Source of the DNA: Actinomyces viscosus
Lineage (GTDB): Bacteria > Actinomycetota > Actinomycetes > Actinomycetales > Actinomycetaceae
NCBI RefSeq assembly: GCF_900637975.1
Contig: NZ_LR134477.1
Span: 3,224,001-3,288,000 of the forward strand
Length of the DNA stretch: 64,000 nucleotides
Reading direction: 5' to 3'
In this document: piece after piece, positions 1 through 64,000 of the stretch
Layout of the letters: each line of letters opens with the position of its first letter
How positions within the stretch are numbered: the first letter of the stretch is position 1
Program-made: the position numbers and the translations under genes
The notes under the pieces: generated by a model
What the model saw: only the letters and a program-made list of their open reading frames with translations
What the model was told of the DNA's origin: nothing
Database searches by the model: none

Positions 1-2
1 AG

Positions 3-2780
3 GCAACCGAGCCATCCGACGCGGTCGAGGGTGCCGAGCACGCCGGGGCCGCCGAGGTCGCTGAGGGTGCCGACGCCCCCCGGTCGGCCGGCACGCCCGA
101 GGCCGCCGCGGCCAAGGCTGAGCCCGCCGCCTCTGCCGGCACCGACAACGAGCCCGCTGCCCCCACCGAGACCGCGGCTGAGCCCACCCGGCCCACCGTC
201 GCCCCCGAGGACGCCGCGAGCGCAGACGAGCCTGACGAGCCGGAGGGCCCGGACCCCGACGCCGACGACGGCGAGGAGGAGCACGTCATCGAGGTCGCCG
301 ACCCCCGCGACTTCGCCGACGACTCCGGCCCCCAGTACGAGGACGAGGACTTCGACGAGATCGTCGACGGCGAGGCCGCCCCGGCCCCCGGCCCCGTCGG
401 CACGGCGACCCCGGCGATCGCCCCGTCCTCCATCACCTCCGCCAGCTCGCAGTCGGCCCCCTCCGCGGCCGAGGCCCTGGCGACGCCCTCGACCGCGACG
501 CCGGGGGAGTGCGGCACCTTCGTCCCCGGCAGCGCCGCCAGCTCGGGCCATGCCGTCAGCCCCGCCAGCGCCGCCTCCTCTGCCTCCTCGCTCAGCTCGG
601 CCAGCGCCGCCGACGCCGCGGCCTCGGCCGCCTCCGCCGACACCGCCCAGGTCGACCCCGAGGACCTCCTGCCGCCGCTGAAGTCCTTCAAGAACCGCTT
701 CATCGACCGCGAGCTGACCTGGCTGGACTTCAACGAGCGCGTCCTGGAGCAGGCCGAGGACCACACGCTGCCCCTGCTGGAGCGCGCCTGGTTCCTGGCG
801 ATCTTCTCCTCCAACCTCGATGAGTTCTACATGGTGCGCGTCGCGGGGCTCATGCGCCGCATCAAGGCCGGCATCACCCCGGTGCGCGCCTCGGGCCTGG
901 ACGCCAACCAGGTCCTGGCCCAGGTCACCAGCCGCGCCAAGGAGCTCACCGCCCGCCAGGCCGCCCTCTTCCAGGATGACATCCGCCCCGCCCTGGCCGA
1001 GCACAACGTGAACATCCTGGGCTGGGACGAGCTCAACTCCGACCAGCAGGAGCGCCTGACCCGCTACTTCCGCCACCAGATCTACCCGGTCCTCACCCCG
1101 CTGGCGGTCGACCCCTCCCACCCCTTCCCCTACATCTCGGGCCTGTCCCTCAACCTGGCCGTCATCCTGCGCAACCCGCGCAGCGGCAAGGAGCACTTCG
1201 CCCGCATCAAGGTCCCCGACTCCCTGCCGCGCCTGGTCCAGGTCCCCGGCCGCGAGCTCGACGCCGCCGACAAGTCCGCCGGCTGCGCCGTCATCCCCCT
1301 GGAGGTCGTCATCGGCCAGCACCTCGACCATCTCTTCCCGGGCATGGACATCCTGGAGCACCACCTCTTCCGGGTCACCCGCAACGAGGACCTCGAGGTC
1401 GAGGAGGACGACGCCGAGAACCTCCTCAAGGCCATGGAGAAGGAGCTCGAGCGGCGCCGCTTCGGCGACTGCGTGCGCCTGGAGGTGGAGAACACCATCT
1501 CCTCCTTCACCCGCCGCTACCTGGTGCGCGCCCTGGGCCTCAAGGCCGACGACGTCTTCGAGCTGCCCGCGCCCCTGGACCTGACCTGCCTCAACCAGCT
1601 CCACGACCTGGACATCCCCGACCTGAAGTACCCGCGCTTCGTGCCGGTGACGGCCGCGGGCCTGGCCGCCTACGAGTCCTCCTCGGCGCCGGACGTCTTC
1701 GCCGCCATGCGCGAGCACGACGTCCTCCTGCACCACCCCTACGACTCCTTCTCCACCTCCGTCCAGGAGTTCGTGGCCCAGGCCGCCGCCGACCCCAAGG
1801 TCCTGGCCATCAAGCAGACCCTCTACCGCACCTCCGGCGACTCCCCGATCGTGGACGCCCTCATCGAGGCCGCCGAGGCCGGCAAGCAGGTCGTCGCCAT
1901 CGTGGAGATCAAGGCCCGCTTCGACGAGGAGGCCAACATCTCCTGGGCTCGCAAGCTCGAGCGCGCCGGCGTCCACGTCGTCTACGGCATGGTGGGCCTC
2001 AAGACGCACTGCAAGCTGCTGCTGGTGGTGCGCCAGGAGTCCGACGGCCTGCGCCGCTACTGCCACGTCGGCACCGGCAACTACCACCCCAAGACCGCCC
2101 GCGGCTACGAGGACCTCGGCCTGCTGACCTGCGACCGCGATGTCGCCCAGGACCTGACCACCCTGTTCAACCAGCTCTCCGGCTATGCCCCGCGCGCCCG
2201 CTTCCGTCGCCTGCTCGTGGCCCCCCGCGGCCTGCGCGACGGGCTCGTCGAGCACATCGAGCAGGAGATCGCCAACCACAAGGCCGGCCTTCCCGCCTGG
2301 ATTCGCATCAAGGTCAACTCCATCGTCGACGAGACCGTCATCGACGCCCTCTACCGCGCCTCGCGCGCCGGGGTGCAGGTGGACATCGTCGTGCGCGGCA
2401 TCTGCGGGCTGCGCGCCGGCGTCGAGGGCCTCAGCGAGAACATCCGCGTGCGCTCCATCCTGGGGCGCTTCCTGGAGCACTCGCGCATCTACGCCTTCGC
2501 CGGCGGAGGCCAGACCACGCTGTTCATCGGCTCGGCCGACCTCATGCACCGCAACCTCGACCGCCGCGTCGAGGCCCTGGTGCGCATCACCGACCCGGCC
2601 ATGGTCGAGGACCTCGAGTGGCTGGTGACCCACTGCGCCTCCGACGACGTCTCCTCCTGGCACCTCCAGCCCGACGGCTCCTGGGAGCGTCACCTGCTCG
2701 ACGCCGAGGGCAACCGCCTCGAGGACATCCAGACCAGCCTCATGGCCCGGGCGCGCTCGCGCGTCAAGGGCCGTCACTGA
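3..2780 (+). CDS. ppk: Polyphosphate kinase (PPK1), 5'-partial, long acidic N-terminal extension
   Basis: Reversibly transfers the terminal phosphate of ATP to polyphosphate. The frame is open from the first bases, so the start lies outside the window; 925 residues are visible. About 225 residues rich in Ala, Pro, Ser, Asp and Glu come first. The PPK N-domain starts near base 678 ([13 protein letters not shown]), followed by the [13 protein letters not shown] segment. The catalytic region has the histidine motif [12 protein letters not shown], the FLEHSRI motif holding the second conserved His, and [16 protein letters not shown]. The catalytic part is intact and ends with TGA. A MutT1-like gene begins 12 bases later and the pst operon follows, so this is a phosphate-metabolism cluster. 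The extension is unusual; typical PPK1 proteins are near 690-740 residues. Confidence 0.96.
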
Positions 2781-2792
2781 GACGGCCGTGCC

Positions 2793-3821
2793 ATGAGCCC
2801 GTCCAGCAGGAAGAACGGCTCGCGCGAGACGGTGCGGGCCGCCGGCGCCCTTGTGTGGCGTGAGAAGGGCAAGCACCTCGAGGTGCTCCTGGTCCACCGC
2901 CCCCGCTACGACGACTGGTCCATCCCCAAGGGCAAGGTCGACGCGTGCGAGTCCGTGCGCACCTGCGCGGTGCGCGAGGTCGCCGAGGAGACCGGCGTCC
3001 AGGTGATCCTGGGGCAGCCGCTCAGCCGCGTGCGCTACAAGATCGGCGACGGCACCCGTAAGGAGGTCCACTACTGGGCGGCCCGCGTCGCCCCCGGCTC
3101 CTCGGCCGCCGTCGCCGCCCGCGCCGCCGTCAAGCCCGCCTCCACCAAGGAGATCGACGACGTCGAGTGGCTGCGCGTGGGCCAGGCCCGCAAGCGCCTG
3201 ACCTACTCCTACGACCGCGACCTGCTCGGCGAGCTGGTCGACCTGTGGGAGGACGGCAAGCTCGACACCTGGACCCTGGTCCTCGTGCGCCACGGCCGCG
3301 CCGTCAAGCGCTCGGTGTGGAACCGCCCCAAGGAGCGGGACAAGGAGACCGACGAGGCCACCCGCCCCCTGACCCACGACCAGGGGGAGACCCGGGCCCG
3401 CGCCCTCGTCCCGATCCTGGCCGCCTACGGGGTGGGCCGGGTCATCACCAGCCCCTGGAAGCGCTGCGTCGACACGGTCGCCCCCTACGCCAGGGCGGCC
3501 GGCCTCACCTTGGAGACGGCCGGGGCCCTGACCGAGATGGCCCACGCCGAGCACCCCAAGGGCGTGCGCTCCGTGGTCAAGAAGGTCCTGGGCGTGCGCG
3601 AGGAGCCGACGGCGCTGTGCACCCACCGGCCCGTCCTGCCCACCATCATGGAGGTCGTCTCCCAGTACGCGCCCGGCAAGCTCCTGCGCTCCGTGCCCGA
3701 CCGGGACCCCTGGCTCAAGACCGGGGAGATCCTCGTGGTCCACATGGCTCGCCGCCCCCGCGGCAAGATCCGCGCCGTCGCCATCGAGAAGCAGCGCCCG
3801 GTCCTGTCCGAGGGCCGGTGA
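2793..3821 (+). CDS. Nudix hydrolase fused to histidine phosphatase (MutT1-like)
   Basis: 342 residues in two domains. Residues about 14-150 form a Nudix domain; the Nudix box runs from Gly47 (GKVDACE) through REVAEETGV. From about residue 160 there is a histidine-phosphatase domain opening with LVRHGRA (phospho-acceptor His) and carrying SPWKRCVDT. This architecture matches mycobacterial MutT1, which hydrolyses 8-oxo-dGTP and diadenosine polyphosphates, so nucleotide-pool sanitation is the likely role. It follows ppk by 12 bases and is probably cotranscribed with it. The exact substrate cannot be read from sequence. Confidence 0.9.
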   Translation: MSPSSRKNGSRETVRAAGALVWREKGKHLEVLLVHRPRYDDWSIPKGKVDACESVRTCAVREVAEETGVQVILGQPLSRVRYKIGDGTRKEVHYWAARVAPGSSAAVAARAAVKPASTKEIDDVEWLRVGQARKRLTYSYDRDLLGELVDLWEDGKLDTWTLVLVRHGRAVKRSVWNRPKERDKETDEATRPLTHDQGETRARALVPILAAYGVGRVITSPWKRCVDTVAPYARAAGLTLETAGALTEMAHAEHPKGVRSVVKKVLGVREEPTALCTHRPVLPTIMEVVSQYAPGKLLRSVPDRDPWLKTGEILVVHMARRPRGKIRAVAIEKQRPVLSEGR

Positions 3822-3847
3822 CCGAGGCCTGGGAGGGAATGCCGTTG

Positions 3848-4123
3848 CTACGTCGCCTGCGAGCGGGACCTGTGCCACGCCAGGAAGACGAGAATGTCAA
3901 GGATCAGGAGACTGAGCACCGAGGCTTGCGCGGCGCACCAGAACAGAAGGTTGTGGGGCAGTAGCTGCTGGGGGTCGAATCCGTGCTCCTCGGCACGGTT
4001 GACCGCAATGGTGTCGGCGATGCTCCACAGCACGTAGAAGCTGATAACTGTGACGTTCAGTGCTGCCAGCGCGCAGAAGAACCCCGTGCGCGAAGAGATG
4101 GTGAGGCTTCCGTCGTGCGCCAT
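3848..4123 (-). CDS. Small two-TM membrane protein, unknown function
   Basis: A 91-residue protein read leftward. I chose the ATG at 4123 rather than an in-frame start 39 bases upstream because AAAGGA sits 7 bases before it. Two hydrophobic segments are visible (around FFCALAALNVTVISFYVLW and LLFWCAAQASVLSLLILDIL) with a short charged loop between them and a basic C-terminus, WHRSRSQAT. I recognise no family. It converges on the MutT1-like gene and is divergent from pstS, so it shares the intergenic region containing the PHO-box-like repeats; phosphate regulation is possible but unproven. Confidence 0.7.
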   Translation of the reverse strand: MAHDGSLTISSRTGFFCALAALNVTVISFYVLWSIADTIAVNRAEEHGFDPQQLLPHNLLFWCAAQASVLSLLILDILVFLAWHRSRSQAT

Positions 4124-4130
4124 GTCGATA

Positions 4131-4136
4131 TCCTTT
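4131..4136 (-). promoter_or_regulatory. Ribosome binding site of the small membrane gene
   Basis: The minus strand reads AAAGGA, 7 bases before the ATG at 4123. It decides this start over the upstream in-frame codon. Confidence 0.75.
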
Positions 4137-4194
4137 GCCGTGGGCTGCCGTCTATCGACCACCGTATAAAATGGTGACGCTCCTCACGGAGGGT

Positions 4195-4236
4195 GTTTAC
4201 CGTCCGTTTACCCTCGTCACCCGGAACCTTCATCCG
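4195..4236 (+). promoter_or_regulatory. PHO-box-like direct repeats upstream of pstS
   Basis: GTTTACC occurs at 4195 and again at 4206, 11 bases apart, followed by TCACCC at 4217 and TTCATCC at 4229. Consecutive 11-base units ending in an A(C/T)CC core are how PhoP-type PHO boxes look in Streptomyces and relatives. The site lies 70-115 bases before the pstS start, the expected place for phosphate-starvation control. The assignment to PhoP is inference. Confidence 0.6.
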
Positions 4237-4308
4237 GGGCGCCTATCGTCAACGCCGCCTGACATTCGCCCGGCACCTGACTGAACCCCGACTCAGCGAG
4301 GAGAGCCT

Positions 4309-5382
4309 GTGCTCCTGACCCGTCGCGGCGCCCTGGGCGCCCTGAGCGCGGCCGCCCTGAGCGCGCTGGCCGCCTGCGGGCGCGACGCTGGCGCCCCCGA
4401 CCCCAACGCCTCCAGCGACCTGGAGGGGGAGATCCGCGGAGCGGGCGCCACCTCCCAGTCCGACGCGCAGGACGCCTGGATGAACGCCTTCATGGGCGCC
4501 AACCTGCGCGCCACCGTCGACTACGCCGGCGGCGGCTCCGGGGCCGGACGCACCAAGCTCGTCGAGGGCGCCGTCGACTTCGCCGGCACCGACACCCCCA
4601 TGAGCGCCGCCGAGATCAACAAGGTCGGCGGCGTCGTCGAGCTGCCCCTCTACGTCTCCCCGATCGCCGTGGCCTACAACCTGCCCGGCCTCACCGGCGA
4701 GTCCCACGTCAACATGACCGGTGAGGTCCTCGCCCAGGTCCTCACCGGCGCCATCACCCGCTGGAACGACCCCACCCTGGCCGCCCTCAACCCCGGCGCC
4801 GCGCTGCCGGACCAGCGGATCATCGTCGTCGGCCGCTCCGACGACTCCGGCACCACCAAGGCCCTGACCACCTACCTGGCCACCGTCGCCCCCGAGATCT
4901 GGACCCACGACCCCGAGGAGACCTGGCCGCTGCGCGGGGGCCAGTCCGGCGACGGCACCGCCGGCATGATCCAGACCGTCTCCGCCGCCGTCGGCGCCAT
5001 CGGCTACGCCGACGCCTCCAAGGTCCCCTCCACCCTGGGAACCGTCGCCGTCGGCAGCCACGGGGCCTACGTGCCCGTCTCGGCCGACGCCGCGGCCGCC
5101 GCCCTCGATGCCGCCACCCTGGGCGCCGAGGCCGACGAGACCCGCCTGCTCTACACCCCCAGCCACGACGCCGACGGCGCCTACCCCATCGTCCTGGTCT
5201 CCTACCTGGCCGCCCGCCTGAGCTACGACGACGCCGAGATCGCCGCCGTCGTCAAGGCCTACCTGCGCTTCGCCGCCTCCACCAGGGGGCAGGACACCTC
5301 GTCCAAGGCCACCGGCTGCGCCCCCATCACCCGGGAGATGCGCGAGAAGATCAACACCGCCATCGACAGGATCGACGCCTGA
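4309..5382 (+). CDS. pstS: Phosphate ABC transporter substrate-binding lipoprotein PstS
   Basis: 357 residues, GTG start preceded by an AGGAGAG ribosome site. The N-terminus has a twin-arginine pair and a lipobox (TRRGALGALS to LAAC, Cys about residue 23), so the protein should be lipid-anchored outside the membrane. Phosphate-binding segments typical of PstS are visible: GAGATSQSD, YAGGGSGAGRTKLVEG, FAGTDTPMS and the SDDSGTTKALT loop. It captures inorganic phosphate and hands it to PstC/PstA. First gene of pstSCAB, behind PHO-box-like repeats. Confidence 0.96.
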   Translation: MLLTRRGALGALSAAALSALAACGRDAGAPDPNASSDLEGEIRGAGATSQSDAQDAWMNAFMGANLRATVDYAGGGSGAGRTKLVEGAVDFAGTDTPMSAAEINKVGGVVELPLYVSPIAVAYNLPGLTGESHVNMTGEVLAQVLTGAITRWNDPTLAALNPGAALPDQRIIVVGRSDDSGTTKALTTYLATVAPEIWTHDPEETWPLRGGQSGDGTAGMIQTVSAAVGAIGYADASKVPSTLGTVAVGSHGAYVPVSADAAAAALDAATLGAEADETRLLYTPSHDADGAYPIVLVSYLAARLSYDDAEIAAVVKAYLRFAASTRGQDTSSKATGCAPITREMREKINTAIDRIDA

Positions 5383-5476
5383 GCCGACAGGCCGGCCGCA
5401 GCACCGAACTGATCTGAACCTAAGCGCACATGTCCAGTCAGCACCCACCCGCCCAGCCGCCGCCCCAGACACCCCG

Positions 5477-5483
5477 AGGAGGG
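5477..5483 (+). promoter_or_regulatory. Ribosome binding site that sets the pstC start
   Basis: AGGAGGG lies 6 bases before an in-frame GTG at 5490. The upstream ATG at 5430 has no such site, so 5490 is preferred. Confidence 0.75.
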
Positions 5484-5489
5484 TCAGCC

Positions 5490-6509
5490 GTGGCCAGCAC
5501 CACCGCACCGTCGTCGGCTCCGCCGCCCCGATCAGGCGCCGCGACCGCGCCCAGCAGCTCCGACGACGCCGCCATCCAGCCCGGGAAGGCCCCCGGGCAG
5601 ACCGGCAACCGGATCTTCACCGGCCTGTCCTTCGGGGCTGGCACCCTCATCATGGTGGTGCTCGCCCTCGTGGCCGCCTTCCTCATCCGGGAGGCCCTGC
5701 CCGCCCTGACGGCCTCGCGCGAGACCCTCGAGTCGGTCTCCTTCATGCGCGAGCGCGGCCTGTGGGGGTACGTGGCCCCGCTCGTCTTCGGCACGCTGCT
5801 GTCCTCGACCATCGCCCTGGGCGTCGCGGTGCCGCTGAGCATCGGGGTGGCGCTGTTCATCTCCCACTTCGCTCCGCGCCGCCTGGCCCAGGTGCTGGGG
5901 TACATGGTCGACCTCCTGGCCGCCATCCCCTCGGTGGTCTTCGGCCTGTGGGGCTTCCTGTGGCTCGTGCCCCTGCTCGACCCGGTCAACACCTGGCTGA
6001 CGGAGAACCTCGGCTTCATCCCCCTGTTCGCCGACTACACGGCCCCCGCCAAGAACATCACCACCGCCTCCCTGGTCCTGGCCGTCATGATCCTGCCGAT
6101 CATCACCGCCACCATCCGGGAGATCTTCCTGCAGACCCCCACCCTCCAGGAGGAGGCCTCCCTGGCCCTGGGCGCCACCCGCTACGAGATGATCCGCCAG
6201 GCCGTCCTGCCCTTCGGCCGCTCCGGCATCATCTCCGCCTCCATGCTGGGACTCGGACGCGCCCTGGGCGAGACCATGGCCGTCCTCATGATCCTCTCGC
6301 CGGGCATGGGGCTGAATCTGCGCATCCTCCAGGCCGGCCAGCACCAGACCATCGCCGCCAACATCGCCTCGCAGTTCCGCGAGGCCTACGGACTGAGCGT
6401 CAACGTGCTCATCGCCACCGGCCTGGTCCTGTTCATCATCACCTTCGCGGTCAACTCCCTGGCGCGGTGGATCATCGCGCGCCGCTCCGAGTTCTCAGGA
6501 GCCAGCTGA
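5490..6509 (+). CDS. pstC: Phosphate ABC transporter permease PstC
   Basis: 339 residues from GTG 5490, chosen for the AGGAGGG upstream; an ATG at 5430 would add 20 Pro/Gln-rich residues. After a disordered N-terminus of about 40 residues there are six hydrophobic segments and the permease coupling region (EEASLALGATRYEMIRQAVLP) with the EAA-like motif ending GRALGETMAVLMI, characteristic of PstC. With PstA it forms the membrane channel for phosphate. It ends one base before the pstA ATG, implying translational coupling. Confidence 0.95.
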   Translation: MASTTAPSSAPPPRSGAATAPSSSDDAAIQPGKAPGQTGNRIFTGLSFGAGTLIMVVLALVAAFLIREALPALTASRETLESVSFMRERGLWGYVAPLVFGTLLSSTIALGVAVPLSIGVALFISHFAPRRLAQVLGYMVDLLAAIPSVVFGLWGFLWLVPLLDPVNTWLTENLGFIPLFADYTAPAKNITTASLVLAVMILPIITATIREIFLQTPTLQEEASLALGATRYEMIRQAVLPFGRSGIISASMLGLGRALGETMAVLMILSPGMGLNLRILQAGQHQTIAANIASQFREAYGLSVNVLIATGLVLFIITFAVNSLARWIIARRSEFSGAS

Positions 6510-6510
6510 C

Positions 6511-7716
6511 ATGACGCCCACGAACACGCCCGACCCCGCCCGACCCACCGGTCCCGACAGCTCCGCTGCCGACGGTTCCGCCGACCCGGCCGGCGCGGCG
6601 CCCGCCCCCAAGTCCCTCAAGGCCGCGCTCGCGGCCGCCGAGGCCCCGGCCGCCCCCGTCGACCCCCTGGCCGACCCGCCCTCCATCGAGGGCGTGCCCC
6701 TGACCTCCTACCGCCTGCCCGACTGGTTCATCTGGGCGGCGCTGGGAGCCGCCTTCGTCGTCGTCGGCGGGATCGGCCTGCTGGCCGGCTGGAGCATCGC
6801 CGCCGTCGTCACCCTGACCGCCCTGGTGTGGGTGGTGGGCGCCACCGCCGTCTCCTGGGTGCGCGAGGGCGAGCGCTGGGGCCGCAACACCTTGGTGACC
6901 CTCCTCATCTACCTGTCCTTCGCCATCGTCATGGTGCCGCTGGTCTCCCTGGTGTGGATGGTCCTGTCCGGCGGCTCGGCCCGCTTCGGCTACGACTTCC
7001 TGACCACCAACATGCGCGGCGCCGACGCCTCCAACGGCGGCTTCTACCACGGCATCGTCGGCACCCTCCAGATCACCGGGATCGCCACCCTCATCTCGGT
7101 GCCGCTGGGGCTGTTCACCGCCGTCTTCCTCGTGGAGTACAACGGCGGCTGGATCGCCCGGGCCATCACCTTCCTCGTCGACGTCATGACCGGCATCCCC
7201 TCGATCGTGGCCGGCCTGTTCGCCTACTCGATCTTCCTCATCGTGGCCGGCCCCCGCTACCAGGCCGGCATCATCGGCGCCGTCGCCCTGAGCGTCCTCA
7301 TGACGCCGGTGGTCATCCGCGGCGTGGAGGAGATGCTCAAGCTCGTCCCCTCCCACCTGCGCGAGGCCTCCTACGCCCTGGGCGTGCCCAAGTGGCTCAC
7401 CATCGTCAAGGTCGTGCTGCGCACCGCGGTGGCCGGCATCACCACCTCCGTCATGATCGCCATCGCCCGCGTCATCGGCGAGACCGCGCCGCTGCTCATC
7501 ACCGTGGGCCTGACGATCCGCACCAACACCAACCCGTTCGACGGCTCCATGGCCACCCTGCCGGTGCTCGTCTACGACCAGTACTCCCGCGGTGAGGCCG
7601 CCGCCATGGAACGCGCCTGGGCCGGGGCGCTGACCCTCATCATCCTCGTCATGCTGCTCAACCTCGCGGCCCGCCTCATCTCGAAGTACTTCAGCCCCAA
7701 GGGCGGCCGGCGCTGA
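6511..7716 (+). CDS. pstA: Phosphate ABC transporter permease PstA
   Basis: 401 residues. A roughly 70-residue Pro/Ala-rich N-terminus precedes the membrane part; two extra N-terminal hydrophobic segments (about residues 70-110) come before the standard core. The core contains GIVGTLQITGIATLISVPLG and the cytoplasmic coupling loop LREASYALGVPKWLTIVKVVL followed by ARVIGETAPLLIT, typical of PstA. The N-terminal extension makes it longer than the common ~290 residues. It starts one base after the pstC stop and partners PstC. Confidence 0.95.
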   Translation: MTPTNTPDPARPTGPDSSAADGSADPAGAAPAPKSLKAALAAAEAPAAPVDPLADPPSIEGVPLTSYRLPDWFIWAALGAAFVVVGGIGLLAGWSIAAVVTLTALVWVVGATAVSWVREGERWGRNTLVTLLIYLSFAIVMVPLVSLVWMVLSGGSARFGYDFLTTNMRGADASNGGFYHGIVGTLQITGIATLISVPLGLFTAVFLVEYNGGWIARAITFLVDVMTGIPSIVAGLFAYSIFLIVAGPRYQAGIIGAVALSVLMTPVVIRGVEEMLKLVPSHLREASYALGVPKWLTIVKVVLRTAVAGITTSVMIAIARVIGETAPLLITVGLTIRTNTNPFDGSMATLPVLVYDQYSRGEAAAMERAWAGALTLIILVMLLNLAARLISKYFSPKGGRR

Positions 7717-7782
7717 GACTGGCCCGAGCCGCAGCGCTCAGTGCCCCCAGCGCCCCAGAGCCCTCCACCGTCCACCTCAGGT

Positions 7783-7788
7783 AAAGGA
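7783..7788 (+). promoter_or_regulatory. Ribosome binding site that sets the pstB start
   Basis: AAAGGA with 6 bases to the GTG at 7795. The in-frame GTG at 7741 lacks a comparable site and would add a Pro-rich leader unlike the family. Confidence 0.75.
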
Positions 7789-7794
7789 ACCGAC

Positions 7795-8574
7795 GTGTCC
7801 AAGCGCATCGACGTCATCGGCGAGAACATCTACTACGGCGACTTCCTGGCCGTCAAGGACGTCAACGTCGTCATCGAGCCCAAGTCCGTCACCGCCCTCA
7901 TCGGCCCCTCCGGCTGTGGGAAGTCCACCTTCCTGCGCACCCTCAACCGCATGCACGAGACCATCCCCGGTGCCCGCGTCGAGGGGCAGGTCATCGTCGA
8001 CGGCGTCAACCTCTACGGCCCCGGCGTCGACGCCGTCCAGGTGCGCCGCGCCATCGGCATGGTCTTCCAGCGGCCCAACCCGTTCCCCACCATGTCGATC
8101 GCCGAGAACGTCCTGGCCGGCGTGCGTCTCAACAACCGCCGGATCAAGAAGTCCTACGCCGACGACCTGGTGGAGGCCTCCCTGCGCGGGGCCAACCTGT
8201 GGGACGAGGTCAAGGACCGTCTCGACCGGCCGGGCCTGGGACTCTCGGGCGGTCAGCAGCAGCGCCTGTGCATCGCCCGCGCCATCGCGGTCAAGCCCGC
8301 CGTCCTGCTCATGGACGAGCCCTGCTCCGCCCTGGACCCCATCTCCACGCTGGCGATCGAGGACCTCATCTCCGAGCTCAAGACCGACTACACGATCGTC
8401 ATCGTCACCCACAACATGCAGCAGGCCTCGCGCGTGAGTGACATGACCGGCTTCTTCAACCTGGAGGCCACCGGCAAGCCCGGCCACCTCGTCGAGTACG
8501 ACTCCACCGACAAGATCTTCTCCGCCCCCAGTGAGCAGGCCACCGAGGACTACATCTCGGGCCGCTTCGGCTGA
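7795..8574 (+). CDS. pstB: Phosphate ABC transporter ATP-binding protein PstB
   Basis: 259 residues, the normal PstB length, from GTG 7795. Walker A is GPSGCGKST, the Q-loop region is [12 protein letters not shown] (typical of PstB), the signature is LSGGQQQRL, Walker B is [13 protein letters not shown] and the switch His is in VTHNMQQA. It hydrolyses ATP to drive phosphate import through PstCA. Last gene of the operon; a strong inverted repeat follows. Confidence 0.97.
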
Positions 8575-8604
8575 GCCGGCGGGTACGCCACCGATCGGAT
8601 CCGT

Positions 8605-8671
8605 CGAGCCGGGCACTTTTCGCGTAGGACAACCGTTTTTCGGTAGGGCTACGCGAAAAGTGCCCGGCTCG
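8605..8671. terminator. 23-bp perfect inverted repeat between convergent pstB and glnR-like gene
   Basis: Bases 8605-8627 and 8649-8671 are exact reverse complements. The 21-base loop contains a smaller ACCG-TTTTT-CGGT hairpin. It lies between convergent genes and probably acts as a bidirectional terminator. Nothing else is recognisable in the rest of the 8575-8899 gap. Confidence 0.65.
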
Positions 8672-8899
8672 GTGTCCGGAGAATTGGAGAATTAAGGACG
8701 TCGGGCCGGAGAGCGCCAGTCGGCGCGAATGCCGCTCGTGGCGGCTTAAGTTGGAGCCCGGGGCCCGTCGCGGCCCGACGCCGCCCAAGAGTCTACAGGT
8801 CCGGGCAGCCGGCCGCCCCGGTGTCCACCAGTCGGTCGGGGCGGCTCCTGCCTCTGACCACCGCCTCCCGGGCCCGCTCGGAGGCCGGGACCTCTGGCT

Positions 8900-9571
8900 C
8901 TACGCGTCCTCGGGGGCGTCCAGGCGGTAGCCGACGTTGCGGACGGTGCCGATGAGGTGGTCGTGCTCGGTGCCGAGCTTGGCGCGCAGACGACGAATGT
9001 GGACATCCACCGTGCGCGAGCCGCCGATGTAGTCCTCGCCCCACACCTCGTGCAGGAGCGCGTCGCGGGTGAGCACCCGCCCCTGGTTGGCGGCCAGGAA
9101 CTTCAGCAGCTCGAACTCCTTGTAGGTCAGGTCCAGGATCGAGCCGCGCAGGCGGGCCGTGTAGGCGGTGACATCGATGACGAGGTCGCCGACGTCGATA
9201 CGGTCGTCGTCGACCTCGTCCACCACCGGGACGTGCGCGCGCAGGAGCCGCAACCGGGCCGACAGCTCGGCGGGCTTGGCGCCGGCCATGACGAAGTCGG
9301 CGGCCCCCCAGTCGATCTGCACCGCGGCCGCGCCGCCCTCCTCCAGGATGAGGATGATGGGCGGGCAGTCCATGGGGCCGGTGAAGAGCTGGCACAGGGC
9401 GCGGGCCCGGGTCAGGTCTCCGCGCGCGTCGATCATGACGACGTCGGCGCTGTCCACCTTCGCGTAGGAGGAGGGGATCGGGGGAAGGCACTCCACCTGG
9501 GAGTCCAGGAAGGAGGTTGCGGGCAGGACATCGGTGGCGTCACTCTCACGAGTGAACATGATGATCCGCAT
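8900..9571 (-). CDS. GlnR-type winged-helix response regulator
   Basis: 223 residues from the ATG at 9571, which has GGAGG upstream; an in-frame start 29 codons earlier is less likely. The N-terminal half is a receiver-like domain (MRIIMFTRESDATDVLP; DVVMIDAR; ILILEEGGAAAVQIDWGAADF) with the layout of actinobacterial GlnR, whose receiver works as a dimer without classic phosphorylation. The C-terminal half is an OmpR/PhoB winged helix (DLTYKEFELLKFLA; LLHEVWGEDY; RTVDVHIRRLRAKLG; IGTVRNVGYRLD). GlnR controls nitrogen genes in relatives. Its place next to pst suggests, but does not show, a link to phosphate control. Confidence 0.85.
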   Translation of the reverse strand: MRIIMFTRESDATDVLPATSFLDSQVECLPPIPSSYAKVDSADVVMIDARGDLTRARALCQLFTGPMDCPPIILILEEGGAAAVQIDWGAADFVMAGAKPAELSARLRLLRAHVPVVDEVDDDRIDVGDLVIDVTAYTARLRGSILDLTYKEFELLKFLAANQGRVLTRDALLHEVWGEDYIGGSRTVDVHIRRLRAKLGTEHDHLIGTVRNVGYRLDAPEDA

Positions 9572-9744
9572 GGCTGCTCCCTCCGGGGCTCTCGACCGGG
9601 ACTCACCGGCGCAGACGAGCTGAGCAGCGGCGATACTGTCGGGGCAAGTCAACCACACCTGGCCGAGGGCGGAATCCCCAGGGAGGAAAATGACCGGATC
9701 GGGAGACGGCGGAGTGGGGCCCGCGGCCGTCCGGGTGTGGGACG

Positions 9745-10869
9745 ATGCGTGCTGTGACTACCCACCACCGACGATCCCAGCCGGCTGCACGCGCCCGCGG
9801 AGCCTCCCGTGACTCCCGCGATCACTCCAACGGCGCGGCCATCCCGACGGCGCCTACGGACCTCCGCGGCGCAACGGACTGGGCCAGTGTCATCGGCGCG
9901 GGCGACCCACGTGGCGCGGGCGGCTCCGCGAGGTCGACCGGTGCGGCAGTGTCTCCGTCTCCGCGCCCGGCCCGCTCAGCCCGCTCGGCGCGCTCAGCCG
10001 ACTCGATGAGCACCCTCGACCTCGCCGAGGACCTCGGCTACGCCACCCGCCGGGCCTCCAACCGCCCCAAGGAACCGGGGCTGGTGGACCCGGCCTGGAC
10101 CCGGCTCGCCTTCGCGGGCCTGGTGCCGCTGCTGTTGGCGGTCGGCTCGGTGCTGCCCGGCTGGGTGAGGCTCGCCCTCGTGGCCGTCCTGGTACCGGCC
10201 GCAGCCCAGGGGTGGCCCGCGCTCGTGCGCGCTCGGCACGACCTGGGCTCCACGATCGTCATGACGATCAGCGGGCTGGCGGCCGCGACCAGCGTCTACC
10301 TCCTCGACGACATGGGGGTCGCCGGCCTGGTCATGGCCTTCTCGATCCTGGGGGCCTTCGTCGGCCAGATGCTGCGGCGCGACGGCCGGCACAACCTGGT
10401 CGAGGACCTGTCCTCAACGGTCGCGGGCTGCCTCGTGGTGGTCTCCGGCTCGGCCTGGTGCGCCCTGGAGCCGGGGCTGGCCGACCCCGCCGTCGTCGTG
10501 CCCACCTGCCTGGCCCTGTTCGTCGGAGCGGTCCTGACCGTCCTCAACGTGCGCGCCCGCATACTGGAGGTGCTCACCGTCACGGTCCCGGCGCTGCTCG
10601 CCGGCGGCGCCGGCTACCTGCTGGCCGCGGCCGGCTTCTTCGGCCTGTCCCACATCAGCACGACGGCGGCTCTGCAAAGCGCCGTGGCCTGTGTGTTCGT
10701 CGGCTTCGTGGCCGGGGTCCTCATGGCGGCCGGCAACCGCGTCCTGTGGACCCACCGGTGGGTGCCCGGGGGACGGGCGGCGGTGGCCTCCGCGCTCGTG
10801 CCGATCCTGTCGGTCGGCGTGCCGGTCTACGCCATCGCCCGGCTTATGGGCGGCTTCCTCGCCGGCTGA
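9745..10869 (+). CDS. Multi-pass membrane protein, unknown function
   Basis: 374 residues. The first ~85 are Arg/Ser/Ala-rich and probably disordered; the remainder holds about seven or eight hydrophobic segments, starting near LAFAGLVPLLLAVGSVLPGW. The start is uncertain: no good ribosome site precedes 9745, and an in-frame ATG at 10006 would give a protein beginning MSTLDLAEDLG just ahead of the membrane part. I recognise no catalytic motif or transporter signature. It diverges from the GlnR-like gene. Confidence 0.65.
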   Translation: MRAVTTHHRRSQPAARARGASRDSRDHSNGAAIPTAPTDLRGATDWASVIGAGDPRGAGGSARSTGAAVSPSPRPARSARSARSADSMSTLDLAEDLGYATRRASNRPKEPGLVDPAWTRLAFAGLVPLLLAVGSVLPGWVRLALVAVLVPAAAQGWPALVRARHDLGSTIVMTISGLAAATSVYLLDDMGVAGLVMAFSILGAFVGQMLRRDGRHNLVEDLSSTVAGCLVVVSGSAWCALEPGLADPAVVVPTCLALFVGAVLTVLNVRARILEVLTVTVPALLAGGAGYLLAAAGFFGLSHISTTAALQSAVACVFVGFVAGVLMAAGNRVLWTHRWVPGGRAAVASALVPILSVGVPVYAIARLMGGFLAG

Positions 10870-10972
10870 CGGCGACCTCCCGGTGCGCGCGGACGCGCGA
10901 CCTGATCGGGCAGCCTGGTCGGTCGGCGGTGCGCGTGTGTCCCGGGCCGGGCCGACGTCGTAGGCTGCGGGT

Positions 10973-11758
10973 ATGGCATTCACGCTTCCTGACGACCTGG
11001 CCCCCGAGCTCTACCCGTTGGCCTGGCTGGTCGGCACTTGGCGCGGCTACGGCATCCTCACCTACGGCGAGACCGTGCCCGAGCAGGCCGTCTACCAGGA
11101 GATCACCTTCGATCACGACGGCGGCCCCTACCTGCGCCAGACCACCACGATCTGGACGGTCGACGCCACCCGCTCCAAGAACCTCGACTTCGAGATGCCC
11201 GGCCTTCAGGGCGCCTCCCTGCTGGCTCCCGCCCAGATCTGGTCCACCGAGACCGCCTACTGGCGGCCCGTCGGCCAGGAGCAGCCCGACGGCGCCTCCA
11301 CTGCCGAGACCGCTGACGCCACTGGTGAGGCCGATGCCGCCGGTGAGGCCGGCGAGACACCCTCCGAGAACGCCGGCGCTCCCCTCATCCCCGTCACCCA
11401 GCTCGAGCTCGTTTCAGCCGACCCCGCCGGCCACGTCGCCGTCTGGGAGGGCTGGATCCAGGGGCCGCGCGCCCAGGTCGGCACCCAGGCCGTGGGCCGG
11501 GTTCGCACCGCCGTCGCCGTGGAGGAGATGACCCGCATGTTCGGGCTCGTAGGCGGCGACCTCATGTGGACCCAGGACATGGCGGCCTTCGGTAAGACCG
11601 AGGTGACCACCTACGCCTCCGGGAGGCTCGGCCGCGTCGACGACTTAGGCGACCCTGCCGCCCAGCCCGGATCGGCTCTCGACCCGGTCGAGCCCGCGGA
11701 GTCCTCCGAGCCCGCCTCCGGTTCCGCAGCCTCCGACGACGCCGAGCCCACCGCCTGA
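10973..11758 (+). CDS. Nitrobindin-like (FABP family) protein
   Basis: 261 residues. The N-terminal region has the family signature GTWRGYG (GxWxGxG) in a predicted lipocalin-like beta barrel, preceded by LAPELYPLAWLV. Actinobacterial homologues bind heme. A roughly 30-residue acidic insert (rich in Ala, Glu, Asp, Thr; about residues 100-130) lengthens it beyond the usual ~165-200. Near the C-terminus, where homologues carry a proximal heme-ligand His, this reads KTEVTTYASGRLG with no His, so heme binding is doubtful. The stop overlaps the next ATG by one base. Confidence 0.8.
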   Translation: MAFTLPDDLAPELYPLAWLVGTWRGYGILTYGETVPEQAVYQEITFDHDGGPYLRQTTTIWTVDATRSKNLDFEMPGLQGASLLAPAQIWSTETAYWRPVGQEQPDGASTAETADATGEADAAGEAGETPSENAGAPLIPVTQLELVSADPAGHVAVWEGWIQGPRAQVGTQAVGRVRTAVAVEEMTRMFGLVGGDLMWTQDMAAFGKTEVTTYASGRLGRVDDLGDPAAQPGSALDPVEPAESSEPASGSAASDDAEPTA

Positions 11759-13035
11759 TGCTCCCCTCCCCGCTGCTGAACCGCCCCGGCGCCGTCGCCT
11801 CCGCTCCGGGCGACCCCGACGAGGCCGTCCCCGCCCACCTCGGTGACCCCGGCCGCGAGCAGGCCGCCCTGGCAGAGGGGCGAGCCGCCTGCGCCCTGGC
11901 GCGCGACGTCGTCGCCGTGACCGGGCCGGACCGACTGAGCTGGCTGACCACCCTGTCCAGCCAGGTCCTCACCGCTCTGGAACCGGGTGACGGCGGCGCG
12001 GAGACGCTGCTCCTCGACGCCCAGGGCCACATCACCCACGCGCTCGCGGCCATCGACGACGGCCGCACGCTCTGGCTCGTCACCGAGGCCGGCAGCGGCG
12101 AGGACCTGGCGGCCTTCCTGGACTCCATGCGCTTCATGCTGCGCGTCGAGGCCGCCCAACGGGCCGACGTCACCGCACTGGGCGCCCTGGGGGAGGGGCT
12201 CGACGCCCTGGCTCAGGCGGCGCGCGACACCGAGCCGCCGGCGGCGGGGGCTCAGGCCGACGCCGGCGACGCCGTCGAGGCCAATGACGCCACTGATGAC
12301 GCCGCTGAGGCAGCCGGCGCCGAGGCGCAGGGCTCGCTCATCGGCCTGTGGCGCGACCCGTGGCCGGGCGTCGTCGACGGCGGCACGAGCTACGACGTCG
12401 GACTGGAACGGCCGCATCCCGGTGAGGGCTACCAGGCTGGTTTCGTCCTGGTCCCCACCAGTGGCGTGGGCGCCGTGGCGAGAACGTTCCTCGCTGCCGG
12501 GACGAACCGGCGCCTGGCCGGGGCCCTGGCCTGGGAGGCGCTGCGCATCGAGGCGGGCCGCCCCCGCCGGGCCCGCGAGGCCGACGCCCGCGCCATCCCC
12601 CACGAGCTGGACTGGCTGCGCACGGCCGTGCACCTGACGAAGGGCTGCTACCCGGGCCAGGAGACGATCGCGCGCACCCTCAACCTGGGCCGCCCGCCGC
12701 GCCGCCTCACGGTGCTTCAGCTCGATGGCCTGGGCGGTGACCTGCCGCGGCCGGGGGCGGTCGTGCGCATGGGGGAGCGGGCCGTGGGCGCCGTGACCTC
12801 CGTGGCCCGACACCACGAGCTCGGCCCCATCGCTCTGGCCCTGCTGCGCCGCGCCGTGCCCGCGGGCGAGCAGCTGACGGTGGAGGTCGCCGAGGTCGAC
12901 GAGGCCACCGGTGAGGAGATCGTCGTCGGACGGGTCGACGCCGCGCAGGAACCGCTGGTCTCGCCCGAGGGGCGCGCCCAGGCCAGCCCCTCCGAGCGCC
13001 CCGGGGCGGAGCTGCGTAAGGGCCTGAGGCTCTGA
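11758..13035 (+). CDS. ygfZ: Folate-binding YgfZ/GcvT-type protein
   Basis: 425 residues. The diagnostic motif KGCYPGQE is at about residue 300, preceded by the GcvT-like segment LAWEALRIEAGRPR. YgfZ proteins use tetrahydrofolate to help assemble or repair Fe-S enzymes. An acidic low-complexity insert occupies about residues 160-195. It starts inside the stop of the nitrobindin-like gene (TGATG), so the two are probably translated together, an arrangement familiar in actinobacteria. Confidence 0.9.
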   Translation: MLPSPLLNRPGAVASAPGDPDEAVPAHLGDPGREQAALAEGRAACALARDVVAVTGPDRLSWLTTLSSQVLTALEPGDGGAETLLLDAQGHITHALAAIDDGRTLWLVTEAGSGEDLAAFLDSMRFMLRVEAAQRADVTALGALGEGLDALAQAARDTEPPAAGAQADAGDAVEANDATDDAAEAAGAEAQGSLIGLWRDPWPGVVDGGTSYDVGLERPHPGEGYQAGFVLVPTSGVGAVARTFLAAGTNRRLAGALAWEALRIEAGRPRRAREADARAIPHELDWLRTAVHLTKGCYPGQETIARTLNLGRPPRRLTVLQLDGLGGDLPRPGAVVRMGERAVGAVTSVARHHELGPIALALLRRAVPAGEQLTVEVAEVDEATGEEIVVGRVDAAQEPLVSPEGRAQASPSERPGAELRKGLRL

Positions 13036-13225
13036 CCGGCCCGCTGTCCCGCGGCCGGCTCCGGATCCCGGGACCGGTCCGGTCCTCACGGGGAGACGAT
13101 CCGGGACGCGTCCGACCTGAGGCGGCCGGGAACCGCCGTCGGCCGGTGCGTGAGGCGTCAACTGTTCTCGCTGGGCGTGGCCGCATCACTGGGATCGTGG
13201 GTCACCGACCGGTAGCCTTGGGGGC

Positions 13226-13627
13226 GTGAGCGTCCTATACACCGTTGCAGTTCTTCTCTCCGAGGCGGTCAGGTGGACCTGGTACGGAGTCCAGGTGATC
13301 GCCGTCGTCATGGGGGTCTGGGCGTTTGTCGACTCGCTGTTGCGCCCGGCGGAGTACTACGTCGCAGCCGGTAAGAGCACCAAGCGGTTCTGGAACGTGG
13401 TGAACGCCGTCGGAACGGTGGTTGTCGGTGTTCTTGGGGCCGCCTCGATGCTTGGTCTGCTGGGTGTGGTGGCCAGCGCAATCTACCTGGTCGATGTGCG
13501 CCCGGCCCTGCAGGCGCTGGCGCCGGTGCGGGTGCGCTCCTCGATCCGGATCCCGGGGCGCGCTTCGCAGCGCCGGCCTGGGCGTGGCGCCGGCCGGGGC
13601 CCGCGCGACTGGAGCCCTGGTCGCTGA
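13226..13627 (+). CDS. DUF2516 family membrane protein
   Basis: 133 residues, GTG start. Two or three hydrophobic segments ([49 protein letters not shown]) and the family hallmarks [24 protein letters not shown] and YLVDVRPAL. The C-terminal ~35 residues are basic and disordered. Function unknown. Its stop overlaps the ATG of dtd (TGATG), so they are coupled. Confidence 0.85.
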
Positions 13628-14055
13628 TGCGCGCGGTCATTCAGAGGGTTAGTCGGGCCGCCGTCCGGGTTGACGGCCAGGTGGTCGGGGAGATCACCCG
13701 GCCCGGCCTCATGGTCCTGGTGGGGGCCACCCACGATGACGGCCCGAAGCAGGTCGCCACGGTGGCCCGCAAGATCGCGGACCTGCGGCTCATGGAGGAT
13801 GAGATGTCGGTGTCCGACGCCGGTGCGCCGGTGCTCGTCGTCTCCCAGTTCACCCTGTACGCCGACACGCGCAAGGGCCGGCGGCCCACCTGGAACAAGG
13901 CGGCGCCCGGCGAGGTGGCCGAGCCCCTGGTGGAGGCCGTGGCCGAGGACCTGCGCGGGCGCGGTCTGGAGGTGGCCACCGGAAGGTTCGGCGCCCACAT
14001 GCTCATTGACATGGAGGCCGACGGTCCGGTGACGATCCTGGTCGAAGCGGAGTAG
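13627..14055 (+). CDS. dtd: D-aminoacyl-tRNA deacylase
   Basis: 142 residues, normal DTD length. It removes D-amino acids (and glycine mischarged on tRNA-Ala) from tRNA. Family motifs: [13 protein letters not shown] at the N-terminus, [22 protein letters not shown] and the Gly-cisPro segment DGPVT near the C-terminus. A near-copy of its last 40 bases lies 30 bases downstream. Confidence 0.95.
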
Positions 14056-14084
14056 GCCTGAGGAGGCCGACGATGCGACGCTGT

Positions 14085-14124
14085 GGCCGACGGTCCGGTG
14101 ACGATCCTGGTCGAGGCCGAGTAG
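14085..14124 (+). repeat. Duplicate of the last 40 bases of dtd
   Basis: Bases 14085-14124 match 14016-14055 (the dtd tail including its TAG) at 38 of 40 positions. Likely a local slippage duplication or a relic of an earlier dtd end; it keeps the GPVTILVE coding pattern. Confidence 0.85.
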
Positions 14125-14140
14125 ACCCAGGGCCGTTGAG

Positions 14141-14629
14141 ATGACGGGACGGTCGCGGGCGATCGTCATCGCCATGATGCTGTGGTGGGCCTTCTTCGGC
14201 TGCGTCAGCGTGTCCTGGGCGTTGGGCTCCCCGTGGCTGGTTGACACGGCGCTTCAGGGCGGGGGCCTCCGGCTCGCCCAGGAGCGACCCACCTGGTTCG
14301 TCGTCGTTGTGCTCGTCTCCGGGCTGGTGAAGCTGGGGTTCGTCGTCTACGGATTCGCCCTCTTGCGCCTGGACGTCATCAGGGTGCCGCGTTGGATGCG
14401 CCTGGCCTTCGGCTGGGTCTCGGGGGTCCTGCTCATGGCCTATGGCCTGGTCGGCTCGGCGGGCTTGGTCCTGCGGCTCCTGGCCGGCCAGTCGCTCTCG
14501 CGCTACGGCTGGTGGCGGCTGCTCCTGTGGATGCCGCACTTCTGGGTGGGCGGCATCCTGGTTCTGTCTGCGACGGTGGCCTACCTGCGCTGGAGCCGGC
14601 CCGGCGCCGTCGAGGTACAGGAGATCTGA
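14141..14629 (+). CDS. DUF3995-like membrane protein
   Basis: 162 residues with four hydrophobic segments (around AIVIAMMLWWAFFGCVSVSWAL, WFVVVVLVSGLVKLGFVVYG, LAFGWVSGVLLMAYGLVG and MPHFWVGGILVLSATVAYL). The spacing and the SWALGSPWLV start resemble DUF3995 proteins, whose role is unknown. A family-B palindromic element follows. Confidence 0.7.
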   Translation: MTGRSRAIVIAMMLWWAFFGCVSVSWALGSPWLVDTALQGGGLRLAQERPTWFVVVVLVSGLVKLGFVVYGFALLRLDVIRVPRWMRLAFGWVSGVLLMAYGLVGSAGLVLRLLAGQSLSRYGWWRLLLWMPHFWVGGILVLSATVAYLRWSRPGAVEVQEI

Positions 14630-14642
14630 AGTCCGGCGCTGC

Positions 14643-14710
14643 GCGGACGCACCTTAGGTCTCCAGGACGGAGGGTGTGCCTGCAGTCCGCGAGCCTTACG
14701 GTGCGTCCGC
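14643..14710. repeat. Family-B 68-bp palindromic element, copy 1
   Basis: Ends are the inverted repeat GCGGACGCACC / GGTGCGTCCGC. Other copies are at 41895, 48470, 58118 (shortened) and 58735. Confidence 0.85.
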
Positions 14711-14820
14711 GAGAGCACTGCCGGGGCCGGTGGCGACCGGTGGGCGGTCGCCGGAGCCAAGGGAGAGGGCCGGGTATGCGCCCCCGACTGCGCTTCCCGG
14801 CCCTCACTTGAGTGTCACCC

Positions 14821-14864
14821 GGGCGGTGGTCGCCGCTCAACGGGGAGTGTTCCCCAAACCGCCC
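14821..14864 (-). terminator. Hairpin downstream of the threonine-dehydratase-like gene
   Basis: Outer stem GGGCGGT/ACCGCCC (14821-14827 with 14858-14864) encloses an inner GGGGA/TCCCC stem. It lies about 20 bases beyond the stop of the leftward gene at 14883. Confidence 0.5.
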
Positions 14865-14882
14865 GTTAGGTTGCGGCCTGCC

Positions 14883-15902
14883 TCAGCAGGTGAGGGCCAT
14901 GTCGGTGGCGGAGCCGGCGATGGCGGCGAGCTCGTCGTCGTCGGCGTTGCCTCCGGTGCACACGACGGCGCAGGGGCCGCGGCGGGCGGGGTCGGCCATG
15001 AGTCCGGCCAGGCTGGCGGCGCCGGCGCCCTCGGCCAGGGTGTGGGCGTGGGTGGACATGAGGCCGACGGCGCGCTGGATGTCGTCGTCGTCGACCAGGA
15101 TGAAGTCGTTGAGGCCGCGGCCCAGCACCGACTGGGTGAGGGTGAAGCTCGCCCCGACGGCCAGTCCCGCCACGCGCGTGCGGCTGTGGATGGTGGCGGG
15201 CCTCCCGGACTTCCAGGCGCGGTGCGCGGCCGGGGCGGCGCTGGACTGGACGCCGATGACCCAGCACCCGGGCGCCAGGACGTCGCGCACGAGGCAGGCG
15301 CCGGCGGCCCCGGAGCCCGATCCGACCGGGGCGTAGACGGCCCGCAGGTCGCGGTGTCGGCGGAAGAGCTCGAGGTAGACGGTGGCGTGCCCGAGGACGA
15401 TCGCCGGCTCGTCGCCGGGGGAGACCATGCGCAGCCCCTCGGCCACGGACAGGGCCTCGGCGTGGGCGAGCGAGTCGCACATGGTGTCGCCCTCGATGAC
15501 GACCCGGGCGCCCAGGGCGCGCACCGCGGCGACCTTGCGGGCCGGGGCGCCGGCCGGCACGACGACGGTGACGGGCACGTCGCTGCGCGCACCGGCCCAG
15601 GCCAGGGACTGGGCGTGGTTGCCGGTGGAGGCGGTCACGACGCCGCGGCGCCGCTCCTCGGGGCTGAGCGCCGCCATGAGCGCCACCCCGCCGCGGACCT
15701 TGAAGGCGCCGGTGGGCTGGACGTTCTCGTGCTTGACCACGACATCGACCCCGGCCTCGGCGTTGAGCAGCGGGTAGGACCAGGCGGGGGTCTCGGGAAG
15801 GACGCGCGAGACGGCCTCGTAGGTGCGCAGGACGGCGTCGAAGTCGAGGCCGGTCCCGGGGCTGAAAGAGGGGGTGGGGGTCAGGGTGTCGGTTGCGGTC
15901 AT
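14883..15902 (-). CDS. PLP-dependent threonine/serine dehydratase-like enzyme
   Basis: 339 residues of the tryptophan-synthase-beta fold. The PLP lysine is in PTGAFKVRGG (about residue 67), followed by the substrate loop TASTGNHAQSLAWAG; a Gly-rich phosphate-binding segment (GSGSGAAGACLV) and a C-terminal CTGGNADDDEL are present. Threonine ammonia-lyase is the most likely reaction. I see no ACT regulatory domain, so it resembles the catabolic/short type. It is divergent from a LysR regulator, which probably controls it. Confidence 0.85.
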   Translation of the reverse strand: MTATDTLTPTPSFSPGTGLDFDAVLRTYEAVSRVLPETPAWSYPLLNAEAGVDVVVKHENVQPTGAFKVRGGVALMAALSPEERRRGVVTASTGNHAQSLAWAGARSDVPVTVVVPAGAPARKVAAVRALGARVVIEGDTMCDSLAHAEALSVAEGLRMVSPGDEPAIVLGHATVYLELFRRHRDLRAVYAPVGSGSGAAGACLVRDVLAPGCWVIGVQSSAAPAAHRAWKSGRPATIHSRTRVAGLAVGASFTLTQSVLGRGLNDFILVDDDDIQRAVGLMSTHAHTLAEGAGAASLAGLMADPARRGPCAVVCTGGNADDDELAAIAGSATDMALTC

Positions 15903-15922
15903 GACTCCATGATGATGAAGAC

Positions 15923-15937
15923 TGGACTATCGGTCCA
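15923..15937. promoter_or_regulatory. Dyad in the dehydratase/lysR divergent promoter region
   Basis: TGGAC-TATCG-GTCCA, a 15-base dyad of the size and AT-centred form used by LysR-type regulators, lies in the 82-base space between the divergent genes. Assignment as an operator is inference. Confidence 0.45.
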
Positions 15938-15984
15938 ATGAATGTTTTGACGAGTACCCATCGATATAAGACATACTTGGTGGC

Positions 15985-16902
15985 GTGATCGATGTTCAGC
16001 AGCTGCGGGCCCTCGTGGAGCTCTCCCGGCTCGGCACCGTCTCGGCCGCTGCCGATTCCCTGGGCTTCAGCCAGTCCACCGTTTCCCACCAGCTCGCCGC
16101 CCTGTCCCGTGCGACCGGCGCGGTCCTGCTGACGCGGGCGGGGCGCGGGGTGCGGCTCACCGAGGAGGGGAGGGCGCTGGCGGCCCGTGGGCAGGAGGTC
16201 CTCGACCTGCTGGATCGCGCTGAGAGGGAGACGGTCTCCATGGCGCACGCGGAGGCGGGGCGGGTGCGGCTGGCGGCCTTCCCCTCGGCGGTGGCCTCGC
16301 TGGTTCCCGGGGTGCTCGACGCCGTCGGCCGGCAGTACCCGGGACTGGAGGTCGAGCTGGTCGACGCCGAGCCGCCCGAGGCCCTCGACGCGCTGCGGCG
16401 CGGTCGGGTGGACGCGGCCCTGTCCTTCTCCTACACCGACGACGACGCCGGCGAGGGCCTTCAGTCGGCGCACCTGCTCGACGACGTCCTCTACCTGGTC
16501 AGCCACCCCGGCGGCATCACGCGCATCGCCGACGGCGCCCAGTGCCGGTGGGTCACCGGCTGCGCGCGCTGCCACGAGGAGCTCATCGCCGTGGGGCGGG
16601 CCAACGACTTCACGCCCGAGACCGCCTACGCCTCCGACGACTACGTGGCCGTGCAGGCGCTCGTGGCCGCGGGGGTGGGGGCGGCGCTGCTGCCCGGCAT
16701 GGCGTTGAGCGCCTACCGGCACGAGGGGGTTCAGGTGCGGCCGTTGGCCCAGGAGCACCGGCGGGTCGAGGTGGTCACCCGCGCGGAGAGCCCTCGGCCG
16801 CTGGCCATCGACGTCCTGGTGGAGGCCTGCCGGACGGCGGCTCGCAGCACGAGCCTTCGCCGGCCCGCGGTGCGTGGTGGAGCGAATTCCGCTGGCCGAT
16901 GA
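15985..16902 (+). CDS. LysR family transcriptional regulator
   Basis: 305 residues, GTG start. Residues 1-60 form the winged helix-turn-helix (QQLRALVELSRLGTVSAAADSLGFSQSTVSHQLAAL), followed by the linker helix and a periplasmic-binding-like effector domain (GRVRLAAFPSAVASLVPGVLDAV onward). Divergent from the dehydratase-like gene, its probable target. An IS630 element begins 47 bases after the stop. Confidence 0.92.
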   Translation: MIDVQQLRALVELSRLGTVSAAADSLGFSQSTVSHQLAALSRATGAVLLTRAGRGVRLTEEGRALAARGQEVLDLLDRAERETVSMAHAEAGRVRLAAFPSAVASLVPGVLDAVGRQYPGLEVELVDAEPPEALDALRRGRVDAALSFSYTDDDAGEGLQSAHLLDDVLYLVSHPGGITRIADGAQCRWVTGCARCHEELIAVGRANDFTPETAYASDDYVAVQALVAAGVGAALLPGMALSAYRHEGVQVRPLAQEHRRVEVVTRAESPRPLAIDVLVEACRTAARSTSLRRPAVRGGANSAGR

Positions 16903-16948
16903 GTGCCTGACCGGCGACTTGTCGGCCGGCGGCTCTAAATTCTTGGTA

Positions 16949-18099
16949 TGGCGGTCTTTAATCAAGCTTTTCTTGGGTTGGTGTGATGGGTAGGTGCTCG
17001 AAGTCGTAGTCGAAGGTGCGGCTGGTGATGTAGCTGGTGAATGCGGTGTAGGTTTCCTCGGGGTTGTCTCGTTGTATGTTTGAGATGTTCTTCTTGGCGG
17101 TGTTCCAGACGTGCTCTATTGGGTTGTGGTCGGGCGCGTAAGGAGGTAGGTAGATCGGCCTGACGCGCTCCAGGGCCTGGCCGGGCTCATACAGGTCAGT
17201 GACCGCCTTGGCGTGGTGGAAGCCGGCGTTGTCAAGAACAACAGCGATCTTGTCGTTTGCCGTCTCGCGTACCAGACGGGCCAGGGCCAGGGTGACCTGC
17301 TCGGCGTTCTGGTTGCCCTCGATGGGGTAGACGCGCACCTGCTTGCTGGTCAGGCTCAGGGCGCCGAAGAAAGACTGGGCCGAGCGTTCTCGGTCGACAT
17401 AGATCTTGGTCCGACGGCCGGTGGGCAGCCACATACGCCGGGTGACGGCCTCGTGCTCGACGCGCACCTCGTCGACGGTGTAGACCTCCCAGCCCCGGGC
17501 CAGCAGGTCGGCGACCTCCTGACGGACCTGGTCCATTCGCTCGGTGACGGCGGCCTCGTCGCGGCGCTTGTCGAAGGGGTCGGGCAGCTTGAAGCTCATC
17601 CCCACGAAGCGCAGGAGCAGCTGGTAGGAGGAGTCTGAGGCGTACTCCACGCCGAACTTGATCCGCACCACGTCACGCAGGGCCGGTACGTCCCAGAAGT
17701 CCGCCCTGATCCCGCTCTGGGCCGGTGGCCTACTCAGGATCCGCTTGAGCTGCTCCTTGTGGGCGCGGGTGAGCTTGGCGGCGTTCTCGTTGCCGGCGTG
17801 CCCAGTGACAACCGAGTGCAACCTGGAGCACCGCCAGCGGCGCAGCCAGTTGCTCACCGTCCTGCGGCTGCGGCCGACCATCTCAGCGATAACACCCGTG
17901 CCGACACCACGAGAGGCATACAAAATGGCCTCAGCCTTTAAACGCACCAGGACGAACGAGTCACCGCGTTTCTTCCACGCCAGAAGAACATCCCGCTCCT
18001 CCGCAGTCACATCAACAACCACACACACATTCTATATCGATACCCCCAAAACCACCCGACAACACAACCCCAGAAGGAAACTTTGTTTAATGCCGGCCA
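16949..18099 (-). mobile_element. IS630-family insertion sequence, copy 1 (1151 bp)
   Basis: Flanked by TA at 16947-16948 and 18100-18101, the IS630/Tc1 target duplication. The ends TGGCGGTCTTTAATCAA and (reverse complement) TGGCCGGCATTAAACAA are related imperfect inverted repeats. One transposase gene fills it. It is inverted relative to, and the same length as, copy 2. Confidence 0.93.
16958..18028 (-). CDS. IS630 family transposase (copy 1)
   Basis: 356 residues. The N-terminal region carries helix-turn-helix segments (GVGTGVIAEMVGRSRRTVSNWL); the C-terminal DDE domain shows VYTVDEVRVE (first Asp), VVLDNAGFHHA (second Asp) and PPYAPDHNPIEHVWN (Glu), the IS630 signature. It catalyses cut-and-paste movement into TA. 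The start codon is a GTG. Its protein is identical to that of copy 2, so both moved recently. Confidence 0.94.
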   Translation of the reverse strand: MCVVVDVTAEERDVLLAWKKRGDSFVLVRLKAEAILYASRGVGTGVIAEMVGRSRRTVSNWLRRWRCSRLHSVVTGHAGNENAAKLTRAHKEQLKRILSRPPAQSGIRADFWDVPALRDVVRIKFGVEYASDSSYQLLLRFVGMSFKLPDPFDKRRDEAAVTERMDQVRQEVADLLARGWEVYTVDEVRVEHEAVTRRMWLPTGRRTKIYVDRERSAQSFFGALSLTSKQVRVYPIEGNQNAEQVTLALARLVRETANDKIAVVLDNAGFHHAKAVTDLYEPGQALERVRPIYLPPYAPDHNPIEHVWNTAKKNISNIQRDNPEETYTAFTSYITSRTFDYDFEHLPITPTQEKLD

Positions 18100-18257
18100 T
18101 AGATGTAGGCGTGTATTGCTGCATAGTGCTCCCATCTGGCTTTCTAGGTTAGGGACTCCCTTCTGATGATCGGCTGTGTTAATGTGTAAGGATGCCCTCT
18201 TTTTGGTAGAGGCTTCAGTTTTATTGAAATTAGAAAACTGCACTACGTGGGGGGTGG

Positions 18258-18288
18258 TTGACAGCATCTGAGAATATACGTGTATGCT
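18258..18288 (+). promoter_or_regulatory. Candidate promoter of the interrupted zinc-ribbon gene
   Basis: TTGACA at 18258 and TATGCT at 18283, spaced 19 bases. The ATG at 18295 would lie at the expected transcription start, and no Shine-Dalgarno is visible, so a leaderless message is possible. Confidence 0.4.
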
Positions 18289-18294
18289 CGTAGT

Positions 18295-18549
18295 ATGAAC
18301 AGAGAATGTACCGCTCCAGTTCGAGGGCATCGTTCGCCGGATGCCAAAGAAAGATGCCCCAAGTGCGGGACTGGCGTGTCAGCCTCTCAGGGGCTATATG
18401 CAGGAGTCACTCCCCGAGGCCGTTCAAGTTCTCGAGGCTTGCGGTCCAATGGAAGTCCAAAGAGCGGGGGGTTTCCAAAAAAACTTGCGGATAAGGTTGA
18501 ACTTCTCCCTTGTTGTGATTTGATAAGGGTTGTAAACTTAATAGAAGTT
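18295..18549 (+). pseudogene. 5' part of a zinc-ribbon gene interrupted by IS630 copy 2
   Basis: Encodes 85 residues beginning MNRECTAPVRGHRSPDAKER and then CPKCGTG. The Cys...GHR...CPxCG arrangement looks like a zinc ribbon; I recall similar N-termini in actinobacterial proteins but cannot name the family. The frame runs straight into the IS at 18550 (TA target). Rejoining 18549 to 19907 after removing the IS and the adjoining 204-bp repeat keeps the frame and gives 208 residues. Base composition is much lower in GC than the flanking chromosome, suggesting horizontal acquisition. Confidence 0.65.
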
Positions 18550-18551
18550 TA

Positions 18552-19702
18552 TGGCCGGCATTAAACAAAGTTTCCTTCTGGGGTTGTGTTGTCGGGTGGT
18601 TTTGGGGGTATCGATATAGAATGTGTGTGTGGTTGTTGATGTGACTGCGGAGGAGCGGGATGTTCTTCTGGCGTGGAAGAAACGCGGTGACTCGTTCGTC
18701 CTGGTGCGTTTAAAGGCTGAGGCCATTTTGTATGCCTCTCGTGGTGTCGGCACGGGTGTTATCGCTGAGATGGTCGGCCGCAGCCGCAGGACGGTGAGCA
18801 ACTGGCTGCGCCGCTGGCGGTGCTCCAGGTTGCACTCGGTTGTCACTGGGCACGCCGGCAACGAGAACGCCGCCAAGCTCACCCGCGCCCACAAGGAGCA
18901 GCTCAAGCGGATCCTGAGTAGGCCACCGGCCCAGAGCGGGATCAGGGCGGACTTCTGGGACGTACCGGCCCTGCGTGACGTGGTGCGGATCAAGTTCGGC
19001 GTGGAGTACGCCTCAGACTCCTCCTACCAGCTGCTCCTGCGCTTCGTGGGGATGAGCTTCAAGCTGCCCGACCCCTTCGACAAGCGCCGCGACGAGGCCG
19101 CCGTCACCGAGCGAATGGACCAGGTCCGTCAGGAGGTCGCCGACCTGCTGGCCCGGGGCTGGGAGGTCTACACCGTCGACGAGGTGCGCGTCGAGCACGA
19201 GGCCGTCACCCGGCGTATGTGGCTGCCCACCGGCCGTCGGACCAAGATCTATGTCGACCGAGAACGCTCGGCCCAGTCTTTCTTCGGCGCCCTGAGCCTG
19301 ACCAGCAAGCAGGTGCGCGTCTACCCCATCGAGGGCAACCAGAACGCCGAGCAGGTCACCCTGGCCCTGGCCCGTCTGGTACGCGAGACGGCAAACGACA
19401 AGATCGCTGTTGTTCTTGACAACGCCGGCTTCCACCACGCCAAGGCGGTCACTGACCTGTATGAGCCCGGCCAGGCCCTGGAGCGCGTCAGGCCGATCTA
19501 CCTACCTCCTTACGCGCCCGACCACAACCCAATAGAGCACGTCTGGAACACCGCCAAGAAGAACATCTCAAACATACAACGAGACAACCCCGAGGAAACC
19601 TACACCGCATTCACCAGCTACATCACCAGCCGCACCTTCGACTACGACTTCGAGCACCTACCCATCACACCAACCCAAGAAAAGCTTGATTAAAGACCGC
19701 CA
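18552..19702 (+). mobile_element. IS630-family insertion sequence, copy 2 (1151 bp)
   Basis: Same length and same ends as copy 1, in opposite orientation, with TA at 18550-18551 and 19703-19704. The two copies enclose only 452 bp. It interrupts the zinc-ribbon gene and is followed directly by a 204-bp repeat of its own right end. Confidence 0.93.
18623..19693 (+). CDS. IS630 family transposase (copy 2)
   Basis: 356 residues, GTG start, identical to the copy 1 protein. DDE residues are in VYTVDEVRVE, VVLDNAGFHH and HNPIEHVWN. The frame is intact, so the element may still be active. Confidence 0.94.
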   Translation: MCVVVDVTAEERDVLLAWKKRGDSFVLVRLKAEAILYASRGVGTGVIAEMVGRSRRTVSNWLRRWRCSRLHSVVTGHAGNENAAKLTRAHKEQLKRILSRPPAQSGIRADFWDVPALRDVVRIKFGVEYASDSSYQLLLRFVGMSFKLPDPFDKRRDEAAVTERMDQVRQEVADLLARGWEVYTVDEVRVEHEAVTRRMWLPTGRRTKIYVDRERSAQSFFGALSLTSKQVRVYPIEGNQNAEQVTLALARLVRETANDKIAVVLDNAGFHHAKAVTDLYEPGQALERVRPIYLPPYAPDHNPIEHVWNTAKKNISNIQRDNPEETYTAFTSYITSRTFDYDFEHLPITPTQEKLD

Positions 19703-19906
19703 TACCTACCTCCTTACGCGCCCGACCACAACCCAATAGAGCACGTCTGGAACACCGCCAAGAAGAACATCTCAAACATACAACGAGACAACCCCGAGGA
19801 AACCTACACCGCATTCACCAGCTACATCACCAGCCGCACCTTCGACTACGACTTCGAGCACCTACCCATCACACCAACCCAAGAAAAGCTTGATTAAAGA
19901 CCGCCA
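19703..19906 (+). repeat. 204-bp exact repeat of the IS right end (transposase C-terminal fragment)
   Basis: Bases 19703-19906 repeat 19499-19702 exactly, including the leading TA. The fragment encodes the last ~64 transposase residues (YLPPYAPDHNPIEH onward) without a start. It is either a tandem duplication or the remnant of an older copy into whose internal TA copy 2 inserted. Confidence 0.92.
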
Positions 19907-20278
19907 TATCGAGTTAAAGTGACCAACATAATGTCCAACATAATGTATGGACATGAGCTATGTGAACTATTCTACGAACTATATAGCGTTCTGGATTTAA
20001 GTTCAGAGACGTCTGCTGATGAATTGCTGAACGAGATTAAAAGTAAGTTAAACGAAAATGAAAACTTCACTCTTATTAAGCAGGTGACTGAAGGTGTGGT
20101 AAGAAAATCATTTGGCCTCATCGAGGGTGGTAGTTTATTGAAGGCGAAAGCTGTGCTTTTGCTTATAATCTGCATCGTCTGCCCCGACCTGGATGACTGT
20201 CCAGTGCCACTTATTGATGGTGAGATGGATCAAATTGCTTTGAGTTTTTCGCTGGAAAGGATGCAGAAGGGTGTATAA
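19907..20278 (+). pseudogene. 3' part of the interrupted zinc-ribbon gene
   Basis: Encodes 123 residues that continue in frame from base 18549 once the IS and repeat are removed (GTT|TAT CGA GTT AAA GTG). The segment looks helical: HELCELFYELYSVLD, ETSADELLNEIKSKL, LIKQVTEGVVRKS, then a hydrophobic stretch AKAVLLLIICIVCP and an acidic end. It could be translated alone from the GTG at 19919, but no ribosome site is evident. AT-rich codon use sets it apart from neighbours. No family recognised. The 20279-20464 stretch after it is AT-rich with no gene I can support. Confidence 0.6.
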
Positions 20279-20464
20279 TTTAAGAAATGTGGGAAGGTGT
20301 GTAAATTTTAACGAATTGCGGTGAGCTTTATTAGATTTGGTAAGTAAGTTGGGGGGCATCTATGGTATGGCGTGCGGATCTTTGATTTGAGGTATGGGGG
20401 TGTGTCTGAAATCTGGAGGTGTATCACAGGTGGGCGGGCGGTCTTGTGAATTCTAAAGGTAGCC

Positions 20465-20482
20465 GTCCACCGAACGGTGGAC
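20465..20482. promoter_or_regulatory. 18-bp palindrome upstream of the ABC exporter operon
   Basis: GTCCACCG-AA-CGGTGGAC is a perfect dyad 58 bases before the ABC ATPase start. Its size and place fit an operator, perhaps for the response regulator encoded in the same operon. Confidence 0.5.
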
Positions 20483-20540
20483 ACCACCGTGGCCCGACCG
20501 GTCGCTACCGACCCCGCGACCCGGGTCACACACTGGGGGT

Positions 20541-21416
20541 ATGTCGCAGCTCCCCGCCGTCCAGATCAGCGGCCTGACCAAGACCTACGGGAACAAACGA
20601 GTCCTGGAGAACCTGGACCTCGCCGTCCCGGCCGGCACCGTCCTGTCCCTCCTGGGTCCCAACGGCGCCGGCAAGACCACCGTCGTCGAGATCCTCCAGG
20701 GCCTGCGCCGCCGCGGCGGCGGAACCATCACCGTCCTGGGGGAGGATCCCGCTCGAGCCTCGCGCGCCTGGCGCGCCCGCATCGGCGTCGTCTCCCAGAC
20801 CTCCACCGACCTCAAGGACCTCACCGTCACCGAGGCCGTCAGCCACATCGCCCGCTTCTACTCCCACCCCGCCGACGTCGCCGAGACCATCGACCGCGTG
20901 GGCCTGACCGACGACGCCCGCACCCGCGCCGCCCGCCTGTCCGGGGGCCGTCGCCGCCGCCTCGACGTCGCTCTGGCCATCATCGGCCGCCCCGAGCTGC
21001 TCTTCCTCGACGAGCCCACCACCGGCTTCGACCCCCAGGCCCGCCACGTCTTCTGGGACCTCGTGGGCGGCCTGCGCGCCGGCGGCACCACCGTCCTGCT
21101 GACCACCCACTACCTCGACGAGGCCGCCCACCTGGCCGACGAGGTCGCCATCATCCTGGGCGGCCGCGTCGTCGAGCACGACACCCCCGAGGCCCTCGCC
21201 CGCCAGGCCGGAAGCCGGCGCACCGTCAGCTGGATCGAGGACGGCGTCGAGCGCAGCGAGGTCACCACCACACCCACCGCCGTCGTCCGCAGCCTCTTGG
21301 ACCGTCTCACCGGACCCGACGGCGAGGTTCCCGGCCTCCAGGTTCACACCCCGAACCTCGAGGACCACTACCTCGAGCTCGTCTCCCGGCACCATTCACA
21401 GCAGCCTGCCCCCTGA
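20541..21416 (+). CDS. ABC exporter ATP-binding protein
   Basis: 291 residues. Walker A GPNGAGKTT, signature LSGGRRRRLDVAL, Walker B LLFLDEPTTGFD and switch His in LTTHYLDEA mark the DrrA/CcmA-type ATPases that drive drug, lipid or peptide export. First gene of a four-gene set with an ABC-2 permease, histidine kinase and response regulator, suggesting a detoxification module controlled by its own sensor. Substrate unknown. Confidence 0.93.
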   Translation: MSQLPAVQISGLTKTYGNKRVLENLDLAVPAGTVLSLLGPNGAGKTTVVEILQGLRRRGGGTITVLGEDPARASRAWRARIGVVSQTSTDLKDLTVTEAVSHIARFYSHPADVAETIDRVGLTDDARTRAARLSGGRRRRLDVALAIIGRPELLFLDEPTTGFDPQARHVFWDLVGGLRAGGTTVLLTTHYLDEAAHLADEVAIILGGRVVEHDTPEALARQAGSRRTVSWIEDGVERSEVTTTPTAVVRSLLDRLTGPDGEVPGLQVHTPNLEDHYLELVSRHHSQQPAP

Positions 21417-21534
21417 CCCGCCGGCGCGCCCTCCGTTCCCCTCCCCAGCGCGCCGGCGTCCCCGTCCTCCTCCGTCATTCCAGTCCCCTCGTTTCGTTGT
21501 CTCCGTCTCCCGTCCGTCAGTGTGAGGAGCCCCC

Positions 21535-22440
21535 ATGGCGACCGTTCTCGACCCCAGTGCCCTGCCTCAGCCCGAGCCGGACGCCGCCGGCCCCGACCCG
21601 GTACCCACGCTGGACCTCTCCTCCGTCCCCAGGCCCGCGGCCCAGCGACCCGGCAGCGCATCGGCCGCCGTCCTGACCCTCACCTGGGCGAGTCTGGTCA
21701 GCTTCGTACGCGAGCCCATGGCCTTCGTCATGGGTCTCCTCTACCCCCTGTTCATGCTCATCCTGTTCAACGCCGTCTTCCCCGGTGAGATGAGCGGCGG
21801 CATCACCTACGGCGAGTACATGCTGCCGGCCATGATCACCATGGGCGTGCTCATGACCTGCATGCAGATCCTGGCGATCTCCGTGGCAGCCGAACGGGAG
21901 TCCGGTGAGCTCAGGCGCCTGGCCGTCCTGCCCGTCCCCGCCTGGGCCTATGTGGCCGCCAAGTGCCTGGCCAATGTCGCCCTGTCGGTGCTCAACATCG
22001 TCGTCCTTATCGGCGTCGGCCGCCTGGCCCTGGGACTGAGCCTGCCCGCCGCTGCGGCTTCCTGGGCCCTGGCCGCCCTGACCCTCGTGCTCACGATCGG
22101 GGCCTGCACCGCCCTGGGCCTGGCCGTCGGCCGCTGCTGTCCCTCCTCGCGCGCCGCCTCCGGGGTCCTCACGCCGGTCATCATCATCCTCCAGTTCGTC
22201 TCCGGTCTCTTCCTGCCCCTGTCCCAGCTGCCGACCTGGATGGTCCACGGCTTCTCGGTCCTGCCGGTGCGCTGGTCGGCCGAGCTCATGCGCGAGGCCT
22301 TCCTGCCCGCCACCGCCGCCGTTGCCGAACCCGCCGGGACCTGGGAGACCGGCAAGGGACTGGCTGTCGTCACCGCCTGGCTCGTGGGCGGCGTCGTGGC
22401 CGCCGTCGTCATCACCCGCCGCGATACAGTGGACAGATGA
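21535..22440 (+). CDS. ABC-2 type exporter permease
   Basis: 301 residues; GAGGAG precedes the ATG. After a ~35-residue Pro-rich N-terminus there are six hydrophobic segments in the ABC-2 pattern, with the conserved region ending LQFVSGLFLPLSQLPTWM. It forms the membrane part of the exporter with the ATPase 118 bases upstream. Its stop overlaps the kinase start by four bases (ATGA). Confidence 0.9.
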   Translation: MATVLDPSALPQPEPDAAGPDPVPTLDLSSVPRPAAQRPGSASAAVLTLTWASLVSFVREPMAFVMGLLYPLFMLILFNAVFPGEMSGGITYGEYMLPAMITMGVLMTCMQILAISVAAERESGELRRLAVLPVPAWAYVAAKCLANVALSVLNIVVLIGVGRLALGLSLPAAAASWALAALTLVLTIGACTALGLAVGRCCPSSRAASGVLTPVIIILQFVSGLFLPLSQLPTWMVHGFSVLPVRWSAELMREAFLPATAAVAEPAGTWETGKGLAVVTAWLVGGVVAAVVITRRDTVDR

Positions 22441-23576
22441 CCCGGGAGACGCAGGATCTCGTGTCCTGGCCCCGTGACCTGTGCGGAAAGCTGCGCCTGG
22501 CCTGTGAGGGCACGGACAGCCCCACGGGCGTGTACCCGCCGCTCGACCGGGCGGGCCTGCCCCGGTGGGTCTGGTGCCTCCTGACCTGGACGCTGGCGGT
22601 CGCCAACCTCGTGGCGGTGCACTACACCGACCTGGCGATGCCGGGATTCTTCATCGTGCTGCCGATGCTCTGGTGGGTCTACACCAGGTGGTGGGCCGCC
22701 GTCGTGGCGCACCTCGTCTTCGCGGCGGGATTCGCCGCCGCAGGTTACCTCCGAGGCGACGGCGACGAGTCCTGGTGGATCAACCCCCTCATCATGGTCG
22801 TCGTCGTCCTGGTGACGGGCACCTGGGGCACCTGGGTCCACATCGTCCGCTTCGAGGCCATCCACGCCCTGGCCGACAAGGAGGAGGCACTCACCGCCCT
22901 GGCCCGCACGCAGAGCGAGCTCGTCGCCGCCGAGCGCGCCGCGGGCATCGCCGCCGAGCACGAGCGCTGGTCCCACGAGGTCCACGACACCCTGGCGCAG
23001 GGGTTCATCTCCGTGATCAACCTCGCCCAGACGGCGCTCAATGATCTCGTCGAGCACCCGAACGGTGATCCCCATGAGGCGCGAGCCCTGTACGGGCTGC
23101 TCGCCGAGATCGAGGCCGTGGCCCGCGACAACCTGGCCGAGGCCCGGGCCCTGGTGGCCGGCGAGAGCCCCAGCGCCCTGCGCGACGACGGCCTGGAGGC
23201 CGCGCTACGGCGCCTCGCCCGGGCCCAGGAGCACCACGGTGTGGACATCTCCCTCGTTGCCGAGCTGCCGGCCCAGATGTCCTCCGCGTTCCAGGTCGCG
23301 GTCCTGCGCATCGTCCAGGAGTCTCTGAGCAACGTCGCGCGTCACGCCCAGGCGCAGCACGTCGACGTCGCCGTCTCCCCTTCCGAGACCGGAGAGCTGA
23401 TCGTCACCGTCGCCGACGACGGCGTCGGTGCGGGAGGGGCGCCGGAGGGAACGGGGCTGACCGGGATGCGGGCACGCGTGGAGACCCTCGGTGGGACGCT
23501 GACCGTCGACCCGCTTCAGGAGCCCGATGAGCACGGGCGTGTCGGAACCGTCGTCGAGGCCAGAATGCCCTTGTGA
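22437..23576 (+). CDS. NarL-type sensor histidine kinase
   Basis: 379 residues from the ATG overlapping the permease stop. Three or four membrane segments (about residues 40-140) are followed by a short coiled coil, the phospho-acceptor region HERWSHEVHDTLAQGF (HisKA_3 type) and a GHKL ATPase domain (QESLSNVARHAQ; VADDGVGAG; GTGLTGMRARVETLGG). With little extracellular sequence, it probably senses the membrane or the transporter itself, as in LiaS-like systems. Coupled to the next gene. Confidence 0.92.
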   Translation: MTRETQDLVSWPRDLCGKLRLACEGTDSPTGVYPPLDRAGLPRWVWCLLTWTLAVANLVAVHYTDLAMPGFFIVLPMLWWVYTRWWAAVVAHLVFAAGFAAAGYLRGDGDESWWINPLIMVVVVLVTGTWGTWVHIVRFEAIHALADKEEALTALARTQSELVAAERAAGIAAEHERWSHEVHDTLAQGFISVINLAQTALNDLVEHPNGDPHEARALYGLLAEIEAVARDNLAEARALVAGESPSALRDDGLEAALRRLARAQEHHGVDISLVAELPAQMSSAFQVAVLRIVQESLSNVARHAQAQHVDVAVSPSETGELIVTVADDGVGAGGAPEGTGLTGMRARVETLGGTLTVDPLQEPDEHGRVGTVVEARMPL

Positions 23577-24325
23577 ACGACGTCGGCCCCACCTCAGCGA
23601 GCACCCCGGGATCCCCGGACGGCTCCGCCGGCCCGTGCCCGCCACCCGGCTCGAGCGGCCGCCGGGTCCGCCTCCTGGTGGTCGACGACCACCCGGTGGT
23701 GCGCTCCGGGATCGTCGGCATGCTCACCGGCGAGACGGATCTCCAGGTGGTCGGTCAGGCCGCCGACGGCGCCGAGGCCATCGCCCTGACCGCCGAGCTG
23801 GCCCCCGACGTCGTCCTCATGGACCTGCGCATGCCCGGTCTCGACGGCGTCGAGGCCACCCGCCGGATCTCCGCGCGCCCCGCCGCGCCCCGGGTCGTGG
23901 TCCTGACGACCTACGACACCGACGGGGACATCCTGCGCGCCGTCGAGGCCGGGGCCATCGGCTACCTCCTCAAGGACTCCCCGCGCGAGGACATCATCGC
24001 GGCCGTGCTCTCCGCCGCCGTGGGCCGCAGCGTGCTGAGCCCGGCCATCACCACCCGGCTCGTCGGTGTGGCGCGAGGCGCCGCACCCGGCGCGCCCGGC
24101 TCCTCACGCCGGGCTGAGGCACCGGTGACCCTGTCACCGCGCGAGAGGCAGGTCCTCCAGGCGGCCTCTCGCGGACTGTCCAACAGCCAGATCGGGGCCG
24201 AGCTCTACATCACCGAGGCCACCGTCAAGACCCACCTGCTGCGCGCCTACTCCAAGCTCGGCGTCGACTCGCGCACGGCCGCCGTCACCGAGGCCCTGCG
24301 CCGCGGCCTGCTCGACCTGGGCTGA
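23573..24325 (+). CDS. NarL/LuxR-type response regulator
   Basis: 250 residues, GTG start overlapping the kinase stop by four bases. After a 30-residue Pro/Gly-rich leader, the receiver domain starts VRLLVVDDHPVVRSG, with the phospho-Asp in DVVLMDLRMPG and the conserved Lys in YLLKDSP. The C-terminal LuxR helix-turn-helix reads LSPRERQVLQAASRGLSNSQ. Likely activates the upstream exporter operon. Confidence 0.93.
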   Translation: MNDVGPTSASTPGSPDGSAGPCPPPGSSGRRVRLLVVDDHPVVRSGIVGMLTGETDLQVVGQAADGAEAIALTAELAPDVVLMDLRMPGLDGVEATRRISARPAAPRVVVLTTYDTDGDILRAVEAGAIGYLLKDSPREDIIAAVLSAAVGRSVLSPAITTRLVGVARGAAPGAPGSSRRAEAPVTLSPRERQVLQAASRGLSNSQIGAELYITEATVKTHLLRAYSKLGVDSRTAAVTEALRRGLLDLG

Positions 24326-24392
24326 ATCCCGGCTCGTCCTGCCCCGCGCGCCTCGCCTCGGCCACCGCCGGTGCGGTCGTACCTTGTGTCTC

Positions 24393-24440
24393 GCGTTCGA
24401 GGGGTAGAGGGTACGAACGCGCGACCTACCCTACGAACGC
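24393..24440. promoter_or_regulatory. Three CGAACGC sites spaced two helical turns, upstream of clpC
   Basis: TACGAACGC occurs at 24412 and 24432, 20 bases apart; an inverted GCGTTCG is at 24393. GGGTAG/CTACCC arms overlap them. The set lies about 240 bases before clpC in the 351-base gap after the response regulator gene. It looks like an operator array, but no named regulator matches convincingly. Confidence 0.45.
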
Positions 24441-24676
24441 AATGAGGCCGGACACCGGGCCGCAGGACGGGCCGGAGAGCGCGGGGTCCTCGGCTTGAGC
24501 CGACCCGGCTCAAGGCTGACTCACGCCTACCGCGAACAGGGGCATGGGCAAGGCATCCGGCTGGTTAGCCTTGTCAGCACGTGCCCCCAGCGCCATCTCT
24601 CCGCGGCGCTGCGACATCCCTCGCCACCACCGGACGAGTGGTCCCGCACCGAGCACGTGCCGAGGAGGAACTACTG

Positions 24677-27277
24677 ATGTTTGAACGCTTTACCGACCGC
24701 GCCCGACGCGTCGTCGTGCTTGCGCAGGACGAGGCGCGGGCCCTGAACCACAACTACATCGGCACCGAGCACCTCCTTCTCGGCCTCATTCACGAGGGCG
24801 AGGGAGTTGCCGCCAAGGCGCTGGAGTCCATGGACATCTCCCTGGAAGCCGTGCGCAGCCAGGTCATCGAGATCATCGGTGAGGGCCAGTCGGCCCCCAC
24901 CGGTCACATCCCCTTCACGCCGCGCGGCAAGAAGGTCTTCGAGCTGTCCATGCGCGAGGCCCTCCAGCTCGGCCACAACTACATCGGCACCGAGCACCTG
25001 CTGCTCGGCCTGCTGCGCGAGGGCGAGGGCGTGGCCGCCCAGGTCCTGACCAACCTCGGCGGCGACCTGTCCAGCGTGCGCCAGACCGTCATGCAGATGC
25101 TCTCGGGCTACGAGGGCAAGGAGACGGTCAACGCCGGCGGCCCCTCCAAGGAGGGCACGCCATCGGGCAGCGCCATCCTGGACCAGTTCGGCCGCAACCT
25201 CACCGCCGCCGCCCGCGAGGGCAAGCTCGACCCGGTCATCGGCCGCAAGAAGGAGATGGAGAGGGTCATGCAGGTCCTCTCCCGGCGCACCAAGAACAAC
25301 CCCGTCCTCATCGGGGAGCCGGGCGTGGGCAAGACCGCCGTCGTCGAGGGCCTGAGCCAGGCCATCGCCCACGGCGACGTCCCCGAGACCCTGCGCGACA
25401 AGCAGCTCTACTCCCTGGACATGGGCTCGCTCGTGGCCGGCTCGCGCTACCGCGGTGACTTCGAGGAGCGCCTCAAGAAGGTCCTCAAGGAGGTGCGCAC
25501 CCGCGGCGACATCGTCCTGTTCATCGACGAGATCCACACGCTCGTCGGTGCCGGCGCCGCCGAGGGGGCCGTCGACGCCGCCTCCATCCTCAAGCCCATG
25601 CTGGCGCGCGGCGAGCTCCAGACCATCGGTGCCACCACCCTGGAGGAGTACCGCAAGATCGAGAAGGACGCCGCCCTGGAGCGCCGCTTCCAGCCGGTGA
25701 CCGTCGACCAGCCCAGCATCGAGGAGACCATCGGCATCCTCACCGGCCTGCGCGACCGCTACGAGGCCTTCCACCGCATCGTCATCACCGACGAGGCCAT
25801 CGAGGCCGCCGCCAAGCTCGCCGACCGCTACATCAACGACCGCTTCCTGCCGGACAAGGCCATCGACCTGGTCGACGAGGCCGGCGCCCGCCTGCGCATC
25901 CGCCGCATGACGGCCCCGCCCGAGCTGCGCGAGATCGACGAGAAGATCGCCGAGGTCAAGCGGGAGAAGGAGTCCGCGATCGACGACCAGGACTTCGAGC
26001 GCGCCGCCTCCCTGCGCGACGACGAGCGCCGCCTGGCCGACGAGCGCGCCGCCAAGGAGAAGGCCTGGAAGTCCGGTGACCTCGACCAGGTCGCCGAGGT
26101 CGACGAGGCGCTCATCGCCGAGGTCCTGGCCATGTCCACCGGCATCCCGGTGGTCAAGCTGACCGAGGCCGAGTCCGCCAAGCTCCTCAACATGGAGTCC
26201 GAGCTCCACAAGCGCATCATCGGCCAGAACAAGGCCATCGAGGCCCTGTCGAAGTCGATCCGTCGCACCCGCGCCGGCCTGAAGGACCCCAAGCGACCCG
26301 GCGGCTCCTTCATCTTCGCCGGCCCCACCGGCGTCGGAAAGACCGAGCTGGCCAAGGCCCTGGCGGAGTTCCTCTTCGACGACGAGGACGCCCTCATCCA
26401 GCTCGACATGTCCGAGTTCGCCGAGAAGCACACGGTCTCGCGCCTCTTCGGGGCCCCTCCCGGCTACGTCGGCTACGACGAGGGCGGCCAGCTCACCGAG
26501 AAGGTGCGCCGTCGGCCCTTCTCCGTGGTCCTGTTCGACGAGGTCGAGAAGGCCCACCCGGACATCTTCAACTCGCTGCTGCAGATCCTGGAGGACGGAC
26601 ACCTCTCCGACGCCCAGGGCCGCGTGGTGGACTTCAAGAACACCGTCATCATCATGACGACCAACCTCGGCTCCAAGGACATCGGCAAGTCGGTGGCCAC
26701 CGGCTTCCAGTCCACCGAGTCCGGCGCCATGGACTACGAGGAGATGAAGTCCCACGTCAACCGCGAGCTCAAGCAGCAGTTCCGGCCCGAGTTCCTCAAC
26801 CGCGTCGACGACCTCATCGTCTTCCCGCAGCTGACCAAGGAGGAGGTGCGCCAGATCGTCGACCTCATGATCGCGCGCCTCGACAAGCGCCTGGCCGAGC
26901 AGCAGATGACGATCGAGCTGACCGACGCCGCCAAGGAGCTCCTGGCCGAGCGCGGCTTCGACCCGGTCCTCGGCGCCCGTCCGCTGCGTCGCGCCATCCA
27001 GCGCGACATCGAGGACGCCCTGAGCGAGAAGATCCTCTTCGGGGAGATCGAGCGGGGGCAGAAGGTCATCGTCGACGCCGAGGGCGAGTCCATCCTGGGC
27101 GAGTTCATCTTCCGCGGTGAGCCCTGGGAGCAGGGTGAGGCCGAGGTGGCCGCGCTGCGCGAGGCCGAGGAGGCCGCAGCCGGCGGTGGGGGAGGAGCCT
27201 CCGCCCCGATGCGCATCCCCTCGACGCCGATCAGTCGCGACGGCGGCGCCTCACCGGCCGCCGAGCCGGGGCACTGA
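24677..27277 (+). CDS. clpC: ATP-dependent Clp protease ATP-binding subunit ClpC
   Basis: 866 residues from the ATG after GAGGAGGAA. Two Clp N repeats ([18 protein letters not shown] and [18 protein letters not shown]), first AAA+ domain with GEPGVGKT, a middle region with a UVR-like helical segment, second AAA+ domain with GPTGVGKTE, Walker [13 protein letters not shown] and a C-terminal D2-small domain ([16 protein letters not shown]). It unfolds substrates for ClpP. The C-terminus is Gly/Ala-rich. A hairpin terminator follows. Confidence 0.97.
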
Positions 27278-27297
27278 GCTCCACTATCAGTCCCATA

Positions 27298-27333
27298 CGA
27301 TGGGCCGCAACCCGGGCGGGTTGCGGCCCATCG
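27298..27333 (+). terminator. clpC terminator hairpin
   Basis: A perfect 16-bp stem (27298-27313 with 27318-27333) and a 4-base GGGC loop, 21 bases after the clpC stop. No T-tract follows, as is common in high-GC bacteria. Confidence 0.8.
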
Positions 27334-27853
27334 TCGTCCGGGGCGAGGGCGGCGCCTCCCTGCGCCCGCCCCTGCACCCGCGCCTTGGTGCGAACCACAG
27401 TGAGGCCGGCGGTGCGCAGCTGTTCCGTCACCATATTTTTCCAGGTGGCGACCGTTTCGGTGCGTGGCCGGGCCTGGTGGATGGCCGCCGGGGATCGTGA
27501 ATAATGACAGGACTCGAAGGCGGGATCGTCACGGGATAAACAGATGAAGGTTTAATGGAGCCTGGGTACGCCAAGAGAATAAACTGAAAGTTCGGCTTGA
27601 CCGTCTCATGTGCGCCCTCTGCCGGATACAGTGGAGTGACGCTCCGGCGAAAGTCGTCCCTAGGACCTGGTCGGTCGGTGTCGTCGCTCCGCGCTGTGCG
27701 GGGCTGTCTTAACCGTCTCTGCCCGTTCTCGTCCGTTACTGTCCGTAGCTGTCTGCCCTCATTCAGGCTGCCGTTGCACTCCTCATCCACGGTTCTGAAT
27801 GCCCGGCTCGGATCGCCTGCGTGCGCTCACGCATCCTTGGTGCCACTACTCCC
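27334..27853 (+). other. 520-base gene-free stretch before the pel-like operon
   Basis: No coding frame here is convincing. The composition drops in GC around 27430-27600, where a promoter for the downstream trio is likely. I looked for a c-di-GMP riboswitch and did not recognise one. Confidence 0.5.
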
Positions 27854-29302
27854 ATGACCCAACTCAGATACGAACCGCGACATTTTCATCAGCACCGTTT
27901 CCCGCGCCTGCGGACCGCCAACGCTGCTGCGGCCCTGAGCGCCGTCGGCCTGGTCACGGCGGTGCTGTCCTGGATCGCCTGGCCGATGACCGGGACGATC
28001 GGCGTCCTGGTCGTCACCGTCCTCATCGGTCTGGGGCTCGTCACGGCGCCCCCCACCCGGGCGCTCAAGCGCGGTGGCATCGCCCCCGGGGCCCGCTGGC
28101 ACTGGGGGGCGGCCATGCTCCTGGGGATGTCCCCGGCGATCCTGCTGGGTCTGACCTTCCCCGTCGTCTCCCAGAAGATGGCCGCCAGCACCATCGACGG
28201 AACGGGCCTGCCGGTCATCGTCCTGAGCGTGTCGGTGGCAGTGCCCTGGCTCAGTCAGATCATCGGCACCCCCGTCTACCGGCTCCTGGGCGACTCGATC
28301 GGCCGCGGCCCGAGGGCCGTCCTGGAGCGCTACTGCTCCATCTGGCCGGCCCTGTTCCTGTGGGCGCTTCTCCCCACGGCGCTGGAGGTCCTCGTCATGG
28401 CCGCCGTGACCGGCTGGAACCTGCGCGTCATGGGGGTGCACATCGCCCTGCTCCTCCTGCACGTCGTCTTCGTCCAGTCGCTCATCGTCGCCGACGTCTC
28501 GGGCCGGCGCCGCCTGTGGTCGGTGGGCTGGCTCTTCTACGCGGTCGCCCTCATCGCCGAGCCCACCTGGTGGTACCTGCCCCCGCTGCTGGGCACCCTC
28601 AGCCAGGTCCTGTCCATGGGGCGGTCCCTGGGCAGGATCCTGCGCCCCCGGGGTGTGTCCACCGGCATCCTCATGCAGGACATGCTTCGAGGTGCGATCC
28701 TGGGGGGAGTGCTGTGGTCAGACAAGTTCTTCCTCTTCCTGGGTGCCGGTCGCGACTTCGACGTGGCACTGGTCTACCTGTGCCTCCAGCCCGCCGTCGT
28801 CGCCTACTGCTACTACTTCGCGGTCACCGCCCCGCGGGTCAACACCGAGATCGCCATGTTCCAGACGGTCCTCAAGCGCGAGGGAATGGCCAGCCTGCGT
28901 GACCGGGGGCGCACCCTGCGCCGCCTGCTGGACGCCAGCCTCATCCGTGCCTGCGTCGTGGGGGTTGCCGGCATCATCATCGTCATCTGCTCCATGGCGC
29001 TCATCGCCCCCGAGCAGGTGCCCCTGGTCCTCGAGGTGTGCCTCTCCTCGACCCTGTTCACGGTGCTGACCCTCCTGAGCTACGAGATCGACCACATCGG
29101 CGACTCGACCTCCGCCCTGCTCCTGTCCGGCATCCACGTGGCCGTCGCCGCGGCCCTGCTGCTGCGTGTGGCCGGCACGGGCGCCTACCTGCCGCTGGCC
29201 GGCGTCGACCTCGCGCTGTGCGCGCTGGGCCTGCTGCTCTACCGCAGGCGGTGGGCCGCGCCGGAGTACTCCTTCTTCTGGGGAAAGGCCATGTCCTGGT
29301 GA
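27854..29302 (+). CDS. PelG-like polysaccharide transporter
   Basis: 482 residues from the ATG at 27854 (a GTG at 27821 is also possible; neither has a good ribosome site). About twelve hydrophobic segments with the PelG layout: segments such as WSDKFFLFLGAGRDF, YYFAVTAPRVNTEIAMF and LTLLSYEIDHIGDSTSALLL resemble PelG (length ~456). PelG is the MOP-flippase-like inner-membrane partner of PelF in Pel polysaccharide export. Its stop overlaps the next GTG by four bases. Assigned from remembered family features; no search was run. Confidence 0.75.
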   Translation: MTQLRYEPRHFHQHRFPRLRTANAAAALSAVGLVTAVLSWIAWPMTGTIGVLVVTVLIGLGLVTAPPTRALKRGGIAPGARWHWGAAMLLGMSPAILLGLTFPVVSQKMAASTIDGTGLPVIVLSVSVAVPWLSQIIGTPVYRLLGDSIGRGPRAVLERYCSIWPALFLWALLPTALEVLVMAAVTGWNLRVMGVHIALLLLHVVFVQSLIVADVSGRRRLWSVGWLFYAVALIAEPTWWYLPPLLGTLSQVLSMGRSLGRILRPRGVSTGILMQDMLRGAILGGVLWSDKFFLFLGAGRDFDVALVYLCLQPAVVAYCYYFAVTAPRVNTEIAMFQTVLKREGMASLRDRGRTLRRLLDASLIRACVVGVAGIIIVICSMALIAPEQVPLVLEVCLSSTLFTVLTLLSYEIDHIGDSTSALLLSGIHVAVAAALLLRVAGTGAYLPLAGVDLALCALGLLLYRRRWAAPEYSFFWGKAMSW

Positions 29303-32115
29303 GCTCGTCGTCGTCCTTCCGCGCCCGGCTGGAGAGTCTTCCGCTGCGCTACTCGGCCCCAGCCGGCGGCTACGCCCCGATGCCCAGTCCCGACGACGCC
29401 CCCGGCATCGGCGACCGGGGCCAGGACTCCGGTCCCACGGTCAAGGTCGGCCCCGACGGCTACGGCGTCGTCGTCACCACCGGCGGGTCGAGCGCTCTGA
29501 GCGGCCCCTCGGGCCCCAGTGCCGCCAGCGCCCGGAGCGCGCCCGGTGCTCGTAGTGCTGCCAGCGCCCGGAGTGCGCGCAGTGCGCCCGGTGCCCGCAG
29601 TGCCGCCAGCGCGCCCGGTGCCCGCAGCGCCCCCGCTACTCCTAGTGCCGCCAGTGCCTCAGACGCGGCCGGAGCGCCCGATGGACACCGGGCCCGTCGC
29701 AGCCAGCACCTGGCGGAACCTCGCGGCGTGACAAGGGCGGTCGGCACGCCAGCCGCGGTCGACGCCGCGAGCTCCGAGCTCCCGGGGCGCACCGCCCCTC
29801 GCGACCTTCCGCCGGTGAGCGAGTCGGCAGCGACCCCCGAGGTCCCCGCGGCGCCGATCTACGGCGTCGTCCAGACCCCGGCTCCGGCCGGTTACGGAGT
29901 GGTCCAGCCGCGCCCCCGGTCCCCGGAGCCGGCCGCCCCCTCGGAGGGCGCCGAGGTCCTGGACTCCCCGATCTTCGGGACCATGCGCTCAGAGCCCGTG
30001 CCGGCCTCTCCGCCGGCCTCGGCAGGCTCCCCGGGATCGGCGGGATCCGTGGCCTCGCCGGAGCGGGCGGCCTTACCGGAGCGGGCGGCCGGGCCGGAGA
30101 CCCGGGCCGCGTCGTCGACGCCCGACGAGGGGGCCGACGAAAGCGTCCTGCCGTCGCCCGCCCCGGTGGCGCCCTTCCAGGAGACGGTGCTGGCCCCGGA
30201 GGCGCAGGCCCCCGTCGTCGGCCCGGACGGAGCCGGTATCCCCAGTGACTCTGTTGGCCCTGGTGTCCCCGGTGGCCCCGTCGGTACAGCGGGTGCGGCC
30301 GGTACCCAGGGCGCGGGAGGCGCGGGCTCACCGAGCCCCATGGCGCCCACCGCCATCGCCTGGGAGTCCGTGGCCTCGGCCGCCTCCGACGCCGCCGCGA
30401 TCCCGCTGTCCCAGCAGAACGCCGAGGCCGAGGAGGAGGCCCAGGCGGGCGCGGCCGAGCTCCTCCAGGTCCCCGAGGAGCCCGAGCCGGAACCGGACAC
30501 CCAGACCCTGCCCGACGGCGTCCCCGAGGACGGCGTCTACGTCGACGTCGACGTCGCCATCGTCATGGAGTCCACCTACCCCTACCTCAAGGGCGGGGTC
30601 TCCGCGGTGGTCCACGACATCATCACCGGCAACCCCGACCTGACCTTCGGCATCATCCACATCACCTGGGACTCCCACTCGGCGCTCAAGGACCTCTACG
30701 GCATGCCGGACAACGTCGCCTGGGTCCGGGTCCTCTACCTGTCCATGGAGGAGCACCAGGAGGACTTCCTGCGCGCCCGCCCGCGCGACCTGCGCATGAA
30801 CCGCCGCCAGCGCCGCGAGCTGTCCCGCCGCATCCTGGGCGCCCTGCTCGCCCTGGCCCAGGAGGGCCGCACCGAGCCGCTGTGGGAGATCATCAGCGAG
30901 GGCCTGAGCGCCTCGCGGCGCTACCCGGTCTGGGCGATCCTGGGGACGCGCGAGTTCATGGAGGCCTACCACGACATGATGCCGGACCTGGGGATGTCGA
31001 TGACCGACATCTTCTGGTGCCTGCGCGACTTCTTCTCCCTGGCCTACGCGGTCCTGGCCGAGCCGGTCCCGCGCGCCTCGGTGTACCACGCCCACACCAC
31101 CGGCTACGCCATGCTCCTGAGCGTCAACGCCGCCCGCGAGCACGGCACCCGGGTGCTGCTGACCGAGCACAACCTCTACGTGCGCGACACGGTCAACACC
31201 CTCCTGGAGCGCCGGATGGACCTCAACATCACCCTGCAGGACTACCGCACCTTCGACGTCACCGGGCGCGAGCGCATGTGGATGGCCTGGTGGCTGGAGA
31301 TGGGGCGCCTGTGCTACCCCTACGCCTACGCCTCCACCTACCTCTACCCGCGGGCCATCACCGAGGCCAACGAGCTCGGAGGCGACGCCGGTCGGGCCAT
31401 CGTCATCCCCAACGGCATCGTCACCGAGGAGTTCGACGCCTCCTATGCCGCCCGCCTGGCCGCCATCGAGGAGATCAAGAAGGAGGGCGCGGACAAGCAC
31501 CTGTGGAAGCTCGTGTACATCGCCCGCGTCGTGCCCATCAAGGGGCTGCTGGACATGATCGACTCGGTGCGCCTCATGGTGGACCGGGGGCTGAACATCC
31601 ACCTGGACGTGTGCGGGCCCACCGAGCACATGCCCTCCTACTTCGAGCAGTGCCTGACCCGCATCGTCGAGCAGGGCCTGGAGAGCGTCATCACCATCCG
31701 CGGCACCGTCAAGGTCCGCGAGCTCCTGCCCGAGTTCGACCTGTTCGTCCTGCCCAGCTACAACGAGGGCCTTCCCGTGGTCTCCCTGGAGACCATGGGG
31801 GCGGGCATCCCCACGGTGAGCACCGACGTCGGCGCCGTGCGCTCCGTCGTCGAGGACATGATCGTCACCGAGGACGGGCAGACCTGGGACGCCTGCGGCA
31901 TCATCATCGAGCCCGGCGACCCCGCCGTCATGGCGGACAAGGTCCAGGAGGTCATCAGCGACGTCGAGCTCTATGAGCGCCTGAGCCTCAACGCCCGTGG
32001 CCGCGTGGAGGCCGCCTACGACCTGGTCAAGGTCAACGCCTCCTACAACAAGATCTACCGTCAGGGCGGGGCCGGCGAGCAGGCCCGTCCGGAAACCGAC
32101 CAAGGAGGAGCATGA
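29299..32115 (+). CDS. PelF-like glycosyltransferase with long disordered N-terminus
   Basis: 938 residues from the GTG overlapping the PelG-like stop. Residues 1-410 are low-complexity Ala/Ser/Pro/Gly/Glu with repeats (ARSAPGARSAAS) and four short related motifs: DGYGVVVT, PIYGVVQTP, AGYGVVQPR and SPIFGTM. The GT4 domain starts about residue 415 (VDVDVAIVMESTYPYLKGGV), with TEHNLYVRD, VIPNGIV, YIARVVPIKGLLDMID and the nucleotide-sugar site LPSYNEGLPVVSLETMGAG. PelF uses a UDP-amino sugar to polymerise Pel in the cytoplasm. Usual PelF length is ~500, so the extension is exceptional. The next ATG overlaps its stop. Confidence 0.85.
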   Translation: MSSSSSFRARLESLPLRYSAPAGGYAPMPSPDDAPGIGDRGQDSGPTVKVGPDGYGVVVTTGGSSALSGPSGPSAASARSAPGARSAASARSARSAPGARSAASAPGARSAPATPSAASASDAAGAPDGHRARRSQHLAEPRGVTRAVGTPAAVDAASSELPGRTAPRDLPPVSESAATPEVPAAPIYGVVQTPAPAGYGVVQPRPRSPEPAAPSEGAEVLDSPIFGTMRSEPVPASPPASAGSPGSAGSVASPERAALPERAAGPETRAASSTPDEGADESVLPSPAPVAPFQETVLAPEAQAPVVGPDGAGIPSDSVGPGVPGGPVGTAGAAGTQGAGGAGSPSPMAPTAIAWESVASAASDAAAIPLSQQNAEAEEEAQAGAAELLQVPEEPEPEPDTQTLPDGVPEDGVYVDVDVAIVMESTYPYLKGGVSAVVHDIITGNPDLTFGIIHITWDSHSALKDLYGMPDNVAWVRVLYLSMEEHQEDFLRARPRDLRMNRRQRRELSRRILGALLALAQEGRTEPLWEIISEGLSASRRYPVWAILGTREFMEAYHDMMPDLGMSMTDIFWCLRDFFSLAYAVLAEPVPRASVYHAHTTGYAMLLSVNAAREHGTRVLLTEHNLYVRDTVNTLLERRMDLNITLQDYRTFDVTGRERMWMAWWLEMGRLCYPYAYASTYLYPRAITEANELGGDAGRAIVIPNGIVTEEFDASYAARLAAIEEIKKEGADKHLWKLVYIARVVPIKGLLDMIDSVRLMVDRGLNIHLDVCGPTEHMPSYFEQCLTRIVEQGLESVITIRGTVKVRELLPEFDLFVLPSYNEGLPVVSLETMGAGIPTVSTDVGAVRSVVEDMIVTEDGQTWDACGIIIEPGDPAVMADKVQEVISDVELYERLSLNARGRVEAAYDLVKVNASYNKIYRQGGAGEQARPETDQGGA

Positions 32116-33233
32116 GGAGCAGCACCGGCGGCGTCGGAGCCTGGATCCGTTACGGCAACCCGCTCGAGCCCGGGGAGCTGGACTTCGCGATCGCCCACTA
32201 CCGGGCCGCGATCCTCCAGCCCTGGGAGACCGAGGCCGCCGCCCGCCTCAAGGAGGCGCGCCCGGACATGACGGTCCTGGCCTACCGGTGCCTGTCCTCC
32301 ACGCGCGACTTCGAGCCGGACTCCATGCGCGCCTCCGGGCTGTCCTACCGCGAGGCCCGCCGCCGCGGCTGGCTCGCCAAGCGCGACAACGGGGACCTGG
32401 TGGAGTGGAGCACCTACCCCGGCCACTTCCAGGCCCGCGTGTGGGACCCCGACTACCGCCGCCGCTGGGTCGAGGAGGTCTGCCAGGCCACCGCCGGCAC
32501 CGCCTTCGACGGCATCATGGCGGACAACGACGTCTTCGACGACTACTACGACCTGGACTTCCCGCTGGAGGGCATCGCCGACGCCGCCGCCCTGCGCGCC
32601 GAGCTGAACACCTTCGTCGACCAGGTCGGCGCCGGGCTCAACAGCGTCGGCAAGATCCTCATCCCCAACGTGGCCGAGGCCCGCCGCGAGCCCGGTCGCT
32701 GGGACCGCCACTCCGCCTGGGGCGGCGGCTTCGACGAGTGCTGGCTGGGCTGGGGGGATGACCACCTCTTCGACGAGGCCACCGCCCTGGCCCAGATCCA
32801 TGAGCTGCGCGGCCCCGGCCTGTCCATCGTGCGCACGCCCGACGGCGGGGGCGGCGGCACCGGCACCCGGGGCGATGGCGCTACCCGCCTCCCCTACGGC
32901 CTCTACGGGCTGGCGGCCTTCTGGGTCTTCGGAGGAGGGGAGGGCGCCTACGCGGCCACCGGCCACGACGACTACTCGCGCACCCCCTGGTTCCCGGCCC
33001 TCGACGCGGACCTGGGGCGGCCGCTCGGGCGGCCCCAGCGCCGCTCGGGGGCCTGGGTTCGCGAGTTCGAGGGGGGCCTGGCCGCCGTCGTCCTGAGCGG
33101 CGAGGGGCAGGCCGGGCTGGAGCTGCCCGCGGGCCTGGTCCTGCCCGGCCCCACCGGCGCGCCCGACGGCGAGCCGCTGCCCACCCGCGTCACCCTGCCG
33201 GGCCACTTCGGCCTCATCGCCCTGCGCCCCTGA
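32112..33233 (+). CDS. Putative glycoside hydrolase (GHL15-like), cytoplasmic
   Basis: 373 residues; AAGGAGGAGC precedes an ATG overlapping the PelF-like stop. It resembles the hypothetical glycosyl hydrolase family 15 TIM-barrel proteins: WIRYGNPLEPGELDFA, LAYRCLSSTRDF, WDPDYRRRWVEEV and an acidic active-site-like strand FDGIMADNDVFDDYYD (about residues 131-146). There is no signal peptide or membrane segment, so it should stay inside the cell. A role in trimming or quality control of the nascent polymer is inference. Confidence 0.7.
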   Translation: MRSSTGGVGAWIRYGNPLEPGELDFAIAHYRAAILQPWETEAAARLKEARPDMTVLAYRCLSSTRDFEPDSMRASGLSYREARRRGWLAKRDNGDLVEWSTYPGHFQARVWDPDYRRRWVEEVCQATAGTAFDGIMADNDVFDDYYDLDFPLEGIADAAALRAELNTFVDQVGAGLNSVGKILIPNVAEARREPGRWDRHSAWGGGFDECWLGWGDDHLFDEATALAQIHELRGPGLSIVRTPDGGGGGTGTRGDGATRLPYGLYGLAAFWVFGGGEGAYAATGHDDYSRTPWFPALDADLGRPLGRPQRRSGAWVREFEGGLAAVVLSGEGQAGLELPAGLVLPGPTGAPDGEPLPTRVTLPGHFGLIALRP

Positions 33234-33269
33234 GTGGCGCCGGCGCCGGCTCCCGTCAACAGCTGGCGA

Positions 33270-33380
33270 TACTGCACGAGGTCCGGGGTCTACTGGCTGG
33301 GACTCGGGTGTACTCCACGAGGGTCCGGACCTCGTGGAGTGAGGACATCCCCTGGCCATTGGCACCCGTGCGGGCCCTTC
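33270..33380. repeat. Family-A palindromic element, copy 1
   Basis: Begins TACTGCACGAGGTCCGG; an internal inverted pair GTACTCCACGAGG and GGACCTCGTGGAGT follows. The right end has decayed. Related copies are at 36365, 59339 and 63818. It fills most of the gap before ppdK. Confidence 0.75.
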
Positions 33381-33513
33381 GGGCCGGGGCCGGCCGTGTT
33401 CGCGGCTGGGCGAGCCGATTTCGATATGGGACCGAGGTCACATAGAGTGGCCTTCGTGCGCCTGCGCGTGCACGGAGTCCCTAGTAGTTCCACAAGAACC
33501 GAAAGAGGCAAGG

Positions 33514-36219
33514 ATGCCCAAGTACGTGTACCGCTTCAGCGAGGGTGACAAGGACCAGAAGGACCTCCTGGGCGGCAAGGGAGCGAACCTGGCGGAGATG
33601 ACCCGCCTCGGCCTGCCCGTTCCCCCCGGCTTCACCATCACCACCGACGCCTGCCGCGCCTACCTGGCCGACGGCGAGGTCCCCGACGAGCTCGCCGTCC
33701 AGGTCACCACCGCTCTTCGCGGCGTGGAGGAGGAACTGGGGCGCGAGCTGGGCGCCGCCGAGGATCCGCTGCTCGTCTCGGTGCGCTCCGGCGCCAAGTT
33801 CTCCATGCCCGGCATGATGGAGACCGTCCTCAACATCGGCCTCAACGACGCCTCCGTGAAGGGCCTGGCCGCCACCAGCGGCGACGAGCGCTTCGCCTGG
33901 GACTCCTACCGCCGGCTCATCCAGATGTTTGGCAAGACCGTCCTGGACATCGACGGCGAGCACTTCTCCGACGCCCTGGACGCCAAGAAGGCCGAGCGCG
34001 GCGTGAGCCTCGACTACGAGCTGGACGTGGACGCGCTCACCGAGCTCGTCGAGCAGTACAAGGCGATCGTGCGCGAGCAGGCCGGCATCGACTTCCCCCA
34101 GGACCCGCGCGCCCAGCTCGACATGGCCACCGAGGCCGTCTTCCGCTCCTGGAACACCGAGCGCGCCCACATCTACCGCCGCCGCGAGAAGATCCCCCAC
34201 GACCTGGGCACGGCCGTCAACGTGTGCACCATGGTCTTCGGCAACATGGGGGAGACCTCCGGCACCGGCGTGTGCTTCACCCGGGACCCCTCCACCGGGC
34301 GCACCGGCGTCTACGGCGACTACCTCGTCAACGCCCAGGGCGAGGACGTCGTCGCCGGCATCCGCAACACCCTGTCCCTGGCCGACCTCGAGCGCCTGGA
34401 CAAGAGCTCCTACGACGAGCTGCGCTCCATCATGCGGCGCCTGGAGACCCACTACCGCGACCTGTGCGACATCGAGTTCACCATCGAGCGCGGCAGGCTG
34501 TGGATGCTCCAGACCCGCGTGGGCAAGCGCACCGCCGCGGCCGCCTTCCGCGTGGCCACCCAGCTCGTCGACGAGAAGCTCATCACCATGGACGAGGCCC
34601 TCACGCGCGTCTCCGGCGAGCAGCTCACCCAGCTGATGTTCCCCCAGTTCGACGACGAGTCCGCCCGCGACCTGCTCACCCGGGCCATGCCCGCCTCCCC
34701 GGGCGCCGCCGTGGGCTACATCGCCTTCGACAACGAGGAGGCCGTCGCCCGCTCCGAGAAGGGCGACCAGGTCATCCTCGTGCGCCGCGAGACCAACCCC
34801 GACGACCTGCCCGGCATGGTGGCGGCCGCCGGCGTGCTCACGGCCCGCGGCGGCAAGACCAGCCACGCCGCTGTCGTCGCCCGCGGCATGGGCAAGACCT
34901 GCGTGTGCGGCGCCGAGGCCCTGGAGGTCGACGCCGCCGGTAAGACCCTGCGCGTGGCCGGCCGCGACGAGGTCTTCACCAGTGATGACATCATCGCCAT
35001 CGACGGCACCACCGGCGAGGTCTTCCTCGGCCAGGTCGACGTCGTCGACTCCCCGGTCATGACCTACCTGCGCCGCGGCCTGGCCGAGGCCCTCGACGTG
35101 GCCGGCGACGTCGACACCCGCGAGCTCGTCACCTCCGTGGACCGCCTCATGCGCCACGCGGACAAGGTCCGCCGCCTTGAGGTGCGCGCCAACGCCGACA
35201 CCCCCGACGACGCCCGCCACGCCATCCACCGCGGCGCCCAGGGCGTGGGCCTGTGCCGCACCGAGCACATGTTCCTGGGCGAGCGCAAGCAGTTCGTCCA
35301 GAATCTCATCCTGGCCGCCTCCGACGCCGAGCGCGAGGCCGCCCTGGCGGCCCTCCTGCCGCTGCAGAAGGGCGACTTCATCCAGATGTTCGAGACGATG
35401 AACGGCAAGCCCATGACGGTGCGCCTCATCGACCCGCCGCTGCACGAGTTCCTCCCGGACCTGACCGAGCTGAGCGTCAAGGTGGCCGTGGACCGTGAGC
35501 GCGGTGAGCTGGACCCGGCCGATGAGGAGCTCCTGGCCGTGGTGCGCAAGAACCACGAGTCCAATCCGATGCTCGGCCTGCGCGGGGCCCGCCTGCTGCT
35601 GACCATGCCGGGCCTCATCGAGCTGCAGGTGCGCGCCATTGCCGAGGCCGCTGTCGAGCGGCTCAAGGTCGGCGGCGACCCGCACCCGGAGATCATGATC
35701 CCGCTCATCGGCTCGGTGCGTGAGCTTCAGCTGGCGCGCGAGCGCGTGGAGCAGGTGCTGCGGGAGGTCTCCGAGGCCTCCGGCTACACGCTCGACTTCC
35801 CGGTGGGCTGCATGATCGAGCTGCCGCGCGCGGCCGTCACCGCCGCCCACATCGCCGAGGAGGCCGACTTCTTCTCCTTCGGCACCAACGACCTGACCCA
35901 GACCACCTGGGGCTTCTCGCGCGACGACGTCGAGGGCTCCTTCGTGGGCCGCTACATCGACGACGGCATCTTCGGCATCTCCCCCTTCGAGACCATCGAC
36001 GACCACGGCGTGGGCGGCATGGTGCGCCTGGGCGTGGAGCGCGGCCGCTCCACCAAGCCGGAGATGAAGATGGGCGTGTGCGGTGAGCACGGCGGGGACC
36101 CCGAGTCCATCGTCTTCTTCCACCGCGTGGGCCTGGACTACGTGTCCTGCTCGCCCTTCCGGGTGCCGGTGGCCCGCCTGGAGGCCGGGCGCGTCGCCGT
36201 CGAGGACAAGGGCGAGTAA
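33514..36219 (+). CDS. ppdK: Pyruvate, phosphate dikinase
   Basis: 901 residues, normal PPDK length. It interconverts pyruvate + ATP + Pi and phosphoenolpyruvate + AMP + PPi. The N-terminal nucleotide domain begins LLGGKGANLAEMTRLGLPVPPGF; the swivelling domain has the catalytic His in GGKTSHAAVVARGMG; the C-terminal PEP domain has GTNDLTQTTWGF and the conserved Cys in GVCGEHGGDP. A single gene, with a hairpin terminator and family-A elements on both sides. Confidence 0.97.
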   Translation: MPKYVYRFSEGDKDQKDLLGGKGANLAEMTRLGLPVPPGFTITTDACRAYLADGEVPDELAVQVTTALRGVEEELGRELGAAEDPLLVSVRSGAKFSMPGMMETVLNIGLNDASVKGLAATSGDERFAWDSYRRLIQMFGKTVLDIDGEHFSDALDAKKAERGVSLDYELDVDALTELVEQYKAIVREQAGIDFPQDPRAQLDMATEAVFRSWNTERAHIYRRREKIPHDLGTAVNVCTMVFGNMGETSGTGVCFTRDPSTGRTGVYGDYLVNAQGEDVVAGIRNTLSLADLERLDKSSYDELRSIMRRLETHYRDLCDIEFTIERGRLWMLQTRVGKRTAAAAFRVATQLVDEKLITMDEALTRVSGEQLTQLMFPQFDDESARDLLTRAMPASPGAAVGYIAFDNEEAVARSEKGDQVILVRRETNPDDLPGMVAAAGVLTARGGKTSHAAVVARGMGKTCVCGAEALEVDAAGKTLRVAGRDEVFTSDDIIAIDGTTGEVFLGQVDVVDSPVMTYLRRGLAEALDVAGDVDTRELVTSVDRLMRHADKVRRLEVRANADTPDDARHAIHRGAQGVGLCRTEHMFLGERKQFVQNLILAASDAEREAALAALLPLQKGDFIQMFETMNGKPMTVRLIDPPLHEFLPDLTELSVKVAVDRERGELDPADEELLAVVRKNHESNPMLGLRGARLLLTMPGLIELQVRAIAEAAVERLKVGGDPHPEIMIPLIGSVRELQLARERVEQVLREVSEASGYTLDFPVGCMIELPRAAVTAAHIAEEADFFSFGTNDLTQTTWGFSRDDVEGSFVGRYIDDGIFGISPFETIDDHGVGGMVRLGVERGRSTKPEMKMGVCGEHGGDPESIVFFHRVGLDYVSCSPFRVPVARLEAGRVAVEDKGE

Positions 36220-36270
36220 CCGCGAGCAGCACCGCGGCGCAGCCGCCAGAGGCTGAAAGCAGTCACGAGC

Positions 36271-36313
36271 GGAGCCGGCCGGTTCGACCCGAGGGGGTGA
36301 GCCGGCCGGCTCC
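36271..36313 (+). terminator. ppdK terminator hairpin
   Basis: A 12-bp perfect stem (36271-36282 with 36302-36313, GGAGCCGGCCGG and its complement) 51 bases after the stop. Confidence 0.7.
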
Positions 36314-36364
36314 ATCGTGCGTGCTGGGTGCCCTGTGAGCCCTGGGTGCGCCGTGTCCTGCCGG

Positions 36365-36476
36365 CACTGCACGTGGTCCGGGTGCTACTGGGGGAGGTGC
36401 GGGTGTACTCCACGGGGTCTTGACCTCGTGCAGTGCGGTCGACTCCCGGCCAGTGCCACCCGAGGCCCGTGCAGTA
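36365..36476. repeat. Family-A palindromic element, copy 2
   Basis: 112 bp from CACTGCACGTGG to CCCGTGCAGTA with the internal GTGTACTCCACGGGG and GACCTCGTGCAGT arms. Lies between the ppdK terminator and the convergent gene. Confidence 0.8.
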
Positions 36477-36502
36477 CGCCCGGCCTCAGCCCGCGTCCGG
36501 CC

Positions 36503-39160
36503 TCAGTCGCGGTTCATGAGCACCTGGGCGAAGCGCGCCGTCTGGGAGGGCTTGAGGTCGGGCAGGTAGGCCCGGGCGATCGCGATCCCCACGGTGGGCA
36601 GGTCGACGACGTCGGGGACCGCCAGGTACATGGGCACCGCCCGCGGCTTGAACTTGCGCTTGTAGGCGTGCAGGGAGGCGAAGCCGTAGGCCGGCTCCAG
36701 CACGGAGGCCAGCAGGTCGAGCAGCGGGTCGAAGGGGGAGGCGGCGCCGCCGTCGGCCGGTGCGGAGCGGGTCAGCGGCGCCCCGGACAGGGACAGGATC
36801 TCCAGGCCCTCGGCCTGGGCGTCCTGGGCGGCGCGCCCGATGAGGAACTCCATGACGGGGCGGAAGCCGCCCTCGCGGCGCCGCATGAAGTCCAGGGTCA
36901 GGCCGATGATCCGCCCGTCGCGGTAGACCGGCAGCCAGGAGGTGACGCCCTGGACGGTGCCGTCGGCGTCAACGGCCAGCAGCAGGCGCGTCTCGGAGTC
37001 GTCGAGCTCGGCCAGGCCGCCGAGGGTGAATCCCATCTCCGGCAGCGGCTTGTCACTGGCCCAGGCCTGGGAGATGGCGCGGATCTGGTCGCGCTGGCCG
37101 GCCGGGCAGTCGCAGAAGGTGGTCCACACGGCCTCGATGCCCTCCTTGCGGGCGTGGTTGAGGGCGGTGCGCACGTCCTGGTAGGCCTTGCCGCGGAAGG
37201 CCAGGTCCGGCAGGTCCAGGACGGCCTCCTCGGCCACCTGCAGAATCGTCCAGCCCATGGCGCGGGCCGCCTCCATGGCCGGGGCGTGCACTGTGTAGAG
37301 GGCCGGGATGAGTCCGGCGTCGGTGGCGAAACCGGCGAAGTCGCGCACCGCCTGGGCCACGTCGGCGTCGTCGGCGGCCGGGTCCCCGACCGTCAGGGCG
37401 ACGTCGCGGCTGGGCCGGTAGGAGAAGCCAGCCGTGCCCGACTCATTGACCCAGGCCTCGTTGCCCTCCCAGGTGAGCATCCAGCCCAGGGTCCCGGCGC
37501 CGCGGCTGCGCACCAGCTCGGTGAGCTCCTCGCGGCTGGAGACCCGGGTGCGGGCGGGCGCCGACTGGGCGAGCCACACCCACAGGATCGTCAGGAGCCA
37601 CACGGCGACCGGCACCCACTCGGTGACGAGGTGGGCCATCGGGGTCAGGGGCTCCACGATGAGGCCCATGATGCCGCCGGTGCTCACGGGCAGCAGGTAG
37701 GACAGGTAGGTCTCCAGCAGGTCGGACCAGGTCGCGTAGGGGGAGAAGTCCCGGGAGATGAGCAGTCCCCCGAACACGCTGACGGCGGCCCCACCGAGGC
37801 CGGTGAGGACCCAGGCGATGACGGCGCGGCGGATGACGCCGGGGCGTGAGCCCAGGGTGAAGCAGCTCCTCTTCCACACCACGAGGCTGATGACCACGAT
37901 GTTGAGCAGCAGCGGCACCAGCAGGTGGCCGGAGTACAGCCAGCTGTGCAGGATCCGGGCCGTGGTGGTGGCGGACTCGGGCAGCTGCTCGTCGATGATC
38001 TTCTCCACCAGGGCGAACATGGCGGCGCAGGCCCCCAGGAACATCTGGAGGGCGATCGTGCCCAGGGCCGCCGAGCGGCGTCCGCGGCGCAGACCGTCGG
38101 CCAGGACCAGCTGAAGAACGGCCGGCATGCACAGCAGGAGCAGCTCGACCGGGTAGACGACGGCGTCCTTGGGCAGGATGGCGGGGGTCAGCCCGTAGCG
38201 GGCGTCGGCCAGGGGGCCGGCGGCGTTGCTCAGGACCGCCAGGGCGCAGCCCACCGACCAGCAGGCCACCAGGAAGGCCACGAGCTCGCGCTCCACCCGC
38301 CGGGGCAGCTCCTGGGAGGGGGCGGTCTGCTGCCCGCGCTCCAGCACGATGCCCAGGACGAGGCCGACGACGCCCGACCCCAGGCGCGCCAGGGCCCCCA
38401 CGGTGCCGGTCACCGCGGCCGAGACGATGAGGACGGCGAACATGACCAGGCGCACGCGACGCCGCCAGGAGGGGCGCATGACACTGGTGGAGGCCGCCAC
38501 CAGGCCGGCCATGGGCAGGCTGACACCCTGGATCGGGGCGTGGACGAGGTAGGGGGACCAGGCCTCCCACACCCGCCCGATGAGCGGGTAGAGCGCCTGG
38601 GCCAGGGCGATGCCCCCGGCGGCGGAGATGACGCCGGTGACCAGCCACCGCTGCGTCCCCAGGAGCCGCTCCAGCAGGACCCCGATGGACAGCAGCGCGA
38701 TGACGCCCGCCACCGGCACCAGGTGGCCGGGGGCCGCCCAGGCGGTCAGCAGGGTCCAGGCCCGCTCGGGCCGGTTGATGAGAGCGGCCAGGGCCATCTG
38801 GCCGCGGTGGCCCCAGGGCATGAGGACGAGCCCGACCAGGAGGACGATCACGGCGGAGGCGGTTGCCGCCGGTGCCGGGGCCAACCAGGTGCGGGTGGCC
38901 CGCCAGGCCCGGTGCGCGTATGACCTGAGGCCCGAGGCCGGCGCGGACGACGACGCTGTTGGCGCGGACGACGGCGCTGCGGCCCCGGAGGTAGTAGAGG
39001 TGGTAGCGGGCGCCCCGGGGCGCTTCCGGGCGGGCCGGGAGGGCTGGGAGGGTTCCGCAGCGGGAGACGGTGAGGAGACGGATGAGGCGGAGGAGGACAC
39101 CGGGGAGGGGTCGCTCTCGGGTACGTCCGGGGGAGTCGTGGTGGACGAGGCCGACGGCAT
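36503..39160 (-). CDS. MprF-like phosphatidylglycerol aminoacyltransferase (DUF2156)
   Basis: 885 residues from the ATG at 39160, which has GAGGAG five bases upstream (a GTG two codons earlier is too close). A ~95-residue Ser/Pro-rich N-terminus precedes about 13 hydrophobic segments; the first group resembles a rhomboid-type bundle with GVSLPMAG where active rhomboids have GxSG. The last ~320 residues form the DUF2156/LysPG-synthase domain (FSYRPSRDVALTVGDP; GWTILQVAEEAVLDL; FRGKAYQDVRTALNHARKEG; TLDFMRRREGGFRPVMEFL). Such enzymes transfer an amino acid from tRNA to phosphatidylglycerol and lower antimicrobial-peptide sensitivity. The amino acid used is unknown. Confidence 0.85.
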   Translation of the reverse strand: MPSASSTTTPPDVPESDPSPVSSSASSVSSPSPAAEPSQPSRPARKRPGAPATTSTTSGAAAPSSAPTASSSAPASGLRSYAHRAWRATRTWLAPAPAATASAVIVLLVGLVLMPWGHRGQMALAALINRPERAWTLLTAWAAPGHLVPVAGVIALLSIGVLLERLLGTQRWLVTGVISAAGGIALAQALYPLIGRVWEAWSPYLVHAPIQGVSLPMAGLVAASTSVMRPSWRRRVRLVMFAVLIVSAAVTGTVGALARLGSGVVGLVLGIVLERGQQTAPSQELPRRVERELVAFLVACWSVGCALAVLSNAAGPLADARYGLTPAILPKDAVVYPVELLLLCMPAVLQLVLADGLRRGRRSAALGTIALQMFLGACAAMFALVEKIIDEQLPESATTTARILHSWLYSGHLLVPLLLNIVVISLVVWKRSCFTLGSRPGVIRRAVIAWVLTGLGGAAVSVFGGLLISRDFSPYATWSDLLETYLSYLLPVSTGGIMGLIVEPLTPMAHLVTEWVPVAVWLLTILWVWLAQSAPARTRVSSREELTELVRSRGAGTLGWMLTWEGNEAWVNESGTAGFSYRPSRDVALTVGDPAADDADVAQAVRDFAGFATDAGLIPALYTVHAPAMEAARAMGWTILQVAEEAVLDLPDLAFRGKAYQDVRTALNHARKEGIEAVWTTFCDCPAGQRDQIRAISQAWASDKPLPEMGFTLGGLAELDDSETRLLLAVDADGTVQGVTSWLPVYRDGRIIGLTLDFMRRREGGFRPVMEFLIGRAAQDAQAEGLEILSLSGAPLTRSAPADGGAASPFDPLLDLLASVLEPAYGFASLHAYKRKFKPRAVPMYLAVPDVVDLPTVGIAIARAYLPDLKPSQTARFAQVLMNRD

Positions 39161-39268
39161 GAACACTCCTCAGACGGTAGGCGGGGGGAGGTTGACGGTG
39201 CGTTAAGGGCCGGTCGGCTCTCTGGGAGGGGCCGGTCAGCCGACATTCTTATCCACTTCGTAGGCATC

Positions 39269-39292
39269 CTCATCCCCCTCGAGGGGGATGAG
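39269..39292. promoter_or_regulatory. 24-bp perfect palindrome in a divergent promoter region
   Basis: CTCATCCCCCTC followed by its exact reverse complement. Nearby are GAGACCGGTCTC at 39298-39309 and the TCAGGG/CCCTGA hairpin at 39318-39333. All lie in the 411-base gap between the MprF-like gene and the divergent RAMA-like gene, suggesting dense regulation. Confidence 0.55.
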
Positions 39293-39571
39293 CCCATGAG
39301 ACCGGTCTCTCTAAGAATCAGGGATAACCCTGAGAGAAAACCTCGATATGCGCGTATGGCGGCGGTTTTCTCACTGTTCGGGAGCCGATGCGGCGGCCCG
39401 GCGGCCCGCCCTTCGTTGCCATGATGAGATACGCTGCCGTGTGCTGGCGGTCGTGACAGGATGGCTGGGCACTGCGTTTGTGGGCGACTCGACTGTGAGC
39501 TGCCCACGCGTGCGCCCGACTGTGCTGGAGGCCATCGCGGAGCAGGACGACGAGGAAAGGCGGCCCCATCC

Positions 39572-41854
39572 ATGGCCATGTACGAGCTCGACGGCAACCA
39601 CCTCCTGCCCGTGCGCCTGGGACGCTCCGCTGATGCCATCACCCTGTCCCACAGCCTGGTCGCCATCCAGCGTCAGATCGTCGACGTTCTGCGCCGTCCG
39701 CTCTTCCCCCTGGCCTGGGACGAGATCGACGGCGGAGCGAGCCTGACCGCCCTGGACGCCACCGGGCAGGTCGTCGTCGTCGAGGTCCTGGAGAGTGTTG
39801 ACTCCGCGGGGCTGCTGGCCGCCATGTCGCGCCTGACGCAGGCCGCCGCCGCCGGCCGCCGTGAGATCGCCAGCAGGTACGTCGGTGGGCTGGGGGCCTT
39901 CAGCGAGGACTGGAACGAGTTCCGCGAGGCCATGCCCGCTCAGGTCGAGGCCGGGCCTCGGCTGACGATCCTGAGCGCCTCCCTGGAGCCCGACGTCGTC
40001 GGGGGACTGGGCGTGCTGGCCTCCTCCGGGCTGGAGATCCACGAGGTGGACGTGCGCATCGTGGATGAGTCCCGCATCGTCGTCGTCGTGGAGAAGATCT
40101 CCGGGCTGGACGTGGCCGCCGGAGGGCCGCTGCTCGTGGCCCGTGCGCCCCGCCCGGCGCTTGCCGGTTCTACGGCGTCCGCGGCCGGCTCGCGGGCCAT
40201 CGACGTCTCCGAGCAGGCCGCGCAGGCGAGCCCGGTGACCGGCCCCATCGAGATCGTCATGCCGCAGGAGGATCCCGGAGACGGCGACGCCGCCGGGGAG
40301 GCTGCCGGTGGCGGTATTCCCGCGGGTGCCTTCGCCGCGTCGGGCGCTGCCGACGCGCTCTCCGAGCTGTTCGAGCCGGTGGCCGTGACCGCCGAGCAGC
40401 CCCAGGTGCACGCCCAGGCGGGTCAGGACCAGGCCGAGGACCGGTCCGAGGACCCCAAGGACCCCGACGACCCGGCCGGGCACGAGGACGGGGACAGGGC
40501 CGGGATTGCGGCCGATGAACCGGCTGATGACGCCTCGTCCGCCCCCGCTGAGGGATCGGCCCAGGACACCGCCGGTGGTACCGGGAGCGACCCTGCCGGC
40601 GAGGCCGCCAGCGAGGCCTCCGCCGACCTTCCCGGAACAGACGAGCATGCCGCGCGGACCTCCGCCGGCGCCGCCGAGTCCCACGACGACGCCCCCGCCT
40701 CCGCGGCGGACTCCCGCGGAGCCGGCCATGAGCGCGCAGACCGCAGCGACAGTGACGGCGGCGCCGACGAGCAGCCCGGCACCGGCAGTGTCGGCCGGGA
40801 CCTGGCCGACATCCTGAGCGGGGACTCCCTGACCGGCCCCGTCACCGTCGACCTGGGTGACGAGCCGAATGCAGACGACTCCGGCCGCGAAGGGACCGGC
40901 AGCGGCGTCGGCACCGGTGCCGGAGAGGGACAGGGCACCGGCGATCCGAGCCGCACAGACCACTCAGACCACACAGACCACTCAGACCGCACAGACCACT
41001 CAGACCGCACAGACCGTGCCGACCACACCGGCCGCGGCGACCATACGGACCAGGGCGATGGCATCAGCGCCGAGGCTCACGCCGTCGCCGCCCTGGCCGG
41101 AGGCGTGGACATCCTCGGGGGAAGCGCCCTGTCGGCCGGGAGCGGCTCGACTGCCCCCGCCGGTTCAGCACTCCCGAATGCGCCGCGCGGCGCCGCCTCC
41201 AACAGCGCCCCCGGTGCCGGGCAGGGCCCCGAGTTCTCGTCCTCCTCCGAGCCCTCCGGTGCCCCGCACGACGTCGACTCCCGCACCCGCAGGGGGCGGC
41301 GCTCGCGGGCGACGCAGTCCCGCGAGCAGGAGAGTGCCGCCGCGTCGCCGACGTCTCACGCCGCGACGTCGCCGGCCGCCTCGGGCGTCCCCGAGACTGG
41401 TGAGCACTCGGCTCAGGCCGCCGAGGCCTGGTCCACCGTGGCCCCCAACGAGGCCCGCCCGGAGGAGCCCACCGGCGCAGTGCCCCTGGTATCCTGGGAG
41501 CCGCTGCGGGGGTCGGCCGACGCGCTCGACCCGGTGGCCGAGGCCCTGGGCGGGGACCCGTCGAAGTCCCTCGTGGTCCAGGAGACCGCGGAGCTGGCTG
41601 CGGTCGCCGCCTCGCTGGGGGAGTCCACCCAGCTCATCTGGCAGCGGCTGCGCCGGGGCATCTACCACGAGGCGACCCTGTCGGTGGAGGGTGTCATCAC
41701 CCTGTCCGACGGGCGCTCCTTCACCGACCCGACCTCGGCCGCCAACGCCGCCCAGGACGTCAGCGACGCCGACGGCTGGCGCGTGTGGCGCGTCGGGGTG
41801 CGCGGCGCCCACCTGGGGGACCTGCGCGACGACCTCGCCGACCGCAGCTCCTGA
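39572..41854 (+). CDS. Endonuclease-like N-terminus plus RAMA-like C-terminus, unknown function
   Basis: 760 residues from the ATG at 39572 (GAGGAAAGG upstream). Residues about 1-200 form a compact domain; ASLTALDATGQVVVVEVLE recalls the D...ExK strand pair of PD-(D/E)XK nucleases, but the usual Lys is replaced. Residues about 200-660 are low-complexity, acidic and repetitive, including a run of His/Asp/Ser/Thr repeats (DHTDHSDRTDHS). The last ~90 residues (IWQRLRRGIYHEATLSVEG; DGRSFTDPTSAANAA; DGWRVWRV) match the RAMA domain found with restriction and methylase enzymes. Possibly a DNA-binding protein; function not established. Confidence 0.75.
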   Translation: MAMYELDGNHLLPVRLGRSADAITLSHSLVAIQRQIVDVLRRPLFPLAWDEIDGGASLTALDATGQVVVVEVLESVDSAGLLAAMSRLTQAAAAGRREIASRYVGGLGAFSEDWNEFREAMPAQVEAGPRLTILSASLEPDVVGGLGVLASSGLEIHEVDVRIVDESRIVVVVEKISGLDVAAGGPLLVARAPRPALAGSTASAAGSRAIDVSEQAAQASPVTGPIEIVMPQEDPGDGDAAGEAAGGGIPAGAFAASGAADALSELFEPVAVTAEQPQVHAQAGQDQAEDRSEDPKDPDDPAGHEDGDRAGIAADEPADDASSAPAEGSAQDTAGGTGSDPAGEAASEASADLPGTDEHAARTSAGAAESHDDAPASAADSRGAGHERADRSDSDGGADEQPGTGSVGRDLADILSGDSLTGPVTVDLGDEPNADDSGREGTGSGVGTGAGEGQGTGDPSRTDHSDHTDHSDRTDHSDRTDRADHTGRGDHTDQGDGISAEAHAVAALAGGVDILGGSALSAGSGSTAPAGSALPNAPRGAASNSAPGAGQGPEFSSSSEPSGAPHDVDSRTRRGRRSRATQSREQESAAASPTSHAATSPAASGVPETGEHSAQAAEAWSTVAPNEARPEEPTGAVPLVSWEPLRGSADALDPVAEALGGDPSKSLVVQETAELAAVAASLGESTQLIWQRLRRGIYHEATLSVEGVITLSDGRSFTDPTSAANAAQDVSDADGWRVWRVGVRGAHLGDLRDDLADRSS

Positions 41855-41894
41855 GCCCGCCTGCCCCGGCCCTGGCTGGTACGTCATGAGTGCC

Positions 41895-41962
41895 GCGGAC
41901 GCACCTGAGGGCTCGCGGACTGCCCCGCAGAGATGAGTCGCCGGGCCTGATGGTGCGTCCGC
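41895..41962. repeat. Family-B 68-bp palindromic element, copy 2
   Basis: GCGGACGCACC at the left and GGTGCGTCCGC at the right, exactly 68 bp, between the RAMA-like gene and the serine hydrolase gene. Confidence 0.88.
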
Positions 41963-42127
41963 GACGAGCCGGGCGTCGGAATCGTCCCTCTCCTCCGCCT
42001 GGCCACGTGGCTTGCGTCGTAGGTCGTAAGCGCGCTGCCGTCCCGCGCCCGTAGAGGAGAGCCTCCCGGAACCGTGAGGGTTGAGGCGGCTCGCGGCTTC
42101 CCGACCCCGCGGGCCTGGGAGATGATC

Positions 42128-44086
42128 ATGAACGCGACGCGCACCCTGACGCGCAAGACGATGGCCCTGGTTGTCGTGGCCCTGTTGGCGTCCTTGTCCC
42201 TGCTGACCGCCTGCGGCCAGGCATCGTCGTCGGCTGGTGTGCCGCCGCCGGAGCCGCCGGCCGGTGAGCACCAGCTGACGACCGAGGACGTCAACGCCTG
42301 GCTGGACGGCAAGATCCCCGACGCCCTGAAGAACGGCGACATCCCCGGTGCCGTGGTGACGGTCGTCAAGGACGGCCAGGTGGTCACCACCCGCGGCTAC
42401 GGCTGGTCCGACACAGGTGCCTCGGGCGGTGATCCGGTGGCGGTGGACCCGCAGAAGTCCCTGTTCCGGGTGGCCTCGATCTCCAAGATCCCGACCTCCA
42501 TCGCGGCGATGCAGCTGGTGGAGCAGGGCAAGCTGGATCTTGATACGGATATCAGTGCCTACCTCGACTTCGAGATCGAGCGGCGCTTCGATGAGCCCCT
42601 CACCCTGCGTCACCTGCTGACCCACTCGGCGGGCTTCGAGCAGAGCATGAAGCTCGCCCAGAATGAGACCAAGCTGGAGGACTATGTCAAGAATAATCAG
42701 CCAGGGCAGGTCTTCGCGCCGGGCACCACCCCGGCTTACTCCAACTACGGGATGGCCCTGACCGGTTACATCGTGCAGCGGGTCAGCGGGCAGCCCTTCG
42801 AGACCTACGTGCGTGAGCACGTCCTGGAGCCGGCGGGGATGACCACCTCCACCTACGAGCAGCCCCTGCCCGAAGGACTGGCGGGCTCACTGGGCCCGGG
42901 CTACACCTCCACCGGCGAGAAGGTTCCCTTTGAGCTCATGGGGGACTTCCCGGCCGGGTCGCTGACCGTGTCGACGCCGGACTTCGCCGCCTTCATGAAC
43001 GCTCAGCTGAGCCGCTCACCGAAGCTGCTGCGGGAGGAGACCTGGGAGCAGATGTGGTCCCCCGGACTGGGGGAGGACACGCTCGGCAACCGGGCCAAGG
43101 CCGGGGAGATGGGGCTGGGCTACTTCGAGCTCACCCGCAACGGCAGACGCGTCGTCGAGCACGGCGGGGACATCCAGGGCTGGCACTCCAAGTTCGAGCT
43201 CTACCCCGAGGAGAACACCGGCATCTTCATCTCCTACAACGGTGATAGCAGTAACGTGTCCTCGAACAGCCTGCGGGAGGACCTGGCCCAGGGCTTCGCC
43301 GACCGCTACTTCCCCGGCGAGACGGTCAAGGCCTCCGGCAGCAAGGACTCCTCCGAGCGCGCCCGCCAGGTGGCCGGCTCCTACATCTCCAGCAGGGCCC
43401 CGTGGGCCACCTTCGCGGCGGCTTGGGTGCCTGTTGTGTTCTCAACGACGATAGAGCATGGCGGTGACGGGCGGCTCGTCGTCGGTGAGAATCGGTATGT
43501 CGAGGTCGAGCCCTGGGTCTGGCGACAGGTCGACGGTGCCGGCGCCATCGCTGCTCAGGTCGAGGACGGCAAGGTGGTCAGCCTGAGTCAGGGGCCGGCT
43601 TCTGCCCTGCTGCCCATGACACCGGCTCAGCAGGCACTCGCCCCGGTCTTCTTTGCCTGTCTGGTCCTGCTGCTGGTGGTGACGGTGGCCTGGCCGGTCG
43701 GGGCGCTGCGACGACGTCGAGCCCTCAAGCGAGGTCAGGAAGCCAGCGCTCCGGTGCCGTGGCTGACCCGCGTGGCCCGTGGTGGCGGGGCCGTGGCACT
43801 GGCTGCGCAGCTCACCTGGATCCTGGTCCTTGCCGTATTCATGGTTACTCAGGCGGCCGTCGTCGGCGCTCCTTCCTGGATCGTCCCGGTGATCCGGGGT
43901 GCCCAGGTGCTCCAGGCCCTCGGGGTGGCGGCCGTCATCCCGGCGGCAGCCGACCTCGTCATCGCTCTGAGGCGCCGCGCGGGCTGGCGGAGAGTCACCA
44001 TGTCGACCGTACTCCTGGCGGCACTGGTGGCGCTGGCCTGGTGGGCCTGGGCCGGCAACGCCCTGGTGCCCAGGCTCGGACTGTGA
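42128..44086 (+). CDS. Lipoprotein serine hydrolase (beta-lactamase/PBP-related) with C-terminal membrane domain
   Basis: 652 residues from ATG 42128 (GGGAG six bases upstream); a GTG at 42074 would hide the signal peptide. The N-terminus is a lipoprotein signal with lipobox LTAC. The class-C-like fold shows SISK (nucleophile about residue 117), AYSNYG (Tyr-x-Asn) and HGGDIQGW (HxG). About 200 residues follow, ending in four hydrophobic segments. It may cut or bind peptidoglycan or beta-lactams outside the cell. The stop overlaps a GTG of the following kinase frame, so the three genes are probably one unit. Confidence 0.88.
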   Translation: MNATRTLTRKTMALVVVALLASLSLLTACGQASSSAGVPPPEPPAGEHQLTTEDVNAWLDGKIPDALKNGDIPGAVVTVVKDGQVVTTRGYGWSDTGASGGDPVAVDPQKSLFRVASISKIPTSIAAMQLVEQGKLDLDTDISAYLDFEIERRFDEPLTLRHLLTHSAGFEQSMKLAQNETKLEDYVKNNQPGQVFAPGTTPAYSNYGMALTGYIVQRVSGQPFETYVREHVLEPAGMTTSTYEQPLPEGLAGSLGPGYTSTGEKVPFELMGDFPAGSLTVSTPDFAAFMNAQLSRSPKLLREETWEQMWSPGLGEDTLGNRAKAGEMGLGYFELTRNGRRVVEHGGDIQGWHSKFELYPEENTGIFISYNGDSSNVSSNSLREDLAQGFADRYFPGETVKASGSKDSSERARQVAGSYISSRAPWATFAAAWVPVVFSTTIEHGGDGRLVVGENRYVEVEPWVWRQVDGAGAIAAQVEDGKVVSLSQGPASALLPMTPAQQALAPVFFACLVLLLVVTVAWPVGALRRRRALKRGQEASAPVPWLTRVARGGGAVALAAQLTWILVLAVFMVTQAAVVGAPSWIVPVIRGAQVLQALGVAAVIPAAADLVIALRRRAGWRRVTMSTVLLAALVALAWWAWAGNALVPRLGL

Positions 44087-44127
44087 CCTGGGCGCAGAGG
44101 CCGGTGCCCGTCGACGACAATGCAGCC

Positions 44128-45387
44128 ATGAGCCTGTCCGTTCCCGCCAGCGCGCTCTCGATCCAGCGCAACGATGTGCTGCTGGCTCTTACCTTCGCAG
44201 TGGTCCAGCCGACGGCTGTGCTTCTCGCGAGCACCATGGTGCCCGCCGGTGCTCGACAGTGGTTCGCCGCGACAGCGATCCCGCTCGGGGTCGAGGGGCT
44301 GGCCCTCGTGCTGTGGCGCAGTCGCCCGCTGCTCTGCCAGGCACTGGTGTGGTCGGCGGAGGTCGTGACATCACTGGTTGTTCCGGTGGGATTCATCGCC
44401 AGCGGGTACGGCCAGGTCGTGGTGTCCTTCGGTATCGGGATGCGATTTCCCCCACGTCGAACCGTGGCCGTGCTGGCGGCCCTGGCGCTGAGCAGCGCAG
44501 CGGTTGACGTGTGGCGCAACCCGCCGGAGCAGTGGCAAAGCGGCATTGTGAGTGCGTTGGTGAAGCTGGCGCTCTACCTGCTGCCGGTGCTGGGCGGCGC
44601 AGCACTGGCCAGCAGCCGCAGGTACGAGCGCTCCCGCCAGGAGCTTCTTAGACGCGAGCACGAACGGCAGCTGGAGGTGACCCTCATCCAGGAGCGCCGC
44701 CGCCTGGCCGGAGAGCTGCACGACGTCGCCGCCCACCACCTGGCCGGGATCGTCGTGCAGGCGGCTGCGCTCGAGAGGCTGATCGACCGCGACCCGCAGT
44801 CGGCCAGGCAGACCGCCCAGCAGCTGCGTAGCCAGGCCAAGGAGACCCTCTCCGGGCTCCGCTCCGTGGTGGGCTTGCTGCGCAGCGACGAGGACGGCCA
44901 GGCCTCCGCGCCCGGGCTGCGCGACCTGCCCGAGCTGGTGGCCTCCACCCGCGCGCTCGGTGTCGACATCGAGCTGCTCGACGGCGGCCTGCTGGGCGGC
45001 GAGCCCGGTGAAGCGGCCTCCGTCAGAGCCCCTGGCGGCACGCCCGCTGAGGCACCCGCCGATACGCCAGCCCTGCCACCGCAGGCTGAAACGGCCCTCT
45101 TCCGGGTCGCGCAGCAGGCCATCAGCAACGCCCTGCAGCACGCTCCGGGCGCCCCGATCACGGTGGAGGTTGAGCGCGCGGCGGCCGCCCTTGAGCTGTG
45201 TGTCCTCAACGACCCGGCGCGCATGCCTCCGGCCGACCCCGGTGGCGGCGGCACCGGCCTGACGGTCATGCGGGAGCGGGCGGACGCCGTCGGCGGCTCT
45301 CTCCAGGCCGGCCCGGTGGCCGGCGGCGGCTGGCGGGTACGGTTGGTCCTGCCGTTGGCCCAGCAGGCTCAGGAGGAGGACGCGTGA
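44128..45387 (+). CDS. NarL-type sensor histidine kinase
   Basis: 419 residues from ATG 44128; a GTG at 44083 that overlaps the hydrolase stop (GTGA) is an equally plausible start and would add 15 residues. Four or five membrane segments occupy the first ~160 residues, then the phospho-acceptor helix ERRRLAGELHDVAAHHLAG and a GHKL domain (FRVAQQAISNALQHAPG; GGGGTGLTVMRERADAVGG). An Ala/Pro-rich insert precedes the ATPase domain. Partner of the next gene. Confidence 0.88.
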   Translation: MSLSVPASALSIQRNDVLLALTFAVVQPTAVLLASTMVPAGARQWFAATAIPLGVEGLALVLWRSRPLLCQALVWSAEVVTSLVVPVGFIASGYGQVVVSFGIGMRFPPRRTVAVLAALALSSAAVDVWRNPPEQWQSGIVSALVKLALYLLPVLGGAALASSRRYERSRQELLRREHERQLEVTLIQERRRLAGELHDVAAHHLAGIVVQAAALERLIDRDPQSARQTAQQLRSQAKETLSGLRSVVGLLRSDEDGQASAPGLRDLPELVASTRALGVDIELLDGGLLGGEPGEAASVRAPGGTPAEAPADTPALPPQAETALFRVAQQAISNALQHAPGAPITVEVERAAAALELCVLNDPARMPPADPGGGGTGLTVMRERADAVGGSLQAGPVAGGGWRVRLVLPLAQQAQEEDA

Positions 45388-46031
45388 TCAGGGTGGTGCT
45401 CGTGGACGACCAGGCGGTGGTCCGCGCCGGCTTCCGCATCCTGCTGGAGGAGCACGACGACATCACGGTGGTGGGTGAGGCCTCCGGCGGCAGGGAGGCG
45501 GTCCGCGTGGTGCGGGCGGCCCGCCCCGACGTCGTGTGCATGGACCTGCGGATGACCGAGGGTGACGGGTTGACGGCCACGCGCCAGATCGTCGCCGAGC
45601 GTGAGGACGCCACCCCGGCGGTGCTGGTGGTCACCACCTTCGACCTGGACGCCGACGTCTTCGGAGCCCTGGAGGCCGGGGCCGACGGATTCATCCTCAA
45701 GGACTGCGAGCCGGAGGAGCTCGTCGACGCCGTGCGCAGGCTGGCTGCCGGATTCGGGCTGATCGACCGGGGCGTGACCCGGCGGGTCATCGCCGAGTTC
45801 GCCCGCCGGCCGGCCCGAGCCGGGAACGGTGAGGGGCTGGCCGTGCTCACGGGGCGCGAGCGCGAGGTGGTCCAGCTCCTGGCCGGCGGTATGTCGAACG
45901 CGGAGATCGCCGCCGCGCTCTTCGTCGAGACCAGCACGGTCAAGTCGCACCTGACGAGGATCCTGCCCAAGATCGGTGCGCGCGACCGGGTGCAGGCCGT
46001 CGTGTGGGCCTACCGCAACGGACTGGTCTAG
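45384..46031 (+). CDS. NarL/LuxR-type response regulator
   Basis: 215 residues; GTG overlaps the kinase stop by four bases and AGGAGGAGGA lies just upstream. Receiver: VIRVVLVDDQAVVRAG, phospho-Asp in VVCMDLRM, conserved Lys in FILKDCEP. LuxR domain: LTGREREVVQLLAGGMSNAE. Target genes unknown; the upstream serine hydrolase is the obvious candidate. Confidence 0.93.
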   Translation: MIRVVLVDDQAVVRAGFRILLEEHDDITVVGEASGGREAVRVVRAARPDVVCMDLRMTEGDGLTATRQIVAEREDATPAVLVVTTFDLDADVFGALEAGADGFILKDCEPEELVDAVRRLAAGFGLIDRGVTRRVIAEFARRPARAGNGEGLAVLTGREREVVQLLAGGMSNAEIAAALFVETSTVKSHLTRILPKIGARDRVQAVVWAYRNGLV

Positions 46032-46073
46032 CCCTGTGCGCGGGCGGCCGGCCGCGGCCGTCGTCGGGCCGGC

Positions 46074-47144
46074 TCAGCGCAGCACGTAGGCGGACATCCA
46101 GCGCCGCAGAGCGGAGAAGACCTGCTCGCGCACGGGCGGCTCGGACAGGGTGAGGTCGTGGACCCCGCCGGGGAACCGGGCGATGGTCACGAGCTTGCCG
46201 AGCATGACGGCGCGGCGGGCGGTGGCGTCGGCGTCGATGATCGTGTCCGCGTGCCTGGACTCCGGCATCCACGTCACCCCGAGCCGGGTGGTGGCCGCGC
46301 CCATCGACAGCACCGGGCAGCGGATGTCCAGGCCCTGGGCGACCCGGTTGTGCCCCTCCATGACGGCCTGCAGCCAGCCGACGCGTACGGGCGCGGAGGG
46401 CTTGATCGACCAGGCGGGGTTGATGTCCCAGCCGGTCACGTAGGGGTCGTCGGCCCAGGCCGGGTCGGGCAGCTCGCCGTCGCGCTCGGTATCCCAGCCG
46501 TCGGTGATGGAGAAAGCCCGGGCCGGGTCGACCCAGCCGTCGAGGATCGACATGCGCGGGTCGCGCAGCGCCAGGGTGCGCAGGACCGGTTCGCCGACCA
46601 GGTGCACGAGCTCGGAGCCCTGGAGCGAGAGCCAGGCGGAGTTGAGGATGAGGGCGCGCAGCGCCCCCGGGTGGCGGTCGGCCCACAGGGCGGCGACGAG
46701 CCCGCCGGTGGAGTGGCCGGACAGCACGACCTCGGTCTCCCAGCCCTGGTCGGCGCGGATGGCGGACAGGGCCAGGCCCAGGTCCTCGTCGTAGTCGGCC
46801 AGGGAGGTGCACCAGCCCAGCATCTGGCCCTCGCGCCAGGAGCGGCCGTAGCGGCGCAGGTCCAGGGCGTAGAAGGCCCCGCCCAGGCGGGAGATCTCGC
46901 GGGCCAGGTGGGTCTGGAAGAAGTAGTCGTTCCAGCCGTGCAGGTAGAGGTAGACGAAGCCGGGGGTGGTGGGGGTGCCCGGCAGGGCGCCCGGGTCCAG
47001 GGCGGGCAGGTGGCGCACCAGGGTGGCGACGGCGCCGTCGTCCTCGTCGTCGGGCAGCAGCTCCAGGGTGCGGGCCTCGAATCCCGGGCCCAGGAAGTCC
47101 GGCCCCCAGGCGCCCACCGGGGCGTGCTCGGTCGTCTCGTTCAC
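46074..47144 (-). CDS. Alpha/beta hydrolase (monoacylglycerol lipase/S33-like)
   Basis: 356 residues. Oxyanion region FVYLYLHGWNDYFFQ, nucleophile elbow LSGHSTGGLVA, later RFPGGVHDLTLSEPP supplying the catalytic His. The fold and GHSTGG resemble serine aminopeptidase S33/monoacylglycerol lipase proteins. It lies 43 bases downstream of metX in the same direction and may be cotranscribed, but the motifs do not point to methionine synthesis. Substrate unknown. Confidence 0.85.
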   Translation of the reverse strand: MNETTEHAPVGAWGPDFLGPGFEARTLELLPDDEDDGAVATLVRHLPALDPGALPGTPTTPGFVYLYLHGWNDYFFQTHLAREISRLGGAFYALDLRRYGRSWREGQMLGWCTSLADYDEDLGLALSAIRADQGWETEVVLSGHSTGGLVAALWADRHPGALRALILNSAWLSLQGSELVHLVGEPVLRTLALRDPRMSILDGWVDPARAFSITDGWDTERDGELPDPAWADDPYVTGWDINPAWSIKPSAPVRVGWLQAVMEGHNRVAQGLDIRCPVLSMGAATTRLGVTWMPESRHADTIIDADATARRAVMLGKLVTIARFPGGVHDLTLSEPPVREQVFSALRRWMSAYVLR

Positions 47145-47187
47145 GCTTCTATGATCCCACCGTCGTGTGTGAAGAAGATGTGGATCT

Positions 47188-48408
47188 CTAGGCGCCGGCC
47201 AGGAAGTCGCGCAGGATCGCGTCCATCTGCTCGGCCTCGATGAGGAAGCCGTCGTGCCCGTGCAGGGAGGTGATCGTCTCGCGCCGGGCGCCCGGGATGC
47301 CGCCGGCCAGCTCCTCGGCCTGGGCCGCCAGGAAGAGGCGGTCGGAGTCCACGTCCACCACGAGCGTGCGCGCCTGCACGCTGGCCAGCGCCGCCTCGAT
47401 GCCGCCGCGTCCGGTGCCGACGTCGTGCACCATCATCGAGTGGGTGACGATGAGGTAGGTGTTGGCGTCGAAGCGCGCCAGCAGCTTGCCGGCGTGGTAG
47501 TCCAGGTAGGACTCCACCTGGTAGCGCCCGCCCACGGCCGGGTCCTCCTCGCCCTGGTGGCGCCGCCCGAACCGCTCGTCCAGCTCGGCGGCGCTGCGGT
47601 AGGTGGTGTGCGCCAGCGCCCGCGCCAGCCCCAGCCCCCGCACCGGCCCCACCGAGTGGGAGTAGTAGTCGCCGTCGAAGAAGAAGGGGTCGGCCACGAT
47701 CGCCAGCTCCTGGAGGTGGCACCAGGCCAGCTGGTCGGCGGTGGTCGAGGCGCCCGTGGCCACCAGCGCCAGGTTGCGCACCCGCTGAGGGTGGGTGACC
47801 GCCCACTCGATCGCCCGGTGCCCGCCCAGCGAGGCCCCGATGACCAGGTGGAAGACCTCGATGCCCAGGGCGTCGGCCAGCCGGGCCTCGGCCTCGACGG
47901 CGTCGCGCGTGGTCAGCCACGGGAAGCGGGACCCCCAGGGCCGCCCGTCCGGCGCCGTCGACGACGGGCCCGTCGATCCCTGGCAGCCGCCCAGGATGTT
48001 GGCCGCCACGACGAAGTAGCGCTCGGTGTCGATGGCCCGCCCCGGCCCCACCAGGTCCGACCACCACCCCGGCGTCGGGTGCCCGGGCCCGGCCTCGCCG
48101 GTGACGTGGGAGTCGCCGGTCAGCGCGTGCAGCACGAGGACCGCGTTGTCACGCTGGGGGCTCAGCTGGCCCCAGGTCTCGAAGGCCAGGACCGTGTCCG
48201 GCAGGACCTCCCCGGACTCCAGGGGCAGGTCCCCGATCTCCAGGAATCGACGGCGTCCCGGCTCGTCTCCCGGCCGCCAGGCCCCGGTGGGGGAGCCGGC
48301 CTTGCGGTCGACGAGCTTGGAGGAGGCCGTTCCCACGCCGTAGGCGGCGGGTGCGGTGTCGTCGGCGGACGGGGCGGTCTGAGGGTGGGAGGGGGTGGGA
48401 TTGCTCAT
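47188..48408 (-). CDS. metX: Homoserine O-acetyltransferase MetX
   Basis: 406 residues. It activates homoserine, normally with acetyl-CoA, as the first step of methionine synthesis. Features: NILGGCQGSTGPSS (family signature), nucleophile elbow IGASLGGHRAIEWA, LIVTHSMMVHDVG and the C-terminal HGHDGFLIE with the catalytic His. The N-terminal ~35 residues are disordered. It lies downstream of metY in the same direction; together they allow direct sulfhydrylation. Confidence 0.95.
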   Translation of the reverse strand: MSNPTPSHPQTAPSADDTAPAAYGVGTASSKLVDRKAGSPTGAWRPGDEPGRRRFLEIGDLPLESGEVLPDTVLAFETWGQLSPQRDNAVLVLHALTGDSHVTGEAGPGHPTPGWWSDLVGPGRAIDTERYFVVAANILGGCQGSTGPSSTAPDGRPWGSRFPWLTTRDAVEAEARLADALGIEVFHLVIGASLGGHRAIEWAVTHPQRVRNLALVATGASTTADQLAWCHLQELAIVADPFFFDGDYYSHSVGPVRGLGLARALAHTTYRSAAELDERFGRRHQGEEDPAVGGRYQVESYLDYHAGKLLARFDANTYLIVTHSMMVHDVGTGRGGIEAALASVQARTLVVDVDSDRLFLAAQAEELAGGIPGARRETITSLHGHDGFLIEAEQMDAILRDFLAGA

Positions 48409-48469
48409 GACAGGCTGCCTCTGGTCGCGATCATCGGGAAACGAGTGGAAGAAGGATCGACGCCGCCTC

Positions 48470-48537
48470 GCGGACGCTCCATAGGGCTCCGGGGCTGACC
48501 CTCCAGGGGCCGTCCGCGGGCCTTAAGGTGCGTCCGC
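48470..48537. repeat. Family-B 68-bp palindromic element, copy 3
   Basis: Left end GCGGACGCTCC (one mismatch to consensus), right end GGTGCGTCCGC, 68 bp, in the metY-metX gap; its transcript hairpin could attenuate metX expression. Confidence 0.82.
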
Positions 48538-48552
48538 GCGCTCACGGCGGCT

Positions 48553-49998
48553 TCAGGCTCCGGCTGCCCCGGTTGCACCGACGGCGCGCGCTGCCGCCAG
48601 GCCCCGCTCGAGGTCGGCCAGGATGTCGTCGATGTGCTCAATCCCCACGCTCAGGCGCACGGTCCCGGCGCTGATGCCGGCCGCGGCCAGCCCGGCGTCG
48701 TCGAGCTGGGAGTGGGTGGTGGTGGCCGGGTGGACCGCCAGGGAGCGCACGTCGCCGATGTTCGCCAGGTTGGAGAACAGCCCGAGCGCGTCGATGAAGG
48801 CCGCCCCCGCCTCGCGCCCGCCGGCCAGGTCGAAGGTGACGATCGATCCGGCCCCGCGCGGGCAGTACTTGCGGTGCAGCTCGTAGTAGGGGCTGGAGGT
48901 CAGGCCCGAGTAGCGCACGGCGGCGACGTCGTCGCGCCCCTCCAGCCAGGTGGCCACCGCCAGGGCGTTGTCCACGTGGCGCTCCATGCGCAGCGAGAGC
49001 GTCTCGATGCCCTGGGCGATGAGGAAGGCCGAGTGCGGCGCCAGCGGGAAGCCGAGGTCGCGCTGGCCCTCGGCACGCGCCTTGAGGATGAAGGCCAGGT
49101 TCGCGCCCAACGGGCTGCCCACCCCCAGGTCCCGGGCGTAGACCAGGCCGTGGTAGGACTCGTCGGGCGTGTTGAAGGTGGGGAAGCGCTCGGGCTGGGC
49201 GGCGAAGTCGAAGCCGCCGGAGTCCACGATCACCCCGGCCACACTGGAGCCGTGCCCGCCCAGGAACTTCGTCGCCGAGGCCACCACGATGTCCGCGCCC
49301 CACTCGATGGGGCGGGTCAGGAACGGCGAGGCCACCGTGTTGTCCACGACCAGCGGGATGCCCAGCTCGTGGGCGGTGGCCGCGACCGCCTCGATGTCGA
49401 GGATGTCGCCGCGCGGGTTGGGGATGGTCTCCCCGTAGAAGGCGATGGTGCGCTCGTCGGCCAGCGCCGCCCAGGCCGCCGGGTCGCCCGGGTCGTCCAC
49501 GAACCGGGTCTCGAAGCCCAGCCGCGGCAGGGTGTGGGTGAGCAGGTTCGTGGTGCCGCCGTACAGCGAGGGGGAGGCCACGATGTTGTCGCCGGCCCGC
49601 CCCAGCGTCAGGAAGGTGAGGGTCTCGGCCGCCTGGCCCGACGCCGTCAGCAGCGCCCCGACGCCGCCCTCCAGGGCCGCGATCCGCTGCTCGACGATGT
49701 CGTTGGTGGGGTTGGTCAGGCGCGAGTAGATGGGACCCAGATCCGTCAGGGCGAAGCGGGCGGCCGCCTGCTCGGCCGACTCGAAGACGTAGGAGGTGGT
49801 CTGGTAGATCGGGATGGCTCGCGCGTGGGTCGGCTCGGCCAGCGGGTCGTGCCCGGCCTGGACCTGCTTGGTCTCGAAGCGCCACCCCGCCGGATTGGTG
49901 GGGGAGGGGACCGGGGGCTGGGCCAGTTTCCGGGAGGCGGCCCCGTCAGTGGCCCGGTCGGTGGCCTGCTCGGGGGCGGAGGGGTGCTGGTCGGTCAT
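48553..49998 (-). CDS. metY: O-acetylhomoserine sulfhydrylase MetY
   Basis: 481 residues from the ATG at 49998 (AAGGAG five bases upstream); the frame extends 61 codons further but that part is Arg-rich and unlike the family. Cys/Met-metabolism PLP fold: PIYQTTSYVFES, TASGQAAETLTFL, PLP lysine in VVASATKFLGGHGS, YCPRGAGSIVTFDLAGG. It makes homocysteine from O-acetylhomoserine and sulfide. First gene of the metY-metX set. Confidence 0.95.
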   Translation of the reverse strand: MTDQHPSAPEQATDRATDGAASRKLAQPPVPSPTNPAGWRFETKQVQAGHDPLAEPTHARAIPIYQTTSYVFESAEQAAARFALTDLGPIYSRLTNPTNDIVEQRIAALEGGVGALLTASGQAAETLTFLTLGRAGDNIVASPSLYGGTTNLLTHTLPRLGFETRFVDDPGDPAAWAALADERTIAFYGETIPNPRGDILDIEAVAATAHELGIPLVVDNTVASPFLTRPIEWGADIVVASATKFLGGHGSSVAGVIVDSGGFDFAAQPERFPTFNTPDESYHGLVYARDLGVGSPLGANLAFILKARAEGQRDLGFPLAPHSAFLIAQGIETLSLRMERHVDNALAVATWLEGRDDVAAVRYSGLTSSPYYELHRKYCPRGAGSIVTFDLAGGREAGAAFIDALGLFSNLANIGDVRSLAVHPATTTHSQLDDAGLAAAGISAGTVRLSVGIEHIDDILADLERGLAAARAVGATGAAGA

Positions 49999-50594
49999 GA
50001 GGACTCCTTGGTGGTTCCTGGTGACCGGCGGCGATGTCAGTGCCACGGGCGGTGCCCGCGCCGCGCCGTTGCTTCCGGCGCGCTTGCGAGTGGTGCTGCC
50101 CGGCGCCCGCTGCGCCCGGCGACGAGGCCGGTGGACGCAGTCGGTGGCGAGATGTCGTGGCGCTTGGTCGTCCGCCGTCACCGTTTCTGCAGTGTCTGCG
50201 ATGGGTGTGAGTGAGGGCGGGGACGCGCACGTGGGCCGACGGCGGCGTGCGCGTCAGCTGCGCATTCGCCCCGTGGCGGGGGCGTCCGGCCGGAGGGCCT
50301 CAGGACGACGGAACATGCTCCGACTTTAGCGGTTTCCTCCGCGCCCGGTCCAAACGTGTGTCCACGATGCGGGGGCGGGCCGGGGCCTCCCCGGTGCTCA
50401 GGAGGTCCAGCCCGGGGGCTCGGGACCGTCGTCGGCCCCCGCTTTCGGCTCCGTGCCGACGCCTCGGCAACCCCGGCTCAAAACCGCCTCTGACCTGCAC
50501 GAACGGTTGGTTGTGCCAGATGTCATACCGGTCACGGTCGCATGACGGACGTCGAGAGCCTTGTCATCACAAGCAAGACCCCTGAACTACAGGG
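49999..50594. other. Non-coding stretch upstream of metY and the NlpC/P60 gene
   Basis: The divergent promoter region (about 820 bases in all) of metY and the peptidase gene. No convincing coding frame. I looked for S-box, SAM-IV and ydaO-type riboswitch cores and did not recognise them. Several GC-rich hairpins are possible but none stands out. Confidence 0.4.
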
Positions 50595-50622
50595 GTGTAA
50601 GTTACGATTGTGAATAGTGTGA
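50595..50622 (+). promoter_or_regulatory. GTTACGAT-containing promoter region of the NlpC/P60 gene
   Basis: GTTACGAT at 50601, then TGTGAA and TGTGAAC ten bases apart. The same GTTACGAT octamer stands before the LPVTG gene (56676). MtrA-like GTTAC control of wall-hydrolase genes is a possibility. Confidence 0.35.
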
Positions 50623-50816
50623 ACTCTGTTTTCTGTTGAGACTGAAGCGACTAGTGTGGTTGCGTCACATCCGGGCCGACGCACCCGCCGTCCTCGTCCC
50701 CTCCTCCGTCCCGCGCCCCCGTGATCTCGCGGAACGGATCCCGACGGTTGGGCCGACGTCGGTCCCCGGGTGAGGCGACATCCTCACGTTCAGCCCCATC
50801 ACGACGGAGAACCCCT

Positions 50817-52223
50817 GTGAGCCCGATCCCCCAGAGACGACACGGACACGGTGTCGTCGCCACCGCAGTCGTGGCACTGGCCTGCACCCTGGCGCCGTCG
50901 GCGCTCGCCGACCCGGTCGATCAGAACGACATCGACCGATCCAAGGCCTCGGAGCGCTCGACCTCCACCTCCATCGCCTCCCTGGAGGCCCAGCTCGCCC
51001 AGCAGAGCACCACCCTGGAGCAGGCCCAGGTCAAGGCGCAGGTGGCCAACGAGGACTACCTGACCGCCGTCGACGACCTCAACACGGCCACCACCGACGC
51101 CCAGACCGCCCAGGCCAACGCCGACAACGCCGCCTCCAGCACCGCGGCCGCCCGCTCGGAGCTGGGCTCGATCGTCGTGCAGACCTACCAGGAGAGCGGC
51201 AACCCGCTCGACCCGCTCACCCCGTACCTCACCAGCGAGTCGCTGGCCGACCTGGCCGACGCCGACGTCGCCCTGGCCCGCGCCGGCGAGAACAACAACG
51301 CCAAGGTCCAGAACGTCGAGGCCCTCCAGTCGGTGGCCACGAGCATGCAGGCCATCGCCGACCAGAAGGTCAAGGACAAGGAGAGCGCCAAGACCTCCGC
51401 CGAGACCGCCAAGTCCGACGCCGAGACCGCCGCCCGCGACGCCCAGAGCGCCGTCTCCACTACCCAGACCAACCGCCAGAACCTCATCACCCAGCTGGCC
51501 GCCCAGCGCAACACCACCGTCGAGCTGGAGACGCAGTACCAGAACCAGGTCGAGGCCGAGCGCAAGGCCCGTGAGGAGGCCGCCGCCCAGGCCGCGGCCA
51601 AGGAGGCCTCGGAGAAGGCCGCCGCCGACCTCGCCCAGAGGCAGGCCGAGCAGGCCGCAGCCCAGCCCCAGGAGACGGCCCCCGCCCCCCAGGAGACGGC
51701 CCCCGCCCCCCAGGAGCAGGCGACCGAGCCCGAGCCCGCCTACCAGGCCCCGGCCCAGGACCCCGCCACCACCTCCCAGCCCGAGACCTCCGACGACGAG
51801 GACCGCGCTCCCGCGCCCGCCCCGGCCGCTGAGCCCGAGCCCGCCCCGTCGTACTCCGGCAACGCCGCCTCCATCGCCATCAGCACGGCCATGAGCTACC
51901 TCGGCACGCCCTACGTGTGGGCCGGGGAGTCGGCGTCGGGCCTGGACTGCTCCGGGCTGACGATGGTCTCCTACGAGGCCGCCGGGGTGTACCTCACCCA
52001 CTCCTCGCGCGTGCAGTACGGGCAGGGCACCCACGTCCCGCTCGACGCCGCCCAGCCCGGTGACCTGGTCTTCTGGTCCTCCGACGGCAGCCAGTCCGGC
52101 ATCTATCACGTGGCCATCTACCTGGGTGACGACACGATGATCGAGGCGCCGACCTTCGGCATGACCGTGCGCGTGACCTCCATGCGCTACTCCGGCGTCA
52201 TGCCCTACGCGGTGCGTCTCTAA
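50817..52223 (+). CDS. Secreted NlpC/P60 peptidoglycan peptidase with coiled coil
   Basis: 468 residues from GTG 50817 (GGAGA six bases upstream); an earlier in-frame ATG would bury the signal peptide (HGVVATAVVALACTLAPSALA). Residues ~35-270 are a long Ala/Gln/Glu-rich coiled coil as in RipA/PcsB-like proteins; then a Pro/Glu-rich linker with repeats of APAPQET. The C-terminal NlpC/P60 domain has Cys about 377 (GLDCSGLTM), His about 431 (YHVAIYLGD) and IEAPTFG. It cleaves gamma-D-Glu-containing stem peptides, typically at cell separation. Confidence 0.93.
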   Translation: MSPIPQRRHGHGVVATAVVALACTLAPSALADPVDQNDIDRSKASERSTSTSIASLEAQLAQQSTTLEQAQVKAQVANEDYLTAVDDLNTATTDAQTAQANADNAASSTAAARSELGSIVVQTYQESGNPLDPLTPYLTSESLADLADADVALARAGENNNAKVQNVEALQSVATSMQAIADQKVKDKESAKTSAETAKSDAETAARDAQSAVSTTQTNRQNLITQLAAQRNTTVELETQYQNQVEAERKAREEAAAQAAAKEASEKAAADLAQRQAEQAAAQPQETAPAPQETAPAPQEQATEPEPAYQAPAQDPATTSQPETSDDEDRAPAPAPAAEPEPAPSYSGNAASIAISTAMSYLGTPYVWAGESASGLDCSGLTMVSYEAAGVYLTHSSRVQYGQGTHVPLDAAQPGDLVFWSSDGSQSGIYHVAIYLGDDTMIEAPTFGMTVRVTSMRYSGVMPYAVRL

Positions 52224-52274
52224 ACACTCTCAGCGGCAGCCCTCTCGCCGCGAGGTGACCCGCCGGGACGCTGA

Positions 52275-52306
52275 GCCGCCCCACCCCTGAGCAGGGGTGG
52301 GGCGGC
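52275..52306. terminator. Hairpin between convergent NlpC/P60 and ppa genes
   Basis: A 15-bp perfect stem (52275-52289 with 52292-52306) around AG. GCATATGTGC occurs just after it and again at about 52378. Confidence 0.75.
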
Positions 52307-52420
52307 ATATGTGCTCGAAGGCGTGGCGGGTCTGGCGGGAGCGGCGCGAGGAACGAGCGGCGCGGATGGTAGCCGAGAGCATATGTGCCGCCCTGCCCCG
52401 CCCAGTCCGGGCGGCTCGCG

Positions 52421-52921
52421 TCAGTGGCCCTCGCGAGCGATGCGGTCGGCCTCGCGCTGGAAGGACTGGCGGATCTCCTCCTCGGCCTCCTCGCGGCCCA
52501 CCCAGTGGGCGCCCTCGACCGACTTGCCGGGCTCGAGGTCCTTGTAGACCTCGAAGAAGTGCTGGATCTCCAGGCGGTGGAACTCCGAGACGTCCTCGAT
52601 GTCGGTGCGCCAGGAGGCGCGCTGGTCGGCGCTGGGCACGCACAGGACCTTGTCGTCGCCGCCCTTCTCGTCGCGCATGCGGAACATGCCCAGCGCGCGG
52701 CAGCGGATGACGCAGCCGGGGAAGGTCGGCTCCTCCAGCAGGACCAGGGCGTCCAGCGGGTCGCCGTCCTCGCCGAGCGTCTCGTCGATGAAGCCGTAGT
52801 CGTCGGGGTAGCGCGTGGAGGTGAAGAGCATGCGGTCCAGGCGGATCCGGCCGGTCTCGTGGTCGATCTCGTACTTGTTGCGGTTGCCCTTGGGGATCTC
52901 AATCGTGACGTCGAACTCCAC
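52421..52921 (-). CDS. ppa: Inorganic pyrophosphatase
   Basis: 166 residues, family I length. Hydrolyses pyrophosphate to phosphate. GTG start with AAGGAGG upstream. Motifs: [34 protein letters not shown] (metal-binding Asp cluster), and [12 protein letters not shown] near the end. Convergent with the NlpC/P60 gene and divergent from dacB. Confidence 0.96.
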
Positions 52922-53156
52922 GGGGAGCCTCCTTCGCTCGTGTCTTCAGCTCGTTGGGCGCTGGAACGGTGCCTGGCGGTCGGCGTCGATCCGGCGGGGC
53001 GGGTATTGATGGCACTAGTGTGGCGCACGACAGCGCCCGAGGTCAGCAAACGCGTACTCTGCACGTCGGTGCACCGGCGGGGACGACCTCCCGGGCGCCC
53101 CACCCACCTGATATACAGGCCATCCCAGCCTGTCAACAACCCAGTCCGGAGGACGT

Positions 53157-54548
53157 ATGCGCAAGGTCCAGACCGCGGCCCTGACGGCGGCGAGCCTGCT
53201 GGTTTTCGGCGGCTACTACAGCCTGGGCGATGCTCTCGACCTGGTACCTGGCCCGGTGACGGTGGCCTACGCCGACGTCGCCCCCCAGCCCTTCCCGACG
53301 CCGGCCGGCCCCAGCGCCAAGACCACGGCCCCCTCCGGCCTGGAGTCGGGGGCGCCCACGCCCTCGAAGGCGGCACTGAGCTCCTACGTCCAGGCGGTCG
53401 CCTCCGATGCCGCCCTGACCGGCGGGAGCGTGACCGCCTCGGTCGTCGACGTCGCCACCGGCGAGGAGCTGCTGGACCAGTCGGCGGCCACCGGGGTGAC
53501 GCCGGCCTCCACCAACAAGGTGCTCACCGCCTGGGCGGCCCTGTCCTCCATGGGGCCGGGCCACACGCTCCAGACCAAGGCCGTCCTGGACGGCCAGACC
53601 GTCACCCTCGTGGGCGGCGGCGACGTCCTGCTGGCCGAGGACGCCGGTGACCCGACCGCCACGGCCGGCCACGCGGGCCTGGGCGACCTCGCCCGCGCCA
53701 CCGCCGAGCAGCTCAAGGCCCAGGGGACGACGTCGGTCTCCCTGCGCCTGGACGACACCCTGTTCACCGGCGCCCAGTGGAACGACGGCTGGGAGTCCGG
53801 CAACGAGCAGTACGTGGCCAAGATCCAGCCGATCATGGTGGACGTCTCGGCCACCCAGAACCAGGGCTACCCGGCCGACCCAGCGATGGAGGCCGCCCAG
53901 GCCTTCGCCCGGCACCTGAGCGAGGCCGGCATCACGGTCGACGGCGACGCGTCCCGCGCGGCCGCGCCCAGCAGCGCCCGGGAGCTGGCCTCGGTCTCCT
54001 CCGCCCCGCTGTCCGACATCCTGGCCCTGTCGCTCAAGACCTCCGACAACACGATGACCGAGGTCGAGGGGCGGCTCGTGGCCGTCCAGGCCAAGGAGAC
54101 CGCCGACTTCGCCGGGGCCTCCAAGGCCGTGACCGCCCAGCTGCGCAAGGACGGCTTCGACACCTCCGGGCTGACCCTCCTGGACTCCTCCGGGCTGGCC
54201 AAGGGCAACAAGGTGCCCGCCAGGCTGCTGACCCAGATCCTGGCCAGGTCCGCCGGTGACGAGGGCGGCTCGACCGGGCGCACCCTCATCGCGGGCCTGC
54301 CCGTCGCCGCCCTGGACGGCACCCTGGGCAACCGCCTGCTGGGCACCTCCGCCGCCGGAACCGTGCGCGCCAAGACCGGGTCGCTGGAGCAGACCTCCTC
54401 GCTCGCCGGCGTCGTCACGACCGCCGACGGGCGGCTGCTGGCCTTCTCGATCCTGGCCAACGGTTTCCCCGCCAACGGCAGCTCGGCGGCCGGCGCCGCC
54501 ATCGACAACCACTTCGTGGCGCCCCTGGCCTCCTGCGGCTGCTCGTGA
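53157..54548 (+). CDS. dacB: D-alanyl-D-alanine carboxypeptidase/endopeptidase (PBP4 family)
   Basis: 463 residues, CGGAGGAC before the ATG. An N-terminal hydrophobic segment (LTAASLLVFGGYYSL) exports it. Active-site motifs are STNK (SxxK, in TPASTNKVLTAWA), SDN (KTSDNTMTEVEGR) and KTG (RAKTGSLEQTSSLAG), as in PBP4/DacB. It trims peptidoglycan stem peptides. Start of the dacB, metalloprotease, hpt, ftsH, folE series. Confidence 0.93.
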   Translation: MRKVQTAALTAASLLVFGGYYSLGDALDLVPGPVTVAYADVAPQPFPTPAGPSAKTTAPSGLESGAPTPSKAALSSYVQAVASDAALTGGSVTASVVDVATGEELLDQSAATGVTPASTNKVLTAWAALSSMGPGHTLQTKAVLDGQTVTLVGGGDVLLAEDAGDPTATAGHAGLGDLARATAEQLKAQGTTSVSLRLDDTLFTGAQWNDGWESGNEQYVAKIQPIMVDVSATQNQGYPADPAMEAAQAFARHLSEAGITVDGDASRAAAPSSARELASVSSAPLSDILALSLKTSDNTMTEVEGRLVAVQAKETADFAGASKAVTAQLRKDGFDTSGLTLLDSSGLAKGNKVPARLLTQILARSAGDEGGSTGRTLIAGLPVAALDGTLGNRLLGTSAAGTVRAKTGSLEQTSSLAGVVTTADGRLLAFSILANGFPANGSSAAGAAIDNHFVAPLASCGCS

Positions 54549-54662
54549 GAACCCACGTGATGCCGGTGGACCGGTAGGCCGGTAGGGTCCGTCCAGTAGG
54601 TTCCCTGAAGGGCGCGGGCCCGGTGACGTCAGTGACTTCAGTGAGAATTCGGTGAGAAAGGC

Positions 54663-55859
54663 GTGGCGGTGACAACCAACGGCACAGCAGCGGGGCTGGT
54701 CGACTGGCGGACGGTGGAGCGCCTGACCGCGCTCATCCCGGCCGGCCCCAGTGCCTCGCACTCCACGCGCGCCAGCTCCGTGGCGGTCCTGCGCCGCTCC
54801 GCCCAGGAGGCGCCGGCCTGGGTCGCCAGGATCACCGGTCTGCACCGGGCGGCCCAGCAGGTCGCGGACTCAACGCGGGTGAGCGTGGTCGACCGGGCCG
54901 GCCTGGTGCGCGCCTCCACCCGGGCGCTGCGCGACCTCATGGGGCAGGTGCCCGCCCCGCGGGCCTCGGAGGCGGTCCGGCTCGTCGGGGCCGCCGAGGT
55001 GGCCGGGGCGATGAGCCTGCTGGCCACCCGGCTCCTGGGGCAGGTGGTGCCCCCAGCCCCGACCGCCCCGAGCGGTGCCGACGACGGCGAGCCCGGAGCC
55101 GGGCGGTCCGGAGACGAGGAGGGCGAGGGCGAGGCGTCCGGCGTCGTCGGCCGGGCGGCCCCGGGGGCTCCGCACCTCCTGCTCGTGGCTCCCAACGTGC
55201 TGGCGATGCGCCGCCAGATGGACCTGGACATGCTCGACCTGCCCGCCTGGGTCTGCCTGCACGAGGTGACGCACGCCGTCCAGCTCACGGCCGCCCCCTG
55301 GCTCGGCCCCTACCTGACCGACTCCATGCGCACGGTCATCGGCGACGTCGTCGAGGCCGTCTACGGCGGCTCCGGCGGTGCTGCGGGGGCGAGCACGGGG
55401 CAGCGGGCGCCTCGGTCGCGGCGGGGCGGCGCGGTGCGTATCGCGGCGCGCGCCGGTCGGGGACGCGTGCTGGAGGGACTGACGAACTTCAGGGATCGCT
55501 CGGAGGTCGCCTCCCTGGCGGCTGCGCTGACTTTTCTGGAGGGGCACGCCGAGGTCGTCCTGGACGACGTGCGGCCCAACCGGATGCCCTCGGTGCACCG
55601 GCTGCGGGCGGTGCTGTCGCGCTCTCGCGCGGTTGACGGCGGCATCGGTCCCGGGCCGGGCCTGGGGGCGCTCCTGCTGCGCCGGCTCATGGGGCTGGAG
55701 GCCAAGGAGGCCCAGTACGCCGACGGTGCCGCCTTCGTGCGCAGCGTCGTGGCGCGCATCGGGCAGGAGGGGCTCAACGTCGTGTGGACCGACCCCGCGC
55801 TGCTGCCCACCCCGGCCGAGATCGCCCGTCCCGACGTGTGGGTGCGCCGCGTGAGCTGA
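54663..55859 (+). CDS. Zinc-dependent metalloprotease (DUF2342 family)
   Basis: 398 residues. The zinc motif is HEVTHAVQ (about residue 200) after MDLDMLDLPAWVCL; family segments VAGAMSLLATRLLGQV and FLEGHAEVVLDDV are present. Often annotated as an F420-biosynthesis-associated protein, but no F420 gene is nearby. An acidic insert (about residues 138-160) is low complexity. In relatives tilS follows this gene; here hpt follows directly. Confidence 0.85.
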   Translation: MAVTTNGTAAGLVDWRTVERLTALIPAGPSASHSTRASSVAVLRRSAQEAPAWVARITGLHRAAQQVADSTRVSVVDRAGLVRASTRALRDLMGQVPAPRASEAVRLVGAAEVAGAMSLLATRLLGQVVPPAPTAPSGADDGEPGAGRSGDEEGEGEASGVVGRAAPGAPHLLLVAPNVLAMRRQMDLDMLDLPAWVCLHEVTHAVQLTAAPWLGPYLTDSMRTVIGDVVEAVYGGSGGAAGASTGQRAPRSRRGGAVRIAARAGRGRVLEGLTNFRDRSEVASLAAALTFLEGHAEVVLDDVRPNRMPSVHRLRAVLSRSRAVDGGIGPGPGLGALLLRRLMGLEAKEAQYADGAAFVRSVVARIGQEGLNVVWTDPALLPTPAEIARPDVWVRRVS

Positions 55860-55972
55860 AGTGCCAGGTCGGGCCCGGTGTGGCAGGCTTATGGCGTCGA
55901 CGCGGACCGGTGGCCTCCCCGGGCCCCGGTGGCACCGCGAAGCCATGACGACGCATGAGGAAGGCAGGGCGG

Positions 55973-56527
55973 ATGGACGCCACGGACATGGGATCGGACC
56001 TTCAGCAGGTACTCATCACCGAGGAGCAGATCGGGCAGCGCCTCGACGAGATGGCCGCCCAGATCGACGCCGACTACGCGGGCCGCGACCCCCTGCTCGT
56101 GGGCGTGCTCAAGGGCGCCGTCTACGTCATGGCGGACCTGTCGCGCCGGCTGCACATGAGCGTGCCGATGGACTGGATGGCGGTGTCCTCCTACGGCTCG
56201 GGAACCAAGTCCTCCGGGGTGGTGCGCATCCTCAAGGACCTGGACACCGACGTCACCGGCCGCCACATCCTCATCGTCGAGGACATCATCGACTCCGGCC
56301 TGACCCTGTCCTGGCTGCTGGGCAACCTGTCCTCCCGCGGTGCGGCCTCGGTGGAGATCGCCACACTTCTGCGCAAGCCCGACGCCGCCAAGGTCGAGGT
56401 GGACGTCAAGTACGTCGGCTTCGATATTCCTACGGAGTTCGTCGTCGGCTACGGACTGGACTATGCCGAGCGCTACCGCAACCTGCCGTTCATCGGCACG
56501 TTGCGGCCCGAGGTCTATGGAGGCTGA
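55973..56527 (+). CDS. hpt: Hypoxanthine phosphoribosyltransferase
   Basis: 184 residues from ATG 55973 (AGGAAGG upstream; ATG 55955 is an alternative). Salvages hypoxanthine/guanine with PRPP. Motifs: [15 protein letters not shown], the flexible-loop region [15 protein letters not shown]-binding [13 protein letters not shown] and [23 protein letters not shown]. Family length is ~180. Confidence 0.95.
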
Positions 56528-56666
56528 CTGACTCAGGTCAACCTTGACAAAACCTGAGGGGAGAACGGGAGAATCGGGGGTGGGTCGGTCGAAGTGCTGC
56601 TGCCGGGCGGTGCTCGCGAGGCCCGTGACCTGCGTCCTGCCCCCTTTTCCAGGTGGTCGGAGCCGT

Positions 56667-56687
56667 GTACGTTACGTTACGATAACG
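56667..56687 (+). promoter_or_regulatory. GTTAC repeats upstream of the LPVTG gene
   Basis: GTACGTTACGTTACGATAACG, containing the palindrome CGTTA-CGA-TAACG at 56675-56687. Shares GTTACGAT with the promoter region of the secreted NlpC/P60 gene. Confidence 0.4.
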
Positions 56688-56743
56688 AGTGTAGGTCGTC
56701 GGCGGATGCCCCATGCCGGCGGGTGATTGTGGAAGGACAGTTG

Positions 56744-58048
56744 GTGACGGTGAAGAAGGCTGTGCGTCGACGTGTCTCGGGGCTGGTCGGCCTCGCGGGT
56801 GCGGTGGTGCTGGCGTCCTCGCTGGGTGCGCCCCTGACGGCCCCCGTGGCCGCTGAGCCGGCCGCAGGCACCACTTTTAATACGGTTGCTGAGATGGCGC
56901 AGGTCAGCGGCGCTTCGGGCACCCTGACCACTCTTGGCGATGAGGCGCCGGGTGACGGCGGCGGTCTGACCTACACCGTGGAGAGCACGAGCCCCGCCGG
57001 CGCGCTGGGGGCCGTGTCCGTCATGCTGGCCGACGGCCAGTGGGCCGTGCCACGGGGTGTTCCGGTCGCCCCGACTGCCGCCTCGGACGGTGCCGCCGCC
57101 GGTGACGTGGTGGCCCGGGCGCAGTCCTTCGCCGCCGCGGGAGGCTCCCTGGTGGTGGACCCGTCGCGTCCCACGCCGCTGTCGGGCGCGAACGTCCGTG
57201 CCGGCGGTTCGGGGCCGTACCCGATCACCTCCTCGGCGCTGGTGGGCATGGTGCTCTCCGGCTGGGACTACTCGCACACCACGTACGTGGCGGACCAGAA
57301 CACCCAGGTGGGGTACCGGGCCGACGTCGGGCACGATCTGACCGGGTCCTGGAAGCCGGACGACCTGGCCGGCTGGTTCAACTCGCAGGGGCGTCTGTGG
57401 GTGAACGCGAACGGCGCTATCGCCCCCGGTGACATCGTCTTCTTCTCCAACCCGATGCCCGCGGGGCAGGGCGGGGCCGGCTCGGCTCCCGCGCAGTCCG
57501 TGGTGTTCGGGAACGTATACGACGTCGGCATCTACGTGGGGGAGAACAAGGTCGTGAGGGCCTCGTCCGGCGGTGTACGGGCGGAGACGCTGGATGCGCA
57601 GACGATGGCTGAGGTGGCCCTGGTGGCTCGCCCGCAGTGGTCCGCGCCCGAGGGCGGTGCGGCCGCCCCGGATCAGTCGGGAGCCACTGGCGGCGCCGGT
57701 AGTAGCGCGACGCCGGGTCCGGAGGCCTCAGCCTCGGCCTCGGCCCAGCCGGGTGCGCAGACTCCGGCTCCGGGGGCCCCGCCCGCCAATGGTGGCTCGG
57801 TGCCGGATGGTTCGAGCACCGGCTCGCAGTCCTCGAATGGCGCCGGGCACGACGACCGTAACGAGGTTGTGGTGGGTGCCAGCAGCGGCCAGGACAGCAA
57901 GGGGCGCACGAGCGCCGCTGAGCGGTCCTCCTCCCAGAGCGCCCGGGAGCGGTGGCTGCCGGTGACTGGTGTGGCGATCGGCGTGCTGTCCATGGCGGCG
58001 ATCCTGCTGTCCGGCGGCCTGATCATCCTGCGCCTGCGCCGTAGTTGA
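56744..58048 (+). CDS. LPVTG-anchored surface protein with degenerate NlpC/P60-like domain
   Basis: 434 residues from GTG 56744 (GGAAGGA six bases upstream). Signal peptide (VSGLVGLAGAVVLASSLGAP), then a domain laid out like NlpC/P60: YPITSSALVGM where the catalytic Cys-Ser-Gly-Leu normally sits, APGDIVFF, and YDVGIYVGENKVVRAS where HVGIYVG is normal. Cys and His both appear replaced, so it is probably inactive. A Pro/Ser/Gly-rich spacer leads to LPVTG (residues 405-409), a hydrophobic span and RLRRS: a sortase sorting signal. It may bind wall fragments rather than cut them. Confidence 0.82.
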   Translation: MTVKKAVRRRVSGLVGLAGAVVLASSLGAPLTAPVAAEPAAGTTFNTVAEMAQVSGASGTLTTLGDEAPGDGGGLTYTVESTSPAGALGAVSVMLADGQWAVPRGVPVAPTAASDGAAAGDVVARAQSFAAAGGSLVVDPSRPTPLSGANVRAGGSGPYPITSSALVGMVLSGWDYSHTTYVADQNTQVGYRADVGHDLTGSWKPDDLAGWFNSQGRLWVNANGAIAPGDIVFFSNPMPAGQGGAGSAPAQSVVFGNVYDVGIYVGENKVVRASSGGVRAETLDAQTMAEVALVARPQWSAPEGGAAAPDQSGATGGAGSSATPGPEASASASAQPGAQTPAPGAPPANGGSVPDGSSTGSQSSNGAGHDDRNEVVVGASSGQDSKGRTSAAERSSSQSARERWLPVTGVAIGVLSMAAILLSGGLIILRLRRS

Positions 58049-58065
58049 GGGGCCGGGCGAGGGTT

Positions 58066-58117
58066 GACCCACTACACCAACGTCGGCTCTTACGGGATGG
58101 GCGTCATCGACGTCGTC
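58066..58117 (+). pseudogene. Short coding remnant, shortened copy of the one at 58674
   Basis: Encodes YTNVGSYGMGVIDVV after a nine-base deletion relative to 58674-58734. No start or body is present; a family-B element follows at once. Confidence 0.5.
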
Positions 58118-58165
58118 GCGGACGCATCCCCGGGCCTCAGTCCTCGGCCCTTAAGGTGCGTCTGC
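58118..58165. repeat. Family-B element, shortened copy 4 (48 bp)
   Basis: GCGGACGCATCC at the left, GGTGCGTCTGC at the right; about 20 central bases are missing compared with the 68-bp copies. Confidence 0.75.
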
Positions 58166-58673
58166 GGCGAACTGAGTGCCTTGACCGGGTACCGAGAACA
58201 CCTTTGCGGCCCTCCCCTCGCGACGGAGCCTCATGCACCTCACTGTGCGGGCCGATCTAGCGGGTCCCGCGGTATAGGCATGATGGCTGCGTGACGCTTG
58301 CTGGAGTTCCGCAAGCTCACCTGGCGCGAATCCACCTGAGGTGGACGCTGCTGCGGACGCTCTGAGTGCTGTCGGCGAGGACGGCGCCCGTACTGAGTCG
58401 CGACTGGTCTGCGCCGGATTGGGAAACGGATGTGGTGCCCCTGTTGCTAACTGCGCATGTCGTAGGCTTTTCGACGTCTTCTGGCATGAGGTGCTTTCTG
58501 ACGAGAAGTTGAAGGAGGTGATTAGAGGTTGGCAGGCCACGTCTTAATGTGCGGCAGCGAGACCACCGCCGTGCTCGCCGCCGTCGAGGCCCATCCACGC
58601 CAGCATCGGCGCCCGCGTATCAGCGCCCCTCCGCCGGCGCCACCACTGCCGTCTTCTCCCAGCTTATGGCCCT
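58166..58673. other. Degenerate stretch without a supportable gene
   Basis: Only a 68-codon frame at 58341-58547 (+) ends in protein-like sequence (LFDVFWHEVLSDEKLKEVIRG), with no good start or family match. Probably decayed coding DNA. Confidence 0.45.
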
Positions 58674-58734
58674 GGCCCGCTACACCAACGTCGGCTCCCA
58701 CGGCGCCTACGGGATGGGCGTCATCGACGTCGTC
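58674..58734 (+). pseudogene. Coding remnant resembling a Cas6/RAMP C-terminus
   Basis: Encodes ALARYTNVGSHGAYGMGVID followed by VV. The Gly-rich end recalls the C-terminal loop of Cas6-like RAMP proteins (GxGxxxxxGxG), but only ~25 residues remain, so this is tentative. Confidence 0.35.
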
Positions 58735-58802
58735 GCGGACGCACCTTAGAGGCCGCGGACTGCCCTCTGGGCCTCAGTCCTCGTGCCCTAAGGTGCGTCC
58801 GC
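58735..58802. repeat. Family-B 68-bp palindromic element, copy 5
   Basis: GCGGACGCACC to GGTGCGTCCGC, 68 bp. With the 61 bases before it, it duplicates the 58066-58165 unit. Confidence 0.85.
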
Positions 58803-58830
58803 AGGGGAGGCGGTTGAGTCGTCGATGCCA

Positions 58831-59265
58831 TCAATCGCAAACCCGTGAAGCTGCTCGAAGGGGAGAGCTCTCCGGCTCACGTCGCAAGTGGTCCCTCTCC
58901 CAGCGGATCACGGCTTGTCGCTGGGGTGTGCTGAGGAAACCCGCCATAGGTGAGACCTCGCGAAGCCGGCAGCCGTCTTCGTCGTCGGCACACATGCGTT
59001 CACGCATGGCCCTGGTGTCTCCCGACTCGAGCCACGATCTCCATCGCTCGAGACTTGATCGGTGCAGTGTTCCTCGGGTTGAGGACTCGTTACGTGCGAT
59101 TCCGTCGGCAATCTGCGAGCGCCACTCCGTCGCCGACCAGTTGATAGAGGCGTCGACGAGACGGTGGAGCATGAGACTTCGACGACGTGAGCGACTGGTT
59201 GCAGCGGCGCTGTCGGCATCAATGGAGGTGATGTCAGGGCTGAGGGTAAGGGGGTGCTGCGGCAC
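58831..59265 (-). CDS. Hypothetical protein, possibly a remnant
   Basis: 144 residues from a GTG; an internal ATG at 59172 is an alternative start. The C-terminal two thirds looks genuinely protein-like (INWSATEWRSQIADGIARN; LERWRSWLESGDTRAMRERM; REVSPMAGFLSTPQRQAVI), with codon choice biased to G/C third positions. The N-terminus is Ser/Arg-rich and no ribosome site is clear. No family recognised. It sits in a repeat-laden stretch and may be a decayed gene. Confidence 0.4.
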   Translation of the reverse strand: MPQHPLTLSPDITSIDADSAAATSRSRRRSLMLHRLVDASINWSATEWRSQIADGIARNESSTRGTLHRSSLERWRSWLESGDTRAMRERMCADDEDGCRLREVSPMAGFLSTPQRQAVIRWERDHLRREPESSPLRAASRVCD

Positions 59266-59338
59266 GCGTCGCAGAGCACTCCCTGTGCGGGGATTGCGTG
59301 GGGATGCGGTGGTGTGCTGCCAGCCGTGTCCGAGCGCC

Positions 59339-59451
59339 TACTGCACGAGGTCCGGGTCCTACTGGCCAGGGGTTGGCCGCACTGCACGGGAGTCCGGACC
59401 CCGTGGAGTACACCCACGTCCCAGCCAGTAGCCCCCAGGCCTCGTGCAGTA
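59339..59451. repeat. Family-A palindromic element, copy 3
   Basis: 113 bp with clear inverted ends TACTGCACGAGG and CCTCGTGCAGTA. Its right end has been amplified into the 42-bp tandem array that follows. Confidence 0.85.
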
Positions 59452-59639
59452 ACCGGTGGGAGCGGGCCCCGAGCCCCCAGGCCTCGTGCAGTAACCGGCG
59501 GGAGCGGGCCCCGAGCCCCCAGGCCTCGTGCAGTAACCGGCGGGAGCGGGCCCCGAGCCCCCAGGCCTCGTGCAGTAACCGGCGGGAGCGGGCCCCGAGC
59601 CCCCAGGCCTCGTGCAGTACCGGCGGGAGCCGGCCCCGA
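59431..59639 (+). repeat. 42-bp tandem repeat array, five units
   Basis: Units start at 59431, 59473, 59515, 59557 and 59599 (the last is 41 bp). Each begins GCCCCCAGGCCTCGTGCAGT, i.e. the right end of family A plus 22 bases. The period is a multiple of three, so every frame stays open; the apparent reading frames here are artefacts. Confidence 0.9.
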
Positions 59640-59802
59640 GCCCCTCCATGGCAGCGCGCCCCACCGCCTCCCCGCCACCTCCCCACCGCTTCCCCGGTTC
59701 TTCCCGGCCACGCCCGGCGCGAACGTGAGCAAGCGCAACGGGACCTTTGCCGTGCTATCGGCTAACGTCTGAGAATCAGTATGTTGAAGGGACCTACCGC
59801 AG

Positions 59803-61908
<2,106 letters not shown>

Positions 61909-61962
61909 GCTCTGGCCGGGCCCGGGTGGCCCGGCGGGAGCGGGGAAGGGTGGAGGCCGGAC

Positions 61963-62535
61963 ATGAGCTATGACGCCGAGGGCGTGCGGCGGGCCGTGCG
62001 CGACCTGCTCGTCGCCATCGGGGAGGACCCCGACCGTGACGGCCTGCGCGACACCCCCGAGCGCATGGCGCGCGCCTACCAGGAGATGTTCTCCGGCCTC
62101 GGGCAGGATCCGGCCGAGCACGTCGAGCGGGTCTTCGACGTCGGGCACGAGGAGATGGTCCTCGTGCGCGACATCCCCATGTACTCGGTGTGCGAGCACC
62201 ACCTCCTGCCCTTCCACGGGGCCGCGCACGTGGGCTACATCCCCAGCCCCGACGGGCGCGTCACCGGCCTGTCCAAGGTGGCGCGGCTCGTGGACGGCTA
62301 CGCCCGCCGTCCCCAGGTCCAGGAGCGGCTCACCCGGCAGATCGCCGACGCGCTTGTCGAGCGCCTGGAGTGCCGGGGGGTGCTCGTCGTCGTCGAGGCC
62401 GAGCACCTGTGCATGTCCATGCGGGGCGTGCGCAAGCCCGGCTCCAACACCATCACCTCCGCCGTGCGCGGCATCATGCGCAACGCCGCCACCCGCTCGG
62501 AGGCCATGAGCCTGGTCCTGGGCCGGCGATCCTGA
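61963..62535 (+). CDS. folE: GTP cyclohydrolase I
   Basis: 190 residues, normal length. First step of folate synthesis, GTP to dihydroneopterin triphosphate. Motifs: [20 protein letters not shown], zinc ligands in [42 protein letters not shown] and [18 protein letters not shown]. Follows ftsH, as in many actinobacteria. Confidence 0.97.
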
Positions 62536-62589
62536 GAGTCTGCCAGGCGGGGGCTCGACACCGGAGAATGCCGGTGAAATAGTGGACGA

Positions 62590-63000
62590 ATGAGTCCCAT
62601 CTACAAGAAGCTGCTGGTGGCGGTCGACGCCGGGCTGCTGCTCTACTGGGCGGCCGTCTTCCTCAACCTCATTCCCGAGCACCTGCGCTTCAAGGACTAC
62701 TCCAACCAGGTCATTCAGGCCTGGAACTGGTCCTTCTTCCCGCTCGACGTCGCCGCCGCCCTGACGGTCTTCCTCGGTGCCTACCTGACGCGCGCGGGCA
62801 GCAGGATCGGGGACCTGGTGCTGACGGTCGGGCTCATGCTGACCTTCTGCGCCGGATTCATGGCGATCTCCTTCTGGTCCTTCTACCGCGACTTCGACCC
62901 GCTGTGGTGGGGGCCCAACGCCCTGCTCATGCTCATTCCGGCGCTCGCCTTCGGCTCCATGGTCTGCCGGCGGCTCGAAACCGCGGAGAACCGCACGTGA
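62590..63000 (+). CDS. DUF5360 (YvaD-like) membrane protein
   Basis: 136 residues with four hydrophobic segments (LLVAVDAGLLLYWAAVFLN; FPLDVAAALTVFLGAYL; LVLTVGLMLTFCAGFMAI; ALLMLIPALAFGSMV). The pattern DAGLLLYWxxxxxxLIP resembles Bacillus YvaD, which neighbours the SMR gene yvaE; here too SMR genes follow. Function unknown, perhaps linked to the transporter. Confidence 0.75.
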   Translation: MSPIYKKLLVAVDAGLLLYWAAVFLNLIPEHLRFKDYSNQVIQAWNWSFFPLDVAAALTVFLGAYLTRAGSRIGDLVLTVGLMLTFCAGFMAISFWSFYRDFDPLWWGPNALLMLIPALAFGSMVCRRLETAENRT

Positions 63001-63104
63001 CTGTCAAGAGCGCACTGTGCCCGTCGACGTGGTGGCACGAATGTCGCCAGTGCGTGTTCGAGGTCCCGAGGGTGCTCAACGGGCTGAGAGACCGATCGCG
63101 CTCG

Positions 63105-63470
63105 ATGAGTCGCGGCATGTGCTCCGGGCTCGTGCTCGGTGGCGCCATCGTCTCCGAGGTGTCGGCGACGCTTGCCCTGCGTCAGGCGCTGGATCATCCC
63201 GCTTTCTATACCGTCGTCGGGATCGGGTACGCCTTGGCCTTCATCTTCCTGTCGCTCGCGTTGCGATTGGGGATGTCTCTCGGCGTCGCCTACGGAATCT
63301 GGGGTGCCCTGGGGGTCGCACTGACCGCCTTGCTGTCGGCGGTTCTCTTCGGGGAGTTGATTACGGCTCCTATCGCCATCGGAATCGTGCTCATCATGGC
63401 TGGAGTGCTTCTCGTCGAGATCGGGGCCCAGCGCGCAGGTGCTCAGCAGGATGATGGGGACGCGTCATGA
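63105..63470 (+). CDS. SMR family efflux transporter subunit
   Basis: 121 residues from ATG 63105; a GTG at 62997 with GGAGA upstream, overlapping the previous stop, would add 36 residues unlike the family. Four hydrophobic segments; the essential membrane Glu is in GGAIVSEVSATLALR, and SLALRLGMSLGVAYGIWGALG is the SMR signature. Small multidrug resistance proteins exchange cationic compounds for protons. Likely pairs with the next gene as in EbrAB or YkkCD. Confidence 0.88.
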   Translation: MSRGMCSGLVLGGAIVSEVSATLALRQALDHPAFYTVVGIGYALAFIFLSLALRLGMSLGVAYGIWGALGVALTALLSAVLFGELITAPIAIGIVLIMAGVLLVEIGAQRAGAQQDDGDAS

Positions 63471-63790
63471 GCGGGATCTACCTCCTGGGGGCCATTGCTT
63501 CCGAGGTCACCGGAACCCTGTCACTCAAGCTCGCCTCCGACAGCAGGGGGTATCGGTGGTACGGCGTCGTCGTGGTCGGCTACCTGGCGGCCTTCGCCCT
63601 GCTCACCCTGGGCCTCAGGGAGGGCCTGTCTCTCGGCGTCGCCTACGGGATCTGGTCGGCTGGGGGAGTTGCTGCCACCGCGATCGCCTCGCGGCTCCTC
63701 TTCGGTGAGCCACTGACCCGCACCATGATCGCTGGGATCGCCCTCATCATGGCTGGAGTGCTCCTTGTCGAAGTGGGAAGCGTGCACTGA
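63467..63790 (+). CDS. SMR family efflux transporter subunit
   Basis: 107 residues, ATG overlapping the previous stop by four bases. Membrane Glu in GAIASEVTGTLSLKLA, signature LGLREGLSLGVAYGIWSAGG, GEPLT and ALIMAGVLLVEVG as in the SMR family. Together with its neighbour it probably forms a heterodimeric transporter. Confidence 0.92.
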   Translation: MSGIYLLGAIASEVTGTLSLKLASDSRGYRWYGVVVVGYLAAFALLTLGLREGLSLGVAYGIWSAGGVAATAIASRLLFGEPLTRTMIAGIALIMAGVLLVEVGSVH

Positions 63791-63817
63791 CGACGACGTC
63801 GAGCAGCGCGGTGGGCG

Positions 63818-63928
63818 TACTGCGCGAGGGCCGGACCCTATTGGGGAAGACATGAGTGCACTCCACGAGGGTCGGAGTCCCGTGCAGTGCGGTCAACTCC
63901 TGGGCAGCCCCCCGAGGCTCGTGGAGTA
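63818..63928. repeat. Family-A palindromic element, copy 4
   Basis: 111 bp from TACTGCGCGAGG to GCTCGTGGAGTA with the internal GTGCACTCCACGAGG and CCCGTGCAGTGCGG arms, after the SMR genes. Confidence 0.78.
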
Positions 63929-63967
63929 GGTCCCCGGGAGCAGGACTCGTCGTCGGGTGCAGTCCAC

Positions 63968-64000
63968 GCGTGCGGGGACAGAAATCCTGTCCCCGCACGC
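63968..64000. terminator. Perfect 14-bp hairpin at the window end
   Basis: 63968-63981 pairs exactly with 63987-64000 around AAATC. A terminator for the SMR set is likely, though the following sequence is not visible. Confidence 0.6.

Follow-up and report, generated by a model that had tools for sequence, protein, structure and literature searches.

What do three overlapping genes in the genome of Actinomyces viscosus do together? They lie one behind another in the 64,000-nucleotide stretch of DNA that was analysed (the window). The first-pass annotation had read them as a reduced Pel-like exopolysaccharide locus, in which a cytoplasmic hydrolase replaces PelA, possibly independent of c-di-GMP. 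The features concerned are as follows.

27297..27334, plus strand: 17-pair hairpin 3' of clpC, a probable terminator between clpC and the trio.
27854..29302, plus strand: PelG-like MOP-fold membrane transporter (482 aa; ATG 27854, TGA 29302).
29299..32115, plus strand: PelF-type GT4 glycosyltransferase (938 aa; GTG 29299, TGA 32115).
32112..33233, plus strand: predicted GHL15 (PF14885) TIM-barrel glycoside hydrolase (373 aa; ATG 32112, stop 33233).

The open reading frames and both four-base overlaps, GTGA between the PelG-like gene and PelF and ATGA between PelF and GHL15, match exactly the description on which the idea of a single unit was based. Relatives were gathered with two GHL15 peptide patterns, GGFDECW and GAWIRYG[NGD]. 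The patterns matched 110 stretches, 47 of which encoded a relative, in 45 loci. Of the 40 loci in which both genes lie on one strand, 36 show a PelF/GHL15 overlap of exactly four bases, and given this count the coupling is beyond chance. One coupled unit of PelF, the MOP-fold PelG-like transporter and GHL15 is supported.

The clpC gene stops at 27277, upstream of the trio, and ppdK lies downstream. In same-genus stretches, clpC was upstream in 5/5 and ppdK downstream in 4/5 (the fifth stretch ends early). An annotation artefact was rejected, since the trio frames are open and syntenic behind clpC in all five stretches. For the segment 27285-27345 the predicted folding energy is -44.4 kcal/mol (z -6.5), and 0 of 200 shuffles folded equally well. 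The hairpin is followed by no T run and was unlisted in the terminator scan, so its terminator role is only probable. The scan of 27250-33600 listed two terminator-like sites; both are on the minus strand, and their number is close to that expected by chance. No sigma-70-like promoter was found in the same region. Elsewhere in the window, 39461-41854 encodes a protein of 797 residues whose C-terminal part carries a RAMA domain and whose middle is long, acidic and of low complexity.

Profile searches confirmed the PelF-like identity. The protein matched the NCBI model NF038011 (E 4.1e-66; 224 bits, cut-off 100; residues 418-920 on model positions 1-489). This cut-off is permissive: two PelF-like proteins that do not belong to the trio pass it too. 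PF11997 (DUF3492) was also matched (3.9e-39, 135.5 bits), as were GT4 domains. These domains follow an N-terminal, low-complexity extension of about 410 residues rich in Ala, Ser and Pro (window 29299-30540). The EX7E glutamates, E823 and E831, were kept in 45/45 relatives. Stop-to-stop PelF frames range from 538 to 1279 codons across the genus.

The PelG-like identity was sustained by the fold model and by position, but not by the Pfam PelG model. The predicted fold is polytopic and of the MOP type, and the model has some 14 helices of membrane length. By hmmscan, no Pfam or NCBIfam family was reached at E<=1, the PelG model PF16933 included, and no solved relative was found by sequence at E<=1. 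PF16933 had no match anywhere in the complete genome. In hhalign, with PelG as the MOP profile compared, the match was weak (E 0.0018, probability 15%, 330 columns); a shallower PelG alignment gave a probability of 1.9%, and a forced global alignment gave nothing. The hhalign score was reached by 0 of the 148 block shuffles scored (out of 150) and not by the reversed profile. Rotated profiles retained the local PelG match (32 of 60 reached the score) and were thus unusable as a control. With no family reached at E<=1, the protein is called PelG-like for its gene position, its fold and the weak profile match.

The third protein was assigned to the GHL15-type family, as first proposed, by a match to PF14885 (2.3e-41; 143 bits, cut-off 27; model positions 1-270 of 271). 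Its model (pLDDT 87.9, 27 sequences) is a TIM barrel followed by a C-terminal beta domain. In the VIA-align comparison, the best fold neighbours were 9f9v, an unassigned planctomycete protein (24.9), and entries labelled GH168 (22.2-24.8). Lower scores were obtained for GH191 alpha-galactosaminidase (20.3-21.0), GH114 Ega3 (18.4) and PelA GH166 (17.8). The GH168-type folds align over the full length of GHL15, C-terminal beta domain included, whereas the galactosaminidase folds align only up to about residue 300. A profile search of the PDB returned the same group of hydrolases; a search with the single GHL15 sequence returned nothing.

In the model, the candidate catalytic pair D138/E209 lies at the ends of barrel strands 4 and 6. 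In the profile alignment, D138 falls opposite the Asp of the GH168 motif. The nucleophile of MeGH168 is given as Asp167 in PMC12210190, and from the profile alignment and residue numbering D138 is taken to be its counterpart. E209, from its place at strand 6, would be the acid/base. With these candidate residues the model fits the GH168/GH166 pattern of a TIM barrel with an Asp nucleophile and a Glu acid/base. W38, E39, R65, E68, D138, D140, N186, E189, E209 and W211 were invariant in 45/45 loci. D138 and E209 remain so at up to 57% divergence, although the loci are close relatives sampled by peptide patterns, so that conservation at pattern positions is partly selected; E209 lies inside one of the two patterns, and D138 outside both. 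The hydrolase reading is supported by this invariance, by the alignment of D138 with the GH168 Asp and by the GH191, GH114 and PelA GH166 fold neighbours.

Where does this hydrolase reside? In 45/45 loci a start codon is found no more than 14 codons ahead of the GAW motif in the first strand, so no signal peptide is visible when start-codon positions are compared with the first strand. The frames in 32 of the 45 loci have no earlier start, and an earlier in-frame start is present in the other 13. A secreted enzyme with a mis-called start is disfavoured, as in those 32 loci the frame offers no start farther than 14 codons ahead of the first strand. The direct reading is thus a predicted cytoplasmic protein, non-classical export also being possible. 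The earlier proposal of a cytoplasmic hydrolase that replaces PelA is therefore supported in its first part, by the lack of a visible signal peptide. The replacement itself is not supported: the barrel is similar to the hydrolase domain of PelA, but GH168-type folds match better.

Across the 45 loci, PelF adjoins GHL15 in all and PelG in 44, the exception (L021) being a 4.5-kb contig. The gene order was PelG-PelF-GHL15 in 38 loci, divergent in four, convergent in one and GHL15-PelG-PelF in one, and one locus was at a contig end. The linkage of the trio thus survives rearrangement, in four gene orders. For the three proteins, the pairwise distances are correlated (r 0.97-0.98, 946-990 pairs), with r inflated by shared ancestry. 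One record labelled Vibrio cholerae aside, the loci belong to 12 genera: Actinomyces, Arthrobacter, Pseudarthrobacter, Kocuria, Rothia, Nostocoides, Arsenicicoccus, Kineococcus, Actinoplanes, Winogradskya, Jidongwangia and Pengzhenrongella. With so wide a spread among actinobacteria, the locus is not a local reduction within Actinomyces. A viral origin was also considered; no trio relative was confirmed among viral contigs.

The expected conservation across Actinomyces was seen in 49 species genomes, 31 of which carry GHL15 and 29 PelF. All 29 are among the 31, with PelF and GHL15 on one contig by their listed positions; G526 and G549 have GHL15 without PelF. In the family sample, GHL15 was found in 6 of 121 genomes and PelF in the same six, all from the genus of the window (6/7 of it; 0/114 from other genera). 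Among 396 genomes of the phylum, PelF was found in 28, canonical PelG in 13 (7 over the cut-off), GHL15 in 8, and PelF with GHL15 in 2.

Several loci deserve separate mention. A record labelled Vibrio cholerae strain 35D (L036) carries an actinobacterial-type trio, with PelF 58% and GHL15 50% identical to those of the window, and a neighbour family otherwise found in Arthrobacter; this contig is probably mislabelled or contaminated. In Rothia aeria (L061) and Pseudarthrobacter sp. Fe7 (L060), the trio genes match piecewise in different frames, which suggests decay or sequencing errors. Two Actinomyces genomes have a separate second copy of the C-terminal part of GHL15 only, in a 154-codon frame (L008, G112:C28:46871-47047; G536:C1:2580913-2581089).

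We then ask which other genes accompany the trio. From 712 neighbouring ORFs pre-filtered by codon-position GC, families present in at least three loci were kept, giving 48 clusters. With the clusters of the trio, clpC, ppdK and LPG-synthase set aside there were 42, of which 30 were scanned with Pfam, with one or more representatives each; the remaining 12 were small (median below 220 aa) and lay outside the scan. No PelD, GGDEF, GH114 or deacetylase domain was detected in the 30 recurrent families scanned. GHL15 was the only further constant gene at the PelF/PelG loci. Two further families are common to several genera, a sugar epimerase (13/45 loci) and DUF4832/DUF4874 (14/45 loci; DUF4832 assigned from three scanned members). 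Of three epimerases scanned, that of L037 passes the galE model, that of L055 is below the cut-off and that of L059 is a Pfam epimerase. By eye, the L055 protein of the DUF4832 family has a signal-like N-terminal stretch.

Other neighbours are restricted to particular groups. In some Actinomyces loci (L020, L023, L024, L028, L047, L054, L057 and L058), the genes after GHL15 encode an MFS transporter and a universal-stress protein. Five Arthrobacter-type loci have a protein of about 500 residues without a Pfam match directly downstream of GHL15 (L032:8899-10632, with relatives in L031, L033, L036 and L038); the L033 copy has a signal-like N-terminus by eye. Its relationship to DUF4832 (as cluster 22) found no support.

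The complete genome, a single contig of 3,491,241 bases (3.49 Mb), was searched for the remaining Pel and c-di-GMP parts. No GGDEF domain (PF00990) was matched in it, the control being matched in 8 of 14 genomes. Of the PelA-type parts, GH114 (PF03537) was searched and had no match either (control in 3 of 14). PelD_GGDEF (PF16963) gave no match in the genome, its control being silent as well. The control genome of Thermotoga maritima matched DUF3492 (PelF), PelG and GH114, and weakly GHL15. A GGDEF motif scan of the 45 loci gave 11 six-frame matches, of which Pfam confirmed one, the others being judged by eye: a GAF-GGDEF diguanylate cyclase of Pengzhenrongella (L059:310-1836), encoded immediately upstream of PelG. 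This cyclase indicates that a c-di-GMP input may exist in some relatives. We therefore propose the suggested regulation without c-di-GMP only for this organism, whose genome has no GGDEF match.

These searches also bear on whether the trio is left over from, or partly duplicates, a complete pel set at another place in the genome. We found no evidence for this and consider it very improbable, because the genome has one PF11997 match and one PF14885 match with PF16933, GGDEF and GH114 unmatched, and because the trio frames are open, conserved and flanked by clpC and ppdK as described above.

We consider it an even call that the trio is an actinobacterial PelA-less, Pel-like synthase-dependent exopolysaccharide module, with a cytoplasmic alpha-glycanase as its editor. 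A Pel-like module is favoured by the adjacency of PelF in every locus and of PelG in all but one, kept through rearrangement, and is supported by the EX7E glutamates in 45/45. Since epimerase and DUF4832 genes are both accessory genes of published Gram-positive pel loci, according to passages of PMC7112168, their recurrence supports a sugar supply for such a module. We infer the polymer, the transport substrate and the activity and editing role of the hydrolase. PelF, a retaining GT4 enzyme, would polymerise an alpha-linked chain from a UDP-sugar in the cytoplasm, perhaps of the galactosamine type (Pel is described in part of PMC9135694 as an alpha-1,4 GalN/GalNAc polymer). The PelG-like MOP protein would carry the chain across the single membrane. 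GHL15, made off the same message in the compartment of PelF, would act on the same chain as an endo-alpha-glycanase, and its cuts may set polymer length or clear stalled polymer. A bolder form is offered tentatively, as we rather doubt it: a distinct actinobacterial exopolysaccharide synthase class, in which a cytoplasmic endo-alpha-glycanase would be the obligate third component, sizing or editing the nascent chain before export by a divergent PelG, without PelA and, at least in Actinomyces, without c-di-GMP input.

Alternatively, the polymer may be of a kind other than Pel, because GH168-type barrels are the best fold match of GHL15. The same module would then make another alpha-glycan (e.g. 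fucose-, galactose- or glucose-based), with GHL15 as its GH168-like glycanase. The closest full-length folds are of the GH168 type whereas those of galactosaminidases stop at about residue 300, the transporter is outside Pfam PelG, and the epimerase could equally provide UDP-galactose. However, the two best PelF matches among 13 other loci adjoin canonical PelG (L122, 31% identity, E 1e-51; L125, 26% identity, E 1e-37), and DUF4832 and galE are typical pel neighbours in the passages of PMC7112168. We regard this alternative as unlikely.

It is less probable still that GHL15 is a structural or regulatory partner that holds PelF at the transporter instead of PelD/PelE, its catalysis being secondary or lost. 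Its constancy at the loci, the strict four-base coupling to PelF and the lack of Pel domains in the 30 other recurrent families scanned are consistent with such a role. The candidate carboxylates, invariant in 45/45 at up to 57% divergence (E209 within a search pattern), argue instead for retained catalysis, as judged from sequence.

If the Pel-like reading is true, oral and soil actinobacteria have a definable locus for a matrix polysaccharide, and the question is raised why a polymer-cutting enzyme should share its side of the membrane with the polymerase. The trio could likewise serve as a natural, minimal PelF/PelG system for probing the contribution of PelD and PelE.

Among known systems, the closest to the hydrolase include the GH168 endo-1,3-fucanases Fun168A, Fun168D, Fun168E and MeGH168. 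Compared with PelA GH166 and the GH191/GH114 endo-alpha-galactosaminidases, GHL15 shows 11-14% identity in the aligned part. PelA is described in part of PMC12022489 as working after inner-membrane transport, whereas the GHL15 of the trio has no visible signal peptide. The transporter has 6-12% identity to the MOP superfamily flippases WzxE, MurJ and MATE, and instead partners a PelF synthase.

The trio resembles the Gram-positive pelDEADAFG operon (Bacillus cereus ATCC 10987; bifidobacteria, streptococci and clostridia) in that PelF adjoins a PelG-type transporter and that part of its relatives have epimerase and DUF4832 genes. It differs in that no PelD, PelE or PelA could be recognised in the scanned families of recurrent neighbours (the profiles used did not include PelE), that its hydrolase belongs to GHL15 and has no visible signal peptide, and that its transporter is outside Pfam PelG. 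Passages of PMC7112194 and PMC7112168 place Pel holders in Actinobacteria and Rubrobacteria and already report actinobacterial Pel loci, as well as loci of Gram-positives in which pelF and pelG were the only pel genes detected, so a reduced arrangement is not in itself new. The published reduced loci share the PelF/PelG pair with the trio, and a linked GHL15 is absent from the passages that describe them. No title or abstract that we found describes a PelF-GHL15 pair or a linked hydrolase, most subscription literature being beyond reach. Thus, the reduced pelF-pelG pair was known, and the part that appears to be new is the linked GHL15, predicted to be cytoplasmic.
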